Shown piece after piece: positions 1-64,000 of a stretch of 64,000 nt of DNA (the first letter of the stretch is position 1; the number at the start of each line of letters is the position of its first letter). This DNA comes from Pseudoalteromonas sp. R3 (GTDB taxonomy: Bacteria > Pseudomonadota > Gammaproteobacteria > Enterobacterales > Alteromonadaceae). Position numbers and translations under genes: made by a program. Location of the stretch: the NCBI RefSeq assembly GCF_004014715.1, contig NZ_CP034835.1, forward strand, positions 248,001-312,000, written 5' to 3'. The notes under the pieces were generated by a model. That model did not search any database. It was not told the origin of the DNA and was given only the letters and a program-made list of their open reading frames with translations.

Positions 1-132
1 TCTGTCCAGGCATCATGGGCATAGATAATTATTTGTACGATTTTAAACCCGCCAGGTTTAGTTTAACCAGATCGGAACTTCAGGTAGGTGCTTGGTAGGA
101 AGTGCGACAGTTCTATATCTGAATATTCTGCG

Positions 133-939
133 CTACCGTTTTAGATACTGCCGGGGAGTTGTGCCAAAGTACTTTTTAAATGCGCTGTTAAACGCCGAGC
201 TGGATTCGAAACCCAGTTGCTGGGCAATGACTTGCTGGGTTTCTCCGGCTGTGAGCATCTCCACCGCACGCAGTGCTCTGAGTTTTTGTTTCCATTGACT
301 AAAGCTCATGGCAAAGCTTTTATGAAACAGCCGGTTCAGTGTTCTGGCCGAGGCGCCCACCTGCTCACCCCACTGCTCTAAAGTTCGTGTACAGCCTGGG
401 TTAGAATACAGTTCACTGACAATCGGCAACAGTCGCTGGTCATCCGCCTTGGGAATGAAAAACGCACTGGTGGGCGCCAGCTCCAGTCGATCGATAAACA
501 CCTGGATAAAGCGCTCGGTTTTATCATCGAGCAGATAGTCTTCGGGCCAGGTGCAGATGGTCAGGATCATCTCTTTTAGCAGCGCATCAACTACCAGGGT
601 TTTTGCCTGGTCGCCTAATATGGCGGCATACTTTTCATCAATATAAACGCTGCGAAAATGTCCGCCATAACGGCAGAACGTTTCATGTTCCACATTGGGA
701 GGGATCCACAAGGCCTGCTGTGGTGGAATGACGAAAGTGCCCTGCGGTGTGAAAATGCTCATGACTGAATCACTGATATAAGTGATCTGCCCCCAGTGAT
801 GGCTGTGTGAGCGCACATGCTCATTGGCGGGCATAGTGGTAGGGCGTGGGAAAATCGGCCTGCCCAGTGTCTTGCGTTTAAAGCGGCTGGACACACTGCG
901 CCAGGAAGCATCTGTCCGATTTGATAAACTTTGTGTCAT
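133..939 (-). CDS. AraC-family transcriptional regulator
   Basis: 268-residue one-component regulator. An N-terminal cupin-type sensor region (about residues 35-120, with histidines in HSHHWG) is followed by a C-terminal AraC double helix-turn-helix (about 165-268), including the conserved tail SSAFNSAFKKYFGTTP. This layout matches the NimR/YeaM-like AraC group, whose members commonly sit divergently from the MFS pump they control. Here an MFS gene starts 80 bp away on the other strand, so control of that transporter is the likely job. The ligand is unknown. Family is certain; subgroup and target are inferred from layout. Confidence 0.9.
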   Translation of the reverse strand: MTQSLSNRTDASWRSVSSRFKRKTLGRPIFPRPTTMPANEHVRSHSHHWGQITYISDSVMSIFTPQGTFVIPPQQALWIPPNVEHETFCRYGGHFRSVYIDEKYAAILGDQAKTLVVDALLKEMILTICTWPEDYLLDDKTERFIQVFIDRLELAPTSAFFIPKADDQRLLPIVSELYSNPGCTRTLEQWGEQVGASARTLNRLFHKSFAMSFSQWKQKLRALRAVEMLTAGETQQVIAQQLGFESSSAFNSAFKKYFGTTPRQYLKR

Positions 940-1019
940 GATTTCCCATATTAGCCAGCGGGCTTAGCTCCTATACTAACCGGGCCACTAACGGCAATCA
1001 ATGTGCTTAAGGACTGTAA

Positions 1020-2183
1020 ATGAAAAACCCGACCCGACTCTTTGTGCCGTCTCCAATGAGCTTTATGGTGCTGGCAACCATTGTGATGGCAATGACCTTT
1101 TCTGCCTGGAATGCCTTGCTTAATAACTTTGCAATTGAACAGGCTGCGTTTACTGGCGCGCATATTGGCATGTTGCAGTCATTGCGCGAGGTGCCTGGTT
1201 TTTTGGCGTTTACGGCGGTGTTTGTGTTGCTGGTGCTGAAGGAGCAAACCTTTGCGCTGGTGAGTTTGTGTTTATTATCAATCGGGGTAGCGCTGACGGG
1301 GATTTTCCCCAGTGTGTATGGCCTGTATGCCACAACAGTGCTGATGTCTATTGGCTTTCACTATTTTGAAACGCTTAATCAATTGCTGAGCTTGCAATGG
1401 TTTTCTAAGGAAGAAGCGCCGGAGCAGTTAGGTCGGCTGCTGTCTATTAAATCTATGGCCTCTTTGGTCACCTTTGGCCTGATCTGGGTGGCATTCACCT
1501 GGCTGGCCACTGATTATGTATGGGTTTATTTGCTCTTCGGCGGTGCCGGACTGGCGCTGACGCTGTTTATGGCAGCAACGCACCCACAATTTGTGCAGCA
1601 AGCAACGCAACACAAGAAATTAATTCTGCGCAAGCAATATTCTCTTTATTACATTCTGACTTTTTTCTCCGGTGCTCGTCGTCAGATCTTTATGGTGTTT
1701 GCCGGCTTTTTAATGGTTGAAAAGTTTGGTTTTGATGTGGCCGAAATCACTGCGCTGTATATGCTCAACCACGTTGTGAACATTTTTGTCGCGCCGAAAA
1801 TCGGTCAGATGATCAACCGCATTGGAGAGCAAAAGGCGCTGACATTGGAATATTCAGGATTAATATTGGTATTTGTGGGTTATGCACTGGTGGAGTCAGC
1901 CCAGCTGGCGGCTGTGCTGTATGTTGTGGACCATATCTTTTTTGCCATGGCCATTGCACTGAAAACCTACTTCCAGAAAATTGCTCAGCCAGAGGATATT
2001 GCGGCCACTGCGGGCGTCAGCTTTACCATCAACCATATTGCCGCTGTGGTGATCCCGGCCAGCTTTGGTGTGGTGTGGTTGTATGATCAGTCTCTGGTGT
2101 TCTATTTTGGTGCGGCATTGGCGGGTTGCTCCTTGGTACTGAGTCAGTTTATTACGCCGCACTTGAAGCGCGTGGCTGCCTGA
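1020..2183 (+). CDS. MFS transporter
   Basis: 387-residue inner-membrane protein made almost entirely of hydrophobic segments, compatible with 12 transmembrane helices, and of normal length for the major facilitator superfamily. No substrate-specific motif is recognised. It is transcribed away from an AraC-type regulator across an 80-bp gap, which suggests an inducible exporter or importer pair. The ATG at 1020 is the first methionine of the open frame. A GC-rich hairpin follows the stop and separates it from the converging GH97 gene. Confidence 0.85.
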   Translation: MKNPTRLFVPSPMSFMVLATIVMAMTFSAWNALLNNFAIEQAAFTGAHIGMLQSLREVPGFLAFTAVFVLLVLKEQTFALVSLCLLSIGVALTGIFPSVYGLYATTVLMSIGFHYFETLNQLLSLQWFSKEEAPEQLGRLLSIKSMASLVTFGLIWVAFTWLATDYVWVYLLFGGAGLALTLFMAATHPQFVQQATQHKKLILRKQYSLYYILTFFSGARRQIFMVFAGFLMVEKFGFDVAEITALYMLNHVVNIFVAPKIGQMINRIGEQKALTLEYSGLILVFVGYALVESAQLAAVLYVVDHIFFAMAIALKTYFQKIAQPEDIAATAGVSFTINHIAAVVIPASFGVVWLYDQSLVFYFGAALAGCSLVLSQFITPHLKRVAA

Positions 2184-2189
2184 GGGAAA

Positions 2190-2208
2190 GCCGCCCATCG
2201 CGGGCGGC
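2190..2208. terminator. GC-rich hairpin between converging genes
   Basis: GCCGCCC and GGGCGGC form a 7-bp perfect stem with a 5-nt loop just after the MFS stop and before the end of the oppositely oriented GH97 gene. There is A-rich sequence on one side and no clean T-run, so it may act weakly in both directions. Confidence 0.6.
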
Positions 2209-2232
2209 TCAATTGAACGAAAAAGTATCGAT

Positions 2233-4290
2233 TTAAAGGGCTTTAAAGCGGATAGCCGTGCCGCCACTGGTGGCCAGCTTCAGCGTTAAGGTATCCTGTG
2301 CCGTGACAATCTGTTTTTGAATGCTCAGATCATAGGGGTTGTGTTTCCACTCAGCCTTGGGGCCATCCTGATAGATCTGGGCTTCGAAGCGCTGGCCCGG
2401 CTCAAGGAAATCGAGTTTTACGTCAATGCTTCTGGCCTGCTCATCGGTGATGGCGCCTAAATACCAGTCTTTACCTGAGTATTTGCCGCGCTTGCGCTCT
2501 TTACGGGCAAAGACCACATAATCTCCCACTTCTCCAGCCAGCGCGACACTGTGTTCCCAGTCTGCCGGCACGTCTTTGATAAACTGGAAGGCATCAGCTC
2601 TGGCCAGGTAGTTTTCCGGCAAGTCGGCAGCCATTTGTACCGGGCTGTAAAGGACCACATAAAGGGCCAGTTGTTTTGCCAGGGTGGTTTGTGGCCGGTT
2701 GGTTTTATCGCCCAAACCATTAAAGCTCATATCAAAAATGCCGGGTGTGAAGTCCATAGGGCCAGACAACATGCGCGTATAGGCCAGCATAGTGGTATGC
2801 TCGGGCGGGTTAGGCGGGGTGCCCCAGGCGTTAAACTCCTGACCACGCGCACCCTCACGGGTCAGCCAGTTTGGATAGGTACGACGCAACCCGGTGTCCT
2901 TAATTGGCTCATGGGTATTGATGCTGATCTTATGTTTGGCTGCCAGTTTCACATTGTCCAGATACTCATTGACCATAAACTGGCCGTCGTGCCATTCAAA
3001 ACGGGCATGGCCACGTTCATCAATGCGTTTGATGTTGCCACCATCAGCCACGTAGCCAGTTTTTACTTGTCGGACACCTGCTTTTTCATACAGGGCAAAA
3101 GCGTCGGCCATTTGGTCACGATAGTTGCTGACGTTACCTGACGTTTCATGATGACCGATCAGGCGGGCACCCACCTGTTTGCCATGGGCTGCAATGGCAT
3201 CAAGGTCAAAATCCGGGTAAGCTTCGGTAAAGCTGAATACATCACCATTAAAGAACCAGTCTCCGTCCCAGCCGGTATTCCAGCCTTCCACCAGTACACC
3301 ATCAAAACCATGCTCTGCGGCAAAGCTCAGATATTCTTTGGTACGCTCTGTGGTCGCGCCATGTTTGTCACCACTGCCCCAGGTGTTTTTGCCGATGTGC
3401 ATACCCCACCAGATCCCCAAATATTTACCTGGTTCTACCCAGGAAACATCGCCTAACTTATTAGGTTCGTTAAGGTTCAGGATCAGGCGAGAGTTTAGCA
3501 AGTCAGTAGCGTCTGCACCTATCTGAATCGTCCGCCAGGGGGTTTTAAACTGGCCGTTAGTTTTAACTGCAATACCATCTGACCAGGGCGTCAGGTCGCT
3601 GATAAAGGTGCCCGGACGGCGCTGGTTCAGGGTCATCGCAGCATAGTCAACCAAAGCGGCTTCGTGAATGCTGATGTGAACACCGTCTTTGTTCTTCAAA
3701 GTAAAGGGGGTGTGGACATGAGCCGCATCGTGTAGTGCCGTGGTGTTGTAGGTGTACTCATAGCGGTTCCAGCCACGAGCCGGGATCCACCAGGCATTGG
3801 CTTTATTACTGTCTGCAACAGCAAACTCCGTCAGTTCACGGGTGATATAGCGGGCTGAGTCTGCTGCGACTTCATATCTAAAGCCTACACCGTCGTCAAA
3901 TACTCGTACTCTGAACGTATACTGTGTTTGCTTTGATTGATTGTCTGCCAAAGTTACAACCAGTTCGTTATGATGATCTCGGACTTCTCGTGCTTCACCC
4001 CAGGGTTGTTGCCAGTGTTCATCCGCGCTATTACGTTGAGTGCTGATGATAGTCAGGCCATCACGCAACGATGGTGCCCGGGCAAAGTCAAACCCCAGCT
4101 TGGAGGGGGCGATTACCGCCTTGTTGTTGAACGTGATCTGATAGCTAGGTTGGGTATTATCATCGCTGATCTGAAAGGTCAGTTTACCGTCGGGGGAGCT
4201 AACACTGTGTGTCGCAGCCTGCGTCGCACCGGTAAATAAACCGGCGACCAACGTGGCGGCAATGCCTGTTGCTGAGAAGACTAATCGCAT
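2233..4290 (-). CDS. secreted glycoside hydrolase family 97 (alpha-glucosidase-like)
   Basis: 685 residues with an N-terminal signal peptide (cleavage likely after ATQA, about residue 25). The GH97 N-terminal beta-sandwich spans about 28-285, the catalytic barrel about 290-580, and a C-terminal beta domain about 590-685. Glutamates in HHETSG, NTHEP and GQEFNAWG fit the three-glutamate set of inverting, calcium-dependent SusB-type alpha-glucosidases, rather than the retaining subgroup with a catalytic aspartate. The enzyme would act in the periplasm on maltodextrin-like substrates. It stands alone: no susCD-like or maltose transport genes are adjacent. Family is firm; substrate and mechanism are inferred. 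Confidence 0.92.
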   Translation of the reverse strand: MRLVFSATGIAATLVAGLFTGATQAATHSVSSPDGKLTFQISDDNTQPSYQITFNNKAVIAPSKLGFDFARAPSLRDGLTIISTQRNSADEHWQQPWGEAREVRDHHNELVVTLADNQSKQTQYTFRVRVFDDGVGFRYEVAADSARYITRELTEFAVADSNKANAWWIPARGWNRYEYTYNTTALHDAAHVHTPFTLKNKDGVHISIHEAALVDYAAMTLNQRRPGTFISDLTPWSDGIAVKTNGQFKTPWRTIQIGADATDLLNSRLILNLNEPNKLGDVSWVEPGKYLGIWWGMHIGKNTWGSGDKHGATTERTKEYLSFAAEHGFDGVLVEGWNTGWDGDWFFNGDVFSFTEAYPDFDLDAIAAHGKQVGARLIGHHETSGNVSNYRDQMADAFALYEKAGVRQVKTGYVADGGNIKRIDERGHARFEWHDGQFMVNEYLDNVKLAAKHKISINTHEPIKDTGLRRTYPNWLTREGARGQEFNAWGTPPNPPEHTTMLAYTRMLSGPMDFTPGIFDMSFNGLGDKTNRPQTTLAKQLALYVVLYSPVQMAADLPENYLARADAFQFIKDVPADWEHSVALAGEVGDYVVFARKERKRGKYSGKDWYLGAITDEQARSIDVKLDFLEPGQRFEAQIYQDGPKAEWKHNPYDLSIQKQIVTAQDTLTLKLATSGGTAIRFKAL

Positions 4291-4462
4291 AAACTATCTC
4301 GGTTGCAAATTTGAGTGAGCGTTTAGCATACTGTTATCTTCAATGGGGGATGAACTTTCTGCATACGTATTCAGTTTGAAAATGCGATGAATGGAAACTA
4401 ACAGTCGTCCGGTCTACATCTGTGGCCTATACTAAATTCATGCAGCAAGGAACTTTCAGGCA

Positions 4463-5131
4463 ATGATTCAATTAAAACATATTCTTAGTACTGCTTTGGC
4501 TGCTTTAGCTCTGGCCTCAATCTGTGTGTCTGCTGCGAGTGGGCAGGTCTCGGTGCATTTGGTAGATAAGCAGGGAAAGGCACTGCCCGGTGCGGCTGTA
4601 TGGTTAACAGGTCAGGGGCTGAGCGCTGATCAGGCGGTGTTAAAGCAAAGCTATAAAATGGGTCAGAAGGACCGAGCTTTTACACCACATTTACTGATTG
4701 TGCCTAAGCAAGCCGAAGTGTCTTTCCCTAATTACGACTCCATTTTGCATCATGTTTACTCCTTCTCTCCTGCGAAAACTTTTGAATTTAAATTGTATCG
4801 TGATCAGCCGCAGGCCCTGACTTTTTCAGCTACCGGTGCCGTGGAGCTAGGCTGCAATATTCACGACTGGATGCTGGGTTATATTCTGGTGGTTGACTCT
4901 ACGCACTTTGCTGTGACTGACGAGCAGGGGATCGCGCGTATCTCGCTCCCTGCTGCGCAACTTAACGATGTGGTATTAAAAGTCTGGCATGAGGGATTTA
5001 TGGATTTGGATAGTCCAGAAAGCAACTCGCTATCGGCGGTAAAACCTGGCGATAAGATTAGTATTCAATTGAATCAGGCACTTGGCATGTTTCAGGACGA
5101 TTTCAGCGATGAGTTTGATGATTATGAATAA
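4463..5131 (+). CDS. periplasmic cupredoxin-like (methylamine utilization-type) protein
   Basis: 222 residues with a signal peptide (about 1-24). Residues about 28-50 look like an Ig or carboxypeptidase-regulatory-like strand set. The core resembles a plastocyanin fold: a histidine pair in ILHHVYS, and the motif GCNIHDWM supplying Cys, His and Met as candidate copper ligands. Such proteins are often annotated 'methylamine utilization protein', although nothing here shows methylamine metabolism. It ends in an acidic tail and overlaps the next gene by 8 bp, so the two are co-translated. Likely role: copper-binding or redox partner of the outer-membrane protein encoded next. Confidence 0.75.
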   Translation: MIQLKHILSTALAALALASICVSAASGQVSVHLVDKQGKALPGAAVWLTGQGLSADQAVLKQSYKMGQKDRAFTPHLLIVPKQAEVSFPNYDSILHHVYSFSPAKTFEFKLYRDQPQALTFSATGAVELGCNIHDWMLGYILVVDSTHFAVTDEQGIARISLPAAQLNDVVLKVWHEGFMDLDSPESNSLSAVKPGDKISIQLNQALGMFQDDFSDEFDDYE

Positions 5132-6374
5132 ACCATTTCAATGGCTGTTATTGGCCGGGTTTAATGCGGTGGCTATCAACGCTGCACAGGCGCAAGGCTT
5201 TCAGTACAAAGGGGCTATTCAGGCCAGTTGGCAAAGCAGTAGTGAGCATGCAGCCTGGTATAACCGGGGTGTGGCAGTTAATCGTTTTGGCACTGAGTCA
5301 GAGCGAGTCAACTTGAGCCGTGGCGTACTCGATCTGCGTACAGAGTTAGGGAGCAAATGGTCACTGTTAGCCAGTGCACAATATGTCCCCGACCCTGATA
5401 ACAAAGCCGGATTTACTGAATTATTTGCCCAATACCATACCCTGAATAAAGGACCCTGGCAGTGGCAAGGTCGGGTAGGCGGGTTTTATCCCAGAATGTC
5501 ACTGGAAAACCCGGATATAGGCTGGTCATCTCCCTATAACTACAGCTACAGTGCGATTAATGCCTGGCTGGGTGAGGAGATCAGAACCTTTGGTACAGAA
5601 GTGAGCTTTAAACGCAGTGACAGCCGATTACCGAGAAGACAGCGTAGCGGTCATAACTGGGAGTTAGTCGGCGCCTTGTATAAAGGCAATGATCCGGCCG
5701 GGACTTTGCTGGCCTGGCGTGGCTGGGCCGTGCACGACCGACAGAGTGTATTCAACGAAGCCATTGCGTTTGCTCCCATTAACGCCTTAAACGCACCGCC
5801 GCTTGCGAAACAGGCGTGGCGGACAGAGCCATTTACTGAGGTAGATGGTCGGTTTGGCTACTACCTTGGTGCACACTGGGATTATCAGAAGCGTCACACT
5901 GTGCGCCTGTATTGGTACGATAATAATGGCGACCCCAGTGTATTAAACTATCACACGGGGCAGTATGCCTGGGATACCAAGTTTTACAGTGCGGCTTATC
6001 GTTATAAGATCACTCGCGCTACGCATCTTATTATGCAGGCTATGGCCGGTAATACGGCAATGGGGATTAAACGTGGGATTGATAACGACTTCAGCAGTCA
6101 GTTTGTTCTGCTGACTCATAAATGGCAGGACTATCGCATCAGTGGCAGGCTGGAGCAGTTTGATGTCAAAGACAGAGACTTCTGGGAGTTTGACCCGAAT
6201 ACCAGCGAAGGCGGTGCGATTACTGTGACCGGGCGCTGGCAGGTATCTGAGCGTTGGCATGTTGGTATGGAATTCCAATACCTGGAATCTAAGGTGGCAA
6301 ACCGAGCCGACTTTAATCTACCGACGCGACAAATTGAACAATTGTGGCGCGTTAGTGGTGAGCTGCGCTTTTAA
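5124..6374 (+). CDS. predicted outer-membrane beta-barrel protein
   Basis: 416 residues from the ATG at 5124. The open frame extends upstream, but only this start gives a clean signal peptide (cleavage after AQAQ, about residue 24) and an 8-bp overlap with the upstream gene. The mature protein is rich in alternating aromatic and polar strands and ends in ...GELRF, the C-terminal phenylalanine typical of proteins inserted by the Bam machinery. No family was recognised with confidence; it resembles uncharacterised porin-like proteins of marine gammaproteobacteria. Its pairing with a cupredoxin-like secreted protein suggests a small envelope module of unknown substrate. Confidence 0.7.
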   Translation: MNKPFQWLLLAGFNAVAINAAQAQGFQYKGAIQASWQSSSEHAAWYNRGVAVNRFGTESERVNLSRGVLDLRTELGSKWSLLASAQYVPDPDNKAGFTELFAQYHTLNKGPWQWQGRVGGFYPRMSLENPDIGWSSPYNYSYSAINAWLGEEIRTFGTEVSFKRSDSRLPRRQRSGHNWELVGALYKGNDPAGTLLAWRGWAVHDRQSVFNEAIAFAPINALNAPPLAKQAWRTEPFTEVDGRFGYYLGAHWDYQKRHTVRLYWYDNNGDPSVLNYHTGQYAWDTKFYSAAYRYKITRATHLIMQAMAGNTAMGIKRGIDNDFSSQFVLLTHKWQDYRISGRLEQFDVKDRDFWEFDPNTSEGGAITVTGRWQVSERWHVGMEFQYLESKVANRADFNLPTRQIEQLWRVSGELRF

Positions 6375-6400
6375 CAGCGCAGCCAGAAAATACATCCGGA

Positions 6401-7837
6401 TTAGTCACACAGGCGGTTTAAACCATTGAGGGCTGCAACCCGGTAGGCTTCGGCCATGGTCGGGTAGTTGAAGGTGGTATTGACGAAATACTCGACATTA
6501 TTCCCTTTACCTTTTTGCTCCATAATGGCCTGGCCAATGTGGACAATCTCTGAAGCACGTTCGCCAAAACAGTGGATCCCGAGTATTTCTTTGCTTTCCG
6601 CATGAAATAACAGCTTGAGAGAGCCGACTTCGGTGCCGGTGATCTGTGAGCGTGCCAGGTGTTTGAACTGGGCACGGCCGACTTCATAGGGGATTTTTGC
6701 GGCGGTGAGTTGTTGCTCGGTTTTACCCACTGAGCTCATTTCCGGGATGGTGTAAATACCGGTTGGAATGTCGGTAATTAAACGGTCATCACACTTACCA
6801 TGTACAATGGCATGGGCGGCAATTCGGCCCTGATCAAAGGCGGCACTGGCAAGACTTGGGTATCCAATGACATCACCTACGGCATACACATTGTCTATTT
6901 CAGTCTGATAATGCTCATTGACTTTGAGCTGGCCACGACCGTCCGCTTTGAGGCCAATAGCATCCAAATTTAGCGCATCGGTATTACCCGTTCGACCATT
7001 GGCCCACAATATGCAATCTGCTTTGACCTTTTTACCAGATTGAAGATGCAAAACCACGCCTTTATCCTGGGTTTCAACCTTGGCAAATTCTTCATTGTGA
7101 CGGATCACGATACCACTGTTCCAGAAGTGATAACTCAGTGCATCTGATATTTCATCATCCATGAACGACAGCAGTCGGTCACGGGTATTGATAAGGTCAA
7201 CTTTGGCGCCTAAGCCTTTAAATATAGACGCATACTCACAGCCAATAACCCCGGCACCATAAACCAGCACACGCTGCGGGTTGTGGGTTAAATCTAATAT
7301 TGTGTCACTGTCATAGACACGCGGATGATCGAAATCGACACCGGGTGGGCGATAAGGGCGAGATCCGGTTGCAATGACGATGGTTTGTGCGGTCAGCAAT
7401 TCCTTAGAGCCATCCAGATGCTGTACCTGGATCGTATGCGCGTCAACAAAGGTGGCATCTCCCTGATAGAGATGGATCCGGTTACGGTCGTAAAAGCTGG
7501 AACGCAGGCTCGATTGTTTGCTGATCACATCACTGGCATGATGCAGGATATCCTGAAAAGTCAGTCGCTGCGGACGTTCACTGAAGCGAAACAAGGGGTT
7601 GGCTTTGTATTCGATTAAACGGCTGACGGAGTGGCGCAGCGCCTTGGATGGGATAGTGCCCCAGTGCACACAGCCACCTCCTACGTCTTTTTGTCGCTCA
7701 ATGACAGCGACCTTGCGGTTGCTTTTGGACAGGTTCATGGCTGCACCTTCACCGCCAGGGCCCGTACCAATGATGATAGCATCATATTGGTAGGATATGT
7801 TTTGACGGGGTGCTTTTGTGGAGGTTTTCTTAGTCAC
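6401..7837 (-). CDS. sthA: soluble pyridine nucleotide transhydrogenase
   Basis: 478 residues. FAD-dependent enzyme of the cytosol that transfers hydride between NADPH and NAD+. It shows the N-terminal dinucleotide motif [10 protein letters not shown], the SthA signature [13 protein letters not shown] (only one cysteine where disulfide reductases have two, as expected for SthA), a second nucleotide motif [13 protein letters not shown], the FAD motif [12 protein letters not shown] and a C-terminal dimerisation domain. It is about a dozen residues longer than the E. coli protein at the N-terminus (Lys/Thr-rich leader), so a later start is possible. It is monocistronic and convergent with the barrel-protein gene. 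Confidence 0.95.
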
Positions 7838-7877
7838 GGCCTCACCTTTAATAATGACTTGTGAGGCCGTGTCTGGG

Positions 7878-9011
7878 TTAGCTGGTGGCGCCCTTTAACA
7901 ACCTCGAGTTTAATGCCAGCCATGCTTGCTTTTGTGTCTGCCAAGCCTGTTCCAGTTCTTGATACTGTTTTAACAGGGCAGATTGCTCGCATTGTTCACG
8001 CATGGCATGCTTTTTCGTTTCCAGTACCTGTTTTTGCACAGCACAGAAGTGCTGAAGCTTTTTCAGCAGCAAATCATACTCTTGTTGTAACAATGTAAGC
8101 TTATCCTGCGCCAAAGGCAATTTCGCCAGGGTAACTTTAGTCTTATTCAACAAGGTTTCTGCTTTGGCTTTTTCGATCCGTTCAATGGGCGTGCGTTTGA
8201 GTTTACTGGCCAGGCCCAGATAAGAAAGACCGCGGATCATCCATTTAGTTGGATCATAATGATACCAGCGAATGCCATTACGATAGTCACTGGCAAAAAT
8301 ATGGTGGAAGTTATGGTAGCCCTCACCATAGGTGAGCAAGGCCAGAAAGCCATTGTCCCGGGCAGTGTTTTTCTCGGTGTAAGGGCGTTTGCCCCAGATA
8401 TGGGCGAGTGAGTTGATGAAGAAGGTAAAGTGCTGGCTGAGCACCAGACGCAACACACCTGCCAACAGCAGCATGCCAAATACGTCTCCCAATATCAGGC
8501 CCAGCATCAGCGGGATACCAATATTAGTTAACAGGACTAATTTGAGGTAGTGTTTGTGTTGCCACATCACAATCTTATTGCGCTGCAGGTCGCGGGCGTT
8601 GCTGTAATCACCATAGCTTTCACCTTGATAGTCTCTGAGCATCCAGCCGATATGGCTGTACCAGAACCCGCGCGTCGCCGCATAGGGGTCTTTTACGGGA
8701 TCGTCTACCTGGCCGTGGTGAACCCTATGGTCACTGCTCCAGTGTAGTGCACTGTTTTGCAGCGCAAAGGCGCCGCCAAGCGCAAAAAACACCTGAATAG
8801 CAGGATGGGCATCGTAGGCTTTATGTGCCCACAGACGATGGTAACCTGCGGTAATCGACATACCGGCATAAAACATACAGCCCACAAAAGCAATCCAGTG
8901 GGTGGTTGTATAGCCATACTCAAAGCCATACCAGGGCACTAAAGTAATTGCAGCAAGAAAGGACAGACTAAAGAACAAAACATTAGTCCACAATAAAGGG
9001 GGTTTTTTCAT
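7878..9011 (-). CDS. membrane acyl-CoA (stearoyl-type) fatty acid desaturase
   Basis: 377-residue integral membrane di-iron desaturase. The three histidine boxes are present: HRLWAH (about residue 58), HRVHH (about 95) and HNFHH (about 234), plus the fourth motif NSLAH. Four hydrophobic segments anchor it in the inner membrane. It would introduce a cis double bond (delta-9 class) into saturated acyl chains to adjust membrane fluidity. Residues about 275-377 form a Lys/Gln/Leu-rich, probably coiled-coil extension beyond the catalytic core. A perfect palindrome of FabR type lies 14 bp upstream of the start codon and fabR is divergent, so repression by FabR is expected. Confidence 0.93.
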
Positions 9012-9024
9012 CTTTTAAAATCTC

Positions 9025-9042
9025 AGCGTACACTTGTACGCT
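9025..9042. promoter_or_regulatory. predicted FabR operator
   Basis: AGCGTACACTTGTACGCT is a perfect 8+2+8 palindrome between the desaturase and fabR starts. It matches the form of known FabR/DesT-type operators of unsaturated fatty acid genes. The site probably controls the desaturase promoter and possibly fabR itself. Confidence 0.85.
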
Positions 9043-9126
9043 AAAATAGTATTTCAAAGTTGCGCCGTCAAGTATTAGACTGCCCCTAATGTTGATCTGA
9101 GCTAATAAATTATAGGAACTGTGACC

Positions 9127-9770
9127 ATGTCAGGTGTTCGTGCCCAGCAAAAACAAAAGACCCGCCAGGCGCTGATTGAGGCGGCGTTTAATCAGCTCAG
9201 TGCCGAGCACAGCTTTACCAACCTCAGTTTGCGGGAAGTCGCTCGGGAAGCCGGTATTGCACCTACCTCCTTCTATCGTCATTTTAAAGATATGAATGAG
9301 CTTGGATTGACAATGGTCGATGAAGCAGGCCTGACCTTGCGCCAACTGATGCGTCAGGCGCGGCGCCGAATTGCCAAAGGAGGTGGAAGTGTGATCCATA
9401 CTTCGGTGCTGACCTTTATGGAATTTATCGAAACTTCCAGTAACCAGTTTCGTTTATTACTACGTGAACGCTCAGGGACTTCACCCGCATTCAGAGCTGC
9501 GGTGGCCAGAGAGATTAAACACTTTATTATGGAGCTGTCGCATTATCTGGAAACAGAAACCCTTGTGATGCGAATCATGCCTATATGCAAGCAGAAGCCA
9601 TGGTAACTCTGGTTTTCAGCTCCGGGGCGGAAGCACTCGACCAGGATGCCCAACAACGTGCAGAGCTGACCGAGCGGTTGATCTGGCAACTCAGATATAT
9701 AGTGAAAGGGGCCTCGGGTTATCAAAAAGAGAGTCAGTCACAGACTGCACCAAAAGTGGCTGGCCAGTAG
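9127..9770 (+). pseudogene. fabR: TetR-family regulator of unsaturated fatty acid synthesis, frameshifted
   Basis: FabR represses fabA/fabB and desaturase genes. The start is the ATG at 9127 with AGGA nine bases upstream (an in-frame GTG lies at 9121). The first part encodes the TetR helix-turn-helix with [19 protein letters not shown] and the ligand domain to about residue 150. The frame then slips: an in-frame stop follows at 9604-9606, while the rest of the protein ([19 protein letters not shown] onward) continues in another frame to 9770. Restoring one base in the short A-run at 9573-9574 gives about 214 residues, close to the E. coli length, with family spacing retained. The operator is intact, so the gene is probably functional and the lesion an error, or a very recent mutation. 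Confidence 0.88.
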
Positions 9771-9846
9771 CTGCCAACCTCAGTCTTTAGGCCTGATAAA
9801 AGGCGGCAAATTAAGTTTGACTATGAAATCACAAGGATAGCGCAGT

Positions 9847-10427
9847 ATGCTACTTATGATAGACAATTATGATTCATTTACGTTCAATTTAGTGCAATAT
9901 TTTCAACGCCTTGACCAGGAAGTTGTGGTACATCGCAACGACACTCTTTCGGTTGCAGATATTCGTGCACTTAATCCGGACCACATTGTGATTTCACCAG
10001 GGCCGTGCTCACCTAATGAAGCAGGTATTTCACTCTCTGTGGTTGATGCGTTTGGGGGTCAAATTCCAATTCTGGGATCTGTCTTGGTCATCAAACCATA
10101 GCACAGGCACTTGGGGCGAAAGTCGTGCGGGCGAAGCAAGTGATGCATGGCAAAACCTCAATGCTGGTGCATAACCAAGGGGGATCTTTTAATGGATTGC
10201 CTGAGCGATTTGAGGTGTGCCGATATCATTCGCTGGTGGTGCAGCAGAATAGTTTACCAGACTCGCTTGAAGTGACAGCCTGGACGCAAAATACGGCGGG
10301 CGAACTAGATGAAATCATGGGCTTATGCCATACTGAGCGAGCGTTGGAAGGTGTTCAGTTCCACCCTGAAGCCATTCTTACCGAGCATGGCCTGCAGCTA
10401 CTTGATAACTTTATAAGTCGCTTCTAA
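9847..10427 (+). pseudogene. pabA: aminodeoxychorismate synthase glutaminase subunit, frameshifted
   Basis: Class I glutamine amidotransferase (PabA/TrpG type) that supplies ammonia for p-aminobenzoate (folate) or anthranilate synthesis. The first segment starts [19 protein letters not shown] and carries the oxyanion region ISPGPCSP. The frame breaks just before the nucleophile motif. Adding one G to the GGG at 10074-10076 restores GICLGHQ with the catalytic Cys. The second segment holds the His-Glu pair in [14 protein letters not shown]. The repaired protein is about 193 residues, normal for the family. Position next to ast/argD genes favours pabA over trpG, as in enterobacteria. As read, the product would lack its catalytic residues. 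Confidence 0.87.
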
Positions 10428-10471
10428 CCTTAAAAAAGTAATCCAGACAATACCAAAAAAGAACATAATTG

Positions 10472-11647
10472 ATGACTGAAGACATTAGGCAATCTCGGAT
10501 AGCACAAGCTCTGGCAGAGCGTGCCCATGATGTACTAATTAGCCATAACTTTGCTCAGCAGCAGATCGGCTACATTCATACTTTTGATATGAATTTCGGT
10601 GAGCGTATACCTCAACGCACTATGCTGGAGGTAGAACTTGCTGCGGCCACAAAACGTCAGGAGCGTAGTACCAGTCATCACAAGTACATTGCCAAGGCCA
10701 GTACGCACTTACATCAGGTTATCGAGTCCGCTATCAACACGCAGCTGGAAGACTTAGACACGATTTACCACGAAGTAGTTGGGATCCAGGAGGCGGTACC
10801 AACTGTGCTGGATATTCTGGCGGTGAAATCGGCATCAGTTGGTCGTTTGGAGCCTCTGGTTAACGACTTGTCCTGGCTAGGCCGTGACCTGGTGTCTTTG
10901 GTTAACCTGCCTCAGTATCGTAAAAAAAGTGCCAAAGGTACGACGGTCAAAGTTGACACACCCGCACTGGCATTGCGTTATCTGGGTCTGGAAAACCTGC
11001 AAATGGTGATCCCGACCTTCGCGATGCGTCACTGGATGCCGCATTCAACTGAGCCTTTCCCACTGTTGAAGCGTAAATTGCGTGATATGAGTATGGCAAC
11101 TGCCATCGCCGCCAAAACACTGGCCCCGCTGTACGACGTAAAAGAGCAGCATGCATTTACGCTGGGGATGTTACTGGATGTCGGCAAAATTGCGCTAACA
11201 CGTCTGTATCTGCGTACTTTTGAGCGGGTCTGGCAGGGTAAAGTGAAAATTGCCCGCGATAAAAAGCAAAAAGACCTGCATACGGCACTGGTTGGATTGG
11301 AGCCCGATCCTTTGTTTCTGCGTAACTTGTTGCTGGAGCATTCGGCAACGGTGTCACAGTATCTTATTGAGCGGATGGAGTTCCGATACTTGCCATTTAA
11401 TGCGGCGATGGAAGAGTTTTCGCAAAGCTATCTGCCAAAGTCGCATAATCATGCTGCTGAGCAATTGCCACTGACCCAGGTGGTGCGCAAGGCTTATTGC
11501 TATGCCCAATATCAGGTACTTAAGGACACCCATTTACTTGAGCCTGATGAAGCTAAAGACTGGCTCGCCTTTAATCAGCTCACCACTGAAGAGCAGGATC
11601 TGCTGTCAAAAACAGCACTACAAAGCCTGCAATTGACAATTCTTTAA
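10472..11647 (+). CDS. HDOD-domain protein
   Basis: 391 residues from the ATG at 10472 (an in-frame TTG lies 3 bp earlier). The region from about residue 100 to 300 has the HDOD pattern: LDILAVKSASVGRLEPLVNDLSWLG, then KLRDMSMATAIAAKTLAPLYD, then FTLGMLLDVGKIAL. HDOD proteins are HD-like but usually lack the metal-binding His-Asp pair and serve as signalling or scaffold proteins in bacterial stress, motility and c-di-GMP circuits. The N-terminal 90 residues are not recognised. The gene sits between pabA and argD with no obvious metabolic link. Confidence 0.8.
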   Translation: MTEDIRQSRIAQALAERAHDVLISHNFAQQQIGYIHTFDMNFGERIPQRTMLEVELAAATKRQERSTSHHKYIAKASTHLHQVIESAINTQLEDLDTIYHEVVGIQEAVPTVLDILAVKSASVGRLEPLVNDLSWLGRDLVSLVNLPQYRKKSAKGTTVKVDTPALALRYLGLENLQMVIPTFAMRHWMPHSTEPFPLLKRKLRDMSMATAIAAKTLAPLYDVKEQHAFTLGMLLDVGKIALTRLYLRTFERVWQGKVKIARDKKQKDLHTALVGLEPDPLFLRNLLLEHSATVSQYLIERMEFRYLPFNAAMEEFSQSYLPKSHNHAAEQLPLTQVVRKAYCYAQYQVLKDTHLLEPDEAKDWLAFNQLTTEEQDLLSKTALQSLQLTIL

Positions 11648-13181
<1,534 letters not shown>

Positions 13182-13257
13182 TACCAGTTGGTGACATGTG
13201 GGTCGCACTTGTGCGTGCGACTCATCTATCTACATTTTTTGAGGAGTAAGCGGGCTC

Positions 13258-15771
<2,514 letters not shown>

Positions 15772-15822
15772 AATCTTACTCAGAGAGAATAAATGCTTAT
15801 TTTCTCACTCTTTAGTATTGGA

Positions 15823-15857
15823 AAAAGCAGCCAAGCGTCAAACTTGGCTGCTTTTTT
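15823..15857 (+). terminator. rho-independent terminator after astD
   Basis: GCAGCCAAG pairs with CTTGGCTGC around a 7-nt loop and is followed by six T, with A-residues upstream pairing into the tail. It closes the ast operon. Confidence 0.92.
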
Positions 15858-15923
15858 GTTGGTCTGCAAATATCAAAAGTAGCAATCAAAACTAGTTTCT
15901 GCTTAAATCAATAGGAGATGTCA

Positions 15924-16286
15924 TTGATACATTCAGGTGGGCAATATATGGTTTTAGATAAACAAGGATACGATGAGTTAGTCATGTACCTAACGCAACA
16001 CTTAGCCTTGTTTGAGAAGCCGGGTGTGGTGAAAGCCAATGCACCTAAGGTGTTGGAGTTAATAGAAGATGTGATTGCTGAGCACGTGATCCGCCTCTGT
16101 GAGCAACATACCGGATTGACGACCGAACAACGTAGCCTGATAGTCAGAGAAGTTGACGGCATTGTATATGATTTGCAGGAAGTTCTTTCCAGCGTCACTG
16201 AGCAGCGCGTCACCGAAGAACAAAGAGAGTTTATTGAGGAGTTCGCCGGGCTGGTTAAAAACCTGTTCGACAATGCAATAAACTGA
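15924..16286 (+). CDS. small conserved protein, possibly DUF3802
   Basis: About 120-residue, acidic, mostly helical protein with no signal peptide or membrane segment. It resembles the DUF3802 family of marine gammaproteobacteria (pattern YDELVMYLTQHLALFE near the start), but this is from memory and tentative. The start is uncertain: a TTG at 15924 has AGGAG six bases upstream; an ATG at 15918 sits too close to that site; an ATG at 15948 has AGGTGG upstream. No function is known. A terminator follows, so it is monocistronic. Confidence 0.6.
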   Translation: MIHSGGQYMVLDKQGYDELVMYLTQHLALFEKPGVVKANAPKVLELIEDVIAEHVIRLCEQHTGLTTEQRSLIVREVDGIVYDLQEVLSSVTEQRVTEEQREFIEEFAGLVKNLFDNAIN

Positions 16287-16315
16287 TGCAGTCGTGGCTG
16301 CTATGTATCAAATAT

Positions 16316-16337
16316 AACACCGCCTAATGGCGGTGTT
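16316..16337 (+). terminator. rho-independent terminator
   Basis: AACACCGCC, a TAAT loop and GGCGGTGTT form a perfect 9-bp stem followed by a T-rich tail. It ends the small upstream gene. It also shows that the ATG at 16327, inside the loop and stem, is not a real start for the next gene. Confidence 0.85.
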
Positions 16338-16368
16338 ATTAGTTTTAGGAACTCGAGGAATAATAAAC

Positions 16369-16782
16369 ATGCAAGCAAGTGTGAAGTGGGTTGACGGAGA
16401 TACCTTTATTGGTCGCTCTCATTCTGGTCATAACGTGGTATTCGACGCAGGCGCTGACAGCGCAGCGCCCAGTCCGATGGAAATGGTATTGATGTCGGCA
16501 GGCTGCTGTTCATCTGTGGATGTTGTCAGCATTCTAAAAAAAGCCAAACAGGACGTCAGTGATGTCACTGTAGAGCTGACAGCAGAGCGCGCTGAGAGTG
16601 CCCCTAGAGTATTTACCAAAATCAATCTACACTTTGTGGTGACTGGCAATAATGTGGCTGAAAAGCATCTGGCACGGGCCGTACAATTGTCTGCTGAGAA
16701 GTATTGTTCTGTGGCCTTAATGCTTGAAAAAGCAGTAGAAATTACCCACAGCCATGAAGTGGTTGAAAACAGCGCAAAATAG
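16369..16782 (+). CDS. OsmC-family protein (YhfA-like)
   Basis: 137 residues from the ATG at 16369, preceded by GAGGAATAATAA. The fold is that of the OsmC/Ohr family. The motif SAGCCSSVDVVSILKK carries the conserved cysteine of the first active-site segment; the second is in SAEKYCSVALMLEKA. It is closest in style to YhfA, a poorly characterised OsmC paralog found near crp in enterobacteria, rather than to Ohr. Likely a cytosolic thiol-dependent protein with peroxidase-like chemistry; the substrate is unknown. It is followed by speD after 86 bp. Confidence 0.82.
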   Translation: MQASVKWVDGDTFIGRSHSGHNVVFDAGADSAAPSPMEMVLMSAGCCSSVDVVSILKKAKQDVSDVTVELTAERAESAPRVFTKINLHFVVTGNNVAEKHLARAVQLSAEKYCSVALMLEKAVEITHSHEVVENSAK

Positions 16783-16868
16783 TGCTTTTTCGAGACGCTA
16801 TTTTCGTATAAAATCCGCGAACTTTTATTTCTGCAGCGCAGATTTTCACGTTTTAAGGTGGGTCTATC

Positions 16869-17672
16869 GTGAACAAGCCCTTTGATAAAATTAAACTCCA
16901 CGGCTTTAACAACTTAACTAAGAGTTTAAGCTTTAGTATCTATGATATTTGCTATGCCAAGACCGAGCAGCAGCGCAAAGAATATCTAGAATACATCGAT
17001 GAACAGTACAGTGCTGACCGTCTGACCGACATTCTGCGCGATGTTGTCGATATCATTGGTGCCAATGTACTGAATATTGCCCGCCAGGACTACGATCCTC
17101 AGGGTGCCAGTGTCACCATCTTGGTATCAGAAGAGCCAGTTGAGCAGCAGACGTTTGACAGCAATGAAACACCAGGTCCATTACCGGATTCTGTGGTCGC
17201 GCACCTGGATAAAAGCCATATTTGTGTGCACACCTATCCTGAAGCGCATCCGCATGATGGTATTTGTACATTCCGTGCTGATATTGAAGTCTCGACCTGT
17301 GGCATTATTTCACCACTGAAGGCACTGAATTTCCTGATCCATAAGCTGGAGTCAGACGTGGTGACCATTGACTATCGTGTACGTGGTTTCACTCGCGACG
17401 TAAATGGTGTAAAGCACTACATCGACCATGCTATCCACTCTATCCAGAATTACATGACGGAAGATACCAAAGAGGCGTATCACATGGTGGATGTGAATGT
17501 GTATCAGGAAAATCTGTTCCACACTAAGATGATGCTTAAAGAAACTGATCTGAACACCTATTTGTTCGGTATCACAACAGATGATCTGGATGCAGATGAA
17601 GAAGAGCAGATCCGCGAGCGTCTGAATCGCGAGATCCAGGAAGTGTTCTACGGTCGCAACCTGCCGGAATAA
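16869..17672 (+). CDS. speD: S-adenosylmethionine decarboxylase proenzyme
   Basis: 267 residues, GTG start. Makes decarboxylated SAM, the aminopropyl donor for spermidine. It is a pyruvoyl enzyme: the self-cleavage site lies at Lys-Ser in [14 protein letters not shown], where the serine becomes the pyruvoyl group. Conserved N-terminal [18 protein letters not shown] and C-terminal [10 protein letters not shown] place it in the long gammaproteobacterial class (E. coli 264 residues). speE is not adjacent. A strong bidirectional terminator follows. Confidence 0.96.
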
Positions 17673-17691
17673 TTAGCGGGTATTAACCGTT

Positions 17692-17720
17692 AAAAAAGGC
17701 GCTCACTGAGCGCCTTTTTT
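17692..17720. terminator. bidirectional terminator
   Basis: GGCGCTC, ACT, GAGCGCC flanked by A6 on the left and T6 on the right. It serves speD and, in reverse, the converging TonB-receptor gene. Confidence 0.93.
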
Positions 17721-17750
17721 GTTTCATACTCGTTCGAATTGATATGGGGC

Positions 17751-19844
17751 TTACAAATCGTAGGTGAAGGTCAGGCCAAAGACTCGCGGCTCACCATACT
17801 GAACGTAGTTCCGCGGCGTGTAGCCATCGCGTGGATCATTACCAAAGTAAAAGCCTCTGACCGGGACATCACGGTCGGCCAGATTACGACCCCAGGCAGT
17901 CAGCGACCATTGTTCACCATAATAACTTACGCTGGCATTGATCAGGTTCTGACTCGGTGCCTGCTCATTGTGGCTGTCCGAGAAGAAGTAATCATCTTTA
18001 CCTTCGACACCCACACTCAGCACCAGGTTTTCCAGCACGCTATAGTCTGCCGAGAAGGCATACTGATACTTGGGCGCCTGCGCCTGCTCGCGACCATCGA
18101 AGTTGGCACCTGAGGTGGTTACAAAGTCTTCTATTTTTGTGTCCAGATAGCCGAGACTGTAGTTCAGCGTCAGCTGATCCGTGATCAGGCGCTGGCCTTC
18201 GATTTCCAGACCATAGTTTTCGCCTTTACCCGCATTGCTGATGAAGCCGGCAAATTGCACACCGTCAATGCGCCACTGTTTAAGCTGCATGTCTTCGCGT
18301 TCCATATAGAATGCGGTAACAGACAGGGTGTGTTTTTTATCTTCAGACTGGCCTTTTACGCCAAATTCCGCATTCCACAGATATTCTGGCTCAAACGAAA
18401 ATGCTGAGGCTGGAATGCTGAACCCTTCATCTTTGGCTTTGGCCAGCGCTTCACCATTGGCGCCGCCGACCTTATAACCCCGGCTCAGGCTGGTATAGAT
18501 CATGGTACGAGGCACAACCTGATACTCCAGCGCTAGCTTACCACCGACCATAGTGTCATCCTGATCTATGGCAAAACCATTGATATCCAGATATTCGCTG
18601 TCATAGCGTTCAACTCGCAATCCCGTGATCAGTCGGGTCTGATCATTCAGATGTGTGACTTTTTGACCGAATAGCGCCTGACTGGAGACATCATAGCTGG
18701 AGCGAAAATCATTGCTCAGCCAGGTGTACTGACGGGTCAGGTCGACATCACGACGCTGTGCGTAAGCACCGAGCACCCAGTCGCCCTGCTTGTCCATTAG
18801 TTTGACTTCCAGCGTGCCACGTTCGTGATCGCGCAGGTAGTTATCAAAGCCAACATAGTGATCCGGGTGTAACCCGGCGGCGCAAAGCTTCGGCTGGGTC
18901 GCGTCATGGCAGGTCCAGTCTTCATCGTAGCTATATTCTGTATCGGCTTGCAGCCCTGTGCCCTGGACTTCAATATCAAAAGCACTCAGGCCGGTATACA
19001 GGGCGCTAAGTGCAAAGGCATCACTTTCCTGGGTGTCTTTACCTGGCTGGTTAGCCACACTGTTACGTGTATTGTCCAGCGTAAAGCCATCATAGCCGTT
19101 ATCAATATCAATATGGTGTATGGCCAGGTTCACAGTCAATGCGTCTGTCAGCTGGCTGCTTAGTTTAAAACGGGCCAGACTCTCTTCCTGGTCCTGAGTG
19201 GGTTTATTCAGGTAAAGGTTATCAACGTAACCATCCGAGCCGCGTTGATATATACTGATCCGGGCTGCGGTGTTATCGGTCAATCCCGTACCTGCGGCCA
19301 GACCCGCTTCATAGCTGTTGTAGTTTCCGGCGCCTATGCGCAGTTTCAGGTCCGTGTCCTGAGTTGGAGCATGAGACTGCAGATCAATTATTCCGCCCAT
19401 TGCATCGGCACCAAAACGCGTTCCCTGAGGACCGCGATACAAGGTCACCTGATCAATATCAAACAGCAAAGCACTGCCACCCAGTCCCGAGTAGTTAATG
19501 CCATCGACCAGCATACCTACACTCGGGGTAATGGGGTCAACAAACTGAGAGCGCAGGCCTACGCCACGGATCTGCACGAAGCGACCTCGTGAGGCTCCTG
19601 CGGTAAAGTTCACATTGGCAGTGCTGTTCAGTAACTCGTCCAGGTAACTTGCGCCGCGATGAGTCATTTCAACTTCACCCATTACACTGGCACTGGCGCT
19701 CAATGTTTGTAGAGATTCTCTTTGAAAGTCACCGGTGACCTCAATGGTTTCAAGGGGCGCGGCGGTACGAGGTTCATCAGCTGCGGCTTGGTATGACAGG
19801 GCAGCCAACAGGCTGATGCTAAGCGAAGAAAGTTTAAGCTTCAT
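17751..19844 (-). CDS. TonB-dependent outer-membrane receptor
   Basis: 697 residues. A signal peptide (cleavage near AAADEP, residue 23) is followed by a TonB-box-like ETIEVTG, a plug domain (about 50-160, with IRGVGLRSQF and LYRGPQGTRFGADAMGG) and a 22-stranded barrel to the C-terminus. It uses energy from TonB-ExbBD to import a bound ligand across the outer membrane. Nothing nearby identifies the ligand: no siderophore, vitamin or sugar genes adjoin it. The downstream thiamine operon is on the other strand, over 1 kb away, and is not evidence for thiamine uptake. Confidence 0.93.
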   Translation of the reverse strand: MKLKLSSLSISLLAALSYQAAADEPRTAAPLETIEVTGDFQRESLQTLSASASVMGEVEMTHRGASYLDELLNSTANVNFTAGASRGRFVQIRGVGLRSQFVDPITPSVGMLVDGINYSGLGGSALLFDIDQVTLYRGPQGTRFGADAMGGIIDLQSHAPTQDTDLKLRIGAGNYNSYEAGLAAGTGLTDNTAARISIYQRGSDGYVDNLYLNKPTQDQEESLARFKLSSQLTDALTVNLAIHHIDIDNGYDGFTLDNTRNSVANQPGKDTQESDAFALSALYTGLSAFDIEVQGTGLQADTEYSYDEDWTCHDATQPKLCAAGLHPDHYVGFDNYLRDHERGTLEVKLMDKQGDWVLGAYAQRRDVDLTRQYTWLSNDFRSSYDVSSQALFGQKVTHLNDQTRLITGLRVERYDSEYLDINGFAIDQDDTMVGGKLALEYQVVPRTMIYTSLSRGYKVGGANGEALAKAKDEGFSIPASAFSFEPEYLWNAEFGVKGQSEDKKHTLSVTAFYMEREDMQLKQWRIDGVQFAGFISNAGKGENYGLEIEGQRLITDQLTLNYSLGYLDTKIEDFVTTSGANFDGREQAQAPKYQYAFSADYSVLENLVLSVGVEGKDDYFFSDSHNEQAPSQNLINASVSYYGEQWSLTAWGRNLADRDVPVRGFYFGNDPRDGYTPRNYVQYGEPRVFGLTFTYDL

Positions 19845-19949
19845 GTCTTATCTTGTTCCATTTTTGATTGCGCACAGTGTAGCAAAAGCCCGACCAGTTA
19901 ACAGTTAATATGTGTTATAAATTCGGCAACTTAGTCAAGAGGAAAGGCC

Positions 19950-20339
19950 ATGACATTTAAGCTTGATTTCAAAGTCAGGGATTACGAATGTGATCTACAG
20001 GGCATAGTGAATAACAGTGTGTATTTTAATTATCTGGAGCATGCAAGACATGAGTTTTTGATTGCTAATGGTGTCGATTTTGCTGCACTTGCAGAGCAAA
20101 AAATCAACCTGGTGGTGATCCGCTCTGAAATGAATTACAAAGATTCATTGAAACCAGGCGACGCATTTTATGTCGAGGTTGAAACATTGCGGGTCAGTAA
20201 ACTTAAGTTTGCGTTTATCCAGCGTATTATCCGTGCAGAGGACAACAAACTGATGCTGGATGCGGTTGTTACCGGCACTTCCGTGAACGAACGAGGTCGT
20301 CCGTTCCTACCAGAGGAAATTGATCAGCTTTTTGGCTGA
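19950..20339 (+). CDS. acyl-CoA thioesterase, hotdog fold (YbgC/4HBT-like)
   Basis: 129 residues, a single hotdog domain. The motif YECDLQGIVNNSVYFNYLEHAR contains the catalytic Asp-region and Tyr/Glu pattern of 4-hydroxybenzoyl-CoA thioesterase relatives. It would hydrolyse a short or aromatic acyl-CoA in the cytosol; the substrate cannot be told from sequence. AGAGGAAAG precedes the ATG. It is monocistronic, with a terminator 11 bp after the stop. Confidence 0.88.
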   Translation: MTFKLDFKVRDYECDLQGIVNNSVYFNYLEHARHEFLIANGVDFAALAEQKINLVVIRSEMNYKDSLKPGDAFYVEVETLRVSKLKFAFIQRIIRAEDNKLMLDAVVTGTSVNERGRPFLPEEIDQLFG

Positions 20340-20350
20340 TTTTTTGACTA

Positions 20351-20385
20351 AAAAGGCAGAAAATTACAGATTTTTACTGCCTTTT
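20351..20385 (+). terminator. rho-independent terminator
   Basis: AAAAGGCAG and CTGCCTTTT form a 9-bp stem around a long A/T loop directly after the thioesterase gene. Confidence 0.82.
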
Positions 20386-20437
20386 CCACGCCGCCTGACG
20401 TTATAATATTAATCATATTTTAAGCGGTTGGTTTACC

Positions 20438-20857
20438 ATGAAAACTTCCATTCTTTTATGCCTGATGTGCGTATTATTAATGGCATGTTCCAGTACAGGG
20501 AAGGTAACCAGGGAACAGCTTAAGCACTCTCATTGGCAGTTAATTCAGGTTGATGGTCGTCCTGTCACAGAGGCCACACCCATAGAGATAGAATTTCTGG
20601 ACGCATTACAGGTGGTTGGCTTCGCTGGCTGCAATCGGTTTTTTGCCGAGGGCAACATGGAATCTGAGATGCTCACATTGAGTCAATTGGGGATGACCCG
20701 CAAGTCATGCTCAGACACCATTGATACGCAGGAAATGCAATTTTTAGAGATGCTACAACAAGGTGCCAGTGTGACCTTTGTGAATCACAAGCTACAACTG
20801 AAAGGTCGGCAAACCTGGCAATTTAAAGCACTGGACGCAGAGCCTTTGACTAACTAG
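20438..20857 (+). CDS. META-domain lipoprotein (HslJ-like)
   Basis: 139 residues. A lipoprotein signal ends in the lipobox LMAC, so Cys17 would be lipidated. Residues about 28-135 form a META domain as in heat-induced HslJ, with the conserved GCNRFF and the motif SQLGMTRKSC. Family members are linked to envelope stress and aspartate/novobiocin tolerance, but the biochemical role is unknown. It precedes the TPP riboswitch on the same strand by about 30 bp and is unlikely to be part of the thi operon. Confidence 0.85.
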   Translation: MKTSILLCLMCVLLMACSSTGKVTREQLKHSHWQLIQVDGRPVTEATPIEIEFLDALQVVGFAGCNRFFAEGNMESEMLTLSQLGMTRKSCSDTIDTQEMQFLEMLQQGASVTFVNHKLQLKGRQTWQFKALDAEPLTN

Positions 20858-20890
20858 GCGCGATTCAGTACACTTTTTCACAGTTCGTTA

Positions 20891-20975
20891 CTTGTCGGAG
20901 TGCCCATCTGGGCTGAGATCGCAGTATTGCGGGATCCGTGGACCTGATCAGGTTAATGCCTGCGTAGGGAACAAG
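20891..20975 (+). promoter_or_regulatory. TPP riboswitch (THI element)
   Basis: The closing helix pairs CTTGT with ACAAG. Inside are the conserved GGCTGAGAT segment (pyrimidine-sensing arm) and ACCTGATCAGGTTAATGCC followed by GCGTAGGGAA, which match the thi-box aptamer consensus. About 175 nt of leader separates the aptamer from the thiC start codon and would hold the expression platform, including the thiC ribosome-binding site GAGG at 21142. Thiamine pyrophosphate binding should reduce expression of the whole thi operon. Confidence 0.96.
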
Positions 20976-21052
20976 CTACCTAAGTTGGTATATCGTAAGA
21001 TATCTAGGTTGCCAGCCATGTTGTGCCTGTGCCAACATGATCCACTGAATGA

Positions 21053-23104
<2,052 letters not shown>

Positions 23105-23113
23105 TTTAGGATA

Positions 23114-23133
23114 GCGGACCCACCTGGGTCCGC
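23114..23133 (+). other. perfect intercistronic hairpin between thiC and thiO
   Basis: GCGGACCC, ACCT, GGGTCCGC form an 8-bp perfect stem in the 40-bp thiC-thiO gap, ending just before the GGAGG of thiO. There is no T-run, so it is more likely an mRNA-stability or translation element than a terminator. Confidence 0.7.
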
Positions 23134-23144
23134 ATGGAGGCAAG

Positions 23145-24164
23145 ATGTCCCAGACAAACAAACCACGCGTTGCTATTGTTGGCTTTGGCCTGACAGGGCG
23201 GGTTGCAGCCCTGATGCTGGCAGAGCAGTATCAGCTGAGCGTATTTGAGCGCGACCTGGTCGCGACCCCAGCCAGTGTGGGCACTTTAGCGGCGGCGATG
23301 CTCGCCCCCATGGCCGAATCCGTGATCTGTGAACAAGACCTGGCAGAGCAGGGCTTACATGCCATGACCTTATGGCCCGAGTTATTGGCCAAACTTGACG
23401 AGCCGGTGTTCTTTCAGCAGCAGGGCACAGTGATTGTTGCGCATCAGCAAGACAGGGGCGATTTGCTGAGTTTCCAGCGTCGCCTTAAACCACTGGCTGG
23501 CCATCAGGCGCAAAGCCTGGATGGTCACGGCATTGGTGCGCTGGAACCTGAGCTGGCAGGCCGTTTTCATCAGGGGTTGTATTTACCCTGTGAGGGTCAG
23601 CTCGATAATCTGGCATTCTTTGCTGCCAGCCTTAACACCTTGCAGAAAAGGGGCGCGCGCTTTCATGAAGGGTCAAGTGCACACATCGCACAAGGACGGG
23701 TCAATGGTGAGGCGTTTGACTGGATCATTGACTGCCGTGGGCTGGATGCCAAAGACGACAGCCCGGGGCTGCGTGGCGTGCGTGGTGAGGTTGCCCGAAT
23801 CTATGCGCCCGAAGTGAGTTTACAGCGCCCGGTGCGTCTGATGCATCCGCGTTATCCGCTCTATATCGCGCCCAAACCAAATCACGAGTTTGTTATCGGT
23901 GCGACCGAAATTGAATCTCAGGATCGAGGCGAGATCACGGTCCGCTCAACACTGGAGTTGCTTTCTGCCGCATATACGGTACACAGTGGCTTTGCTGAGG
24001 GACGGGTGATGTCGCTGCGCGCAGGTTTGCGCCCGGCGTATAAAGATAATCGCCCGCATATTAGCGTCACTGATAATGTGATCCGCATTAACGGTTTGTA
24101 TCGACATGGCTTTTTGCTGGCACCAGCAGTAGTGCAACAAGCGTTACAACAAGGGGTATTATGA
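23145..24164 (+). CDS. thiO: FAD-dependent glycine oxidase, thiazole synthesis
   Basis: 339 residues. D-amino-acid-oxidase-family flavoprotein that oxidises glycine to dehydroglycine for thiazole formation, replacing ThiH of anaerobic-type pathways. It shows the N-terminal dinucleotide motif VGFGLTGRVAALML and the C-terminal substrate/FAD region MSLRAGLRPAYKDNRPHI with GLYRHGFLLAPA. Presence of ThiO and absence of thiH point to oxygen-dependent thiamine synthesis. It overlaps thiS by 4 bp (ATGA). Confidence 0.9.
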   Translation: MSQTNKPRVAIVGFGLTGRVAALMLAEQYQLSVFERDLVATPASVGTLAAAMLAPMAESVICEQDLAEQGLHAMTLWPELLAKLDEPVFFQQQGTVIVAHQQDRGDLLSFQRRLKPLAGHQAQSLDGHGIGALEPELAGRFHQGLYLPCEGQLDNLAFFAASLNTLQKRGARFHEGSSAHIAQGRVNGEAFDWIIDCRGLDAKDDSPGLRGVRGEVARIYAPEVSLQRPVRLMHPRYPLYIAPKPNHEFVIGATEIESQDRGEITVRSTLELLSAAYTVHSGFAEGRVMSLRAGLRPAYKDNRPHISVTDNVIRINGLYRHGFLLAPAVVQQALQQGVL

Positions 24165-24358
24165 ATATAAGTTACAATGGTCAGGCGCTCACGCTGTCAC
24201 AGCCACAGTCTTTGCTGGAAGTGATTGAAGCACAAGGGGCAAAGGCGCCCTTTGCGGTGGCGCTGAACGGGCAATTTGTGCCGCGCAGCACGTTGGCCCA
24301 GCAGCGACTGCAAGAGGGTGACAGCATCGAGTTGCTATCGCCTATTCAGGGAGGCTAA
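24161..24358 (+). CDS. thiS: sulfur carrier protein
   Basis: 65-residue ubiquitin-fold protein ending in Gly-Gly (LLSPIQGG). The C-terminus is adenylylated by ThiF, converted to a thiocarboxylate and then donates sulfur to ThiG. It overlaps thiO (4 bp) and thiG (1 bp, TAATG), indicating translational coupling. Confidence 0.95.
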
Positions 24359-25152
24359 TGATGCACAGTGATAAACCGTTAACCATTTACGGTGAGCAGT
24401 TCGACAGTCGCTTGCTGATAGGTTCAGCACTTTACCCCTCGCCGGAAATTATGCAGCAAAGCCTGGTGGCTTCGCAGGCGCAAATTGTCACCGTCTCACT
24501 GCGACGCCAGAATTCAGTGTCAGCCGGAGACGACTTTTGGCAACTGATCAAGGACACCGGATTGCGGGTGTTACCTAACACCGCCGGGTGCCACAGTGTT
24601 AAAGAAGTGGTGACACTGGCGCAAATGTGTCGGGAAGTGTTTGCGACTGACTGGATCAAGCTGGAACTGATCGGCGATGAATACAATTTACAACCCGATC
24701 CGATCGCGCTGCTTGAAGCCACCGAAATCCTGATAAAGCAGGGATTTAAAGTGCTGCCGTATTGCACCGATGATTTAGTGGTGTGTCAGCGCCTGGCGGA
24801 TCTGGGCTGCGAAGTACTGATGCCCTGGGGTGCCCCCATTGGCACCGGGAAAGGGTTACTTAATCCTTATAATCTGAAAACCATTCGTGAGCGTTTGCCT
24901 GATCACACCCTGATTGTTGACGCAGGACTCGGTTTACCCTCGCATGCTGTACAGGCCCTGGAACTTGGTTACGATGCCGTGTTGCTGAATTCTGCCATTG
25001 CCGGTGCTGGCTGTCCGGTAACCATGGCCAGTGCTTTTAATCATGCGGTAGTTGCCGGGCGTGCCGCCTATGTGGCGCAGGCCATGCCGGAGAAAGAAGT
25101 TGCAGCGCCTTCCACCCCGACGATGGGGATGCCCTTTTGGCATCAGAATTAA
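24358..25152 (+). CDS. thiG: thiazole synthase
   Basis: 264-residue TIM-barrel enzyme that forms the thiazole phosphate ring from deoxyxylulose phosphate, dehydroglycine and ThiS thiocarboxylate. Visible features are the Schiff-base lysine in [16 protein letters not shown], the phosphate-binding motif [14 protein letters not shown] and [11 protein letters not shown]. Two ATGs at the start (24358 and 24361) are both possible. An 84-bp gap precedes the thiDE fusion. Confidence 0.96.
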
Positions 25153-25236
25153 ACACGCGCTATAGTGACGCTAAGCCTTTGTGGCGCAAAGTACTTAATC
25201 ATGCGCCCATATTCAACAGAGTAAGTAGGAGTAATT

Positions 25237-26756
25237 GTGGCTGAACTGGTATGGACCATTGCCGGGTCGGATTCGGGCGGCGGCGCCGGGATTCAGGCGG
25301 ATGTCAAAGCAATGCACAGTTTTGGTGTGCAAACCTGCACAGCCGTGACAGCGCTGACGGCGCAAAATAGCTTGGCGGTTGAAGAGATCAACGCGGTCTC
25401 GAGTGAAGTGCTGGAATCTCAGCTGCTGGCACTCGAAGCCGATTTAAAAGCGACTGTGATTAAGATTGGCATGCTGGCCAACAGCACACAGATCCAGCTG
25501 GTAGCAGAACATCTGGCGCAGTATAAGAGTCGCTGGGACAATCCCCCTGTGATTGTGTTCGACCCGGTTGCGATTGCATCCAGTGGCGATGCGCTAACCG
25601 AAGAAGATACCCTGGATGCGCTGAAAAAGTACCTGTTACCTCTGGTCGATGTGATCACACCCAATACGCAGGAGACGCAAGTATTGACTGGCGTTTACCT
25701 GATTGGTCCGGATGCCGTCAGAGATGCTGCCCGCAAGCTGCGTGAATTTGGCGTCAAATCGGTGATCATTAAAGGAGGTCACTGGGATTACCCCAGTGGT
25801 TATTGTATTGATTATTGCTGGAGTGAAGATGAAGAGTATTGGCTGGGTAATGAGGCGATACAAACGCCCCATAGTCACGGCACCGGCTGTAGCTTTGCCT
25901 CTTCTGTCGCGGCTTGTCTGGCCAAAGGTTATCCGATCAAAGATGCTTTCATTCTGGCCAAAGCTTATATCAACCAGGGGCTGAAATTAGCGCAGCGCTT
26001 TGGCGAGGGGCGAGGGCCACTGGCACATGCCGGGTTCCCAGAGAATATCTCGGACTTTCCTCAGGTGATAGAACCTGGAAGCTGGCTCGGTGATGAACTG
26101 GAATTTGCCGTCAGTGAAGAGTTTAACTTTGCAGCCGGTTTTGCCCCAGTCGGAGAAGAGCTGGGGCTTTATGCCGTCGTAGACTCGGTAGATTGGGTTG
26201 AAAAGTGTTTGGCTGAGGGCGTAAAAACAGTGCAACTCAGAATTAAACAGGCTGATCATGCGACCCTGGAAGAAGACATACAGTGTGCTATTACCCTGGG
26301 TGAGAAATATCAGGGCCGGGTCTTTATTAACGACCATTGGGAGCTGGCCATTCGCCATGGCGCCTATGGGGTACACCTTGGTCAGGAAGATCTGGATTCG
26401 GCGAATCTGGTTGCCATTCAGCAGGCGGGATTACGCCTGGGGTGTCCACGCATGGGTTTTATGAAATGCTGCGAGCCCATAACTACCGGCCCAGTTATCT
26501 GGCATTTGGGGCGATTTACCCGACCACCACCAAGGACATGACCGGACAGATCCAGGGGCTCGAAAAGCTCAGGCACTTTGTGCCTCTGATGCGTGAAACC
26601 TATCCGACTGTGGCTATTGGGGGCATTGACCTGACTCGCGCTCCTCAGGTTGCCGCCACCGGAGTGGGCAGTGTGGCGGTGGTGCGCGCCATCACCGAGG
26701 CGGCGGATTATAAACAGGCTATTATTGACCTGAAACGGGCCACAGGCGAGTCATGA
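25237..26756 (+). pseudogene. thiDE: bifunctional HMP(-P) kinase / thiamine-phosphate synthase, frameshifted
   Basis: Fusion of ThiD (about residues 1-275, starting AELVWTIAGSDSGGGAGIQAD, with HSHGTGCSFASS) and ThiE (about 295-506, with FINDHWELAIRHGAYGVHLGQEDL). It phosphorylates the pyrimidine and couples it to thiazole phosphate. The GTG start follows TAGGAG. In the ThiE half the frame breaks at the GGGG at 26439-26442: as read, translation leaves the ThiE frame and ends at 26541, while STHGFYEMLRAHNYRPSYLAFG and the rest lie in the next frame to 26756. One extra G restores about 506 residues. As read, ThiE would be lost. It overlaps thiF by 4 bp. Confidence 0.9.
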
Positions 26757-27505
26757 GTACAGAGCTCAGTGACAAAGAGCGGTTGAGGTACAGCCGCCAT
26801 CTACTGCTCAATGAGGTGTCGGAAGCCGGTCAGCTGCGCCTTAAACAAGCACGGGTGGCCGTGGTGGGCTGTGGGGGGCTGGGTAGCCCTGCGCTGTTTT
26901 ACCTGGCGGCAAGCGGAGTCGGGCAGCTGACTTTTTGTGATGATGATGCGGTTGAACTGTCTAATTTGCAAAGGCAAATTTTGTATAAGGTCAGTCATAT
27001 TGGCCAGCCAAAAGCGAAAGCCGCGAGTAAGGTTTTAGCGAGCCTGAACAACCAAATCTCACTTGTTCCTCGGCCTGTGAAGCTCGACAGCAGCAATATA
27101 GACAGCATATTGCAAGACAGTGACTGGATCCTGGATTGCAGTGATAACTTCGCCACGCGATATTTGCTCAATCAGTATTGCGTACAACACCGTAAGGTCC
27201 TGATCTCCGGGGCTGCGCTGGGCACTCAGGGCCAGTTTATGACCTTTGATTTCAGAGCGTCCTCGCCCTGTTATCACTGCATTTTTCCACAGTCTTCGGC
27301 GCAACCGGTATTGAATTGTCAGAACGCAGGTGTGGTGAGTCCGTTACTTGGCATAATCGGCTCTATGCAGGCGATGAAAGCAGTCAGTTTAATTATCTCT
27401 GATTCACCTGATAAACACAGTGAAATGATGGTGGTTGATGCTTTGAGCTTGCAGCAAAGGCAGTTTACGCTGGAAAGGGATGCGGCATGTGATGTGTGTG
27501 GCTAA
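26753..27505 (+). CDS. thiF: ThiS adenylyltransferase (ThiF/MoeB family)
   Basis: 250-residue E1-like enzyme that adenylylates the ThiS C-terminus. The ATP-binding motif GCGGLGSPALFYLAASG, the Asp in FCDDDAVELSNLQRQ and zinc ligands CYHC and CDVC are present. Sequence alone does not separate ThiF from MoeB well; operon position, as the last gene after thiE with a 4-bp overlap, decides for ThiF. A strong terminator follows. Confidence 0.92.
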   Translation: MSTELSDKERLRYSRHLLLNEVSEAGQLRLKQARVAVVGCGGLGSPALFYLAASGVGQLTFCDDDAVELSNLQRQILYKVSHIGQPKAKAASKVLASLNNQISLVPRPVKLDSSNIDSILQDSDWILDCSDNFATRYLLNQYCVQHRKVLISGAALGTQGQFMTFDFRASSPCYHCIFPQSSAQPVLNCQNAGVVSPLLGIIGSMQAMKAVSLIISDSPDKHSEMMVVDALSLQQRQFTLERDAACDVCG

Positions 27506-27518
27506 TGCCACAGACGAT

Positions 27519-27547
27519 TAAAAAAGCCCGCAGAAGCGGGCTTTTTT
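27519..27547. terminator. bidirectional terminator
   Basis: GCCCGC, AGAA, GCGGGC flanked by A7 and T6. It ends the thi operon and, in reverse, the psd transcript. Confidence 0.93.
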
Positions 27548-27563
27548 GAGCGAATTATCCGGC

Positions 27564-28430
27564 TTAGTCGCGGATGGTCGCAAATGGGGTACCCATACGG
27601 GTAACGGTTTCTGGTAATTGGTTGGCCAGGAAGTCGGCCTTGTCTTCTCCCCAGGCCAGAATAACCGTCGAGCCTAGCTTAAAGCGGCCCATTTCGTCGC
27701 CTTTTTTCAGTTTGACGGCGTTGTCACCCTCTGCCGGGTAATCCCAGCTGAAGACGTCTTTACCGGCTGGTGGCGTGACAGTGCCGGCCCAGATAGTTTC
27801 GATACTGGCCACTATGGTGGCGCCCACCAGTACCATAGCCAGTGGTCCTATCTCAGTGTCAAAGATAGCGACAACCCGCTCGTTACGTGCAAACAGGTTG
27901 GGGACGTTTTGCGCCGTAAGCGGGTTTACCGAGAACAGATCGCCAGGTACGTAGATCATCTTTTTCAGCGTACCATCAAGGGGCATATGAATGCGGTGAT
28001 AATCTTTGGGCGCCAGATAAATGGTGGCAAACTTGCCGCCAAGGTACGGCGCTACGTCCGACTCTTTGCCCCCCAGTAGGGTTTGCAGGCTGTAGTCATG
28101 GCCTTTGGCCTGAATGATCTGACCATCGACTACGTTACCTAACTGGCTGATGGCACCGTCGACCGGGTGAGCCACAATGCTGGCTTCTTCTGCAAGTGGG
28201 CGGATCCCCGGCTTCAGCGGACGGGTAAAGAATTCGTTAAAGGTTTTATAGTGAGCTGGATCTTCATGCAGGGCTTCACTCATGTCTATCTTGTACTGTT
28301 TGATAAACAATTTAATTAAGGTGGTCGTCAGTGCACCCGCCTCAGCTGCGGCCAGTTTTCCCACCAAACGTGATACGGCATGTTTGGGTAAAGCATATTG
28401 CAGGGCAATCTTAAGTTTATCCAAGTTCAC
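27564..28430 (-). CDS. psd: phosphatidylserine decarboxylase proenzyme
   Basis: 288 residues from a GTG at 28430 with AGGA upstream. The open frame reaches 28535, but the extra N-terminus overlaps rsgA and is not family-like, while the GTG gives the expected start [13 protein letters not shown]. Makes phosphatidylethanolamine at the inner membrane. It is a pyruvoyl enzyme: self-cleavage between Gly and Ser in [11 protein letters not shown] near the C-terminus, with the His of HPVDG and HRIHMP conserved. It sits 34 bp downstream of rsgA, the common gammaproteobacterial pair. Confidence 0.94.
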
Positions 28431-28464
28431 TTTTATTATTCCTGAAAAAATTTTGAAGATAGTA

Positions 28465-29517
28465 TCAAACTCTTGGCGCGCGCGCACCTGCGCGGCCATC
28501 CGCCATTGACTCCAGAATACGGTGATAGCTGTCAAAGCGCAGTTCGCTTATCTTGCCCTCATCTACGGCTTCCAGGATCAGACAGCCCGGATCGTTGAGG
28601 TGTTTGCAGTCACGAAAACGGCAGCCGCCGATAAATTCACGAAATTCTTTAAAACACCAGGTTACCCGCTCTACTTCGAGGTGCCACAGACCGAATTCAC
28701 GGATCCCCGGACTGTCTATCAGGTTACCGCCACTGGGCAGGTGATGCAGTTTAGAAACCGTGGTGGTGTGCTGACCCAGGCCACTGTTCTCAGACACTTC
28801 CTGAGTCAGAATGGCGGCATCGGGCAGGACGGTATTCACTAGAGTGGATTTACCCACCCCGGATTGGCCGACAAAGATGTTGTTTTTGTCTGTCAGCAGG
28901 GATTTGAGCTCATCAATTCCTTCGCCAGTCTTGTTACTCACCAGCAGGACGCGATAGCCTAGTTCGCGATAGATATCCAGCACTTCATCGACATAGTCGA
29001 GGCCTTCGTCATCGAGCAGATCGATTTTATTAAGCAACAGAATTGGCTCAATACCCATGTCTTCACAGGCGACCAGATAGCGATCAATGATCTGCGGGGT
29101 GAATTCAGGCACTACAGCGGACACCATTAAAATTTGGTCAATATTGGCTGCCACCACTTTTACGCCGTCGTAAAAATCCGGGCGGGTGAGCTGAGAGCGG
29201 CGAGGCTCGACGGCTTCTATCACGCCGGCCAGGTCGCCTTCGCTGACTTTGGCACGGCGAAAAATCACTTCGTCGCCACATACTATGCTGGTGACAGTAC
29301 GGCGAATATTACAGCGCAGCACGTCGCCATTTTCGCACTCGACATCGGCATGCTGGCCAAAGCGACTGATCACCACCGCGGGTTCTGTGGGGCCCAGGTT
29401 ATCGGTTTGCCAAGTCACCTGAGTGTCGGATTGTTGTTTCGCTTTATGCAAGCGTTTTTGATGGTTGGCACTGATCCGTCTGGACTGGCCCTTACTGAGT
29501 TTTTTGCGTTTTGCCAT
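28465..29517 (-). CDS. rsgA: ribosome small subunit-dependent GTPase A
   Basis: 350 residues. Circularly permuted GTPase that assists late 30S maturation. An OB-fold occupies about 40-110. The G motifs come in the order G4 ([10 protein letters not shown]), G1 ([10 protein letters not shown]), G3 (DSPGIREFG), and the C-terminal zinc site is in [14 protein letters not shown]. The N-terminus is Lys/Arg-rich ([14 protein letters not shown]), as usual for RNA contact. The divergent neighbour is orn, a conserved arrangement. Confidence 0.96.
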
Positions 29518-29690
29518 ATCTTATAAACTCGCGACACGATTTATTGCTATCGAGTGGTATACAGGCCAATCATGGACTATAACTCAATAAATTGCCCCGC
29601 TTTGTAAAAAAAAGCTTTTGGTCGAGTGATGAAGCTAATATGATATATCTAATTGCATTGGATCTAAAGGAAAGTACCGTTAGGTAGTGT

Positions 29691-30236
29691 ATGTCTTTTC
29701 ATGAATCAAACCTGATCTGGCTCGACTTAGAAATGACGGGTCTGGAACCTAAAACAGATAGGATCCTCGAAATTGCCACTGTGATCACCGACTGTGATCT
29801 GAATGTACTGGCCGAGGGACCTGTAATTGCTATCCATCAAAGTGATGACTTACTTGATAATATGGATGAGTGGTGTACAAACCAGCATGGCCGTTCCGGT
29901 CTGACTGCGCGTTGTAAGGCCAGCACTCACTCTGAATCTGATGCAATCAAACAAACATTAGACTTCCTGAAACAATGGGTACCGCCGGGTAAATCGCCTA
30001 TGTGTGGTAATTCAATTGGCCAGGATCGTCGCTTCCTCAACAAATACATGCCTGAGCTGGAAGAATATTTCCACTACCGCAACCTGGACGTCAGCACAAT
30101 TAAAGAGCTGGCACGTCGTTGGAAGCCTGAGCTGTTAAATGGGATCCACAAAAAGAGCTCTCATCTGGCTCTGGACGACATCAAAGACTCCATTATGGAG
30201 TTGAAGGTTTACCAGCAAAAATTCTTCAATCTTTAA
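29691..30236 (+). CDS. orn: oligoribonuclease
   Basis: 181-residue DEDDh 3'-5' exonuclease that degrades di- to short oligoribonucleotides, including pGpG from c-di-GMP turnover. Exonuclease motif I is [12 protein letters not shown]; the final motif is in [14 protein letters not shown]. The length equals the E. coli enzyme. It is divergent from rsgA across 173 bp and lies directly upstream of the tRNA-Gly array promoter. Confidence 0.96.
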
Positions 30237-30254
30237 AAAATTTAGAAAAAGTAC

Positions 30255-30282
30255 TTGCAATGCTTTTTCTATCTTGTAGAAT
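30255..30282 (+). promoter_or_regulatory. promoter of the tRNA-Gly array
   Basis: TTGCAA, 16 bp, TAGAAT, followed by the GC-rich stretch GCCCCGC, a discriminator typical of stable-RNA promoters under stringent control. It starts about 80 bp before the first repeat unit. Confidence 0.75.
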
Positions 30283-30337
30283 CCTGCCCCGCTTAAGACG
30301 GCAAAGCTTATTTGTCTTTGGGGCATAGTATTGTAAA

Positions 30338-30398
30338 GCGGCACTAACTCAGCTGCTAAAACGTTAGACGCGACCCGTCGCGCATCAGCGTTTAAAAC
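30338..30398 (+). repeat. tRNA-Gly 5'-end/hairpin element 1
   Basis: 61 nt. The first 18 nt (GCGGCACTAACTCAGCTG) copy tRNA-Gly positions 1-18 with one change. It then becomes a two-stem hairpin at 30359-30393: outer AAACGTT/AGCGTTT, inner CGCGA/TCGCG with loop CCCG. No anticodon or T arm. Confidence 0.85.
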
Positions 30399-30414
30399 AT
30401 GAGTAATCAGGAAT

Positions 30415-30490
30415 GCGGCACTAGCTCAGCTGGTAGAGCGCGACCTTGCCAAGGTCGAGGTCACGAGTTCGAACCTCGTGTGCCGCTCCA
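30415..30490 (+). tRNA. tRNA-Gly (GCC), copy 1
   Basis: 76 nt including encoded CCA. Acceptor GCGGCAC/GTGCCGC, anticodon stem CGACC/GGTCG with loop TTGCCAA (anticodon GCC), T arm ACGAG-TTCGAAC-CTCGT. Confidence 0.98.
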
Positions 30491-30529
30491 ACACTTCTTC
30501 AGGTGTATAAACTAGATACTGTCTATGAA

Positions 30530-30590
30530 GCGGCACTAGCTCAGCTGCTAAAACGTCAGACGCGACCTGTCGCGCACCAGCGTTTAAAAC
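30530..30590 (+). repeat. tRNA-Gly 5'-end/hairpin element 2
   Basis: 61 nt; first 18 nt identical to the tRNA 5' end. The hairpin loop is CCTG instead of CCCG, and there is one T to C change at the base of the outer stem. Confidence 0.85.
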
Positions 30591-30609
30591 AATCGAGCAA
30601 TTATGGAAT

Positions 30610-30685
30610 GCGGCACTAGCTCAGCTGGTAGAGCGCGACCTTGCCAAGGTCGAGGTCACGAGTTCGAACCTCGTGTGCCGCTCCA
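30610..30685 (+). tRNA. tRNA-Gly (GCC), copy 2
   Basis: Identical in sequence to copy 1, with encoded CCA. Confidence 0.98.
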
Positions 30686-30724
30686 ACACTTTTTCAGGTG
30701 TATAAACTAGATGTTTTCTATGAA

Positions 30725-30785
30725 GCGGCACTAGCTCAGCTGCTAAAACGTTAGACGCGACCCGTCGCGCACCAGCGTTTAAAAC
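30725..30785 (+). repeat. tRNA-Gly 5'-end/hairpin element 3
   Basis: 61 nt; first 18 nt identical to the tRNA 5' end, with the same two-stem hairpin as element 1 (CACC in place of CATC in the internal loop). Confidence 0.85.
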
Positions 30786-30804
30786 AATCGAGCAATTATG
30801 GAAT

Positions 30805-30880
30805 GCGGCACTAGCTCAGCTGGTAGAGCGCGACCTTGCCAAGGTCGAGGTCACGAGTTCGAACCTCGTGTGCCGCTCCA
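30805..30880 (+). tRNA. tRNA-Gly (GCC), copy 3
   Basis: Identical in sequence to copy 1, with encoded CCA. Confidence 0.98.
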
Positions 30881-30919
30881 ACACTTCTTCAGGTGTATAA
30901 ACTAGATATTTTCTATGAT

Positions 30920-30980
30920 GCAGCACTAGCTCAGCTGCTAAAACGTTAGATGCGACCCGTCGCGCATCAGCGTTTAAAAC
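30920..30980 (+). repeat. tRNA-Gly 5'-end/hairpin element 4
   Basis: 61 nt; the 5' part is GCAGCACTAGCTCAGCTG (one change). In the inner stem a C to T change turns a C-G pair into U-G, so pairing is kept. Confidence 0.85.
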
Positions 30981-30996
30981 GTGAGTAATCAGGAAT

Positions 30997-31072
30997 GCGG
31001 CACTAGCTCAGCTGGTAGAGCGCGACCTTGCCAAGGTCGAGGTCACGAGTTCGAACCTCGTGTGCCGCTCCA
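30997..31072 (+). tRNA. tRNA-Gly (GCC), copy 4
   Basis: Identical in sequence to copy 1, with encoded CCA. A CT-rich tail and T-run follow; no strong terminator stem is seen. Confidence 0.98.
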
Positions 31073-31163
31073 ACTCTCTCCTCTCTTTATATCTTTATTT
31101 TTTCACTCTGACTTACGCACTCAACTTTAAATCTTATTCCACCAATTTTCATCGATAAACTGA

Positions 31164-31192
31164 TTGCTTATTTTTAGTTCGACACGTAAAAT
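31164..31192 (+). promoter_or_regulatory. promoter of the rpsF operon
   Basis: TTGCTT, 17 bp, TAAAAT, about 90 bp before rpsF. Confidence 0.65.
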
Positions 31193-31283
31193 ACGCGCTC
31201 TTTCGGCCTAACTAACTTTAGTTCCTTGCCTTACCCCGACTGGCCGAAACGGGACAAGGCTATATTAACCGTAAGGAATATCC

Positions 31284-31625
31284 ATGCGTCATTACGAAAT
31301 CGTATTCATGGTTCACCCAGACCAAAGTGAGCAAGTACCTGGTATGATCGAGCGTTATACTGGTGCCATCACAGAAGCTGGCGGTAAAATCCACCGTCTA
31401 GAAGACTGGGGTCGTCGTCAACTGGCTTACCCAATCGAAAAGCTTCACAAAGCACACTATGTTCTGTTGAACGTTGAAGCACCTACTGAAGTAATCAGCG
31501 AGCTTGAAACTTCTTTCCGCTACAACGATGCAGTGCTTCGTAACCTGGTTATGCGTACTAAGAACGCTGTAACTGAAGCGTCTCCTCTTGCTAAAGAAGA
31601 GAAAAAAGAAGCAGCAACTGCTTAA
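31284..31625 (+). CDS. rpsF: 30S ribosomal protein S6
   Basis: 113 residues, starting [20 protein letters not shown], with the conserved GWGRR-type segment [20 protein letters not shown] and an Ala/Glu/Lys-rich tail. S6 binds with S18 in the platform of the 30S subunit. First gene of rpsF-priB-rpsR-rplI. TAAGGA precedes the ATG. Confidence 0.98.
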
Positions 31626-31658
31626 TCGTTTTTGATTCGGAATTGACCTGGTAGTTTG

Positions 31659-31985
31659 GTGAGCACTCAGTCTGAACTGTATACAAACCAGCTGGTATTA
31701 TCCGGCATGGTCTGTAAGCCACCTAAGTACAGTCAAAGCCCCGCGGGCATCGCGCATTGTATTTTTGTTTTAGAACATAAGTCGATGCAGGTAGAAGCTG
31801 ACCTAAATCGTAACAGTTATGTACGTATTCAGGTGGTTGCCAGCGGACAGCAGTTCCGGACTCAACTAGAGCATTTATGCGTTGGGCAGACCTTACAGGT
31901 ACGCGGTTTTTTAAACCGACATGAGAGCCGAAGTGGCTTGAGTCAACTTGTATTACATGCACAACATATTGAAAGAATTAATTGA
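31659..31985 (+). CDS. priB: primosomal replication protein N
   Basis: 108 residues, GTG start at 31659 (a TTG is directly upstream). Single-stranded-DNA-binding OB-fold protein of the PriA-PriB-DnaT restart primosome. The family pattern LVLSGMVCKPPKYSQSPAGI and the C-terminal GLSQLVLHAQHIERI match E. coli PriB. Its location between rpsF and rpsR is the conserved site and supports the call. Confidence 0.95.
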   Translation: MSTQSELYTNQLVLSGMVCKPPKYSQSPAGIAHCIFVLEHKSMQVEADLNRNSYVRIQVVASGQQFRTQLEHLCVGQTLQVRGFLNRHESRSGLSQLVLHAQHIERIN

Positions 31986-31997
31986 GGAAATTTACTC

Positions 31998-32225
31998 ATG
32001 GCACGTTATTTCAGACGTCGTAAGTTCTGCCGTTTCAAAGCGGAAGGCGTACAACAAATCGATTACAAAGATCTGGCTACTCTTAGAAACTACGTAACAG
32101 AAAGTGGCAAAATCGTACCTAGCCGTATCACAGGTACTAGCGCTAAATATCAGCGTCAGCTAGCAACTGCTATTAAGCGTGCTCGCTACCTAGCCCTTCT
32201 TCCGTACACTGACTTACACAAGTAA
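31998..32225 (+). CDS. rpsR: 30S ribosomal protein S18
   Basis: 75 residues, starting [16 protein letters not shown], with the RNA-binding [16 protein letters not shown] end. Partner of S6. GAGGA precedes the ATG. Confidence 0.98.
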
Positions 32226-32260
32226 GCAGCTGATTAACAGTTTTTAAAAGGTGTAGAGAC

Positions 32261-32713
32261 ATGCAAGTTATTCTACTAGACAAGATCGCAAACCTAGGTG
32301 GCCTAGGTGACCAGGTTTCTGTTAAATCTGGTTTCGCACGTAACTTCCTTTTCCCTAAGGGTAAGGCAGTTCCTGCAACTAAAGCTAACATCGAAACTTT
32401 CGAAGCACGTCGTGCTGAGCTTGAAGCGAAAATCGCTGAAGAGCTAGTTGCTGCACAAGCGCGCGCTGAAAAACTAGAAGCACTTGCTGAAGTGACTCTG
32501 GTTTCTAAAGCGGGTGACGAAGGTAAGCTGTTCGGTTCTATCGGTACTCGCGATATTGCTGACGCTATCACTGCAGTAGGTCTGGAAGTTGCTAAGTCAG
32601 AAGTTCGTCTGCCTACCGGTACTATCCGAGAAACAGGTGAATTCGACGTATCAATCCAGCTTCACACTGACGTGACAACAGCTATCAAAGTAATCGTGAT
32701 CGCTGAAGCTTAA
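32261..32713 (+). CDS. rplI: 50S ribosomal protein L9
   Basis: 150 residues. The N-terminal domain [19 protein letters not shown] with [14 protein letters not shown] contacts 23S rRNA, a long connecting helix (about 45-75) follows, and the C-terminal domain ends KVIVIAEA. Last gene of the rpsF operon. Usually dnaB comes next; here about 6.2 kb of pilin and sigma-factor genes intervene. Confidence 0.98.
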
Positions 32714-32727
32714 TAATATTAAGCACC

Positions 32728-32751
32728 AACCGCGTGTATCTGCACGCGGTT
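32728..32751 (+). terminator. terminator after rplI
   Basis: AACCGCGTG, TATCTG, CACGCGGTT form a 9-bp perfect stem; the T-tail is short (GTATT). Confidence 0.75.
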
Positions 32752-33124
32752 GTATTCCCAATCTCTGAAAGACAATAACAACTCCAATTTTCAGTGTGTG
32801 GATCTGATGATTATCGGGATCATCATGGAAGGTTTACAACACAAGTCGGAAATTTAATCCAAATCAAAACAACAGCGCTCGTAAACGGCTTATAGTCTTT
32901 ATGGGAACAAATGACGCTGGTATTTAATGGTCTGACCACCTTGTAGCCTTGAGGCACATCGTCGGCTGTTATCTCGTGTAAGCGCGTTCCTGTTTTAGAT
33001 AATTTCGTTCTGTGATATTTTAGTTAACTGTTTTTATTACAGGCACTTTTTTTTATTGGTTAAATGTCATACAGTCTTATTCAGGCGTTAATGACAGCGT
33101 TATCATTTAGGTGGGAAACCCAAT
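32752..33124. other. intergenic region between rplI and the minor-pilin operon
   Basis: About 370 bp with no gene seen. It holds a GATGAT/ATCATC inverted repeat near 32807-32825 and AT-rich sequence with a T8 run near 33047-33055, consistent with a promoter region for the pilin genes. No clear -35/-10 pair was fixed. Confidence 0.4.
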
Positions 33125-33544
33125 ATGCTTAAAACCTCCAGAATGCGTGGATTTACTTTAATTGAGCTGCTGATCGCTATTGCGATTGTCGCCATTCTGG
33201 CCAGTGTGGCATTGCCAAACTATGGTCAGTATGTACGTGAAAGCAGACGACTGGATGCACAGCACTTGCTGTTACAAACCAGTGCCACGTTGGAGCGTAT
33301 CTATTCCCGTAATGGTGGTTACCCGAATGATCAGACTTTTCAAAGCCTGCCTGCTGCTGAACACTACACGTTCAGCTACGAAGCGCGTAATAAGCCACAA
33401 GGTGCCAACGGTGATTTTCGTAATATGGGCTATATTTTAAAGGCGACACCATTGGCTGCAGGTGGTCAGAATGGCGACATTTGCGGAGTACTCACGCTGG
33501 ACCATTTAGGCAATCAGGGAGGCAACCTGAATGACTGTTGGTAA
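33125..33544 (+). CDS. pilE: type IV minor pilin, PilE-like
   Basis: 139 residues. Class III signal: short leader, cleavage at Gly before FTLIELLIAIAIVAILA, with Glu5 present. The C-terminal part matches PilE-type minor pilins (RRLDAQHLLLQTSATLERIY early, GDICGVLTL near the end, with a Cys pair in DICG and DCW). Processed by PilD and incorporated at the pilus tip complex. First gene of a five-gene operon; it overlaps the next by 14 bp. In Pseudomonas pilE lies at the end of the cluster, so gene order differs. Confidence 0.88.
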   Translation: MLKTSRMRGFTLIELLIAIAIVAILASVALPNYGQYVRESRRLDAQHLLLQTSATLERIYSRNGGYPNDQTFQSLPAAEHYTFSYEARNKPQGANGDFRNMGYILKATPLAAGGQNGDICGVLTLDHLGNQGGNLNDCW

Positions 33545-33992
33545 GCACACCCAGCACGGTGTAACACTGATTGAGTTGTTGATGGTTCTGGCCATCATTG
33601 CCATCCTGGCTGTTACGGCTGCGCCGTCTTTAATTGGCCAAATTAAACAGGACAGGGTGAATACCACAGCAAATCAGCTAAGCAGCTTTTATCGCTTTGC
33701 CCGCAGTGAAGCGGTAAAGCGCGAAGTGCCGGTAAAACTGGAACTTGAAAACAATGACTGGGTAATGAAGGTGGTCGAGCAGGGTCAGGAAATCACGTTA
33801 AAACGGTTTACGATTGACCACACAGCAGTAGCCGTGAACCTGGTTGACAGAACACTGCGCTCAAGCGGTGAGCTCAGTGCATTCAGTAACATATTGATAT
33901 CGGATAACGATGCAACAACGGACGATGTTCGTTTATGCATCTTACACAGTGGGCAAAGCTGGTTGGGTAAGGCGACAGACAATTGCGCGTAG
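33531..33992 (+). CDS. type IV minor pseudopilin, FimT/FimU (GspH) type
   Basis: 153 residues. Prepilin leader MTVGKHTQHG followed by VTLIELLMVLAIIAILAVTAAPS with Glu5. GspH/FimT-like body with a Cys pair near the end (RLCILHSG, DNCA). Expected to be part of the minor-pilin priming complex. It overlaps pilE and the next gene on both sides, showing tight translational coupling. Confidence 0.87.
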   Translation: MTVGKHTQHGVTLIELLMVLAIIAILAVTAAPSLIGQIKQDRVNTTANQLSSFYRFARSEAVKREVPVKLELENNDWVMKVVEQGQEITLKRFTIDHTAVAVNLVDRTLRSSGELSAFSNILISDNDATTDDVRLCILHSGQSWLGKATDNCA

Positions 33993-34378
33993 TTTCGGGG
34001 TTTTCATTGCTGGAAGTGATGGTGTCTATGGTAATCGCAGCCATTGCATTGCTTGGCCTTGCCGCAGCCCAGATCAAGGCCATGCAGTTTGCACAGAACA
34101 GTTTTAATTATACCGTGGCTTTGATCCACGGTCAGAATGCGATAGAGCGTATTTGGCCCGACATTTGCCATTATCAGAGTGTCAATACCAGCCTGAATCC
34201 GGTTGCCAACCCGACAGCAGCCTGGCTATACCCGAATGACCCTCGCTTCACGCTAACGCTGCCCGACACTTTCAGTCTCGATATGAGCCTGACGGTTAGC
34301 TGGCACGATGAACGTATGACCAATACAGGCGTGGACCAAATCTCTTTGCACGCCAGTTTTGTCAATGAATGTTTGTGA
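33983..34378 (+). CDS. pilV: type IV minor pilin, PilV-like
   Basis: 131 residues from a TTG at 33983 that overlaps the previous stop. The leader MRVVSG precedes FSLLEVMVSMVIAAIALLGLAAAQ (Glu5 present), the PilV-type N-terminus. The length is a little short for PilV. A TTG start in an overlap implies coupled, low-level translation. Confidence 0.82.
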   Translation: MRVVSGFSLLEVMVSMVIAAIALLGLAAAQIKAMQFAQNSFNYTVALIHGQNAIERIWPDICHYQSVNTSLNPVANPTAAWLYPNDPRFTLTLPDTFSLDMSLTVSWHDERMTNTGVDQISLHASFVNECL

Positions 34379-34386
34379 GTCGATTG

Positions 34387-34899
34387 ATGAATTGCCGCGG
34401 ATTTACTTTACTTGAGCTGCTGATCGCACTGGCGATAGGCTTGTTTATGCTCGGAGGTATTGCCGTGGCCTATTCGACCATTCGTAGCACTATTGCCGTG
34501 AATCAGGAGCTGGCACAGGCACAGGAAGTGATCCGTTATACCAGCCAGCTAATGACCCGTAGCATTAAGCAAACAGCGTCCACACCTCAGGTCATGCTTA
34601 ACGGTGAGGCATTAGAAGTCAGTCAGGTTGCCAATACGCCGGCCTGCGATGGCAGCGTTCCTGTGGTGAATTACACCGAGACTTTTTCTCTGCTTGATGG
34701 CTACTTATTATGCGATATCAGCTCAGATAACTTGCCTGCCCAGCGCTTGTTACGAGGGGTCAATGGGTTAAGCTTTTCGGTCGATGGCCTGATCACATCC
34801 ATAACAGTGACTCCTGTGGGTGTGCCCGTACAGTATGCGGCGGGGATCCAGATAGATATTGCAGCAAGTCAGCAGGTGCTGGCGACGGCGAATTGGTGA
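34387..34899 (+). CDS. pilW: type IV minor pilin, PilW-like
   Basis: 170 residues from the ATG at 34387 (earlier in-frame starts at 34369 and 34375 overlap pilV). The leader MNCRG precedes FTLLELLIALAIGLFMLGG with Glu5. PilW-type body, but much shorter than the 270-350 residues usual for PilW, so the C-terminal domain is reduced. Part of the same coupled operon. Confidence 0.8.
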   Translation: MNCRGFTLLELLIALAIGLFMLGGIAVAYSTIRSTIAVNQELAQAQEVIRYTSQLMTRSIKQTASTPQVMLNGEALEVSQVANTPACDGSVPVVNYTETFSLLDGYLLCDISSDNLPAQRLLRGVNGLSFSVDGLITSITVTPVGVPVQYAAGIQIDIAASQQVLATANW

Positions 34900-34904
34900 C
34901 TATT

Positions 34905-36647
34905 ATGGTAATTCAATCACTGCGACAACGTGGGTTTACCCTGATAAAAGTGATGCTACTCAGCTCGGTGGCCAGTGTCGTCGTATTTGCAGCATTTAAA
35001 GATACTTTGGTGCAGGAGCGTCTCAGTGGTAATTATCAAAAAGACCTGAATGCCCGTTTATTGGCTGAAAAGGGCGTGATCGAACGGGGACAGGCACTCA
35101 AAGCAGCACTTATCAATAACCCAAATTTGACACTTGAGCAGGCGGTACAGCAGGTTGGGTCAAAGCTGGGGACGGGCGAGCTGGATGGGACAAGCTATAA
35201 TGCGCAGTTGTCAGTCAACGGTGATGAAGTAGCGATTGCCAGTCTGGGGCAACGTTATGATGATCAGGCCCAGGCGCGTATGGTCTCTTACTTTAAATAC
35301 ACCCCTCCCGAGCGCAGCTCTGTGTTCCAAAACGCCGTTACCGGGTGTAAAGGAGTTAATCTTGCAGGCAGTGGTTTGGTTGACAGTTATGATTCCACTC
35401 AGGGCAGTTACGAAGACACTAAGACCAATAATGGCGATGTGAACACTGTGATTGGCGATGCCGATGTGGTACTAAATGGTCACTCTCCTATCATGGGGGA
35501 TGTGAAAGCGTCAGGTGTCTTGTATCTTAAAGGCTCTTCGCCCGTCGTCGGAACTGTGCAATCCAATACGGGGATCGATATTTCTGCTGGTAGTGGCGTA
35601 CGGGTTGATGGTGATGTCCTTACTCAGGGTTTCGTAAAACACAATGGCGGGCAGATCACAGGTGTGCTGCGAGCGAACGGCGACGTGACGATGAAGTGGG
35701 GGGCTGAGATTCTTAATCAAAACCGCTCAGAGCTAGACATTATGTATGGTGGCACGGGAGCTTTTCAGAGCAGCCATATGCAAGATGGGCTGCACTATTC
35801 AGCAGATCGCTTCAACGTTAACCCTGAAGTAGAGGCGGTGCGGGTATACGACCCAAGTTCCCCGGACTATGATCCCAGTAACCCCGATAAAGAATGTGAT
35901 CCACTGGCCTTGCCCTTGAATATGCCCTCTGTGATCGACAGCAATAACAATTATGCTGACTTTACAGTCGGTGCTCAGACGGATTATGTATTTACCCCGA
36001 GTGAAGGTCGTTATATACGCGGGGGGAGTGGCACCTGGTCATCCAGCCCTGCCGACATTTATTTGTTTCAACACCTAACGCAGAATCATGGCCAGGGGAA
36101 TGCTGGTAGTGAGTATGTGTATGGCATGAAGAACATGAAGCTGACCAGTGATGGCACCATTACCATTGAGGGAGGAGATGTTATCTGGCTGGTTGATGGT
36201 GATTTCAAAATGACAGGACACACCAGTATTACCATCAAAGCAGGCAGCAGTCTGGCGATTTTTGTTACCGGCAAGGTTGATTTTGGTGCCAGTGGTATCG
36301 TGATCACAGAACGCGAGGGCATGACTGATAGCGGCTTTCCAAGTTTGAGTATCTTCTCTTCTTACTCTGGCCAAAATGGCATTACTCTCAGAGGTGCCAG
36401 TTCCGTGTATGCCGTGATTTATGCACCTGTTACCAGCATCGCAATGCGGGGAAGCGGTCAGTTTTACGGCACCATCCGAGGTGCAACCATAGATGCCACT
36501 GGCGGTAGTGGCGTGCATTTTGATGAAGCACTGAAAAACTTTAACCTTGGTAATGGTGGTGTAGTTACGCCGGCTAAGCTCGAATTTTTGGGCTGGCGCT
36601 TTGAGTCTGGCGAGGACTACCAGGCACCAGACGAGGATGATGAATAG
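34905..36647 (+). CDS. PilX-like pilus assembly protein with bactofilin-like repeats and DUF7305-like domain
   Basis: 580 residues from the ATG at 34905 (GTG at 34896 also possible). The N-terminal prepilin-like segment is QRG-FTLIKVMLLSS, with Lys where pilins have Glu5. A PilX-type stretch DTLVQERLSGNYQKDLNARLLAEKG follows (about 42-66). From about 185 to 285 are short Gly/Val-rich repeats (VLNGHSPIMGDVKASG, LYLKGSSPVVGTVQS) like bactofilin beta-helices. The C-terminal 180 residues resemble DUF7305 (QFYGTIRGATIDATGGSGVHFDEAL). It could be a large tip or cell-wall-interacting component. No pilY1 follows. Confidence 0.75.
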   Translation: MVIQSLRQRGFTLIKVMLLSSVASVVVFAAFKDTLVQERLSGNYQKDLNARLLAEKGVIERGQALKAALINNPNLTLEQAVQQVGSKLGTGELDGTSYNAQLSVNGDEVAIASLGQRYDDQAQARMVSYFKYTPPERSSVFQNAVTGCKGVNLAGSGLVDSYDSTQGSYEDTKTNNGDVNTVIGDADVVLNGHSPIMGDVKASGVLYLKGSSPVVGTVQSNTGIDISAGSGVRVDGDVLTQGFVKHNGGQITGVLRANGDVTMKWGAEILNQNRSELDIMYGGTGAFQSSHMQDGLHYSADRFNVNPEVEAVRVYDPSSPDYDPSNPDKECDPLALPLNMPSVIDSNNNYADFTVGAQTDYVFTPSEGRYIRGGSGTWSSSPADIYLFQHLTQNHGQGNAGSEYVYGMKNMKLTSDGTITIEGGDVIWLVDGDFKMTGHTSITIKAGSSLAIFVTGKVDFGASGIVITEREGMTDSGFPSLSIFSSYSGQNGITLRGASSVYAVIYAPVTSIAMRGSGQFYGTIRGATIDATGGSGVHFDEALKNFNLGNGGVVTPAKLEFLGWRFESGEDYQAPDEDDE

Positions 36648-36811
36648 CATAGTGCCATAGTCGCTTTGTTGGCATAGAAAAATTCTTCCCTTCTTTTTAA
36701 ACCTTTTGCTCCTTTGGCTGCGTCTTATCTATCAAACATCGTACAATCGGGTCACTTTCATTATGATATCTGATGTGTCACGATGACGGCTCGGTAACGA
36801 GGGAATACTCT

Positions 36812-37363
36812 ATGATAATCAATGCCAAAGAGGCATTTAACCAAGATAAAATTGAGGCGTTAGTGCTACGTGCCCAGCAAGGCGAGCAGGTGGCATTTGA
36901 ACAGCTTTATCAACAGTGTTATCGCAGGGTGTATGGACTGTGTTTGCGTTTGCTGGCCGATCAGGCACACGCGGAGGATGCGACACAGGAAGTGTTTGTT
37001 CAGCTATGGCATAAAATCGCTCAGTTTCAGGGGCAGTCGAAATTCACAACCTGGCTTCACAGCGTCACGTCGAATGTTGCAATTAGTTATTTGCGTAAGC
37101 AAAAAAACTGGCTGCAAAAAGTCGTCAGCCTGGAAGACAGTGGTATGGAACAAACTGAAATCGCGCAATGTGACTCACTCAACGGACTCGATAAGCTGGT
37201 TCTGCGGTTACCGGAACGTGCCCGCTTGGTGTTTGTCTTACATGCGGTTGAAGGATATCGCCATGAAGAAGTCGCGGGCATGTTGAACATGGCGGTGGGC
37301 TCAAGTAAGTCTCAGTTTCACCGGGCCAGGAAATTGTTACAGGAGTGGTACGACAATGAGTAA
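36812..37363 (+). CDS. ECF RNA polymerase sigma factor
   Basis: 183 residues from the ATG at 36812, preceded by GAGGG at good spacing (the frame is open to 36773). Sigma region 2 (about 30-95) includes QLYQQCYRRVYGLCLRLL and DATQEVFVQLWHKI; region 4 (about 125-180) includes LPERARLVFVLHAVEGYRHEE and the recognition helix. It overlaps the next gene by 8 bp, the typical position of an anti-sigma factor. The target regulon likely includes its own operon. Confidence 0.93.
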   Translation: MIINAKEAFNQDKIEALVLRAQQGEQVAFEQLYQQCYRRVYGLCLRLLADQAHAEDATQEVFVQLWHKIAQFQGQSKFTTWLHSVTSNVAISYLRKQKNWLQKVVSLEDSGMEQTEIAQCDSLNGLDKLVLRLPERARLVFVLHAVEGYRHEEVAGMLNMAVGSSKSQFHRARKLLQEWYDNE

Positions 37364-37841
37364 ACCAACATTTGAGCAGTTTCTGAAGCAACAACTGCCA
37401 CGGCAACAAGATCAGGATCAACTTCCTGAGCCGAGAAAAGATTTATGGCCGGGCATTGAAAAGGCGATCAACTTGCCCGCAGCGGAGCCTCGCTCAACTA
37501 ATCCCTGGGTTAAGCTGGCAGGCTTTGCGGCCTGCGTTTCTGCGGGCCTGCTGAGCTGGCAAGTCATCATGACGCAGCCCAGGCAAGACACGATGGCTAA
37601 TATGAGTGCGTTCTTTGAGCAGAAAAAACAGACGTTACTGGTTCAGTATGAGACACAACCTGCACTGACACAGGATTGGCAGGTTCCATTACAGGAACTG
37701 GAAGAAGCAGAGCAGGCCATCAAGCTGGCTCTGACAAAAGATCCCGATAATGCAGCCCTGCTTAAAATGCTGGCCCAGGTATACCAGCAGCAGTTAGATT
37801 TAATCACTAAGGTACATCAGCCCCAGTGGCAACAGATTTAG
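37356..37841 (+). CDS. probable anti-sigma factor
   Basis: 161 residues. One transmembrane helix at about 51-68 (VKLAGFAACVSAGLLSWQVI) separates a cytosolic N-terminal part (about 50 residues) from a periplasmic helical part rich in Gln/Glu. No zinc-binding HxxxCxxC motif is visible, so it is not a classic ZAS anti-sigma factor. The role is inferred from topology and the 8-bp overlap with the sigma gene. Confidence 0.65.
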   Translation: MSKPTFEQFLKQQLPRQQDQDQLPEPRKDLWPGIEKAINLPAAEPRSTNPWVKLAGFAACVSAGLLSWQVIMTQPRQDTMANMSAFFEQKKQTLLVQYETQPALTQDWQVPLQELEEAEQAIKLALTKDPDNAALLKMLAQVYQQQLDLITKVHQPQWQQI

Positions 37842-37850
37842 GAGAGAAGC

Positions 37851-38792
37851 ATGAAAGCAATCATTTTAGGACTGGCCACGCTGCCGCTGTTTGCCCTGGC
37901 GGGTGACAAGATTGACGAGCAGATTGAAGTGCCGCTAAATGGCAAAGTGGTCATCGAAAACCAGCGTGGTAAAGTCACTATTAAGTCATGGGACAAGCCA
38001 AGCTTTAAAGTGAGTGGCGAGCTAGATGAGCTGGCTGAGGGTTATACATTAGAAACTCAGGGTAATGTAACAGAGTTTATTGTCAAAATGCCACGTCGCA
38101 ACAAAGGGTGGAATAACAAGCGAGACGGTTCTCGGTTGACTATTTATATGCCGAAACAGAGTGAACTGGATTTTGAAGGGGTGAATGTCGATGTGGATGT
38201 CAGTAACTTCAGTGCAGGTGTGGCAGTAACCACCGTCAATGGTGACATTGAGGTGAATCAGGCGAGCGGCAAAATTGAACTGGAAACCGTCAACGGCGAC
38301 ATCGAAGGTAAAGAGCTATCTGGTAACATCCGCTACGAAACGGTCAATGGCGATATTGAGGACATGGCATCCAGCGGAAAGCTACGTTTCAACGCGGTCA
38401 ATGGTGGTATTGAGAGTATGACTCAGGCGAGTGATATTCGGGTTGAAAACGTCAATGGTGAAGTTGATTTCGATATTGCCAGTCTGAAAGACCTGAGAAT
38501 GAGCACCGTCAATGGCGAGATTAATGTAAAAATGAGAGCTCTGGAAAAGCGAGCTAATATTCGTTTTGAATCAGTCAGTGGTGATGTCGACTTTTATTTT
38601 CCCGCTAATTTGTCGGCGCGTTTTGATATCGATGCGCATGCCGGTGGGCGCATCATCAATGAACTGTCAGCAGACAAAGAAAAGAAGGCTAAATATGGGC
38701 CGTCGCGTGAACTGGAGTTCGTGATTAACGACGGTGATGTGGATGTAGAAATCGATACTGTCAGTGGACGTATTACGTTGAAGAAATTGTAA
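37851..38792 (+). CDS. secreted DUF4097-family beta-repeat protein
   Basis: 313 residues with a signal peptide (cleavage near LAGDK, about residue 18). The body is a series of about 20-residue beta repeats marked by TVNGDIE, TVNGDIEGKEL, AVNGGIESM, NVNGEVDFD and TVNGEINVK, typical of DUF4097 adhesin-like proteins predicted to form a solenoid. It is the third gene of the sigma/anti-sigma operon, so it is likely an envelope effector or sensor of that ECF pathway. Function unknown. Confidence 0.82.
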   Translation: MKAIILGLATLPLFALAGDKIDEQIEVPLNGKVVIENQRGKVTIKSWDKPSFKVSGELDELAEGYTLETQGNVTEFIVKMPRRNKGWNNKRDGSRLTIYMPKQSELDFEGVNVDVDVSNFSAGVAVTTVNGDIEVNQASGKIELETVNGDIEGKELSGNIRYETVNGDIEDMASSGKLRFNAVNGGIESMTQASDIRVENVNGEVDFDIASLKDLRMSTVNGEINVKMRALEKRANIRFESVSGDVDFYFPANLSARFDIDAHAGGRIINELSADKEKKAKYGPSRELEFVINDGDVDVEIDTVSGRITLKKL

Positions 38793-38802
38793 TACTCAGG
38801 AG

Positions 38803-38823
38803 GGACGCTCGGCGAGGGCGTCC
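38803..38823 (+). terminator. probable terminator of the ECF operon
   Basis: GGACGC and GCGTCC pair around TCGGCGAGG, followed by TTTAG. Short stem and short T-tail, so only moderately convincing. Confidence 0.55.
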
Positions 38824-38911
38824 TTTAGTCAGTATTAGCCTGTAATCTAGATTCATTTCCACCCCAATTGCGTATACAATAACAGGTCCGTCCCTTAGTG
38901 TTTGTAGTGAT

Positions 38912-40291
38912 ATGGCGAAACCTGATCAACAAGTCGATACCCTGAAAGTTCCTCCCCATTCCATCGAGGCAGAGCAGTCTGTTTTAGGTGGACTGATGCT
39001 TGATAATCAGGCGTTTGATAGGGTTGCAGAGCTGGTTGTCGCGCAGGACTTTTACACCCGCACCCACAAGCTGATATTCGAGGCAATGACCAAGCTGGTC
39101 GAGGCCAGTCAGCCTATAGATCTGATCACTATCTCGGAAAACCTAGAGAAGAACAACCAACTGGATACGGTCGGTGGTTTTGCTTATCTGGCTGAAATTG
39201 CTAAAAATACGCCCAGTGCAGCGAACATAGATGCCTACGCCAGTATTGTACGCGAACGAGCAGTGGTCCGTGAGATGATCTCGGTGGCGAATGAAATCGC
39301 CGAGGCGGGTTTTAACCCGGAAGGACGTGATAGCCACGAATTGTTGGACCTGGCGGAAAGTAAGGTATTCAAAATCGCTGAGCAGCGTACTAAGAGTACC
39401 GAAGGTCCGCAGAGCATCCACAGCATTCTCGAAAAAACCGTCGATAAAATTGAAGAGCTTTACCAGTCGCCGCAGGATGGTGTAACGGGGGTGAGCACGG
39501 GCTACTCTGATCTTGACCAGATGACCGCTGGCCTGCAACCCTCAGATCTGATCATAGTCGCGGCACGTCCATCGATGGGTAAAACCACTTTTGCGATGAA
39601 CCTGGCAGAGCATGCTGCGATGACGCAGGATAAACCCGTGCTTATCTATTCACTGGAGATGCCCTCAGAACAGATCATGATGAGGATGTTGGCTTCACTG
39701 GGACGCATTAACCAGACCAAAGTAAGAACGGGTCAGCTGGATGATGATGATTGGGCACGGTTATCCTCAACCATGGGCTTGTTGATGGAAAAGGGGCAAA
39801 TGTACATTGATGATGCATCAGGTCTGACGCCAACGGATGTGCGCTCGCGAGCAAGGCGTATCGCACGAGATCATGGAGGTATCAGTATGATCATGGTGGA
39901 TTATCTACAGCTGATGCGAGTGCCTAGTTTATCAGACAACCGGACCTTAGAAATCGCAGAGATATCTCGTTCACTCAAAGCACTGGCAAAAGAACTTCAG
40001 TGTCCTGTAATTGCACTATCACAGCTTAACCGTACACTGGAACAACGTGCTGATAAACGCCCGGTTAACTCAGACTTACGTGAATCAGGGTCTATCGAGC
40101 AGGATGCCGACTTGATCATGTTTATCTATCGTGATGAGGTGTACAACGACGACAGCCCAGATAAGGGAGTCGCGGAAATTATCATTGGTAAACAGCGTAA
40201 TGGTCCGATTGGTAAGGTTAGGTTAACCTTCCAGGGGCAATTCTCTCGGTTCGACAATTATGCCGGTCCTGCAGTGGATGACGAATATTAA
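38912..40291 (+). CDS. dnaB: replicative DNA helicase
   Basis: 459 residues. Hexameric helicase of the replication fork. The N-terminal domain (about 15-115, PHSIEAEQSVLGGLML) is joined to a RecA-like C-terminal domain with Walker A in ARPSMGKTTFAMNLAE, Walker B in MIMVDYLQLM and the C-terminal ELRESGSIEQDADLIMF-type segment. No intein is seen. Followed by alr after 48 bp, the conserved dnaB-alr pair. Confidence 0.97.
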   Translation: MAKPDQQVDTLKVPPHSIEAEQSVLGGLMLDNQAFDRVAELVVAQDFYTRTHKLIFEAMTKLVEASQPIDLITISENLEKNNQLDTVGGFAYLAEIAKNTPSAANIDAYASIVRERAVVREMISVANEIAEAGFNPEGRDSHELLDLAESKVFKIAEQRTKSTEGPQSIHSILEKTVDKIEELYQSPQDGVTGVSTGYSDLDQMTAGLQPSDLIIVAARPSMGKTTFAMNLAEHAAMTQDKPVLIYSLEMPSEQIMMRMLASLGRINQTKVRTGQLDDDDWARLSSTMGLLMEKGQMYIDDASGLTPTDVRSRARRIARDHGGISMIMVDYLQLMRVPSLSDNRTLEIAEISRSLKALAKELQCPVIALSQLNRTLEQRADKRPVNSDLRESGSIEQDADLIMFIYRDEVYNDDSPDKGVAEIIIGKQRNGPIGKVRLTFQGQFSRFDNYAGPAVDDEY

Positions 40292-40339
40292 AGTATTCGT
40301 TTTTGCTAACTGAGTCGGCAGCCTGAATTAGGAGTGAGT

Positions 40340-41428
40340 ATGCGCCTGGCAACCGCCGAAATTAACCTCGCGGCATTAAGTTATAATTTACAACGGATCA
40401 AGGCTCTGGCACCTGGTGCCCGCGTGATGGCTGTGCTCAAGGCTAATGCCTATGGCCATGGTCTGGTCAAAATTGCCCAGCAACTCAATGACGCGGATGC
40501 CTTTGCGGTAGCGCGTATTGATGAAGCACTGGCGCTGCGCGCCGGTGGCTTGACCAAGCCGATAGTTTTGCTGGAAGGCTTTTTTCATTGTGCTGATTTG
40601 CCTATTCTGATTGCCAATAACTTTGAAACCATTATTCATGATGAAAACCAGCTACGAGCCATTGAAACCGGCCAGCTAGGTGCTCGTTTGTCTGTGTGGC
40701 TGAAGGTCGATACAGGGATGCACCGACTTGGCATCGAGCCTGAACAGTTCGAAACCTTTTATCAACGGCTAAAAGCTTGTGATAATGTCGACCCGAATAT
40801 CAAACTGATGACGCACTTTTCCTGTGCTGATGATGTAAATAGTACGCAAACGCAATGTCAGATTAAAGCGTTTGAGCGTCTGATAGAAGGTAAACCTGAA
40901 GCCAAGTGTTTGGCCAACTCCGCCGGGGTAATCGGCTGGCCTCAGTCACACGGTGACTGGATCCGTCCTGGTCTAATGATGTATGGGGTTTCACCCATGC
41001 TAAATCAGGTTGGCACTGAGCATGGGCTCAAGCCTGTGATGCGGCTAACAACCCGGGTGATCGCCATCAAGACCATCGCTGCTGGCGAGAAAGTAGGATA
41101 TGGCGGCCGCTGGCAGAGTAATCGACAAACTCAGTTGGCCGTAGTAGCGATGGGGTATGGTGATGGCTACCCACGTAATGCTCGTAATGGGACGCCGGTA
41201 GTGATCAGAGAGAGGCGTTATGGCATTGTTGGTGCTGTATCTATGGACATGATCACAGTGGACATAGGCACTAACCCAGATGGGGTTGCAGTCGGTGATC
41301 AGGTTGAAATGTGGGGGCCGGCTTTGCCTGTTGAAGAAGTAGCCGCGTGTGCGGGGACTATCCCCTATGAATTACTCTGCAATGTTACACCCAGGGTGAG
41401 TTATGACTACATCACCCCAGCAGACTAA
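40340..41428 (+). CDS. alr: alanine racemase
   Basis: 362 residues. PLP enzyme making D-alanine for peptidoglycan. The PLP lysine is in VLKANAYGHGL near the N-terminus and the catalytic tyrosine lies in the C-terminal region after VGAVSMDMITVDI. The ATG at 40340 is preferred over the GTG at 40334 because AGGAG spans 40330-40334. It ends 9 bp from the converging yjbQ. Confidence 0.96.
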   Translation: MRLATAEINLAALSYNLQRIKALAPGARVMAVLKANAYGHGLVKIAQQLNDADAFAVARIDEALALRAGGLTKPIVLLEGFFHCADLPILIANNFETIIHDENQLRAIETGQLGARLSVWLKVDTGMHRLGIEPEQFETFYQRLKACDNVDPNIKLMTHFSCADDVNSTQTQCQIKAFERLIEGKPEAKCLANSAGVIGWPQSHGDWIRPGLMMYGVSPMLNQVGTEHGLKPVMRLTTRVIAIKTIAAGEKVGYGGRWQSNRQTQLAVVAMGYGDGYPRNARNGTPVVIRERRYGIVGAVSMDMITVDIGTNPDGVAVGDQVEMWGPALPVEEVAACAGTIPYELLCNVTPRVSYDYITPAD

Positions 41429-41437
41429 TCTTTCTGT

Positions 41438-41869
41438 CTATTCCAAAAGCTGGCCATGCAAGGTTGCGACAATTGAGCGGCTACTTGCATGGTCTCTGTG
41501 CTCTCCCAAGTAAATCCCTTGCCAGGTACCCAATTGCAAGCGCCCATGACTAACCGGGATCGTGACGTCACAGCCCAGCGTACTGGATTTGATATGGGCT
41601 GGCATGTCGTCATCACCTTCATAATCATGACGATAGTAACTTTGTCGTTCGGGCACAAAGTGGTTAAAGTGACTTTCCATGTCCATGCGAACGGTGGGGT
41701 CGGCATTTTCATTGATGGTGAGACTGGCTGAAGTGTGCTGAATAAACAAATGCAGTAATCCCACTTTGTAATAGCCAAGCTGTGGTAACTGAGTAAGTAC
41801 TTCATCATCAATTAAATGAAAGCCGCGTTGACGCGGCCTGAGTGTGATATGTGTCTGATGCCAGCTCAT
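41438..41869 (-). CDS. yjbQ: YjbQ/UPF0047 family protein
   Basis: 143 residues. The motif [21 protein letters not shown] and the conserved [19 protein letters not shown] define this small family. E. coli YjbQ can weakly substitute for thiamine-phosphate synthase; its natural substrate is unclear. This is of passing interest here because thiE in the window is frameshifted. It overlaps the CheX-like gene by 4 bp (ATGA), so the two are co-translated. Confidence 0.9.
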
Positions 41870-42333
41870 AGCTTATCGAAGCTCACCTCTATGTTGGCAT
41901 TCCCGTCAGCTGAGGTGAAGGGCATAATGATTTTCGGGCCATCGCATTTGTGAGTAATAGTGTGCCCGGGTCCGGAGACCACAATAGGCGTGGCCATATC
42001 AAATTCGTAGCCTTTTTCACCAAGCAGGTTCTTTGCGCCACCGGTAACCATATTGGTGATCTCACCGACCATATCGGTGACCTCTTCATTGATTTTGTCC
42101 GGGCGCTCACCCAGCATTCGTTCCATAATGGTCAATGCCAGGCCTTCATCAAAACTGATAGAAAAGGAGCCTTTGGTTTGTGGGCCTACCATGCCAATCA
42201 ACCCTGACACATCGCCACATGCTACTTCATCTTTCTTAATCTTGGGCTTACCAGGCGTTAATTCTGTTTGTGCCATGGTCGCCAGTACATTCATTAATGA
42301 CGATAAAAAAGGGTTGATGAATTCTACATTCAT
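41866..42333 (-). CDS. CheX-like chemotaxis phosphatase domain protein
   Basis: 155 residues. The CheX/CheC-like fold includes the segment [22 protein letters not shown], where Glu and Asn of the ExxN motif are the residues used to dephosphorylate CheY-P. The N-terminus [19 protein letters not shown] is family-typical. A cytosolic protein acting on a response regulator; no other chemotaxis gene is nearby, so it serves a remote pathway. It is upstream of and overlaps yjbQ. Confidence 0.87.
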
Positions 42334-42405
42334 ATGTTTCTTCCCTAGGTTCCTACGTTTTAACGGACGCTGATTTAAGTGTAGTGGGCTTTTTGCTATG
42401 CTGCA

Positions 42406-42840
42406 CTACTCATTACACTTTCCACAACGGCCGTGTGCTTCAATCGTTTGTGCTTTTACAAGAAAGCCGTGCTCTGCAGCCAGGTTATTCAGCTCGTGTG
42501 AAATGGCATTGGAATGCAGCTCTTGTACGTGACCACAAGAGTCACAGATCAATAACTGCACAGGGTGAATACAGTCAAAGTGATGGCACAGCATAAATGC
42601 ATTCGTGCTTTCAATTTTATGAATAAACCCTAATTCTGCGAGAAAATCCAAAGCACGGTATACCGTTGCTGGTTTTGCGCCAGACTCGGTGAGTTTGAGC
42701 TCTTCTAACAGATCATAGGCGCCTACACCGCCTTGTTTAGCAGCGAGTAAGCGGAAAACTTTTTCTCGGATAGGGGTAAAACGAGCCCCTCGATTATCAC
42801 AAACTTGCTTAGCTTTACTTACCAGTTGTTCTATATTCAT
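42406..42840 (-). CDS. zur: Fur-family repressor, Zur-like
   Basis: 144 residues. The N-terminal winged helix includes KPATVYRALDFLAELGFIHKIES, close to Zur of enterobacteria. The metal sites use CHHFDCIHP and two CxxC pairs (CDSC and CGKC) for structural zinc. Likely represses zinc uptake genes when zinc is plentiful. No znuABC is in the window. The Zur versus Fur/Per assignment rests on motif similarity from memory. Confidence 0.85.
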   Translation of the reverse strand: MNIEQLVSKAKQVCDNRGARFTPIREKVFRLLAAKQGGVGAYDLLEELKLTESGAKPATVYRALDFLAELGFIHKIESTNAFMLCHHFDCIHPVQLLICDSCGHVQELHSNAISHELNNLAAEHGFLVKAQTIEAHGRCGKCNE

Positions 42841-42883
42841 GTTCTAAATCCTTACACTGCCATGCAATACTAACATATTCTTT

Positions 42884-45379
42884 TTAATAGTCTTGTATCG
42901 ACAGGGATTTATTCATTATATTCTCTGGGCGAGTAAAGTTGTGTTCAAGCCAGTCCTGGAATGCGGCTTCAGGCATCGGCTGTCCAATCAGGTAGCCCTG
43001 ACCAATGTTACACTTAAACTCGACCAGTCGTGTGAGCTGTTCATGATCTTCAATCCCTTCGGCAATCACTTTCAGGCCCATGCCGTGTGCCATAGTGATA
43101 ATATTTTTTACCAGATAGGCCGACTCATTCCCTGTGTGCATATCGGCAATGAAGCTTTGGTCAATTTTTAACACATCAAATGGATACTGACGCAGATAGT
43201 TCAACGATGAGTAGCCTGTGCCAAAGTCATCCATTGAGATCAAAACCCCCATTTGCTGAAGTTTATCTAGTGTGGCCTTAATCGTGCTGTCACCACTTAA
43301 TAGCAGACCTTCGGTGATCTCCAATTCAAGTGTACCTGGTTGTAAGGCACAGTGTTCTATCAAATGCTCAACATGGCTGAGAAGTTCGGGATCATTAAAC
43401 TGACGGGGTGACAGATTAACCGCGAGTCGCAATGACGCATTAAATTGCGTATGTATTTGCTGTAAGGCTTTGGCTGCAGAGTTTAGAACAAACTTACCAA
43501 GGTCGATAATAAACCCATTTTGCTCTGCCAGGGGAATAAACTCAGCCGGAGAAATCGGGCCGAGCTTATCACTGTGCCAGCGAAGCAGCGCTTCAGCCCC
43601 AACCACTTTACGCGCCTGAAGATCCAGTTGTGGCTGATAATAGACCTCGAATTCTCCGCGCTCAAGCGCGCCTTGCATGCTTTCTTCCAGCATCAGGCGT
43701 CGTTGCAGTGAGTTGCTCATGCTTTCAGTGAATAAACAATAGGTATTGCGACCCTGCTGCTTAGCATTATACATGGCAGAGTCTGCCTTTCGCAGCAAAT
43801 CGTTGGGTGTATCGGCGTCCTGAGGAAAAAGGGCAATGCCCAGGCTCAGGGAGATATTGAAGGCACGACCGTCAATATCAAACGGTGCATGAAAGAGTTT
43901 AACCAGTTTGGTAGCGATGGGGTGAATATCAGCGTTGCTTTTCAAGTCGCCTAACAGAATGATGAACTCATCGCCACCAAGGCGCGCCACCGTGTCTTTT
44001 TCTCGCAACGCCGATTGTAGTCGCTTTGCCGAGTGTATCAGGACTTTATCACCGACTTCATGTCCCATTGAGTCATTCACTTTTTTAAAGTCATCCAGGT
44101 CAATAAAGCCAACGCCAACCATTGACTTGTCTCGTTTGGCATCGTGGATCAGCTGCTGGAGGCGGTCGAGCACCAAAAAGCGATTAGGCAAGTCTGTGAG
44201 AGTGTCGTAAAAAGCATGATGCAGGATGATTTCTTCCTGACGTTTTTTGTCTGTGATGTTGCGTACAGCAACAACTAAATTGTCCGAGTTGGGCAGAGCA
44301 CTGAGACGCGCTTCAAAATGGCGACTGCCGTCTTCAAAGGGCAGGGAATACTCAATTTGGGTAAGTTGTCCAGGTTTATCAATGCTATGTATTGCACGAT
44401 TGAATGAGCTGGCGGTCTGTGCTGGCAGTACGTCTTGCATGGTGCGACCCAAGAATTCGCTATCAGAGACAAATAAATCACTTTTCTGACCACAGTGATA
44501 TTCTAAAATGGTGCCTTCTTGATCGACGATGAAAAACAGATCTGGTAAAGCGCTAAAGATACCTTCTAAAATTGCGTGTTTACGCTTCGCTTCAGCTTCG
44601 GCTTGCTGGGTTTGCTGCCAGCCATTTTGTAAGCTGCGTGCCATGTGGTTTAAATTGTCGGCAAGGCGTTTAAATTCTCCTGTTCCCTGGGTTTCTAATT
44701 TATCACTAAAGTCAAAGCGGCTCACATGGTCACTAAGTTGCATCAACTGGGTAACTGGACGATGGATAAAAAGCCGGGTAATAATCAATACCAGCACTGT
44801 CAGCAGCACAGCCATTGTGAGGATTACGATGGTTTTCATATGGGTGTAGTGCAGTAACCTAATCGCGTGCGGCTCAACAGAATATTGCGCGTAAATCAGC
44901 GCCGGCATTGTATCGGTCTCTCGGGTATTGTCCGGTTGCTGGTATGCATCGTATGCCGTTAATAAGTAATGTGCTTTGGTGTAATCAATTGTGAACTCGG
45001 GTATGGCCTGGGAGGCTTGCACCAGCGCACTAAAATTGTCAGGGCCTGTTGCCATGGCCTGCTTTTTTTGCTCAGTACCACTGCTGTATAAGAGCTTTCC
45101 CTGTGCATCAAGTAGTGCTAAGAATTGGTATCCCTGATCGTGTGAAAATGCATCTAGGGTTGACTGAATCTCTTCAAATTCTTGCGCTTCAAAATGATGA
45201 TGTAGTGTTGAGTTGAGAATTGCCAGATCTTTTCTCAGGGTGGCTTCGCTGAGCAATAATAAACTTTCTTTCTGAGTATGGTGGTGCAGCTGCACTAACC
45301 CTAACGCCAGTAAAGCGGCAAACATAAAGGCACCGAGAGTTAACCATAGTTTGAGATCAATGGAGTACAGTTTTGTCAC
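42884..45379 (-). CDS. membrane GGDEF-EAL c-di-GMP signalling protein with PAS domain
   Basis: 831 residues. TM1 at about 11-30, a periplasmic sensor region to about 180, TM2 at about 182-204, HAMP at about 206-258, PAS at about 270-380 (FFIVDQEGTILEYHCG), GGDEF at about 390-550 with an intact RLGGDEFIILLGD, and EAL at about 565-810 with an intact GAEALLRWHS, ELEITEGLL and DDFGTGYSSLNYLR. Both catalytic signatures look intact, so it may make or degrade c-di-GMP. The partner orn in the window could remove pGpG. Monocistronic. Confidence 0.95.
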   Translation of the reverse strand: MTKLYSIDLKLWLTLGAFMFAALLALGLVQLHHHTQKESLLLLSEATLRKDLAILNSTLHHHFEAQEFEEIQSTLDAFSHDQGYQFLALLDAQGKLLYSSGTEQKKQAMATGPDNFSALVQASQAIPEFTIDYTKAHYLLTAYDAYQQPDNTRETDTMPALIYAQYSVEPHAIRLLHYTHMKTIVILTMAVLLTVLVLIITRLFIHRPVTQLMQLSDHVSRFDFSDKLETQGTGEFKRLADNLNHMARSLQNGWQQTQQAEAEAKRKHAILEGIFSALPDLFFIVDQEGTILEYHCGQKSDLFVSDSEFLGRTMQDVLPAQTASSFNRAIHSIDKPGQLTQIEYSLPFEDGSRHFEARLSALPNSDNLVVAVRNITDKKRQEEIILHHAFYDTLTDLPNRFLVLDRLQQLIHDAKRDKSMVGVGFIDLDDFKKVNDSMGHEVGDKVLIHSAKRLQSALREKDTVARLGGDEFIILLGDLKSNADIHPIATKLVKLFHAPFDIDGRAFNISLSLGIALFPQDADTPNDLLRKADSAMYNAKQQGRNTYCLFTESMSNSLQRRLMLEESMQGALERGEFEVYYQPQLDLQARKVVGAEALLRWHSDKLGPISPAEFIPLAEQNGFIIDLGKFVLNSAAKALQQIHTQFNASLRLAVNLSPRQFNDPELLSHVEHLIEHCALQPGTLELEITEGLLLSGDSTIKATLDKLQQMGVLISMDDFGTGYSSLNYLRQYPFDVLKIDQSFIADMHTGNESAYLVKNIITMAHGMGLKVIAEGIEDHEQLTRLVEFKCNIGQGYLIGQPMPEAAFQDWLEHNFTRPENIMNKSLSIQDY

Positions 45380-45594
45380 CTGAACGCCTCACTTATTATG
45401 CTTGTTGTGACACCTATCTGTGTTGTTCAGAAGCCTCTACTGTCATTCTCGATGGCTTACCTTATGTCACAGTCCTCTTACTAAGTGTAGCTGATATAGG
45501 CCAATTATTATCTGTATTCTCAAATACACACATTGTTAGCCAGGATCTGGCAGTCTTAAGTGTTTTGTCCAAGTGAACTCATATCTGTTCGGTG

Positions 45595-46170
45595 TTATCC
45601 GGTGAAGAGTTGCAGCGTGATCTTTACTTCGTCAGACTCAAACTCGGCAACACCCTCATAGCCTTCAATGTTGTAGTTAAAGCTGAAGAAACGACGCAGC
45701 CACAGGTCGTCTTTATTGTCCTTCAGCACTTCGATGGAAATATCCATCAGGCTTTCAGCTACATTCATACCGACCGCAAACAGAGGATTGGTCGCCGCGG
45801 CCACGACTTTGCGGGTGAGTTCGCCAAATGCTGCGGTTTTTCGAACCTTAGCCATCAGCTTGGCCGTGCTGCGAATATCACTGTCACCTTCTAAGACGGC
45901 AATATGGGCATCAAGGAAGCGTGGGATCTGTCCGGCACGATTACGATAAATGGTGTAACCCGCAGGGCCAAAGCCAATGGTGCCGCCTTCGCTGACTGGC
46001 ATTACGTTTAGCTCCATATTAAATGAATGATCTGCTACCCCGTCACTCACAGCACTAAATACCTTAATCTCAAACTTACTTTCGCTGAGTAACTTGTCGA
46101 CGAAGCCCTGCGATTTAACATGAATTGACATAATACGCAGTTCGACATCGGTAAACATTTGATTGGGCAT
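45595..46170 (-). CDS. unrecognised conserved-looking cytosolic protein
   Basis: 191 residues from the ATG at 46170, which has AAGGA upstream (the frame is open to 46227). No signal peptide or transmembrane helix. The N-terminal half looks beta-rich (FTDVELRIMSIHVKSQGF, FEIKVFSAVSDGVADHSF), a charged helical middle (about 95-145) follows, and the end is beta-strand-like. No family was recognised. Codon use is like its neighbours. It lies alone between the GGDEF-EAL gene and tRNA-Ile. Confidence 0.65.
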   Translation of the reverse strand: MPNQMFTDVELRIMSIHVKSQGFVDKLLSESKFEIKVFSAVSDGVADHSFNMELNVMPVSEGGTIGFGPAGYTIYRNRAGQIPRFLDAHIAVLEGDSDIRSTAKLMAKVRKTAAFGELTRKVVAAATNPLFAVGMNVAESLMDISIEVLKDNKDDLWLRRFFSFNYNIEGYEGVAEFESDEVKITLQLFTG

Positions 46171-46325
46171 GAAATAAATCCTTTGATATGCGGAGGTGTT
46201 AGAATACTTGGAACCAGAATAGGGCACTAAGGTTTTTGGTTCTAAGGTAAACTAGCTGAGAATAATAAAAGTCATCAGGTTTGATGACGAGAATTGATAC
46301 ATAAACGTACTAAAGAAGGTAGAAA

Positions 46326-46402
46326 TGGTGGCCCCACCTGGACTTGAACCAGGGACCTACCGATTATGAGTCGGGTGCTCTAACCAACTGAGCTATAGGG
46401 CC
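46326..46402 (-). tRNA. tRNA-Ile (CAU; lysidine-modified, ileX-like)
   Basis: 77 nt with encoded CCA. Acceptor GGCCCTA/TGGGGCC, anticodon loop CTCATAA (anticodon CAT). Overall sequence is closest to E. coli ileX rather than to Met tRNAs, so the C34 is expected to be changed to lysidine by TilS to read AUA. Transcribed leftward, downstream of two 5'-end elements. Confidence 0.92.
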
Positions 46403-46472
46403 ATTTCTAAATTGTAGTGCTCAATAAATTCATCCATGAAGCGAGGTCCTGTCGGCGTCCTGCCTCCACCTC

Positions 46473-46527
46473 AACAAGCTGCGAAGCGATGCTTCGGTCT
46501 TGTTTCGCCCAACTGAGCTATAGGGCC
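46473..46527 (-). repeat. tRNA-Ile 5'-end/hairpin element 1
   Basis: Begins with GGCCCTATAGCTCAGTTGG, identical to tRNA-Ile positions 1-19. It then becomes a two-stem hairpin at 46473-46504: outer AACAAG/CTTGTT, inner CGAAGC/GCTTCG with a 3-nt loop. It is exactly 125 bp upstream of the tRNA 5' end. Confidence 0.88.
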
Positions 46528-46597
46528 ATTTTCAAATTGTAGTGCTCAATAAATTCATCCATGAAGCGAGGTCCTGTCGGCGTCCTGCCTCCACCTC

Positions 46598-46652
46598 AAC
46601 AAGCTGCGAAGCGTTGCTTCGGTCTTGTTTCGCCCAACTGAGCTAAAGGGCC
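46598..46652 (-). repeat. tRNA-Ile 5'-end/hairpin element 2
   Basis: Same design, 125 bp further upstream. The 5' part is GGCCCTTTAGCTCAGTTGG (one change) and the hairpin loop differs by one base (AAC for ATC) while both stems are unchanged. The whole 125-bp unit, including the linker, is repeated almost perfectly. Confidence 0.88.
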
Positions 46653-46717
46653 ATTTCTAAATTGTAGTGCTCAATAAATTGTGCGTGCTTTTTAGCACAG
46701 ACCTAAAAAGCGCTGGC

Positions 46718-46746
46718 AGTATAAAAATTTTTAACAGGCTTGTCAC
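46718..46746 (-). promoter_or_regulatory. promoter of the tRNA-Ile locus
   Basis: On the minus strand: GTGACA, 17 bp, TATACT, 66 bp before element 2. Transcription would run through both 5'-end elements into tRNA-Ile. Confidence 0.78.
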
Positions 46747-46856
46747 TAGCAAAAGAGGAAAAAGTCGCACATATCTGATTCAATTGCTTAATAAAAAGCC
46801 AAACTAGTGTGCTAAGCCTGTTTCTTTATTCGGTTCGTCCACTTTACATCTGTAAG

Positions 46857-47222
46857 TTAGATCCAGACATCGTTTTGTGCGGTGAGGGAGCTGTCGGTAT
46901 CTCCGGTGTTGACGACTCCTTTGGGTTCGACAATAAGTACCTGACACTCTTGCTCGGCATAAGGTTTGTGCTCTGCACCCTTGGGCACAACCAGCATGTC
47001 ACCTGCTTTCAGATGCTCTGTGCGGTCGCGAAAGGCAATGTGCATCTCGCCGGATAATACGATAAATACTTCGTCGGTGTCGGGGTGATCGTGCCAGACA
47101 AATTCCCCCTGAAGTTTTACCAGTTTGAACTGATAGTCGTTCATTTCGGCAATGACTTTTGGGCTCCAGTGCTCTGAAAACAGCGCCAGTTTTTCGGCAA
47201 AATTAATGGGTGCGTGTGACAT
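46857..47222 (-). CDS. small cupin-domain protein
   Basis: 121 residues, a single cupin barrel. The metal-binding motif region is WHDHPDTDEVFIVLSGE followed by a second motif around VPKGAEHKPYAEQE, giving the usual His/His/Glu/His set. Small cupins of this type can be isomerases, dioxygenases or binding proteins; no specific function is visible. It lies 63 bp downstream of cysQ on the same strand and may be read through with the cys cluster. Confidence 0.85.
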   Translation of the reverse strand: MSHAPINFAEKLALFSEHWSPKVIAEMNDYQFKLVKLQGEFVWHDHPDTDEVFIVLSGEMHIAFRDRTEHLKAGDMLVVPKGAEHKPYAEQECQVLIVEPKGVVNTGDTDSSLTAQNDVWI

Positions 47223-47285
47223 AACATTTCCTTATGGTGACGGACATAAGAGAGAAGCCTTACCCGACCGGATAAGGCACTGTGA

Positions 47286-48053
47286 TTAGTTGAGTCGTGA
47301 AACCACAAAGTAAGGGTTCAGATAAGACTCTTTTTGATTGTACAGCAGGGGGCTGCCGTCCAGCTGAGTGACGGTTGCACCGGCGATTTTCGCCACTGCA
47401 TGTCCGGCACCGGTATCCCATTCACTGGTGGGGCCCAGGCGCGGATACACATCGGCAGCACTTTCCGCCACCAGACAAAGTTTCAGTGAACTGCCTTTTG
47501 GCACCATGTTCACATCATCAAATTGTTTGAGGTAGTCAGCCAGGTCCGGCGAAGGGTGAGAGCGTGAGCCCACCACCTGGATGGTGCCCTGATTGTCTTT
47601 GCGGGTGACTTTTAGCTCAATTCGGGCCTCGCCGCATTCTTTGAAAGCGCCGATGCTGTTGGCGGCGAAGTAACTGACGTTCAGTGCGGGCGCATGGACC
47701 ACGCCCATCACCGGCTCACCGTTTTCAATCAGAGCAATGTTGACCGTGAACTCACCGTTTTTCTTAATAAACTCTTTTGTGCCGTCGATGGGGTCAACCA
47801 GCCAGTAGCGCTGCCAAGTTTGGCGTTCCTGCCAGCTTATTTCGGCGCTTTCCTCACTGAGGATAGGTAAATCCGGAGTCAGCGTTTGCAGGCCTGCCGT
47901 GATCACCTCATTGGCGGCTAAGTCGGCGTCGGTGACTGGGCTTTTATCGTCTTTATATTCAACGTTAAAGTCTTTGGCATAAATGGTGAGGATCTTGTCT
48001 CCGGCGCGTCGGGCCAGATTGACGATTTCCTCCAGTAAGTCGGTGTCGTTCAT
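47286..48053 (-). CDS. cysQ: 3'(2'),5'-bisphosphate nucleotidase
   Basis: 255 residues of the inositol-monophosphatase fold. Motifs: SEESAEISW-type glutamates, VDPIDGTKEFIKKNGEFTVN and EWDTGAGHAV, which bind Mg. It hydrolyses PAP, the toxic by-product of PAPS reduction, to AMP. Its place at the end of a sulfate-assimilation cluster matches that role. It follows cysC by 15 bp. Confidence 0.95.
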   Translation of the reverse strand: MNDTDLLEEIVNLARRAGDKILTIYAKDFNVEYKDDKSPVTDADLAANEVITAGLQTLTPDLPILSEESAEISWQERQTWQRYWLVDPIDGTKEFIKKNGEFTVNIALIENGEPVMGVVHAPALNVSYFAANSIGAFKECGEARIELKVTRKDNQGTIQVVGSRSHPSPDLADYLKQFDDVNMVPKGSSLKLCLVAESAADVYPRLGPTSEWDTGAGHAVAKIAGATVTQLDGSPLLYNQKESYLNPYFVVSRLN

Positions 48054-48068
48054 GGTATTTCCTTGGTA

Positions 48069-48668
48069 CTACAGATGAATTATCTCGCGCTGTTGCAGAT
48101 ACGCTACCAGCTGTTGCACCGATTGGTCCAGACTATTTTCACCGGTATTTATACGGATCTCCGGATTTTTTGGCGGTTCATAGTCTGAGTCTATGCCGGT
48201 AAAGTGTTTGATCTCGCCGGCGCGGGCCTTTTTATACAGGCCTTTCGGGTCCCGCTGTTCACACACCTCCAGTGGTGTATCCAGATAAACTTCAATAAAC
48301 TCGGCGTCTTCAACCAGGTCGCGAACCATATCGCGCTCGGCCTGGAATGGTGAGATAAAGGCGGTGAGTACGATCAGGCCAGCATCGACCATGAGTTTGC
48401 TCAGCTCACCCACACGGCGAATGTTCTCAACCCGATCTGCATCGCTGAATCCGAGATCTTTACACAGTCCATGACGTACGTTGTCGCCATCGAGCAGGTA
48501 AGTGTGCGCGCCGAGCTGTTGCAGGGCACTTTCCAGTGCATTGGCCACGGTGCTTTTACCCGAGCCAGAATAGCCGGTAAACCACAGAATAACCGGGCGA
48601 TGGCCCTTTTGTTCGCTGCGATGTGTTTTATTCACGGCATAGTTATGCCAGACAATATTCGTATCCAT
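48069..48668 (-). CDS. cysC: adenylylsulfate kinase
   Basis: 199 residues. P-loop kinase converting APS to PAPS: Walker A in [17 protein letters not shown], the APS-binding segment [16 protein letters not shown] and the phospho-acceptor loop [10 protein letters not shown]. It is 12 bp downstream of the permease gene in the cys cluster. Confidence 0.96.
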
Positions 48669-48680
48669 AATTCCTATCCA

Positions 48681-50408
48681 CTAAAACGGGAAAACCAAGG
48701 GGATCAGCGTCAGCACAGTGATCGAGTAAATAATTGAAAGTGGCAGGCCCACAGTCACATAATCTTTGATCCGATAATTGCCTGCACTGTATACCATCAG
48801 ATTTGTCTGATAGCCAAAGGGGGAAATAAAACTAGCCGATGCACCAAAGGCGACCGCCATCACAAAGGGGAGCGGGTTTACACCAAAGCCAATGGCCAGT
48901 GCATACGCTACTGGGAATGACAGCGCAGCCGCGGCATTATTGGTGATCAATTCAGTGAACACGACGGTCATGACAAAAATAGCAATAAAGGCACCATACG
49001 GGCCAAAGTCGCCCAGCACATAGAACAGTGCATCGGAAATTTGTCCGGCTAAGCCGGTGTCTATCATCAGTTTAGCTAAGCCAATGGCACTGCCGACAAT
49101 GGCAAGCAACTCAATGGGAAAACGACGTTTCATTTCGCTGACTTTGATGGAGCCAAACAGCACCAGTCCAAGTAATAAAACCATCAGGCCTTTGACTAAT
49201 GGCACAATATCGAAGATACCCAGGCCGAGCACGGCAACAAAGGCAGCCATCACTTTATTCGATTGTGGCTGCGTTAAATGGGTTTGCAAGTCCAGGCCAG
49301 AGATATAAACAAATTCGCGTTTCAGGTCGGGCAACTGGTAAAAATCTCCGCCAGGGGCAAGGATCAAAGAATCTCCCGCCTGTAACTTGACCTGACCCAG
49401 GCCGCCGGGCAGTCGGTCGTGACCACGACGAATGGCAATCACCGCGGCATGAAACTGTTCGCGAAAGCGGATCTCTTTGAGTGTTTTGCCCAAAAATTTA
49501 GACGACTGACTGATCACCACTTCCACTAAGTGCTCGGCGTCTTTTTCGTGCTTGTCGTGTACTACCTGTAACCCGTCGAAACGACGTAATAAAGGTACAG
49601 ACTTGATATCGCCAACAAACAACAGCACATCACCCTGCTGGATTTCCTGTTGTGGGGTAACGGCGCAAATGCGGCGCTCGCCGCGGATGATTTCTGCCAG
49701 GAACAAATCGCGCAGATCGCGCAGGCCATTTTCTTCAACCGTACGGCCAATCAGTTTTGAGCCTGCCGTCACTTTCCCTTCCAGATAAAACGGCACAACC
49801 TCTTCTTCTTTGCGGCCATGGTCCGGCAAAAACTTCAGTAATAGGATAATGGTAACCAGGCCCACACTCAGTGCGCCAATGCCAACCAGGGTAAAATCAA
49901 AAAAGCCCAGTGGCGCCATACCTGCTTCGATGGCAAAGCCATTGACGATTAAATTGGTCGAGGTGCCGATCAGGGTTAGTGTACCACCCAGAATCGCCGT
50001 GTACGACAGTGGCAGTAATAACTTAGAAGGCGAGTGGGTTTTGCTTTCTTTAATGGTACTGATCAAAGACGCAACAACGGCGGTATTGTTGGTAAAAGAC
50101 GACAAAAAGGCCGTGGATAACCCCAGCTTCATCACCGAGCGCGCCAGCGAGCCGTTGGCCAGCGAGCGGGCCAGATATTGCACCAGAGTGGTTTTTTCAA
50201 TGGCGATAGACACCAGAACCAGTAAAACCAGAGTGATCAAGGATGGGTTTGCATAATTGACCAGCATGGTTTCAAGGTCGATCAATCCGGCCAGATAGGC
50301 GCTGCTGATAGCGCCCACAAATAACCAGGCCGGATTAAGTCGCGTGCCAAAAAGACACGCGACCAGCACGAGCATGATGCCTGTTAAGATGATCTGCTCT
50401 AGCAGCAT
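48681..50408 (-). CDS. SLC13-type sulfate permease with TrkA_C domains
   Basis: 575 residues. An N-terminal membrane half (about 1-195) and a C-terminal one (about 385-575) of the ArsB/NhaD/DASS superfamily flank two cytosolic TrkA_C/RCK-C domains (about 205-370). The motif SFTNNTAVVASL and its mirror ELITNNAAAALSF are the twin SNT/TNN substrate-binding repeats of SLC13 carriers. Location between cysN and cysC makes sulfate the likely substrate, as proposed for similar proteins in marine bacteria that lack the CysTWA importer. The substrate is inferred from context. Confidence 0.88.
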   Translation of the reverse strand: MLLEQIILTGIMLVLVACLFGTRLNPAWLFVGAISSAYLAGLIDLETMLVNYANPSLITLVLLVLVSIAIEKTTLVQYLARSLANGSLARSVMKLGLSTAFLSSFTNNTAVVASLISTIKESKTHSPSKLLLPLSYTAILGGTLTLIGTSTNLIVNGFAIEAGMAPLGFFDFTLVGIGALSVGLVTIILLLKFLPDHGRKEEEVVPFYLEGKVTAGSKLIGRTVEENGLRDLRDLFLAEIIRGERRICAVTPQQEIQQGDVLLFVGDIKSVPLLRRFDGLQVVHDKHEKDAEHLVEVVISQSSKFLGKTLKEIRFREQFHAAVIAIRRGHDRLPGGLGQVKLQAGDSLILAPGGDFYQLPDLKREFVYISGLDLQTHLTQPQSNKVMAAFVAVLGLGIFDIVPLVKGLMVLLLGLVLFGSIKVSEMKRRFPIELLAIVGSAIGLAKLMIDTGLAGQISDALFYVLGDFGPYGAFIAIFVMTVVFTELITNNAAAALSFPVAYALAIGFGVNPLPFVMAVAFGASASFISPFGYQTNLMVYSAGNYRIKDYVTVGLPLSIIYSITVLTLIPLVFPF

Positions 50409-50438
50409 AGATAACTCCCGTTAACAGGCATAAGGCCG

Positions 50439-51854
50439 TTACTTCAGCTTACTTAAATCAAGCGCTTGCCAGTGTGGGAAGTGCTTGCGAACCAGGGCAT
50501 TCAACTCCAGCTCAAATTCGCTGAACTGTTGCTTCTCACTGACTTGCTCATCCAGAATGGCATCGATCATGCCTGCGCCTACGGTCAGGTTGCTCAGACG
50601 ATCAATCAGGATAAAGGCGCCCGTTTCGTGGTTATCACGATATACATCGGCAGCAATGGTTTCCGTCAGCTCCAGCGTAACAATAGCAATTTCATTTAGC
50701 TGCAGGCTATCAGCCTCACCATGTTCTAGCGTATTGACGTCAATGGTGTGGTCAATTTGTTTCACGATGGCTGCCGTACTCTTCGCACCTAGCTTAAAGT
50801 TATACGTTTTGCCCAGCACCAGAGGCGCTTCGTGCATCCACACCAGCTTGGCCTGGATCAGGTTGGTTGCCTTAGTGGATGAGTCTGCCGGGACAATCAC
50901 ATCACCACGGCTGACATCCACTTCGTCATTCAAGGTGATGGTCAGCGCCTGACCGGTCTCAGCTTGTTCGAGGTTACCGTCGAAGGTGACCAGTTCTTTG
51001 ATGGTACTGGTTTTACCCGAAGGTAAAATCTTAACCGCCTGACCAACACTTAGTGCACCAGACGTCAAGGTGCCCTGAAAGCCACGGAAGTCCAGATTAG
51101 GACGTACTACATACTGCACCGGGAAGCGGGCTTCAAATGCACTGTTTGGCTCAGCAGCCGGAGAATCTTCCAGCAGCGCCATCAGTGGCTGATCAGTGTA
51201 GTAAGGCGTGTGCTCAGAACGGGTAACGACGTTGTCACCTTTCAGAGCCGAAATTGGCACGAATTTGATGTCATTGACGTCCAGCTGCTCTGCAAACTTC
51301 AGGTAATCGGCTTTGATTTTCTCGAACACGGCTTCATCAAAGTCAACGATGTCCATTTTGTTGATGGCCACAACAAATTGCTTGATACCCAGCGAGTCAC
51401 AGATAAAGCTGTGGCGCTTGGTCTGGATCTGCACACCATAGCGGGCATCTACCAGAATAATCGCCAGATCGCTGGTTGAAGCGCCGGTAACCATGTTGCG
51501 GGTGTATTGCTCGTGTCCTGGGGTGTCAGCGATGATGAACTTGCGTTTGGCCGTCGAGAAGTAGCGATAGGCTACGTCGATGGTGATACCTTGTTCACGC
51601 TCTGCCTGCAAACCATCAACCAGCAAGGCAAGATCCAGCTCTTCACCGGCATTACCGACTTTTTCGTTGTCTTTATGCAGCGCTGCTAACTGATCTTCAT
51701 AGATCTGGTGGCTGTCGTGCAACAAACGACCGATCAGGGTGGATTTACCGTCGTCTACACTGCCGCAGGTCATCATGCGCAACAGGCTCTTGTCCTGCTG
51801 ACGTGACAAGTAGGTTTCAATCCCCAGTTCTTTTACTTCATTTGCGGTAGACAT
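50439..51854 (-). CDS. cysN: sulfate adenylyltransferase large subunit (GTPase)
   Basis: 471 residues. EF-Tu-like GTPase that drives APS synthesis by CysD. G1 is SVDDGKSTLIGRLLHD, G3 is ADTPGHEQYTRN and G4 is INKMDIVDF. Domains II and III follow. There is no C-terminal kinase fusion, consistent with a separate cysC. It overlaps cysD by 1 bp (TAATG). Confidence 0.97.
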   Translation of the reverse strand: MSTANEVKELGIETYLSRQQDKSLLRMMTCGSVDDGKSTLIGRLLHDSHQIYEDQLAALHKDNEKVGNAGEELDLALLVDGLQAEREQGITIDVAYRYFSTAKRKFIIADTPGHEQYTRNMVTGASTSDLAIILVDARYGVQIQTKRHSFICDSLGIKQFVVAINKMDIVDFDEAVFEKIKADYLKFAEQLDVNDIKFVPISALKGDNVVTRSEHTPYYTDQPLMALLEDSPAAEPNSAFEARFPVQYVVRPNLDFRGFQGTLTSGALSVGQAVKILPSGKTSTIKELVTFDGNLEQAETGQALTITLNDEVDVSRGDVIVPADSSTKATNLIQAKLVWMHEAPLVLGKTYNFKLGAKSTAAIVKQIDHTIDVNTLEHGEADSLQLNEIAIVTLELTETIAADVYRDNHETGAFILIDRLSNLTVGAGMIDAILDEQVSEKQQFSEFELELNALVRKHFPHWQALDLSKLK

Positions 51855-52753
51855 TAGAAATACCCCTCACGTTTTTTCTTCTCCATTGACCCGGATGAGT
51901 CATGGTCGATGACCCGGCCTTCACGCTCGGAAGAGGTCGATAACAACATTTCTTCGATGATCCCGGTCAGGGTGTTAGCCTCAGATTCAACGGCACCTGT
52001 CAGCGGGTAGCAGCCCAGCGTACGGAAACGGACCGACTTCATCTCAGGCACTTCCCCTTCCGCCAGAGGCATACGTTCGTCGTCGACCATGATTAATGTG
52101 CCATCACGCTCAACCACAGGACGTTTCTCAGCTAGATATAGCGGTACGATCTCAATGTTTTCCTGGTAGATGTATTGCCAAATATCCAGCTCAGTCCAGT
52201 TTGACAGCGGGAATACACGAATACTTTCGCCCGGATTCACCTGACCGTTGTAGGTATTCCACAGCTCGGGACGCTGATTTTTTGGGTCCCAGCGATGGTG
52301 TTTGTCGCGGAAAGAATAGACACGCTCTTTGGCACGAGACTTTTCTTCATCACGGCGTGCACCACCAAATGCGGCATCGAAGCCGTACTTATTTAATGCC
52401 TGTTTAAGGCCCTGGGTTTTCATGATGTCAGTGTGTTTGGCTGAGCCGTGGGTGAATGGACCAACGCCCATCTCTAACCCTTCCGGGTTCTTGTGCACAA
52501 TCAGGTCAAAGTTATATTCTTTGGCCAGACGATCACGAAACTCAATCATCTCGCGGAATTTCCAGTCCGTGTCTACATGCAGCAGAGGGAAGGGGATCTT
52601 TGCCGGGAAAAACGCTTTACGTGCTAAGTGAAGGAGTACCGATGAGTCTTTACCGATAGAGTAAAGCATCACTGGGTTTTCAAACTCAGCAGCGACTTCG
52701 CGAATAATCTTTATACTTTCAGCCTCAAGTTGCTGAAGGTGAGTTAAAGCCAT
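51854..52753 (-). CDS. cysD: sulfate adenylyltransferase small subunit
   Basis: 299 residues. ATP-sulfurylase of the PP-loop family forming APS from ATP and sulfate. The PP-loop is in [32 protein letters not shown] and [12 protein letters not shown] are conserved. The C-terminus ends KKKREGYF, typical of CysD. It forms the heterodimer with the overlapping cysN product. Confidence 0.97.
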
Positions 52754-52797
52754 TGTCGTCGTCCTACTTAAATACGAAAAATAAAGTGGTTCATGTG

Positions 52798-54219
52798 TCA
52801 GGCGATCTTAGCGAGCGGCTGAGCGTAACTTGCAATTTGTTCTGTCTTACCAAACCAGGCCAGCTCCTGATGCAAAGCGGCTACTTCGCCGATGATCAGC
52901 AGCGCTGGAGACTGGATATTGTTGGCTTCGATTTGCGCTGCCAGTTGACCAAGTTCAGTGGTCACAACACGCTGTGATTTGCGTGTACCATTTTCAACGA
53001 TGGCCACAGGCGTGTGTTCACTGCGGCCATGGGCCAGCAGTTGGGCCTGTATATGTGGCGATTTAATAACCCCCATATAAATAGCCAAAGTCTGGTTGGG
53101 CTTGGCCAGCGATTGCCAGTCCAGTTCTTGCCCTTCTTTTTTACAATGTCCTGTCACAAACTGAATAGCCTGAGCATGGTCTCGGTGTGTAAGCGGTATA
53201 CCCGCATAGGCACTGCACCCCGCAGCAGCGGTAATACCTGGCACAATTTGATAGCGGATGTTTGCCGCGGCCAGTACCTGAACTTCTTCGCCACCCCGGC
53301 CGTAAATGAACGGGTCACCGCCTTTGATGCGGCATACCTTTTTACCTTGTTGGGCCAGCTCAACCAACATCTGATTGGTGTCTTCCTGTTTAACACTGTG
53401 GTGTCCGGCACGCTTACCGACACAGATGAGGTCGGCATCGCGTCTGACCAGTTCCATAATTTCATCGGACACCAGGTAGTCATACACCACTACATCAGCT
53501 TGTTGCATCAATTGCAGTGCCTTGAGCGTCAGTAATTCCGGATCGCCCGGGCCTGCGCCTACGACATAGACTTCGCCTTGTGGCTCTGCGGTCTCGTCCA
53601 GCATGTCATGCAGCTGCTGTTGCGCACCTTGTGTGTCTCCGCTTTGTACTTTACTGACGACATGTGAGTCGAATACTCGCTCCCAGAATTGACGGCGATC
53701 CGCAAAATGCTTAAAACGGCCTTTTACCTTGTCTCTGAATCCGCCCACCAGTTCAGCTAACGGGCCAATATGTTGTGGGATCAGGGTTTCGAGTTTTTCT
53801 CTTAAACGGCGCGCCAATACAGGTGCTGTACCGGCACTGGAAATCGCAATGGTAATGGGGTTACGGTCAACGATAGACGGAAAAATAAAACTGCACTTTG
53901 GCTGGTCATCAACTACATTGACGAAAATATTGCGAGCATCCGCAGCATCACGCACCTGTGCGTTAACGTCATCGTTGTCGGTGGCAGCAATGACCAGTGC
54001 CATACCGTCAACTGCGTCGGCACTGAAGTAGGCGTTTTTCAGATTAAGCTCGCCTTCCTCAGATAACTGGGTTAGCTCGTCGCAAAATTCAGGTGCCAGC
54101 ACGGTTACGTCGGCGCGGGCTTTGAGCAGCGCGCGGATCTTCCTCAGTGCAACTTCACCGCCGCCGACGACCAGCACGGGTTTGTTGTCCAACTTGGTAA
54201 AGATAGGTAAGTACTGCAC
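52798..54219 (-). CDS. cysG: siroheme synthase (trifunctional)
   Basis: 473 residues. The N-terminal part (about 1-210) is the precorrin-2 dehydrogenase/ferrochelatase with NAD motif [17 protein letters not shown]. The C-terminal part (about 215-470) is the uroporphyrinogen-III methyltransferase with [18 protein letters not shown] and [15 protein letters not shown]. It supplies siroheme for sulfite (and nitrite) reductase. It is the first gene of the cys cluster in transcription order, 44 bp before cysD. Confidence 0.96.
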
Positions 54220-54331
54220 GCTGTTGCCCCTTAAACATCGTAAAACTTGATATAAGCCAACTCTGGCTTTTTCTAGAGTGGCAGAATATCCCGCGTACTG
54301 GCAGGGAAAAAATAACTTAAACCCAGTTTTT

Positions 54332-54346
54332 ATAACTAAAAGTTAT
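54332..54346. promoter_or_regulatory. inverted repeat upstream of cysG, possible CysB-type site
   Basis: ATAACT, AAA, AGTTAT is a perfect 6+3+6 inverted repeat about 110 bp upstream of cysG, in AT-rich sequence. Position and composition suit a LysR-type activator such as CysB/Cbl, which controls cys genes; identity is inferred. Confidence 0.45.
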
Positions 54347-54438
54347 ATAAACCGCATGAAACAGGCTTACCTCATATATATCAAGGGTTTAGCGTGGATA
54401 CATGTGTCTGAGAACAGTTATAGCTATTGGTTATGAGT

Positions 54439-54662
54439 TATAATTTCGACAATTTATCCTAAAGCGTGCTTACTAGCACTGAACAATGACGTAACTTTAG
54501 CCCGGGCGGCTGGCTGGATAAGCGAGCGTGATCAAGTGAACTTGTTCGGTAATGGAGCGGACAAATGTCCTGTGGCCAAGTGGTGCAAGCAGCTAACGTT
54601 GAAGTCCGACTCATATCATGCAGCCATGTCCTCAGGGCCTGGGCAGTAAAAAGGAAACGAAT
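54439..54662 (+). ncRNA. candidate structured 5' leader of deoC
   Basis: A TATAAT at 54439-54444 could be the -10 box. The following 210 nt hold nested pairings: TTATCC (54454-54459) with GGATAA (54516-54521), CTAAAG (54459-54464) with CTTTAG (54495-54500), and hairpin GTGCT-TACT-AGCAC (54466-54479). Further on, GGAC-AAAT-GTCC (54559-54570) competes with a distal pairing CGGAC (54558-54562) to GTCCG (54604-54608). This looks like a regulatory leader; no known riboswitch class was recognised. Confidence 0.45.
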
Positions 54663-55409
54663 ATGAAAATGCAAGCCGTCGCACGCGAGGTGCTTGGATT
54701 AATGGATCTGACGTCGTTAAACGAACAAGATAACGAAGCCAGTATCATTGCGTTGTTAGACAGCATTCGACCAGAACTGGGATTACCCGCTGCGGTGTGT
54801 GTGTATCCGCAGTTTGTGGCGTTATGCAAAAGGGAGCTGGCACGTCGAGGCTGGTCACAGGTGAAGGTCGCCACTGTCACTAATTTCCCCAGCGGTAAGC
54901 AGTCGCTGCAGCAAGTGCTGACACAGACTAAAGAGGCGTTGCAGGCCGGAGCCGATGAGATTGATCTGGTCATGCCTTATCAGCAGCTCCAGGCGGGCGA
55001 CCCGGATACGCCCTGGCAGTATGTGCGCTCCAGCAAGCAACTCTGTGGCGCACAGGCAAAACTTAAAGTGATCATTGAATCTGGGGTGCTGGAAAATGTG
55101 CAGCAAATCGCTCAGGCCAGTGATGTTGCCATTCTGGCTGGGGCTGACTTTATCAAAACCAGTACCGGCAAAGTGCCGGTGAATGCGACGTTAGAAGCGA
55201 CAAAAATCATGCTTGAGCGTATTCAAGTGTCGGGTAAAAAGGTTGGCTTTAAAGCCGCTGGCGGCGTTAAAAGTGTTGAGCAAGCAAATGATTACTTACA
55301 AGTCGCAGTTGATATCATGGGTAATGACTGGTTGTGTTCAGAACATTTCCGGTTTGGCGCATCGAGCTTGCTACAGGATGTACATAACCAACTGGATTGT
55401 TCAGACTAA
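54663..55409 (+). CDS. deoC: deoxyribose-phosphate aldolase
   Basis: 248 residues from the ATG at 54663 with AAGGA upstream. Class I TIM-barrel aldolase that splits 2-deoxyribose-5-phosphate into glyceraldehyde-3-phosphate and acetaldehyde in nucleoside catabolism. The Schiff-base lysine is in GADFIKTSTGKV; a second conserved lysine is in VGFKAAGGVKS. No deoA/B/D neighbours are present. A long, structured leader precedes it. Confidence 0.95.
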   Translation: MKMQAVAREVLGLMDLTSLNEQDNEASIIALLDSIRPELGLPAAVCVYPQFVALCKRELARRGWSQVKVATVTNFPSGKQSLQQVLTQTKEALQAGADEIDLVMPYQQLQAGDPDTPWQYVRSSKQLCGAQAKLKVIIESGVLENVQQIAQASDVAILAGADFIKTSTGKVPVNATLEATKIMLERIQVSGKKVGFKAAGGVKSVEQANDYLQVAVDIMGNDWLCSEHFRFGASSLLQDVHNQLDCSD

Positions 55410-55420
55410 CGGAGGGTAAG

Positions 55421-55939
55421 GTGAAGCGTGACCAGGCTGTAATGCGCGATAGTGAGCGAGAGAAGCAACAGCTGGAGCATGGTGCGGCCAAGCTATTTAT
55501 GCGCAGCTATGAGCGCCTCACTCACACGCCCATGCGTCATATCTGGCACAATCAACCCGCAAAACCCGATGTGAGTTGTTATCTGGGTGAGTCACAACTC
55601 GACATCGAAGTTGCCCACCTGTATGCCAGTGAAACGGAAGCGATGGCCGTACTTGGTCGCCCGTTGTCACTGACCATGCAACGTGAATTGGCAGTGATGG
55701 CCCAGGCGCCGAGTACACAGCGACTGAATACAGGCCTCGGTCGCTTACTAAAACAAAAGGCGGGGAAGCATTATCATTCTCAGCGTGTTTGGCTGTTGAT
55801 CCGAAATGCCAGCCCAATGTGGCACCGGGCCGACTTTGAAAGAGAATTACCACACTTACCCGTTCCCCTAACACATCCTTTCGAACAAATATGGCTGCTT
55901 TGTGATTTCTTCTATGGTGATCCGCTGCGCTTGTTTTAG
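55421..55939 (+). CDS. unrecognised basic protein downstream of deoC
   Basis: 172 residues from a GTG at 55421 with GGAGGG upstream (an ATG at 55442 is the alternative). Soluble, rich in His, Arg, Leu and Gln, with no signal peptide. No family was recognised. The spacing of 11 bp after deoC suggests co-transcription, but nothing in the sequence links it to nucleoside metabolism. Base composition resembles the neighbours. Confidence 0.65.
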   Translation: MKRDQAVMRDSEREKQQLEHGAAKLFMRSYERLTHTPMRHIWHNQPAKPDVSCYLGESQLDIEVAHLYASETEAMAVLGRPLSLTMQRELAVMAQAPSTQRLNTGLGRLLKQKAGKHYHSQRVWLLIRNASPMWHRADFERELPHLPVPLTHPFEQIWLLCDFFYGDPLRLF

Positions 55940-56024
55940 CTGGGAAATTTCGAGTTCTTAGCGCTTGGTAGAAGCAGAACCAGCCTGAAATTGGCACAAA
56001 TACCGCTTTGCGCATCTTTTACTC

Positions 56025-56052
56025 TTGTTTTCAGTTTGTTCGTCAGTATAAT
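56025..56052 (+). promoter_or_regulatory. promoter of tRNA-Trp
   Basis: TTGTTT, 16 bp, TATAAT, with the tRNA starting 15 bp after the -10 box. Confidence 0.8.
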
Positions 56053-56067
56053 GGGCATCCACTTTGC

Positions 56068-56144
56068 AGGGGCGTAGTTCCAATTGGTAGAACAGCGGTC
56101 TCCAAAACCGATGGTTGCGGGTTCGAGTCCTGCCGCCCCTGCCA
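56068..56144 (+). tRNA. tRNA-Trp (CCA)
   Basis: 77 nt with encoded CCA. Acceptor AGGGGCG/CGCCCCT, anticodon loop CTCCAAA (anticodon CCA), T arm around GTTCGAGTC. Position directly before secE-nusG is conserved in gammaproteobacteria. Unlike the Gly and Ile loci, no 5'-end element precedes it. Confidence 0.98.
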
Positions 56145-56275
56145 CTCTTAATAATCAGTCCAAATCTAAAATAATGGGTTTTACCACCACCGCTTATTTG
56201 TAAATTTGGATTGAAATGGATTAACCCTGCTCATATGTAGGGTTGTTGTGTCTGTATTTAAGGTAAAAATAAATT

Positions 56276-56653
56276 ATGAGCACTAATGTTGAAAACCCGT
56301 CTAGCTCGATGGACACGGTAAAGTGGTTGTTGGCAGTCGTTTTATTGACTGGCGCAGTTGTTGGTAACTACATGTACGCTGATATCTCAGTGTTGACGCG
56401 CGCGATCGGTGTGGTAGTTGCGATTGGTGCAGCATTGGGTATTGCTGCGACAACTGAAAAAGGGCGCACCTTTATCGCTTTCGCCAAAGAGTCTAGAATT
56501 GAGGTTCGCAAGGTAGTTTGGCCAACGCGTCAGGAAACAACACACACGACCTTTATCGTGATGGCTGCGACAGTTGTTATGGCACTGATCCTGTGGGGAT
56601 TAGACGGCATTCTGTTCCGCGCCGTTGGTTTTTTAACCGGCTTGACCTTTTAA
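56276..56653 (+). CDS. secE: preprotein translocase subunit SecE
   Basis: 125 residues with three hydrophobic segments (about 17-38, 44-62 and 95-118), the long gammaproteobacterial form. The conserved cytoplasmic stretch ESRIEVRKVVWPTRQET precedes the last helix. Part of SecYEG. It is followed by nusG after 37 bp. Confidence 0.97.
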   Translation: MSTNVENPSSSMDTVKWLLAVVLLTGAVVGNYMYADISVLTRAIGVVVAIGAALGIAATTEKGRTFIAFAKESRIEVRKVVWPTRQETTHTTFIVMAATVVMALILWGLDGILFRAVGFLTGLTF

Positions 56654-56690
56654 TAGGCTAGCGTTTTAACTGGATTGGAGATCTGATCCC

Positions 56691-57248
56691 ATGTCGGATG
56701 AGAACAAAGAAAAGAAATTACGTTGGTACGTAATTCAGGCGTTTTCAGGTTTTGAAAAGCGCGTTGCTCAAACCATTATTGAGCACATTAAAATCGAAGG
56801 TCTGGAAGACTACTTCGGTGAAGTACTAGTCCCAACTGAAGAAGTTGTGGAGATGCGTGCCGGACAAAAGCGTAAGTCTGAGCGTAAATTCTTCCCAGGC
56901 TACGTGTTAGTTGAAATGGTGATGGATGATGCATCCTGGCACCTGGTCAACAGTACACCACGTGTGATGGGCTTTGTGGGTGGTACGTCAGATCGTCCAG
57001 CGCCAATCAGCAAAAAAGAAGCTGATCGTATTCTTAACCGTCTGCAGGAAAATGCAGAAGCACCTAAGCCAGCGACCTTGTTCGAGCCAGGTGAAGTGGT
57101 ACGTGTTATTGATGGTCCATTTGCTGACTTTAATGGCGTTGTGGAAGAAGTCGATTACGAGAAGAGTCGTCTGAAAGTATCGGTACTGATCTTCGGTCGT
57201 TCTACACCGGTTGACCTGGAGTTTGGACAGGTTGAGCAAGATAAGTAA
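56691..57248 (+). CDS. nusG: transcription termination/antitermination protein
   Basis: 185 residues. The N-terminal NGN domain ([18 protein letters not shown]) binds RNA polymerase; the C-terminal KOW domain ([19 protein letters not shown]) binds Rho or S10. Length and gene order (secE-nusG-rplK) are canonical. Confidence 0.98.
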
Positions 57249-57280
57249 TTTTGTTGTTTAAAACAGCAAAAGTTATTGCC

Positions 57281-57317
57281 AAAGGCCGCTGGTTAATCTA
57301 TAATCAGCGGCCTTTTT
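57281..57317 (+). terminator. terminator after nusG
   Basis: AAAGGCCGCTG and CAGCGGCCTTT form an 11-bp stem with an A/T loop and end in T5. It separates secE-nusG from rplKA. Confidence 0.92.
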
Positions 57318-57426
57318 GTATGTCATTACGATGACGCACAAAAAGACAGATTTTTTTAATTGGGAAGCCGTCTGAGTACGCGTCCTCGCGCGCACAAGGC
57401 TAAGACCCACATAACGAGGTATTATC

Positions 57427-57855
57427 ATGGCTAAAAAAGTTGAAGCTTTAATCAAGCTACAAGTTGCTGCTGGTATGGCTAACCCTAGTCCTCCAGTAGG
57501 TCCTGCACTAGGTCAACACGGTGTAAACATCATGGAATTCTGTAAAGCGTTCAACGCACGTACAGAGTCTATCGAGAAAGGTGCACCGGTTCCTGTAATC
57601 ATTTCTGTTTACAACGACCGTTCTTTCACTTTCGACATGAAAACTCCACCTGCTTCTTACCTTCTTAAGAAAGCAGCTGGTATCAAGTCTGGTTCTGGCC
57701 GTCCTAACACTGAGAAAGTGGGTACTGTTACTCGCGCTCAGCTTGAAGAGATCGTTGAGACTAAACGTCCGGATCTTACTGCTGCTGATATGGACGCAGC
57801 TGTACGCACGATTGCAGGTTCTGCACGTGCAATGGGCTTGAACGTAGAGGGGTAA
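57427..57855 (+). CDS. rplK: 50S ribosomal protein L11
   Basis: 142 residues, starting [19 protein letters not shown], with [22 protein letters not shown] conserved. Forms the GTPase-associated centre. ACGAGG precedes the ATG. First gene of rplKA, where L1 is the usual translational repressor. Confidence 0.98.
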
Positions 57856-57861
57856 TTGAGA

Positions 57862-58566
57862 ATGGCTAAATTAACTAAGCGTATGCGTACTATCCGCGAA
57901 AAAGTGGATGTTACTAAAGAATACGAAATCAACGAAGCTGTTGCTCTTCTTAAAGAACTGGCTACTGCTAAGTTCGTTGAAAGCGTAGACGTTGCTGTAA
58001 ACCTGGGTATCGATGCTCGTAAATCTGACCAAAACGTACGTGGTGCAACTGTACTACCTCACGGTACTGGTCGTGAAGTACGCGTAGCAGTATTCACTCA
58101 AGGTGCAAACGCTGATGCAGCAAAAGAAGCTGGTGCTGATCTGGTAGGCATGGAAGACCTTGCTGAGCAGGTTAAGAAAGGCGAAATGAACTTCGACGTA
58201 GTTGTTGCTTCTCCGGATGCAATGCGCGTAGTTGGTCAACTAGGTCAAATCCTAGGTCCACGTGGCCTTATGCCTAACCCTAAGACTGGTACTGTAACGC
58301 CTAACGTTGCAGAGGCAGTTAAAAACGCTAAAGCGGGTCAGGTTCGCTACCGTAACGACAAAAACGGCATCATCCACACCACTATCGGTAAGGTTGATTT
58401 CGACGCTAACCAGCTTCAGGAAAACCTGGAAGCACTTATCGTTGCGCTTAAGAAGGCTAAGCCTTCACAAGCTAAAGGTACTTACGTGAAGAAAGTAAGC
58501 ATCTCAACGACTATGGGCGCGGGTGTTGCTGTAGACCAAGCTACTCTAAACACGCAAGTGGCTTAA
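57862..58566 (+). CDS. rplA: 50S ribosomal protein L1
   Basis: 234 residues from the ATG at 57862 (a TTG at 57856 also opens the frame). The signature [21 protein letters not shown] is present. Binds 23S rRNA at the L1 stalk and represses rplKA translation in related species. It lies 6 bp after rplK. Confidence 0.98.
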
Positions 58567-58580
58567 TTTAGAGATAAGCG

Positions 58581-58609
58581 TTTACATGGCGTAAAAATTA
58601 GACTATAAT
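58581..58609 (+). promoter_or_regulatory. promoter of rplJL(-rpoBC)
   Basis: TTTACA, 17 bp, TATAAT, about 290 bp before rplJ. Confidence 0.85.
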
Positions 58610-58899
58610 TTTGCGCCATTTCATTGAGAGTCTAACTCTCAACGAAGCAAAGAATTCGGGTTGAAGCGCATAATTTCGGCACTTTGCAGGCTTTATAGTC
58701 TACAATGATCCGATAAATTGCGTTTCCGTCCAAGACCGTAGGTGTAACTGAGTTACTTAATTCCCTACGTAGACGGTGTGAATCCCAGCTAGATTTTTCC
58801 TAATCTTCTGGTTCTCGCCGTAAAAAGCAGCTCTGAGTCGAAAGACAATGAGTAAAGTAGAACTGGGACACGTTCCCATCATAACCAGGAGTAACACCC
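58610..58899 (+). promoter_or_regulatory. L10 leader of the rplJL mRNA
   Basis: Gene-free, highly structured leader. A TTGAGAGT/ACTCTCAA hairpin lies at about 58624-58642, followed by sequence around 58735-58800 (GTAGGTGTAACTGAG ... CGGTGTGAATCCCAG) that resembles the known L10-binding leader where the L10-L7/L12 complex represses rplJL translation. The assignment rests on position and partial resemblance. Confidence 0.7.
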
Positions 58900-59394
58900 A
58901 TGGCTTTAAATCTTCAAGACAAAAAAGCAATTGTTGCTGAAGTCAACGAAGCTGCCAAAGGTGCTCTGTCTGCAGTTGTTGCAGATTCTCGTGGTGTAAC
59001 AGTAGATGCGATCACTGCACTTCGTAAAGAAGCTCGTGAAGCAGGCGTATGGATGAAAGTTGTCCGTAACACGCTAGCTAAGCGCGCTGTAGAAGGTACT
59101 GACTATGAGTGCCTTAACGAATCGCTAGTGGGCCCAAGCCTAATCGCTTTCTCTTCAGAGCACCCAGGTGCTGCAGCTCGTATCTTCGCTGATTTCGCGA
59201 AGAAGAACGAGTTGTTCGAACTGAAAGCGGCTGCATTTGAAGGCAATGTTGTAGACGTAGACATGCTAGCTAAGCTGCCTACTTACGACGAAGCTGTTGC
59301 ACGCCTAATGAGCGCTATGAAAGAAGCGTCAGCTGGTAAATTGTGTAAAACAATTGAAGCTGTACGTGTTCAGAAAGCTGAAGCAGCTGCTTAA
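58900..59394 (+). CDS. rplJ: 50S ribosomal protein L10
   Basis: 164 residues, starting [20 protein letters not shown], with [15 protein letters not shown] and the C-terminal helix that binds L7/L12 dimers. AGGAG precedes the ATG. Autoregulator of rplJL through the upstream leader. Confidence 0.98.
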
Positions 59395-59464
59395 TAGCAC
59401 GCTTCTTACTTTCACAAATAAATTTTTAGAACCCCATGGTTCGTGATTAATTAGGAAACTTAAA

Positions 59465-59827
59465 ATGTCTGTAACTAAAGACCAAATCCTTGACGCGATT
59501 GCTGAAATGTCAGTAATGGAAGTTGTTGAACTAGTTGAAGCAATGGAAGAAAAATTCGGCGTAACTGCAGCTGCTGCTGTTGTTGCTGCTGGTCCTGCTG
59601 AAGCTGCTGAAGAAAAGACTGAGTTCGACGTAATCCTAGCTGGCGCTGGCGGTAACAAAGTTGCTGCTATCAAAGCTGTACGTGGTGCAACTGGTCTTGG
59701 CCTTAAAGAAGCAAAAGCTCTTGTTGAGTCTGCTCCTGCGCCAATCAAAGAAGCTGTTTCTAAAGAAGAAGCTGAAGCACTTAAGAAAGATCTTGAAGAA
59801 GCTGGTGCTGAAGTTGAGATCAAGTAA
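59465..59827 (+). CDS. rplL: 50S ribosomal protein L7/L12
   Basis: 120 residues. N-terminal dimerisation helices, an Ala-rich hinge (about 38-52) and a C-terminal domain with [21 protein letters not shown]. Stalk protein that recruits translation GTPases. Codon use is strongly biased, as expected for a highly expressed gene. Confidence 0.98.
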
Positions 59828-59867
59828 TCTGGCATTTGCTAGGTTCGCTGCCTGAGCAATCAGGCAA

Positions 59868-59899
59868 GGGCTGGTGATTATTTAATCACCGGCCCTTTT
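59868..59899 (+). terminator. attenuating terminator between rplL and rpoB
   Basis: GGGCTGGTGATTA and TAATCACCGGCCC pair along 13 positions (one G-U) and are followed by TTTT. It corresponds to the partial terminator that in related bacteria lowers rpoBC transcription relative to rplJL. The 190 bp between it and rpoB hold no gene. Confidence 0.88.
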
Positions 59900-60092
59900 G
59901 CGCTATAGAGCGACGCTTTCCTGTTGCGCAATAAATTCCTATGTTTTTTCTTATTTTTCAATCTGTTAGTAGTATTTTGAAAGTGAGTGACTCATAGGAC
60001 GACAATTAGATGTTGTTATCATGGCTTAGATGCCAATGAAGTCTGTTCTCCATGAACAGGTTGGGTCAAAGATCAGCAAGCTGAGGAACCCC

Positions 60093-63000
60093 ATGGCTTA
60101 CTCTTATTCTGAAAAGAAACGTATCCGTAAGGATTTTGGTAAACGTCCACAAGTTTTGGACATACCTTTCCTTTTGCAAACGCAGTTGGAATCGTTCAAA
60201 AAGTTCATTACACCGGACGCTGATGGTGATACCGGACTGGAAGCGGCATTCCGTTCTGTGTTCCCGATCAAAAGCTACTCGGGCAATTCTGAGCTTCAAT
60301 ACGTTAGCTATCGTATTGGAGAGCCAGTATTCGATGTAAAAGAATGTCAAATTCGCGGTGTGACTTTTTCTGCTCCACTTCGCGTAAAACTTCGTCTTGT
60401 GCTAATGGACAAAGATGCACCAGGCACAGTCAAAGACATTAAAGAGCAAGAAGTTTACATGGGCGAAATCCCGCTCATGACTGACACAGGTACTTTTGTT
60501 ATCAATGGTACTGAACGTGTTATCGTTTCTCAGCTACACCGTTCACCTGGTGTATTCTTTGATAACGACCGTGGTAAATCACACTCGTCGGGTAAAGTAC
60601 TATATAACGCACGCGTGATCCCTTACCGTGGTTCGTGGTTAGACTTTGAATTCGATGTAAAAGATAACCTGTTTGTACGTATCGACCGTCGTCGTAAACT
60701 GCCTGCGTCAATCATTCTACGTGCTCTTGAGTTCTCAACTGAAGAAATTCTTGGCATGTTCTTCGAAACCACTGCGTTCGAAGTGACAAACGGCAAAGTG
60801 ATGATGGAATTGGTGCCATCTCGACTACGTGGTGAAACCGCTGCTTTTGATATCAAAGATGCAGACGGTGAAGTCCTGGTTGAACAGGGTCGTCGTATCA
60901 CAGCCCGTCATATAAAAACAATCGAGAAAAAGGGCATTGACCAGCTTGAAGTACCGCATGAGTACATCATTGGTCGTGTGGTTGCGAGAAACTACATTGA
61001 TGAATCAACTGGTGAGATCATTGCAGAAGCAAATGCTGAGCTGTCTCTGGAGTTGATGGCCGAGCTTGTGAAAGCAGGTCACACTAAAATTGATACCCTG
61101 TACATCAACGATGTAGATAGCGGTGCTTACATGTCGGAAACTGTGCGTATTGACAGCACATCAAACCGTCTTGAAGCGCTGGTAGAAATCTACCGTATGA
61201 TGCGCCCGGGTGAGCCACCAACAAAAGAAGCAGCGGAAGCGTTGTTTGACAACCTGTTCTTCTCTGACGAGCGCTATGATTTGTCAACGGTTGGTCGTAT
61301 GAAGTTCAACAGCCGTGTTGGTTATGACACTGACACAGGCCCTGGCACGCTGAGCAAAGAAGACATTGTTAGCGTGATGAAGGTGTTGATCGACATCCGT
61401 AACGGTAAAGGCGATGTGGACGATATCGACCACTTAGGTAACCGTCGTATCCGTTCTGTAGGTGAAATGGCAGAAAACCAGTTCCGCGTAGGTCTGGTAC
61501 GTGTAGAGCGTGCTGTACGTGAGCGTCTGAGCTTAGGTGATCTGGACAACGTGATGCCTCAGGACCTGATCAATGCGAAGCCTATTTCTGCTGCCGTTAA
61601 AGAATTCTTTGGTTCTTCACAGCTGTCTCAGTTTATGGACCAGAACAACCCGCTGTCAGAAGTAACGCACAAGCGTCGTATTTCTGCACTTGGTCCGGGT
61701 GGTCTGACTCGTGAACGTGCTGGCTTCGAGGTTCGAGACGTACACGTTACTCACTACGGTCGTGTTTGTCCTATCGAAACGCCTGAAGGTCCAAACATCG
61801 GTCTGATCAACTCATTGTCTACATACGCACGTACTAACGATTATGGTTTCCTTGAAACACCATATCGTAAAGTCGTTGACGGTGTAGTAACGGATGACGT
61901 TGATTACCTGTCTGCAATTGAAGAAGGTCAGTTCGTAATCGCACAGGCGAACACTAACCTGACTGAAGAAAACCAATTTGCAGAAGAGCTGATCCCATGT
62001 CGTTATAAAGGCGAATCAACCTTTATGCCAAGCGACAGCATCCAGTATATGGATGTATCTCCACAGCAGGTTATCTCTGTGGCAGCAGCACTTATCCCAT
62101 TCCTTGAACACGATGATGCGAACCGTGCATTGATGGGATCGAACATGCAACGTCAGGCTGTACCAACACTGCGCGCAGATAAGCCGCTGGTAGGTACAGG
62201 TATCGAGCGTACGCTGGCAAAAGACTCTGGTGTAACCATTGTTGCTAAGCGTGGCGGTGTGGTGAAGTATGCAGATGCAAGCCGTATCGTTGTTAACGTG
62301 AACGAAGAAGAGCGCGTACCTGGTGAAGCAGGTATCGACATCTATAACCTGACTAAATACACCCGCTCTAACCAGAACACCTGTATCAACCAAAAACCAA
62401 CTTGTATGGTTGGTGAACCGGTCGTACGTGGTGATGTTCTGGCGGATGGTCCTTCGACTGACCTAGGCGACCTGGCTCTTGGTCAAAACCTGCGTGTGGC
62501 ATTCATGCCATGGAATGGTTATAACTTCGAGGATTCAATTCTACTGTCTGAGCGCGTTGTTCAGGAAGATCGTCTAACTACGATCCACATCCAGGAACTA
62601 CAGTGTATTGCACGTGATACTAAGCTTGGTCCAGAAGAGATCACTGCTGATATCCCGAACGTGGGTGAGTCTGCGCTAGGTAAGCTGGACGAATCAGGTG
62701 TTGTATACATCGGTGCTGAAGTGAAAGGCGGCGATATCCTGGTTGGTAAAGTAACGCCTAAAGGTGAAACTCAATTAACGCCTGAAGAGAAGCTACTGCG
62801 TGCTATTTTCGGTGAAAAAGCGTCTGATGTGAAAGACAGCTCACTACGTGTACCTAACTCTGTATCTGGTACCGTTATCGACGTTCAGGTCTTTACCCGT
62901 GATGGTGTAGAAAAAGACAAGCGTGCGCTGGAAGTTGAAGACATGCAGCTTCGCGAAGCGAAGAAAGACTTCAACGAAGAGTTCCGTATTCTTGAAGGTG

Positions 63001-64000
63001 GTATCCTGACTCGTGCGCGTGACCTGCTGGTACGTGCTGGTCTGAGCGAAGACAAGATCGCTGATCTAAACGCTGATAAGTTACTGACGCAAAGCCTGGC
63101 TGACGAAGAGCAGCAAGCTGAGCTGGAGCAACTGGCAGCGCAGTACGACGAGCTGAAAGCTGAATACGATAAGAAGTTCGAGAACAAGCGTCGTAAGATC
63201 ACTCAAGGTGATGACCTGGCGCCGGGTGTACTGAAGATCGTTAAGGTTTACCTGGCTGTTAAGCGTCGCATCCAACCGGGTGATAAGATGGCGGGTCGTC
63301 ACGGTAACAAGGGTGTTATCTCTACTATCGTGCCTGTTGAAGACATGCCTTACGATGACAAAGGTCGTACGGTAGACATCGTTCTGAACCCGCTGGGTGT
63401 ACCATCGCGGATGAACATCGGTCAGATCCTTGAAACTCACATGGGTCTTGCTGCACGTGGTATCGGTGAGCGCATCGAAGACATGATGAAAGAGCAACGT
63501 GAACTGCACGAAATGCGCGACTTCATCAAGAAAGCTTACGAAATTGGTGACTGTCGTCAGAAAGTAGATATTGAGAACTTCTCTGATGATGAGATCCGTC
63601 GCTTGGCACACAACCTCAAAGGCGGTCTACCAATCGCGACACCTGCGTTTGACGGTGCTCGCGAAGCTGAAATCAAAGACATGCTAGAGCTGGGTGGTTA
63701 CCCACGAAGTGGTCAGGTAACGCTATATGATGGTCGTACTGGTGATGCATTTGAGCGTCAGGTAACGGTCGGCTACATGTATATGCTGAAACTGAACCAC
63801 CTTGTTGATGACAAGATGCACGCACGTTCTACCGGTTCTTACAGCCTGGTTACTCAGCAGCCGCTGGGTGGTAAGGCACAGTTCGGTGGTCAGCGTTTCG
63901 GTGAGATGGAGGTATGGGCACTTGAAGCATACGGTGCTGCCTACACGCTACAGGAAATGCTGACAGTTAAGTCGGATGACGTAAATGGTCGTACTAAGAT
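60093..64000 (+). CDS. rpoB: DNA-directed RNA polymerase beta subunit, partial
   Basis: Start ATG at 60093 with TGAGGA upstream; the frame is open to the window end, giving about 1302 residues of about 1342. The N-terminus [20 protein letters not shown] is typical. The rifampicin-binding region reads [22 protein letters not shown] ... [10 protein letters not shown] with wild-type residues at the common resistance positions (Gln, Asp, His, Arg, Ser). The visible end [13 protein letters not shown] shows that only about 40 C-terminal residues are missing. Confidence 0.98.

Follow-up and report, generated by a model that had tools for sequence, protein, structure and literature searches.

Tandem hairpin units that copy the 5' end of tRNA-Ile(CAU) in Pseudoalteromonas sp. 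R3 look like a mirror-image form of tRNA-linked repeats

tRNA-linked repeats (TLRs) have been known since 1978. For Escherichia coli, PMC8144298 describes 22 TLRs at ten loci, with one to five copies per locus, each carrying a repeat of the final 18-19 bp of the preceding gene. The same paper reports that RrB binds CsrA in vitro and that rrB contains GGA motifs, that a CsrA-type predictor gives the 19 TLRs located in tRNA operons scores of less than 0.01, and that deleting or overexpressing rrA, rrB and rrF has modest effects only. It states that no TLR function was known before the CsrA and Hfq data given there for rrA, rrB and rrF (PMC8144298); a weak, growth-rate-coupled CsrA sponge has been suggested for the rrn TLRs. 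At tyrV of strain K-12 we find exact 19-nt tails at a spacing of 178 bp, broken in the T-loop, and at rrnB a copy of the 5S tail after the operon. Gene fragments are also left at tRNA genes by genomic islands, for which PMC4383910 describes the Islander set, restricted to candidates of 2-200 kb carrying an integrase, 3760 of 3919 of which left a 3' fragment.

The locus analyzed here lies entirely on the minus strand of the genome of Pseudoalteromonas sp. R3 (5.82 Mb, two contigs), within a window of 64,000 nucleotides, by which we mean the whole stretch of DNA that was analyzed. Its features are as follows.

46718..46746, minus strand: promoter GTGACA-17-TATACT, 10 of 12 matches, followed by a GC-rich stretch and conserved in relatives
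46528..46652, minus strand: unit 1, 125 bp, made up of head, hairpins HP1, HP2 and HP3, and a leader borne by the unit
46652-46634, minus strand: head of unit 1, equal to tRNA nt 1-19 with a single mismatch at position 7
46629-46598, 46589-46579 and 46565-46554, minus strand: HP1, HP2 (GGA hairpin) and HP3 (TTCATGGATGAA) of unit 1
46403..46527, minus strand: unit 2, 125 bp, made up of head, HP1, HP2 and HP3, then the tRNA leader
46527-46509, minus strand: head of unit 2, tRNA nt 1-19 with no mismatch
46504-46473, 46464-46454 and 46440-46429, minus strand: HP1, HP2 and HP3 of unit 2
46326..46402, minus strand: tRNA gene, anticodon CAT, interpreted as tRNA-Ile(CAU) (ARAGORN; Rfam RF00005, 70.9 bits)
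46271..46288, minus strand: terminator-like hairpin 3' of tRNA-Ile

ARAGORN labels the tRNA at 46326-46402 as Met(CAT); by resemblance we take it to be Ile(CAU). Directly upstream stand, as a preliminary description had claimed, two tandem 125-bp repeats that begin with the 5' 19 nt of the tRNA (18 of 19 identical in unit 1, 19 of 19 in unit 2) and contain both stems of the proposed two-stem hairpin, AACAAG/CTTGTT and CGAAGC/GCTTCG. Within each unit the head runs to G18-G19 in the D-loop and is followed by GCGA, the two-stem HP1, the GGCAGGACGCC hairpin HP2, the TTCATGGATGAA hairpin HP3 and a short leader. Of the 125 positions, 4 are not the same in the two units (7, 39, 120 and 121), a separate repeat search giving a direct-repeat identity of 98%; differences had been described in the hairpin loop and at one acceptor position (head position 7), which is borne out, and the description was incomplete in that positions 120-121 differ too. 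A chance repeat is ruled out by this identity, by 25 directional copies of the core in the genome and by pairing above that of partner shuffles. Membership of a known Rfam RNA was rejected, as only tRNA reached the gathering score across the unit stretch in Rfam 15, with no other family. Elsewhere in the window, Rfam matches to P26 sRNA (59835-59895) and to a TPP riboswitch (20886-20987) were noted.

The promoter named in that description is present at 46746-46718. The scanned region contained two promoter-like sites against 1.2 in shuffles, the second minus-strand site lying downstream of the tRNA, with no other in the scanned stretch. Where units are present, the promoter precedes the first head by 42-65 nt in 10 of 12 tRNA-Ile stretches (a single genome supplied two of these 12), and in all 13 stretches without units it precedes the tRNA itself by 42-80 nt; the first head thus occupies the original tRNA start. 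That the units would be transcribed with tRNA-Ile as its leader, as had been proposed, is well supported by inference from the conserved position of the promoter and from the location of the other site beyond the tRNA.

A comparison of copy number across relatives, which had been suggested as a check, gave a range of 0 to 12 units behind the conserved promoter. The orthologous locus of close species contains one, two or three units, and that of one relative (G056) contains 12, namely one diverged unit, ten of a second, 142-bp class and one of 125 bp. After 6 of 30 fetched candidates had been left out as not tRNA-Ile by match, units were present at 11 of 24 tRNA-Ile loci and absent from 13. The preliminary description had held that absence of the units from close relatives with normal tRNA-Ile levels would count against its proposal; of this, the absence is found at these 13 loci. 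The units are thus dispensable, and it is unlikely that tRNA-Ile generally requires them. Both the variable number and the 13 loci without units are in line with neutral, functionless debris, in which a dispersed hairpin repeat entered the D-loop of a tandem tRNA duplicate and the 3' part of that duplicate was lost, the number of units then drifting by unequal crossing-over while gene conversion kept the heads alike. We regard this as rather unlikely in view of the heads, stems and loops described below.

Heads were compared in 116 of 123 units, the other 7 being excluded because positions 1-7 held over 3 mismatches, which in six cases came from a shifted register. In this set, mismatches to the downstream tRNA number 17 at position 1, 9 at position 2 and 1, 1, 0, 1 and 1 at positions 3-7, under a search that fixed positions 8-19 and allowed at most 3 mismatches at positions 1-7. 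The leaders mismatch in 8, 11, 17 and 17 of 116 cases at positions -1 to -4, rising to 70-80 at -14 to -22, in an ungapped comparison in which indels inflate the mismatches and related units are counted as if separate. Within the limits of that search, the 4 of 580 mismatches at head positions 3-7, against 8-17 of 116 per position just upstream, argue against debris. The shared block spans about -5 to +19, and units measure about 75-181 bp from one head to the next head or tRNA. In the Lys array of P. luteoviolacea (L218), where position 1 of the tRNA is G, the six tandem heads listed have T, C, A, C, A and A there, as if identity at this position were selected against.

Break points, read by eye, mostly follow G18-G19 in unrelated tRNAs and genera, a recurrence that also speaks against debris. 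Other breaks fall after the start of the anticodon stem (L294), in the anticodon arm of a tRNA-Leu (L296), after the anticodon arm (L357) and in the T-loop (L306). The non-standard junctions at L294, L296 and L357 and the nested junctions at L343 and L340 follow GG, L306 being the exception. At L306 the T-loop-broken head and a 3'-like remnant after the element fit the debris explanation, and the insert has GACAAATCCGCC..GAGCGGATTTGAAC in common with E. coli rrB. At L343 and L340 one element is nested in the HP2 loop of another; a target duplication is not visible.

Single units do not fold with unusual stability (z -0.7 and -1.2), and the support for their structure is comparative. In the outer stem of HP1, 301 of 348 cells from 58 distinct hairpins are paired, against a mean of 59.9% and a maximum of 66.1% in 1000 partner shuffles, a comparison that is not a probability because the hairpins are related and were counted as separate. 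In an alignment of 24 rows (A3), double-changed cells numbered 52, where shuffles gave 15.4 (0 of 500) and slid structures 9-23. Across these alignments the hairpin stems are shown to covary, which again is not what debris would predict. The same applies to the enrichment of GGA in hairpin loops, found in 21 of 33 units recovered by pattern (shuffle mean 8.6, maximum 16, 20 sets) and in 71 of 91 recovered by a model whose own GGA biases this count (shuffle mean 22.6, maximum 30). Of 116 units, related copies being counted separately, 74 have a TTCA..GAA motif, and in 71 of these the HP3 loop contains GGA. Several Arg and Phe units of other genera have an HP2 without GGA, and in G056 the GGA of HP3 is lost from the seven most upstream of the 12 units. 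At the present locus, GGA lies in the loop of a stem-loop, as for CsrA binding, at both HP2 and HP3, and the genome encodes CsrA.

The tRNA-Ile locus is one member of a large family. A strict pattern of head plus CGAAGC was found in 27 of 108 Pseudoalteromonas genomes and in 2 of 394 genomes of the order, both of them Pseudoalteromonas, a genus with only four genomes in that sample. Over 84,980 species, one genome each, it gave 51 stretches, of which 44 have the cognate tRNA downstream, 5 have no tRNA before the end of the stretch and 2 fail at 6 mismatches. Under stricter filters, a covariance model (R1) matched 48 of 369 sampled gammaproteobacterial genomes, in 42 of 272 genera; the follow-up yielded 119 matches at 89 loci from 44 of 47 genomes other than our own, 113 of them distinct. 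Among these 113, 80 stand at a cognate tRNA head (first 15 nt, at most 2 mismatches) and cover 20 anticodons, with both the head share and the GGA share inflated since R1 was built with head and GGA included. A further 24 have no tRNA in the stretch (by eye, 14 of them have a tRNA front and 10 look dispersed), and 9 have a tRNA whose front does not match the head. The CGAAGC inner stem was rejected as a family-defining feature, other genera having other inner stems. In a metagenome-assembled genome titled Streptococcaceae (L209, L240), Asn, Lys, Phe and Val heads are followed by CTCGAAGCACTGCTTCGAG and a conserved tail, so that either this Firmicute-named genome contains the same design or the contig is misbinned.

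Within the R3 genome, a search of 40 stretches around tRNA genes and element copies found the same design in five tRNA arrays, with 15 heads outside tRNAs at no more than 2 mismatches over 17 nt and with two longer Val-like pseudogenes excluded. Heads number four at tRNA-Gly-GCC in the window, two at Ile, four at Lys, three at Leu and two at a second Gly (plus one more diverged, by eye). The array in the window is the following.

30338..30996, plus strand: tRNA-Gly array, with four 18-nt heads at 30338, 30530, 30725 and 30920

Each of these heads is followed by a two-stem hairpin (outer stem AAACG/CGTTT, inner stem CGCGAC/GTCGCG, with one change in the fourth) and then by intact tRNA-Gly. In the Leu (L049), second Gly (L063) and window Gly arrays, the hairpins are partly an inverted copy of the tRNA's own next bases, for example CCAGATGTCTAGAAATAGACGCTGG, an appearance suggestive of template switching. 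In the Val-TAC and Arg-ACG arrays, 3' tails take the place of heads (by eye), which is the E. coli geometry. The long Val-like pseudogenes have an odd anticodon arm (L059, 1650 and 1769; C2, about 2389649-2390088) and score 44.9 bits (2389768-2389850) and 29.4 bits (2390006-2390088) against RF00005.

The hairpin core also occurs away from tRNA genes. Its sequence, CGAAGCNNNGCTTCGCAG, is found 25 times across the genome and never in the backward reading; with as many as 2 mismatches allowed, the window contains 3 copies, shuffles averaging 0.14. By eye, six of the genomic copies are at tRNA heads (2 Ile, 4 Lys), three are near tuf and five are joined in antisense to the 3' end of 5S rRNA (CTACTTTCACATGG); the remaining copies are elsewhere, five of them behind one ORF resembling a histidine kinase. 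The 5S-adjacent copies being antisense to the rRNA, their sense RNA lacks these GGA loops, which, together with the GGA-free HP2 and HP3 described above, speaks against CsrA binding. At L042 the element is flanked on both sides by a copy of the 5S tail with its terminator. A second model built without the head (R2) found 22, 13, 42, 2, 8 and 3 copies in six genomes, lower bounds for five of the six, as only 150 candidates were scored in each of these. In G579, the genome with 42 copies, no tRNA was present in 17 of the 20 stretches read, which cover part of those copies. The notion of an always tRNA-linked element was rejected on these grounds, and the dispersal is a further point on the side of debris. 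Near-identical dispersed copies of G579 (L400-L405 and L407), flanked by ACAGGATTAAGCAG or close to it and accompanied by an inverted second element, resemble a miniature transposon.

An empty/filled pair of loci bears on how a unit reaches a tRNA gene. The leader before the head of filled L160 matches the leader of empty L159 at 58 of 60 nt, and the L160 leader directly before the tRNA has no match to it; the head has thus kept the old leader, and in the intact tRNA gene both the leader and the copy of nt 1-19 are new. Read in this way, the pair shows a unit joined to the gene after tRNA G19. This leader swap, the shared block from about -5 to +19, the GCTC/GAGC D-stem dyad rebuilt at the junctions of Arg units (by eye) and the antisense copies of G579 whose junctions with tRNA 3' ends include a tail copy of about 15 nt (L397, L406) would all suit site-specific insertion into the D-loop through a trans-acting recombinase, with the unit's own copy of nt 1-19 restoring the gene as an island does. 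We consider such a micro-island distinctly unlikely: units of about 75-181 bp are too short for a recombinase gene, the sole recombinase family looked for, Y1_Tnp (PF01797), gave 0 matches in this genome (control positive in 5 of 14), and other break points occur at L294, L296, L306 and L357. The same lack of a Y1_Tnp gene led us to reject REP elements with RAYT. That the heads tune tRNA maturation, an extra 5' acceptor strand competing for the tRNA 3' strand or slowing RNase P, appears very unlikely, since selection would be expected to remove anything that competes with an essential tRNA and the units are dispensable, even though Val heads follow their tRNA between species (ACGACC and ACGACT lineages, one exception) and the change of position 1 in 17 of 116 heads would weaken mispairing.

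We judge it probable, with moderate confidence, that the units are 5'-type tRNA-linked repeats that are transcribed with the tRNA, released by RNase P and constitute a candidate CsrA-binding leader. Their identity as a 5'-type tRNA-linked repeat is well supported. A hairpin element of a dispersed gammaproteobacterial family is joined to a copy of the tRNA front after GG, usually G18-G19 in the D-loop, through either recombination or site-specific insertion, and the intact tRNA gene with its new leader stands 3' of the joined element. Tandem copies probably expand and contract by recombination between heads. RNase P releases the leader when the 5' end of a tRNA is made. The units transcribed with the tRNA would be freed at this step, and their GGA-loop hairpins may bind CsrA, less surely making the leader a weak, growth-rate-coupled sponge as proposed for the E. 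coli rrn TLRs. CsrA titration by the predicted GGA hairpins is a plausible function and the one we favor, although it is unproven and its chances fall somewhat short of even.

A broader and doubtful generalization is that widespread non-coding elements of about 0.1 kb attach to stable RNA genes at their ends, behind a GG located in a hairpin loop, and restore the gene, so that transcription of tRNAs would yield a predicted multi-hairpin CsrA-binding leader in many Gammaproteobacteria, the 5'-type and the 3'-type (E. coli TLR) being two orientations of one system. The existence, at many tRNAs and in many genera, of a mirror-image TLR form whose hairpins covary and have GGA loops bears on the origin of TLRs. 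For E. coli, the 18-bp copy has been proposed to serve as a site for RNase E; that idea is inapplicable to a 5' end, which points to a cause at the DNA level. If the candidate CsrA binding is true, CsrA control and tRNA synthesis may share one transcript. The literature searched, outside which Rudd 1999 and Egan and Landy 1978 (both cited in PMC8144298) lie, contained no description of a 5' form.

Compared with the E. coli TLRs (rttR of tyrT/tyrV, rrA, rrB and rrF), the units are likewise short, tandem and hairpin-forming, belong to tRNA or rRNA operons and duplicate 18-19 bp from the end of a gene. They lie between promoter and tRNA, in two tandem copies here and one to three or 12 in relatives, the upper number exceeding the one to five per locus of E. 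coli. However, E. coli TLRs follow the gene and copy its 3' end, with a T-loop break at tyrV, whereas the present units precede the gene, copy the 5' end of the downstream gene and mostly break in the D-loop. Because the main TLR feature, a copy of the 3' end of the upstream gene, is thus replaced, the units are a variant rather than a member of the TLRs. With genomic islands at tRNA genes they share a gene fragment, an insert and a restored intact gene, the last seen in the L159/L160 pair; islands of more than 2 kb carry an integrase gene, whereas the 125-bp units here, like the family at about 0.1 kb, are non-coding and leave a 5' fragment. Repeated GGA hairpin loops are common to CsrA-sequestering RNAs of the CsrB/RsmY type, a likeness drawn from sequence, but the units sit in a predicted tRNA leader with no promoter of their own seen. 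REP/RAYT palindromes are, like this family, dispersed and imperfect, and what sets the family apart from them is its link to the ends of tRNA and rRNA genes.
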